The position numbers and the translations under genes were made by a program. From a bacterium (GTDB lineage: Bacteria; UBA9089; CG2-30-40-21; SBAY01): 6,848 nucleotides of DNA. A model generated the notes under the pieces. The model saw only the letters and a list, made by a program, of their open reading frames with translations. It was not told the DNA's origin and did not search any database. Location: assembly GCA_040757115.1 (NCBI GenBank), contig JBFLYA010000198.1, forward strand, positions 1-6,848, in the 5' to 3' direction. Positions 1-6,848 of this stretch are shown here, in pieces. Every line of letters begins with the position of its first letter. Position 1 is the stretch's first letter.

Positions 1-40
1 TACTAATAATTAATTTTTTAATTTTATTTTCAACCCCCAA

Positions 41-56
41 CCCCCAATCGTGGGGG
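41..56. repeat. Short GC-rich hairpin in AT-rich spacer
   Basis: CCCCCA and TGGGGG form a perfect 6-bp stem around an ATCG loop, preceded by a second CCCCCA. It lies downstream of the xseA end and could stop leftward transcription, but neither strand carries a proper T-run after the stem, so a terminator role is weak. The rest of 1-207 shows no gene. Confidence 0.4.
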
Positions 57-128
57 ATTTAATAAGGAATTAAGATTGTGGCATTCAAAATGACCAACAA
101 TATATATTATACGAGGACGATGAAAATA

Positions 129-225
129 GTAGGTAGGAGATAGAAGGTAGGAGGTAAGGAGATAGGCATGAGGAGTGATGTTTTCTTTACTCTCTACTTT
201 CTACTCTCTACTCTCTACTTTTTTT
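129..225. repeat. Low-complexity GTAGGAGATAGG and CTCTCTACT tracts
   Basis: Two strand-biased tracts are visible. A purine-rich GTAGG/GAGATAG tract runs from about 129 to 165. A pyrimidine-rich CTCTCTACT tract runs from about 188 to 225. The second overlaps the 3' end of xseA, so the last codons and the TAG stop of that gene read as part of the repeat. A related TAGAGAG tract lies upstream of recJ at 3524-3574. Confidence 0.7.
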
Positions 226-1419
226 AGTTACCTTAGCTATCATTTCTCCCTGATGAACTCTGATTTTTAAATCATCATCAACATTAACCTGACAGACATC
301 TTTGATTACCTTGCCAGTAAGCAAATTAGAAGTAATGCTATAGCCCAAAGACAAGATGGCAAATGGTGATAAAATCGTAAGTCTATCCGTAAAGTTTTGC
401 AATTTTGCCTGTTTTTGCTCCAGGAGGTGTGAAGTAAGAAGTAAAAGGGTGTTTGTGGCATCATCTACCCTTTGTTGAAATTGCAGGATAGTTTGATATG
501 GATGTCTAAATACCGGGGAGTGCTGGCATCTTTGTAATCTAATTAAAAACTGAGATAATTGAGATTTAACCGTATTTTTGAGGCGAATTAAAAGTGAATT
601 TAATGTCTGGATTAATTCCTCCTTATTTTTAACTACTAACTCTGCCGCCGCAGAAGGCGTAGGGGCACGTAAATCTGCAACAAAATCGGCAATGGTAAAA
701 TCTGTTTCATGACCAACCGCAGAGATAATTGGGATTTGCGAATTAAAGATAGTTCTGGCAAGGTTTTCATCATTAAATGCCCACAAATCTTCAATCGAGC
801 CGCCACCACGACCAATAATAAGAACATCAGGCTTTTTTGCCATTTTATTAAATTCTTTAATCGCCTGACAAATTTCCTCTGGTGCCTCTTTACCCTGAAC
901 CCTGACTGGAAATATGAGTAATTCAATATTATAAAATCGTCGACCGATTATATTTAAAATATCTCTAATTGCCGCACCGGTAAGAGAAGTGACGATGCCA
1001 ACTTGTTGAGGAATAAGTGGTATGTTTTTTTTATGTGCTGGGTCAAATAATCCTTCCTTTTTTAATCGTTGTTTTAATTCTTCTAATGCGACATAAAGGG
1101 AACCTATGCCCGCAGGCTGGAGTTCATCAACCAATATCTGGTATTCACCCCTTTTTTCATAGACACTAATCATTCCTCGCACAATCACTTTCATCCCATC
1201 TTCTACTCTATGTTGTAAAAAAGCAAGCCGACTACGAAACATCACAGCTTTTATCTGGGAATTTGCATCTTTTAAGGTAAAATACATATGACCTGAAGTA
1301 GGAATTGTTAAATTTGAGACCTCACCCTCTACCCAGACATTCGGGAAATTACCTTCAAGGATACTTTTTATGTTTTTAGTCAATTCGCTAATAGATAAAA
1401 TATGTTTTTCCATCATCAT
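208..1419 (-). CDS. xseA: Exodeoxyribonuclease VII large subunit
   Basis: This is the catalytic large subunit of exonuclease VII, which degrades single-stranded DNA to short oligonucleotides from both ends in repair and recombination. The 403-residue product has the family order: an N-terminal OB-fold (about 27-101, WVEGEVSN and GHMYFTLKD), then the nuclease domain with GRGGGSIEDLWAFNDE (203-218) and the SAVGHETDFTIADFVADLRAPTPSAAAE block (233-260). A helical coiled-coil region follows, and then the closing SPFAILSLGYSI segment. It is shorter than the E. coli protein (456 residues) but complete. Three ATG codons open the frame (1411-1419) with no strong Shine-Dalgarno, which fits translational coupling to recJ before element A separated them. 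The C-terminal KKSRE and TAG stop come from a GAGAGTAG tract. No xseB is seen on either side. Confidence 0.96.
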   Translation of the reverse strand: MMMEKHILSISELTKNIKSILEGNFPNVWVEGEVSNLTIPTSGHMYFTLKDANSQIKAVMFRSRLAFLQHRVEDGMKVIVRGMISVYEKRGEYQILVDELQPAGIGSLYVALEELKQRLKKEGLFDPAHKKNIPLIPQQVGIVTSLTGAAIRDILNIIGRRFYNIELLIFPVRVQGKEAPEEICQAIKEFNKMAKKPDVLIIGRGGGSIEDLWAFNDENLARTIFNSQIPIISAVGHETDFTIADFVADLRAPTPSAAAELVVKNKEELIQTLNSLLIRLKNTVKSQLSQFLIRLQRCQHSPVFRHPYQTILQFQQRVDDATNTLLLLTSHLLEQKQAKLQNFTDRLTILSPFAILSLGYSITSNLLTGKVIKDVCQVNVDDDLKIRVHQGEMIAKVTKKSRE

Positions 1420-1447
1420 TTTATTAGACTTTCGATTTCGGATTTTC

Positions 1448-1741
1448 GTAACCGTTCAGGTGGTAATTTACCGCAGAGACGCAGAGGAACAGAGAAGATA
1501 TGGAAATAAATCAGATAACAGAAAAGATTATTGGTGTAGCCATTGAAATACATAGGACCTGCTTGCCGAATGTTCAGCCGGCAAGCCAGATTTGTTAATC
1601 CATCCCTGATTTTCATCAGGGCAAGTTTAATGTTGTTGTACTCAAGAGCTTGCACTGATGAAAATCAGGGATGTTAAGCCTATCGTAAATAAATTTTAAT
1701 TTTCTTCTCTGCGTCTCTGTGTCTCTGCGGTGAACGGTTAC
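1448..1741. mobile_element. Non-autonomous IS66-like element, copy A (MITE carrying GxxExxY remnant)
   Basis: The terminal inverted repeats are GTAACCGTTCA (1448-1458) and TGAACGGTTAC (1731-1741). The pairing continues inward through CCGCAGAGAC and CAGAGAAGA, interrupted by 12 extra bases in the left arm. An 8-bp duplication, GGATTTTC, flanks it at 1440-1447 and 1742-1749. Ends starting GTAA plus 8-bp duplications are the known signature of IS66-family elements; assignment to IS66 is inference because no transposase is present. The interior holds the two ends of a GxxExxY gene, a GCTTGCC/GGCAAGC hairpin (1561-1586), and a 25-bp inverted repeat with 24 matches (1601-1625 / 1649-1673). It sits between recJ and xseA and supplies the present recJ stop codon. 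Confidence 0.88.
1500..1699 (+). pseudogene. GxxExxY protein gene remnant inside element A
   Basis: From ATG 1500 the frame reads MEINQITEKIIGVAIEIHRT, a very typical GxxExxY (TIGR04256-type) N-terminus. It then runs into a hairpin repeat and stops at 1596-1598. Near the right end another frame reads VKPIVNKF followed by TAA (1697-1699), matching the usual GIKRIVNKF-like C-terminus, and an NFNV-like stretch precedes it. About two thirds of the gene between these ends is missing, including the motif that names the family. This is a deletion derivative and cannot make a functional protein. The function of intact GxxExxY proteins is not well established. Confidence 0.75.
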
Positions 1742-3507
1742 GGATTTTCATAGTTGAATTTTATATCTTTAATATTCAACTGCACCGATTGTCTGTCTTG
1801 CCAGGTGTTTATTTGAGGCACATAGGCTAAGTCGATGGAAGTTGAATATTTCAAAGCCGTTATTTTATCGCCCATATCAAATCCAATGGCGTCATAACAT
1901 TGAGCCTTAAGCCCGGAGTATGAAAAAAAGTTACCTTTTTCACTCTGTGCTCCCTGCTCTGTGCTACATACATCTTCTATTACCTTCATTTTAAGATGAT
2001 TATTCCCGACAATCATTGGTTCACCTGAAATTTCTAAAGAACTTGTTGAAAAGACAGGTTTTGGATTACCCAGGCCAAAAGGCGGAAGTAGGCTTTCTAT
2101 TTCATTAATTAATGCCAAATTCACATCTTTTAGATTCACGGGCAAAACATTCAGGGAAGGTTGTAAATCGGTTTTTTTCAAGACGGTTTGGGCATAACCA
2201 TTGATTCTTTCTCTAAATTCATCTATTTTATGCGGTAAAATCGTTAATCCTACTGCTTGCTCATGACCGCCATAACTTTCTAATAAATCTTCGCATTGAA
2301 CCAGGGCATTCAGAAGGTGGAAATTAGAAATACTCCTTCCAGAACCTTTTCCCAGGCCATTTTGAGATGAGATAATTATTGTTGGCCGATAATATTTATC
2401 CACTATTTTTGAGGCAACAATTCCAATTACTCCCTGATGCCAATTATCGTTTGCCAGAACAATGATATTTTTATCATCCTCGAGGACATCCGATTGTATT
2501 GCCTCACGAAAGATAGTCTCCTGGATGTTTTGTCTTTTTGTGTTATGGTCATTGAGTATTCTGACGATTTTTTCTGCCTCTTGAGATGATTGAGTCAGAA
2601 ATAGTTTGATAACTAATTCTGCATCTTCTAATCTACCTATGGCATTAATTCGTGGTGCCAATTTAAAACTAATGTCAGAAGACTCAATTTTCTTCCCTTC
2701 AAGTCCGCAAACCTTAATGAGTGTCTTTAATCCTATATTTTGGGTCATTGTAAGTTGTTTTAAGCCATATTTAACAATAATTCTATTTTCACCAGTTATC
2801 GGCACGACATCGGCTACTGTGCCCAGACAGGCAAATTCTATCAGGCTATTCAAATCAACCGTTGAATATCCTTCTTTCATAAGTCCTTGAATAAGTTTCA
2901 TTACTACACCGACACCGGCTAAACTCTTGTCTGGATATTGACAGGTAGGTTGTTTAGGATTAATAATGGCAAAGGCAAAAGGGAGTTTTCCTTTTACCTC
3001 GTGGTGGTCACAAACAATGACATCCATTCCTAATGAATTGGCGTAATCTATCTCTTCTATCGCCGAAATCCCACAATCTACTGTAATGATAAGTTTTACC
3101 CCCTGAGAGTAAGCAAGTTCTATCCCATTTTTACTGACACCGTAGCCATCAACTAATCTTTTGGGAAGGTAATAGATAAGATTTGAAGTGTGATGATTTA
3201 AAGCCTGTATTAACAAGGTTATTGAAGTGATGCCATCAACATCGTAGTCTCCATAGACTAAGATTTTTTCTTTTTTATTTAGTGCCAGTCTAATCCGCTC
3301 AACTGCTTTATCTAAGTCCTTGAGTAAAAATGGATTATGCAAATCATTTAGATTGGGTCTAATGAATTTTTTAGCATCATCAGGTTCAGCTATCCCTCTA
3401 CTAATGAGTATTTCAGCCGTAATAGGTAAAATCTGAAGTGCCTGGGTTAATTCAGTTACTTCCTTTTGAGTTATGCTCTGATTAATTTTCTTCCAGTTTT
3501 TTTCCAA
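1738..3507 (-). CDS. recJ: Single-stranded-DNA-specific exonuclease RecJ
   Basis: RecJ degrades single-stranded DNA 5'-3' in recombinational and base-excision repair. The 589-residue protein shows the DHH phosphoesterase motifs YGDYDVDGITS (85-95), DCG (144-146) and CDHHE (166-170), then APRINAIGRL (284-293). The DHHA1 part follows, with HQGVIGIVASK (357-367), GSGRS (388-392) and GGHEQAVG (413-420). An OB-fold region begins near PPFGLGNPKPVF (475-486). The start is TTG at 3505-3507, chosen because AAAGGAGA (3513-3520) sits at correct spacing and no upstream alternative is as good. Residues about 511-537 look like an in-frame repeat insertion. The stop codon (1738-1740) lies within the right end of element A; without the element the protein would end four residues later (KSKV). 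It is first in an operon with xseA. Confidence 0.96.
   Translation of the reverse strand: MEKNWKKINQSITQKEVTELTQALQILPITAEILISRGIAEPDDAKKFIRPNLNDLHNPFLLKDLDKAVERIRLALNKKEKILVYGDYDVDGITSITLLIQALNHHTSNLIYYLPKRLVDGYGVSKNGIELAYSQGVKLIITVDCGISAIEEIDYANSLGMDVIVCDHHEVKGKLPFAFAIINPKQPTCQYPDKSLAGVGVVMKLIQGLMKEGYSTVDLNSLIEFACLGTVADVVPITGENRIIVKYGLKQLTMTQNIGLKTLIKVCGLEGKKIESSDISFKLAPRINAIGRLEDAELVIKLFLTQSSQEAEKIVRILNDHNTKRQNIQETIFREAIQSDVLEDDKNIIVLANDNWHQGVIGIVASKIVDKYYRPTIIISSQNGLGKGSGRSISNFHLLNALVQCEDLLESYGGHEQAVGLTILPHKIDEFRERINGYAQTVLKKTDLQPSLNVLPVNLKDVNLALINEIESLLPPFGLGNPKPVFSTSSLEISGEPMIVGNNHLKMKVIEDVCSTEQGAQSEKGNFFSYSGLKAQCYDAIGFDMGDKITALKYSTSIDLAYVPQINTWQDRQSVQLNIKDIKFNYENP
1897..1977 (-). repeat. 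In-frame repeat-derived insertion within recJ
   Basis: This encodes RecJ residues about 511-537, between HLKMKVI and YDAIGFDMGD, which are nearly adjacent in ordinary RecJ proteins. On the coding strand it contains GTAGCACAGAGCAGGGAGC followed by CACAGAG, resembling the CAGAG repeats elsewhere in the window. It also contains the inverted pair AAAAAGGTAACTTTTT. The peptide is low in hydrophobic residues and probably forms a loop on the OB-fold. Insertion is inferred from my knowledge of the family; no alignment was made. Confidence 0.55.
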
Positions 3508-3512
3508 TTTAA

Positions 3513-3520
3513 TCTCCTTT
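3513..3520 (-). promoter_or_regulatory. Shine-Dalgarno of recJ
   Basis: On the minus strand AAAGGAGA precedes the TTG at 3505-3507 by five nucleotides. It is the strongest ribosome-binding site near the frame start and is the reason for choosing the TTG. Confidence 0.8.
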
Positions 3521-3523
3521 TAA

Positions 3524-3574
3524 GTAGTCAGTAGAGAGTAGTCAGTAGTCAGTTCTCTACTCTCTACTCTCTAC
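3524..3574. repeat. TAGAGAG/TAGTCAG repeat with long hairpin
   Basis: GTAGAGAGTAG (3531-3541) is the exact inverse of CTACTCTCTAC (3557-3567, repeated in overlap at 3564-3574), with AGTAGTCAG units between. It would fold in the recJ leader RNA just upstream of the Shine-Dalgarno. Related TAGAGAG units recur over the xseA stop codon at 188-225. Confidence 0.7.
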
Positions 3575-3635
3575 CTATATTTTATCTCCTTTCTTGTAAT
3601 CTTCAACATTATAACCATCTTTTTTCCCTTCTTCC

Positions 3636-3668
3636 TAAGATTATATACCATAATCTTAATTTATGCAA
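3636..3668 (-). promoter_or_regulatory. recJ-xseA promoter with palindrome over the -10
   Basis: On the minus strand TTGCAT (plus 3663-3668) is followed after exactly 17 bp by a perfect TATAAT (plus 3640-3645). The predicted start near 3633 gives a leader of about 125 nt for recJ. A perfect 9-bp inverted repeat, TAAGATTAT/ATAATCTTA (3636-3644 and 3650-3658), covers the -10 and could bind a repressor. The -35 matches only three of six consensus bases. Confidence 0.6.
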
Positions 3669-3791
3669 CTAATTTTTATTCTAACTTTCGCATTTTGAAG
3701 AAACAGAGGTAGGAATATCAAGGGTTTACAGAGTTTTAGACACTACATTACCTGAATATCTTTTCTACCGCAGGTCAGCCAATCTGCAATA

Positions 3792-3842
3792 TTTTCATTG
3801 ACAATGAAAACTTTTCGTATTATACTTTCATCTAAAATGAAA
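3792..3842 (+). promoter_or_regulatory. Near-consensus promoter flanked by two palindromic operators
   Basis: TTGACA (3798-3803), a 17-bp spacer and TATACT (3821-3826) form a strong sigma70-type promoter. The palindrome TTTTCATTG-A-CAATGAAAA (3792-3810) covers the -35. A second palindrome with the same half-site, TTTCAT-N5-ATGAAA (3826-3842), covers the expected start. The centres are 33 bp apart, close to three helical turns, which is the layout expected for a cooperatively repressed promoter. The regulator is unknown. The short ORF at 3857 follows directly. Confidence 0.7.
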
Positions 3843-3856
3843 ATAAAGGGATTCTG

Positions 3857-3979
3857 ATGAATAAAGATGTGCTAAAAGAGATAGTTATAGAACAACAAGA
3901 GCTCATAAAAAGCAAAGAAATAGGGGTAAAAAGAGAGGTCTTAGATAAGATTGGGGGTAACTATTCAGCCACTGATTAA
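3857..3979 (+). CDS. Truncated short ORF, possible N-terminus of an AAA ATPase
   Basis: This 40-residue frame starts at ATG 3857, six bases after AAGGG (3846-3850) and about 24 nt after a strong promoter, so its expression signals look genuine. The first 33 residues (MNKDVLKEIVIEQQELIKSK and on through VKREVLDKIG) are helical and resemble the region before the P-loop in AAA/DUF4143-type ATPases. No P-loop follows. The last residues (GNYSATD) and the stop at 3977 come from element B, which starts at 3957. Joining the flanks of B directly keeps the frame open for 16 more codons (DLKKEAEETTQILKSL, ending before the stop at 4172-4174), giving 49 residues. It is therefore either a broken gene or a small helical protein cut by the element. 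The ATPase link rests on memory of similar N-termini only. Confidence 0.45.
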   Translation: MNKDVLKEIVIEQQELIKSKEIGVKREVLDKIGGNYSATD

Positions 3980-4127
3980 CACGGATTAGCACGGATAAGT
4001 AGCAGAGGACAGAGGAGAGAGGGCAGAGGACAGAGGACAACAGGAGGAAAAATCTTCAGCCTAACTACGGACACGATTTACGAATTTTCAGTGTTTCATC
4101 CGTGTCCATCTGTGGCTGAATAGTTAC
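3957..4127. mobile_element. Non-autonomous element B (GTAACTATTCAG ends, CACGGAT type)
   Basis: A perfect 16-bp terminal inverted repeat, GTAACTATTCAGCCAC (3957-3972) and its inverse (4112-4127), continues inward as GATnnACACGGAT on both sides. The middle holds a GCAGAGGACAGAGG-type tandem tract (about 4002-4040). The tips share the pattern GTAACnnTTCAG with copies A and C, so the same transposase may have moved all three. No 8-bp duplication is visible (GATTGGGG on the left, ACCTAAAG on the right), so the flanks have decayed or recombined. It carries no coding capacity and truncates the short ORF before it. Confidence 0.8.
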
Positions 4128-4184
4128 ACCTAAAGAAAGAGGCAGAAGAGACAACCCAAATCCTTAAAAGCCTGTAATTTTAGT

Positions 4185-4213
4185 TTGACTTTTTTGGGAT
4201 TATTTAGTATAAT
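4185..4213 (+). promoter_or_regulatory. Strong sigma70-type promoter displaced by element C
   Basis: TTGACT (4185-4190), exactly 17 bp, then TATAAT (4208-4213): five of six and six of six consensus bases. Transcription should start near 4220, now inside the left end of element C. Without the element the start would fall at about 4504, just before the GGAGG and ATG of the DUF5678-like gene, so this was most likely its own promoter. Confidence 0.72.
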
Positions 4214-4217
4214 AAAG

Positions 4218-4493
4218 GTAACCGTTCAGGTGGTAATTTACCGCAGAGACGCAGAGGAACAGAGAAGAGATAGAAATAAATCAGATAACAGAAAAGATTA
4301 TTGGTGCAGCCATTGAAATACATAGGACCTGCTTGCCGAATGTTCAGCAGGCAAACCAGATTTGTTAATCAATTTTAATGTTGCGCTGCTCAAGAGATTG
4401 CCCTGATGAAAATCAGGGATGGAATTGTTGCGTATCTTAAATAGATTTTAATTTTTTTCTCTGCGTCTCTGTGTCTCTGCGGTGAACGGTTAC
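4218..4493. mobile_element. Non-autonomous IS66-like element, copy C
   Basis: It has the same GTAACCGTTCA/TGAACGGTTAC ends as copy A. Its left 150 bp differs from A at only about five positions, while its centre lacks the extra hairpin arm present in A (276 versus 294 bp). The flanks are TAATAAAG (4210-4217) and TAATAGAG (4494-4501), an 8-bp duplication with one mismatch. The duplicated site includes part of the -10 box of the promoter at 4185-4213. The element now lies between that promoter and the downstream gene. Confidence 0.87.
4270..4451 (+). pseudogene. GxxExxY protein gene remnant inside element C
   Basis: This is the same deletion derivative as in copy A. The N-terminal part reads EINQITEKIIGAAIEIHRT, but the start codon is now ATA (4270-4272). 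The right part retains NFNVALLKRL, and after a frame change a degraded GI...NRF-like C-terminus up to TAA (4449-4451). The alanine in IIGAAIE matches the usual family sequence better than the valine in copy A, so C keeps an older state there while A keeps the ATG. Confidence 0.72.
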
Positions 4494-4522
4494 TAATAGA
4501 GATTATGGAGGATGTAAAAAAA

Positions 4523-4963
4523 ATGGAAGTAAGTAAATCACGCATTAAAGATTTAACGAAGTTTCTACCTATTACTTCTGGCCAAAATATATCCATCTAT
4601 ATTGTAAGTCAAACATTCACAAACAACTTCCCTCCACCTAAGAATCCATTCTGGGTGCCATCTCAAGAAGAAGACTCCTCTATTAAACCCCTTGATATTG
4701 ACCCGAAGTTTTTCCTTGAAGAGAAAGCATTTTACAAGATGAAGGATGAACTTTACGAAAAATATCCTGAAAAATGGGTAGCCATCTCTGGTGGTAAAGT
4801 AATTGATGTAGATGAAGATGATGGCAGATTGGCAGAAAGGGTATATAAAAAGCCTGGTCTAACAATTTATATCAATAAACTGACCAAAGAGTCCAGGCTC
4901 GCATTCCTATCATCTCCTATAGGGCTTCACGAAATTCCCTCACCCAAATATAGAAAAGATTAG
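4523..4963 (+). CDS. DUF5678-like small protein
   Basis: The frame is open from ATG 4505 (152 residues), but I prefer ATG 4523 (146 residues). GGAGG (4507-4511) precedes the second ATG, and the reconstructed pre-insertion transcript would begin at about 4504, leaving no leader for the first ATG. The N-terminal half has no recognised fold and is proline-rich (NFPPPKNPFWVP). The C-terminal half (about 72-126 in the long numbering) reads FYKMKDELYEKYPEKWVAIS, then GGKVIDVDEDDGRLAERVYK. This is the pattern of DUF5678, a small domain of unknown function: an acidic helix, a KWVAIxxGKV strand pair and a second helix. There is no signal peptide or membrane segment. It is now separated from its likely promoter by element C and is followed by a CCCCCTT/AAGGGGG hairpin. 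Confidence 0.72.
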   Translation: MEVSKSRIKDLTKFLPITSGQNISIYIVSQTFTNNFPPPKNPFWVPSQEEDSSIKPLDIDPKFFLEEKAFYKMKDELYEKYPEKWVAISGGKVIDVDEDDGRLAERVYKKPGLTIYINKLTKESRLAFLSSPIGLHEIPSPKYRKD

Positions 4964-4981
4964 AGGTGGAGGACAGATATT

Positions 4982-5033
4982 CCCCCTTAATAAAGGGGGT
5001 TAGGGGGTTGTAAGTATATAAAGGGGGTTAGAC
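4982..5033 (+). repeat. CCCCCTTAATAAAGGGGG hairpin and GGGGGTTAG direct repeats
   Basis: CCCCCTT (4982-4988) pairs with AAGGGGG (4993-4999) around AATA, 18 bp after the stop of the preceding gene. AAAGGGGGTTAG then recurs at 4992-5003 and 5021-5031. The hairpin could act as a weak terminator, though no T-run follows. The second copy ends in GTTAGAC (5027-5033), which is identical to the R' box of the attC site at 5345-5351. Confidence 0.6.
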
Positions 5034-5046
5034 TAATAAAAATAAT

Positions 5047-5118
5047 CACACAGAGACACAAAGTCACAAAGGAATTGAATAAAACAATAAACCTTTGTGT
5101 TCTTTGTGGCTTTGTGTG
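5047..5118. repeat. CACAAAG-type palindromic repeat
   Basis: The arms 5047-5072 (CACACAGAGACACAAAG and onward) and 5092-5118 (CCTTTGTGTTCTTTGTGG and onward) are inverse copies with a few mismatches around a 19-bp AT-rich loop. The arms are made of CACAAAG/CACAGAG units, as in other interspersed repeats here. There is no coding potential. Between this and the attC site (5119-5219) I see no convincing gene. Confidence 0.65.
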
Positions 5119-5219
5119 AGAAAATAAAAAGGAGATATTTTAGGGTCAACCGTGAATGTGGAATGCACAATAATTCGGTGAGGCAGAGGAAAAGGAAAAG
5201 ACAGCGAATCAAAGCTTTT

Positions 5220-5351
5220 GTCTAACCCTGCGTTGCAGTTGACGGCGGGGGACTGTGCCGTGGTCAGAGTTTTGTGGTCTCTCAAAGTTTTATCTTGCTA
5301 TCAAACTTTTGTGGTAATCCTCCCCGCCGCACCTGAACTTTATCGTTAGAC
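5220..5351 (+). other. Integron attC recombination site
   Basis: The outer boxes are GTCTAAC (5220-5226, fitting RYYYAAC) and GTTAGAC (5345-5351, fitting GTTRRRY), exact inverses of each other. Spacers of 5 bp (5227-5231) and 6 bp (5339-5344) lead to an inner stem. The left arm is GTTGCAGTTGACGGCGGGG (5232-5250); the right arm (5322-5338) is the inverse with two bases missing. The left arm thus has two unpaired bases, G5235 and A5242, six nucleotides apart. Canonical attC sites have extrahelical bases at this place and spacing, and these set their orientation. The 132-bp length lies inside the known attC range. No integron integrase is in the window. The site is oriented with R' toward the ATPase gene. 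Confidence 0.85.
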
Positions 5352-5369
5352 CTTAAAAGTAGCCAGAAT

Positions 5370-6398
5370 GTGATCATCTATTCCCCAAGACGCTTTGGCA
5401 AAACCTCACTTATCTTAGAGACTATCCATCGCCTAAAAAAAGAGGGTTTTCCCTGCATCTATATTGATGTCTCTACCATTACCTCAAAGAGGGATTTTGC
5501 ACAAAGGCTGGCATCTACTATCGCTAAAGAAACCTCAAAGGGAATTTCTGAAGCAGTAAGAAAGATAAAAGAGAACATACCTAAAATTACACCAAAGATT
5601 GTTTTAAAAGGTGAAGGGGATATGGAGTTTTTCGTAGAATTTGAAGACAAAAAATCGGATATGGATAAACTCCTTTTAAATTTATATGACCTTCCCCAGA
5701 GAATAGCGGAAAAGAAGAAAAAGAAGCTTATCGTTGCCTTCGATGAATTTCAGGAGATACAAAGACTTGATGGTGAAGATATTGAGAAAAATTTGAGGGC
5801 AAAGATTCAACATCACAGTGATGTCGCCTATGTATTTATGGGAAGCAAACGCCATCTTATGGAGCGGATATTTAACGATAAAACAAGGGCTTTTTATAAG
5901 ATTGGAAAACATCTTAGCTTAAGAATGATTCCCAAAGAAGAATTTAGTGCCTTTATCATAAAAAGGCTTAAAGAGACAGGAATAAGAATAGAATTACCAT
6001 TGGTTGATGAGATTCTTAAAATTACTGCGTGCCATCCTTATTATACCCAAATGCTTATGCATGAGATATGGAATGAATCATATCCTGAGAGGGTAATTAC
6101 TGCTGAATCAGTCAAAAGGGGGATGGAACAAGTCTTTTTAAATCAGGAATCCCTTTTTGTTAATTTATGGGATTCGGTGTCCTCAAAACAAAGAAACCTT
6201 TTGGTTGCTTTATCCGCTGATGAGGAACTATCTCTTTGTGCCCAGTCAACGATTATAAAATACGAGCTGGGTTCAGCGGCTACGGTGAATAAATCTTTAA
6301 AGGCATTAGAGAATAAAGAGCTGGTTGAGCAAAAAGGAGAAAGATATAGGATACAAGATATATTCTTTAAAGAATGGGTTAAGGCTCGGGGAAGTTAA
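5370..6398 (+). CDS. AAA+ ATPase (archaeal-type ATPase family), N-terminus truncated
   Basis: The product has 342 residues from a GTG start. It shows a Walker A loop of the SPRRFGKTS type (5-13, K11 and T12), Walker B IVAFDEFQEI (121-130, D125 E126), a sensor-like AYVFMGSKRH (153-162), CHPYYTQML (221-229), and a C-terminal winged-helix region (about 272-325). This matches the archaeal-type ATPase family of COG1672/AAA_14-like P-loop proteins, whose cellular role is generally unknown. Members normally start with about 25 more residues, including an NRExEL-type box. Here the frame can be read upstream only as LKSSQN from codon 5352, directly after the attC R' box, and then meets foreign sequence and a stop at 5334. 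No good Shine-Dalgarno precedes the GTG. The catalytic motifs are intact, so a shortened protein is possible, but a 5'-truncated gene is equally likely. Confidence 0.8.
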   Translation: MIIYSPRRFGKTSLILETIHRLKKEGFPCIYIDVSTITSKRDFAQRLASTIAKETSKGISEAVRKIKENIPKITPKIVLKGEGDMEFFVEFEDKKSDMDKLLLNLYDLPQRIAEKKKKKLIVAFDEFQEIQRLDGEDIEKNLRAKIQHHSDVAYVFMGSKRHLMERIFNDKTRAFYKIGKHLSLRMIPKEEFSAFIIKRLKETGIRIELPLVDEILKITACHPYYTQMLMHEIWNESYPERVITAESVKRGMEQVFLNQESLFVNLWDSVSSKQRNLLVALSADEELSLCAQSTIIKYELGSAATVNKSLKALENKELVEQKGERYRIQDIFFKEWVKARGS

Positions 6399-6409
6399 TC
6401 AGCAGGGTC

Positions 6410-6470
6410 AAGGCTAAAGGCTCAAGGCTCTCTGAAAAAGCATGTTTCATCCCTTGAGGCCTAAATCCTT
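6410..6470. repeat. AAGGCTAAAGGCTCAAGG inverted repeat
   Basis: The left arm 6410-6427 pairs with the right arm 6452-6470 (CCTTGAGGCCTAAATCCTT) with few mismatches around a 24-nt loop. It begins 11 bp after the ATPase stop, so it could protect or end that transcript, but no T-run follows the stem. AGGCT units also recur directly at 6411 and 6418. Confidence 0.6.
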
Positions 6471-6479
6471 GAGCAAATT

Positions 6480-6614
6480 ATGGAACAGCTAAACACATAC
6501 GAAAAAAGTATAGAGTTCCCCGTAAGGGGAAGTATTTTAGAATGCCCTAAGTGCAAGAGAATGTCAGATGAGGTTTTATTGATAGATATTGGTGGACACA
6601 ACGAAGTTTACTGA
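6480..6614 (+). CDS. Small CxxC (zinc-ribbon-like) ORF, probably truncated
   Basis: This 44-residue frame runs MEQLNTYEKSIEFPVRGSIL, then ECPKCKRMSDEVLLIDIGGHNEVY. One CPKC knuckle at residues 22-25 is what half of a zinc ribbon looks like; the second CxxC pair is missing. The stop falls 11 bp before the left end of element D (6625), so the gene may have lost its 3' half around that insertion. There is no clear Shine-Dalgarno or promoter. I do not recognise a family. Confidence 0.4.
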   Translation: MEQLNTYEKSIEFPVRGSILECPKCKRMSDEVLLIDIGGHNEVY

Positions 6615-6624
6615 GTAGATTATT

Positions 6625-6848
6625 GTAACCGTTCAGGATATAGCCACAGAGTCACAGAGAACACAGAGGGAATATATAACCACGAATGAACACGAATAAT
6701 AAAAAGATTTGTAGTGCGAGACTTTAGCCTCGCTTCTGGCAAGCAGGAAAGCGAACCTAATTGCTTTTTCATAAATAGGTTCCTCTTTTGGGGAGAGCGA
6801 TAGCAAGAAGAACTTTAATGTAAATATCAAAATGCAAATATCAAAATT
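6625..6848. mobile_element. Left end of element D (GTAACCGTTCAGG end), composite repeat, runs off the window
   Basis: GTAACCGTTCAGG (6625-6637) is identical to the tip of copies A and C, followed by CACAGAGTCACAGAG and CACAGAGG units as in their arms. The interior differs: CCACGAATGAACACGAAT (6680-6697), a GCGAG/CTCGC hairpin (6716-6733), then an AACCTA/TAGGTT stem. The right end is outside the window, so the extent is a minimum and the later part may belong to separate repeats. I see no gene in this stretch. Confidence 0.6.
6822..6847. repeat. AAATATCAAAAT direct repeat
   Basis: AAATATCAAAAT occurs at 6822-6833 and again at 6836-6847, a 14-bp period, and the array probably continues beyond the window edge. 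Confidence 0.7.

Follow-up and report, generated by a model that had tools for sequence, protein, structure and literature searches.

Copies A and C, two short elements in the 6,848-nt stretch of DNA analysed here (the window), are very probably non-autonomous IS66-type transposable elements, or MITEs (probability about 0.86), and we confirmed that they belong to one high-copy family whose members have GTAACCGTTCA ends. We infer that an IS66-family transposase, acting in trans, would have moved a cassette composed of a GxxExxY gene and the inverted short-repeat arms that belong to it. In one of these passenger elements the central part of the gene would have been deleted, and the resulting hairpin form of 245-296 bp would then have been amplified.

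Gutted GxxExxY elements in the window and the genome

Copy A is inserted precisely between two DNA-repair genes, recJ and xseA, and the stop codon of recJ is the TAA of its right-hand terminal repeat. The features of the window are as follows (strand given where there is one):

1440..1447: target-site duplication of copy A, left copy GGATTTTC, exact match to 1742-1749
1448..1741, + strand: copy A, probable IS66-ended MITE with a gutted GxxExxY gene, 294 bp, between recJ and xseA
1448..1458, + strand: IS66-type terminal repeat of copy A, GTAACCGTTCA
1467..1498, + strand: 5-prime CRCRRAG arm of copy A (TTTACCGCAGAGACGCAGAGGAACAGAGAAGA)
1500..1559, + strand: residual GxxExxY codons 1-20 of copy A (MEINQITEKIIGVAIEIHRT), from alignment to full-length L005/L003
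1703..1734, - strand: 3-prime CRCRRAG arm of copy A, inverted
1731..1741, - strand: IS66-type terminal repeat of copy A, which reads TGAACGGTTAC on the + strand
1742..1749: target-site duplication of copy A, right copy GGATTTTC, exact match to 1440-1447
3957..4127, + strand: relative with GTAACTATTCA at its ends and arms of the CACGGAT type, without a duplication
4210..4217: duplication of copy C, left (taataaag), 7/8 match to the right copy
4218..4493, + strand: copy C, same probable MITE family as copy A, start codon mutated, 276 bp
4494..4501: duplication of copy C, right (taatagag), 7/8 match to the left copy
6625..6848, + strand: left end of another GTAACCGTTCA element, which continues past the window end

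The original prediction, made from the sequence of the window, held that copies A and C share their ends, an 8-bp duplication each and one internal deletion of a GxxExxY gene. Both copies indeed start with GTAACCGTTCA and end with TGAACGGTTAC, with 93% identity in the alignment columns common to both. The duplication is exact at copy A and matches at 7 of 8 positions at copy C. The common deletion was borne out by alignment to the full-length L005 (472 bp): both copies retain GxxExxY codons 1-20 (MEINQITEKIIG(V/A)AIEIHRT), the ATG of copy C having become ATA, together with a C-terminal remnant of about 9-17 codons around (LL)INFNV and the end, while the middle of the gene is missing. Of the GxxExxY family (TIGR04256/PF13366), copies A and C retain fragments only; the full-length L002, L008 and L011 match its HMM with 128-162 bits, at a cut-off of 35. 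As RNA, copy A folds into a near-perfect hairpin (-126.8 kcal/mol, z -12.6), and no Rfam family was matched within the window.

The 11-mer GTAACCGTTCA occurs 553 times (260 + 293) in the 4.3-Mb genome and the reversed 11-mer 8 times (6 + 2). Four other genomes of the phylum carry 559, 485, 127 and 84 copies, and outside the phylum the counts are near background. The gutted element itself is present in at least 40 copies in this genome, 245-296 bp long and without a transposase gene. A consistent duplication length across the genome had been anticipated, and 8 bp stands out: in a sample of about 360 kb and further loci retrieved individually, exact 8-bp duplications flank 13 of 42 GTAACCG-type and 7 of 28 GTAACTA-type end pairs (re-paired control, about 0.3), whereas other lengths yielded one case at 7 bp per end type and none at 4-6 or 9-12 bp. 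With up to one mismatch allowed, an 8-bp duplication is found at 13 of the 24 two-ended gutted copies.

Matching duplications are absent from about half of the gutted copies and from roughly two thirds of all end pairs. The simplest account would be homologous recombination between copies, which the swapped flanks of copy A in the sister genome G001 suggest; metagenome contigs break or may misjoin at repeats, and recombination and misassembly are indistinguishable in G001. Recombination between GTAACCGTTCA copies probably rearranges genomes. Unoccupied sites were also found: the copy A site is empty in a sister genus (G003), and a third family member (C2:3060-3314) has a clean empty site, with a single GGAAAAGG, on contig C258 of the 98%-identical genome G001.

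IS66 transposases and full-length genes between the same ends

IS66 elements that carry passenger genes and end in GTAACCG.. repeats have been described (PMC12888890), and the family generates 8-bp duplications (PMC11946415). The ends of copies A and C had been likened to those of IS66, and a search for a transposase with matching ends supported this. The host genome contains a decayed IS66 transposase (L031; PF03050, E 1.9e-39, two in-frame stops) in a 1563-bp element bounded by GTAACCGTTCAGGTA and TACCTGAACGGTTAC, and the order-mate G004 carries a homologous, open one of 476 codons (L087), bounded by GTAACCGTTCACA and TGTGAACGGTTAC in an element of about 1.5 kb. Both transposase elements have the 11-bp ends GTAACCGTTCA/TGAACGGTTAC in common with copies A and C. 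Because they measure only about 1.5 kb, they probably lack the accessory genes tnpA/tnpB. Their flanks, TTATTTTT/AAAAACTT for L031 and GATTTTGA/GGAAAATT for L087, show no matching 8-bp duplication, at one copy each and with L031 decayed. Most copies of the MITE family have likewise lost their duplications.

Full-length GxxExxY genes with these ends and exact 8-bp duplications, which the original prediction proposed to look for, were recovered at three loci: L011 (496 bp, TTATACAC), L015 (511 bp, one in-frame stop, GATAGGTG) and L292 in G001 (563 bp, AAATGGGA). The IS66-ended full-length cassettes belong to at least two unrelated types. We hypothesize repeated enclosure of GxxExxY by IS66 ends, since the same ends surround full-length genes that differ in subfamily and in arms. 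L003 and L005, the full-length copies nearest to A and C, are 472 bp long, contain one or two stops and lack duplications. Here IS66 ends have brought a passenger cassette to a copy number in the hundreds.

Seven other full-length genes of this genome (L004, L006, L007, L008, L009, L010 and L012) are bounded by different ends or by nothing but their own arms. When empty sites were sought in the part of the G001 blocks that was searched, the cassettes with other ends at L004, L007, L008, L010 and L012 gave one flank only or repeated flanks; the L013 cassette had no empty site in G001, being present there too.

The GxxExxY protein is classed as PDDEXK_3, and its structural model is Cas4-like, with Cas4 SSO0001 as the top fold match (Z 9.6, rmsd 3.0 over 99); a search of the PDB by sequence gave no match. 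D66, K78 and Q90 are invariant and E76 nearly so among 44 sequences, and D..ExK and QxxxY are present in 72 of 75 cases, so the nuclease is predicted to be catalytically intact. This conservation of predicted catalytic residues, together with the position of the gene inside GTAACCGTTCA-type elements, would fit a scheme in which these elements are transposed by the PD-(D/E)XK nuclease itself, the gutted copies are its MITEs and the likeness to IS66 is coincidental. We consider this improbable, as IS66 transposases in two genomes are bounded by the same ends, such ends also enclose elements with no recognised GxxExxY relic (window copy B, L036:11525 and L083:1921), and they are not found around GxxExxY elsewhere. 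Segmental duplication or an assembly artefact is hardly credible as the origin of copies A and C. The contigs are draft and repeats lie at contig ends, but the flanks differ, 8-bp duplications are present, copies occupy dozens of loci in two independent assemblies, and the empty sites already refute this explanation.

Inverted arms around GxxExxY across phyla

The original prediction also invoked the IS66-like unit to explain the wide, patchy spread of GxxExxY, and this extension failed: among 80 GxxExxY loci in other phyla, not one combines GTAA..TTAC ends with an 8-bp duplication, and several full-length genes of the host genome itself have different ends or just arms. IS66 ends were thus rejected as a general vehicle. 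They account only for local spread, within this phylum; in other phyla the gene travels with arms of its own and IS66 ends are absent. Any terminal inverted repeat with a duplication outside the arms was seen at 2 of 80 loci (L117 and L119, Bacteroidota, GCTACTCTTT ends) versus 2 of 276 shifted controls. Viral contigs yielded only 2 distant GxxExxY loci.

The CAGAGG-type repeats that had been associated with GxxExxY prove to be a general feature. The arms are inverted and consist of 2-4 short near-tandem units, mostly CRCRRAG, at a spacing of 8-10. They occur at 57 of 78 GxxExxY loci, compared with 2 of 275 shifted positions and 7 of 231 neighbouring ORFs, one of these 7 being a second GxxExxY; these two controls were used instead of a cross-locus CRCRRAG control, which is inflated by the shared motif. 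CRCRRAG flanks the gene on both sides at 51 of 80 loci (1 of 275 in the control), and the same unit variant is found on both arms at a frequency of 0.63, versus 0.19 when permuted. Outside the phylum, 23 of the 24 genomes with at least 10 motif matches carry the gene (p 1.4e-15). One of the genomes, G065, has 133 matches, and two inverted copies flank its one GxxExxY gene. Arm repeats also occur dispersed without the gene, and in 7 genomes the dispersed units resemble the arms of the resident gene (permutation p about 0.03).

These arms could make the cassette mobile in its own right. A tentative reading, complementary to the IS66 origin of copies A and C, is that the nuclease recognises the arm units, that IS66 merely enclosed the cassette, and that gene-less arms could spread in trans, as REPINs relate to RAYTs. 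The contrast between GxxExxY loci and controls, the shared variant, the co-occurrence of gene and motif, the resemblance of dispersed units to resident arms and the Cas4-like fold all favour it. However, no conventional terminal repeat with a duplication was found around the arms, no empty site was obtained for a cassette without IS66 ends, and fewer than 10 CRCRRAG matches were counted in 40 of the 63 genomes outside the phylum that carry the gene, though other arm motifs exist. Moreover, inverted short-repeat arms, of period 7, also surround genes of TIGR02436, an unrelated family, so arms may come from a gene-independent process. The gene might instead be a passive hitchhiker that spreads only through a carrying transposon or recombination, its arms serving as terminators, stabilisers or IVS-like stems. 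This is about as likely as the tentative reading above: varied transposon ends enclose the cassette (GTAACCGTTCA, GTAACTATTCA, CGACCTGTG.., GCTACTCTTT) and the fold of copy A is strong, but the sharing of unit motif, spacing and variant by the two arms and across phyla, and the co-occurrence of gene and motif, are left unexplained.

Somewhat more speculatively, GxxExxY with CRCRRAG-type arms might constitute a new REPtron-like selfish class, in which a minimal Cas4/RecB-like nuclease would recognise its own arms and disperse arm-only copies in trans, in many phyla of bacteria and some of archaea, and which would have been repeatedly enclosed by unrelated ends such as those of IS66. The inverted arms may account for the wide travel of this orphan gene. 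GxxExxY gains a concrete anatomy: rather than a lone gene, it is the core of a cassette whose inverted short-repeat arms are conserved, and arm abundance tracks the gene. Its function thus becomes testable, by asking whether the nuclease binds and cuts its own arms. GxxExxY cassettes are also a suggested source of the CGCAGAG/CACAGAG-type repeats scattered through the genomes of uncultured bacteria.

Likeness to known systems

A literature search found no description of the repeat motif, and GxxExxY/PF13366 only in passing; papers on STRR and IVS describe neighbouring phenomena. The elements resemble IS66 and tIS66 (for example ISPa75-fosZ, PMC12888890) in ends that begin with GTAA (known IS66 ends include GTAACCGTCCGGGCA), duplications of 8 bp, a passenger gene enclosed by the ends and a DDE_Tnp_IS66 with the same ends in this lineage. 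They differ in lacking a transposase, in their very high copy number and in their passenger, a short and mostly gutted GxxExxY cassette that brings inverted arms of its own. Like MITEs, they are short, transposase-less, hairpin-forming and numerous, with target duplications and the ends of an autonomous partner; unlike MITEs, they derive from a deleted passenger gene and not from a deleted transposase gene.

With RAYT/REPIN systems (PMC3116915, PMC2817692), GxxExxY cassettes share a single gene flanked by inverted short repeats, gene/repeat co-occurrence and many dispersed gene-less repeat copies, single or as hairpin pairs. In contrast, GxxExxY is a PD-(D/E)XK Cas4-like nuclease of putative mobility, not a Y1 HUH (TnpA_REP) transposase, and its repeat units are short near-tandem CRCRRAG-type motifs. 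The 23S rRNA IVS and S23p four-helix-bundle elements (PMC4990558; TIGR02436) likewise place a small orphan gene inside inverted arms, in many copies in uncultured bacteria, but their arms have a period of 7 and a locus-specific motif other than CRCRRAG.

IS66-ended elements in the window and the genome

We consider that the outer of two layers, IS66-ended non-autonomous elements in this phylum, is well supported. The original prediction described two such copies with a gutted GxxExxY gene, and this description holds:

Copy A, 1448-1741: starts with GTAACCGTTCA and ends with TGAACGGTTAC; exact duplication GGATTTTC
Copy C, 4218-4493: duplication matching at 7 of 8 positions

The copies are 93% identical over aligned columns. 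A small internal palindrome is ~24 bp shorter in copy C than in copy A, and copy C has also lost the GxxExxY start codon. Both retain 20 N-terminal codons and C-terminal remnants (INFNV and the last ~9 codons) of the gene. Copy A is flanked by recJ and xseA, and its end (window 1731-1741) provides the recJ stop codon. An AAA/STAND-like ATPase gene (PF01637; window 5370-6398) adjoins the elements.

The 11-bp end occurs 260+293 times in the genome (control, 6+2). It is numerous only within this phylum, where relatives contain 559, 485, 127 and 84 copies; counts in other phyla are close to background. With 40 candidates scored, the gutted element has at least 40 matching sites. Taking adjacent inward-facing ends as elements, the sampled regions (360 kb) together with the fetched loci contained 42 GTAACCG-type and 28 GTAACTA-type elements, of which 13 and 7, respectively, carry exact 8-bp duplications (~0.3 expected from re-paired flanks). 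Exact 7-bp duplications were seen once per type, and none of 4-6 or 9-12 bp was present among these elements. This peak at 8 bp favours the local claim that the elements here are of IS66 type. IS66 members are reported to have GTAA-starting ends and to generate 8-bp duplications (PMC11946415), and some combine GTAACCG ends with passenger genes (PMC12888890). A single near-complete IS66 transposase with two stops is present in the same genome (locus L031), flanked by GTAACCGTTCAGGTA and TACCTGAACGGTTAC; the order-mate G004 carries one with a 476-codon open frame (L087), flanked by GTAACCGTTCACA and TGTGAACGGTTAC.

A 255-bp gutted copy (C2:3060-3314) is missing from the near-identical genome G001, where the site is uninterrupted and carries a single GGAAAAGG; likewise, the recJ-xseA junction of the sister-genus genome G003 has no insert. 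The remaining two thirds of the GTAACCG- and GTAACTA-type elements show no duplication, which recombination between element copies would explain. In G001, the two sides of the copy A site, recJ and xseA, are split over two contigs (L194 and L197), each joined via an element copy to a different, exchanged partner. This suggests rearrangement via MITE copies, and the same exchanged flanks may also represent a misassembly.

Full-length GxxExxY loci and their ends

The genome has 65 PF13366 matches, ~12 of them intact and full-length. Four loci, one from G001, combine IS66-type ends with exact duplications:

L011, 496 bp: duplication TTATACAC
L015, 511 bp: duplication GATAGGTG; one in-frame stop
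L017, 704 bp: duplication AATTTTTT; nested insert inside
L292 (G001), 563 bp: duplication AAATGGGA

Six more GxxExxY loci (L001, L002, L003, L005, L013 and L286) have these ends without a duplication. Because the enclosed full-length genes belong to various subfamilies and differ in their arms, the inverted groups of short units on either side (CGCAGAG; GGAGAAATGG; GACAGGAT), GxxExxY has been enclosed by IS66-type ends repeatedly. Other loci lack IS66-type ends: L007, L009 and L010 lie in elements ended by CGACCTGTGAAATAGG, another dispersed family of this genome, L004 has different ends (ACCTGTGCAATCA), and L006, L008 and L012 are bounded by arms only. The proposal that IS66 ends are the general vehicle behind the spread of GxxExxY is thus contradicted.

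The GxxExxY cassette across phyla

In the inner layer, GxxExxY and the arms belonging to it form a cassette, which is found without IS66 ends in most examined genomes. A comparison set spanning many phyla comprised 80 GxxExxY loci, including two from archaea. Inverted repeats between upstream and downstream flanks (score >= 26) were detected at 57/78 loci; the controls gave 2/275 for shifted positions and 7/231 for neighbouring ORFs, and one of these seven ORFs is itself a GxxExxY gene. The arms comprise 2-4 CRCRRAG units spaced 8-10 bp apart, often preceded by TTCACC or AACC. CRCRRAG lies on both sides at 51/80 loci (control, 1/275), and the same unit variant recurs in both arms of a locus at 0.63 versus 0.19 when permuted. 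Arms were also observed at 18/19 loci of a second set, drawn from genomes chosen by motif counts; in some of these loci the arms are built from related units, among them CACGGATNN, CGCAGATTA, CACGAATTT and CGCCGATGAA.

Among 290 genomes, high counts of the pattern ACCRCRRAGNCRCRRAG are almost confined to those with a GxxExxY gene. Outside the phylum, 23 of the 24 genomes with at least 10 matches carry GxxExxY (p 1.4e-15; phylogenetic independence does not hold, although most families contribute just one or two genomes). TIGR02436, an unrelated four-helix-bundle family used for comparison, did not predict the motif (0/23 among genomes with TIGR02436 but without GxxExxY). The single 5.0-Mb contig of G065 has 133 matches, with two inverted copies flanking its one GxxExxY gene and single copies dispersed elsewhere.

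The protein of GxxExxY locus L115, modelled with 44 sequences (pLDDT 96.5), is on this model a minimal PD-(D/E)XK nuclease (D66, E76, K78 and a QxxxY motif) with predicted activity. Its closest solved structure is that of the Cas4 protein SSO0001 (Z 9.6, rmsd 3.0, 99 aligned; Foldseek E 0.0025). The nuclease may act on the arms. The cassette resembles RAYT/REPIN in organisation only and is not a member of that system, since the GxxExxY protein has another fold.

Other arms, hairpins and enclosing elements

Inverted short-repeat arms also flank 25/30 TIGR02436 loci (L256-L285); these have period 7 and a locus-specific motif, and so differ from the CRCRRAG arms of GxxExxY. Within the window, gene-less hairpins of period-7 units (AGTAGTC / CTACTCT) at 127-225 and 3522-3577 resemble TIGR02436 gene arms. 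A gene-less CRCRRAG hairpin at 5049-5116 (CACAGAGACACAAAGTCACAAAGG .. CTTTGTGTTCTTTGTGGCTTTGTGTG), without IS66 ends, adjoins another dispersed repeat. At two Bacteroidota loci, L117 and L119, GxxExxY lies within elements of ~0.7 kb that have GCTACTCTTT ends and are bordered by 8-bp duplications, apparently another transposon family enclosing this gene.
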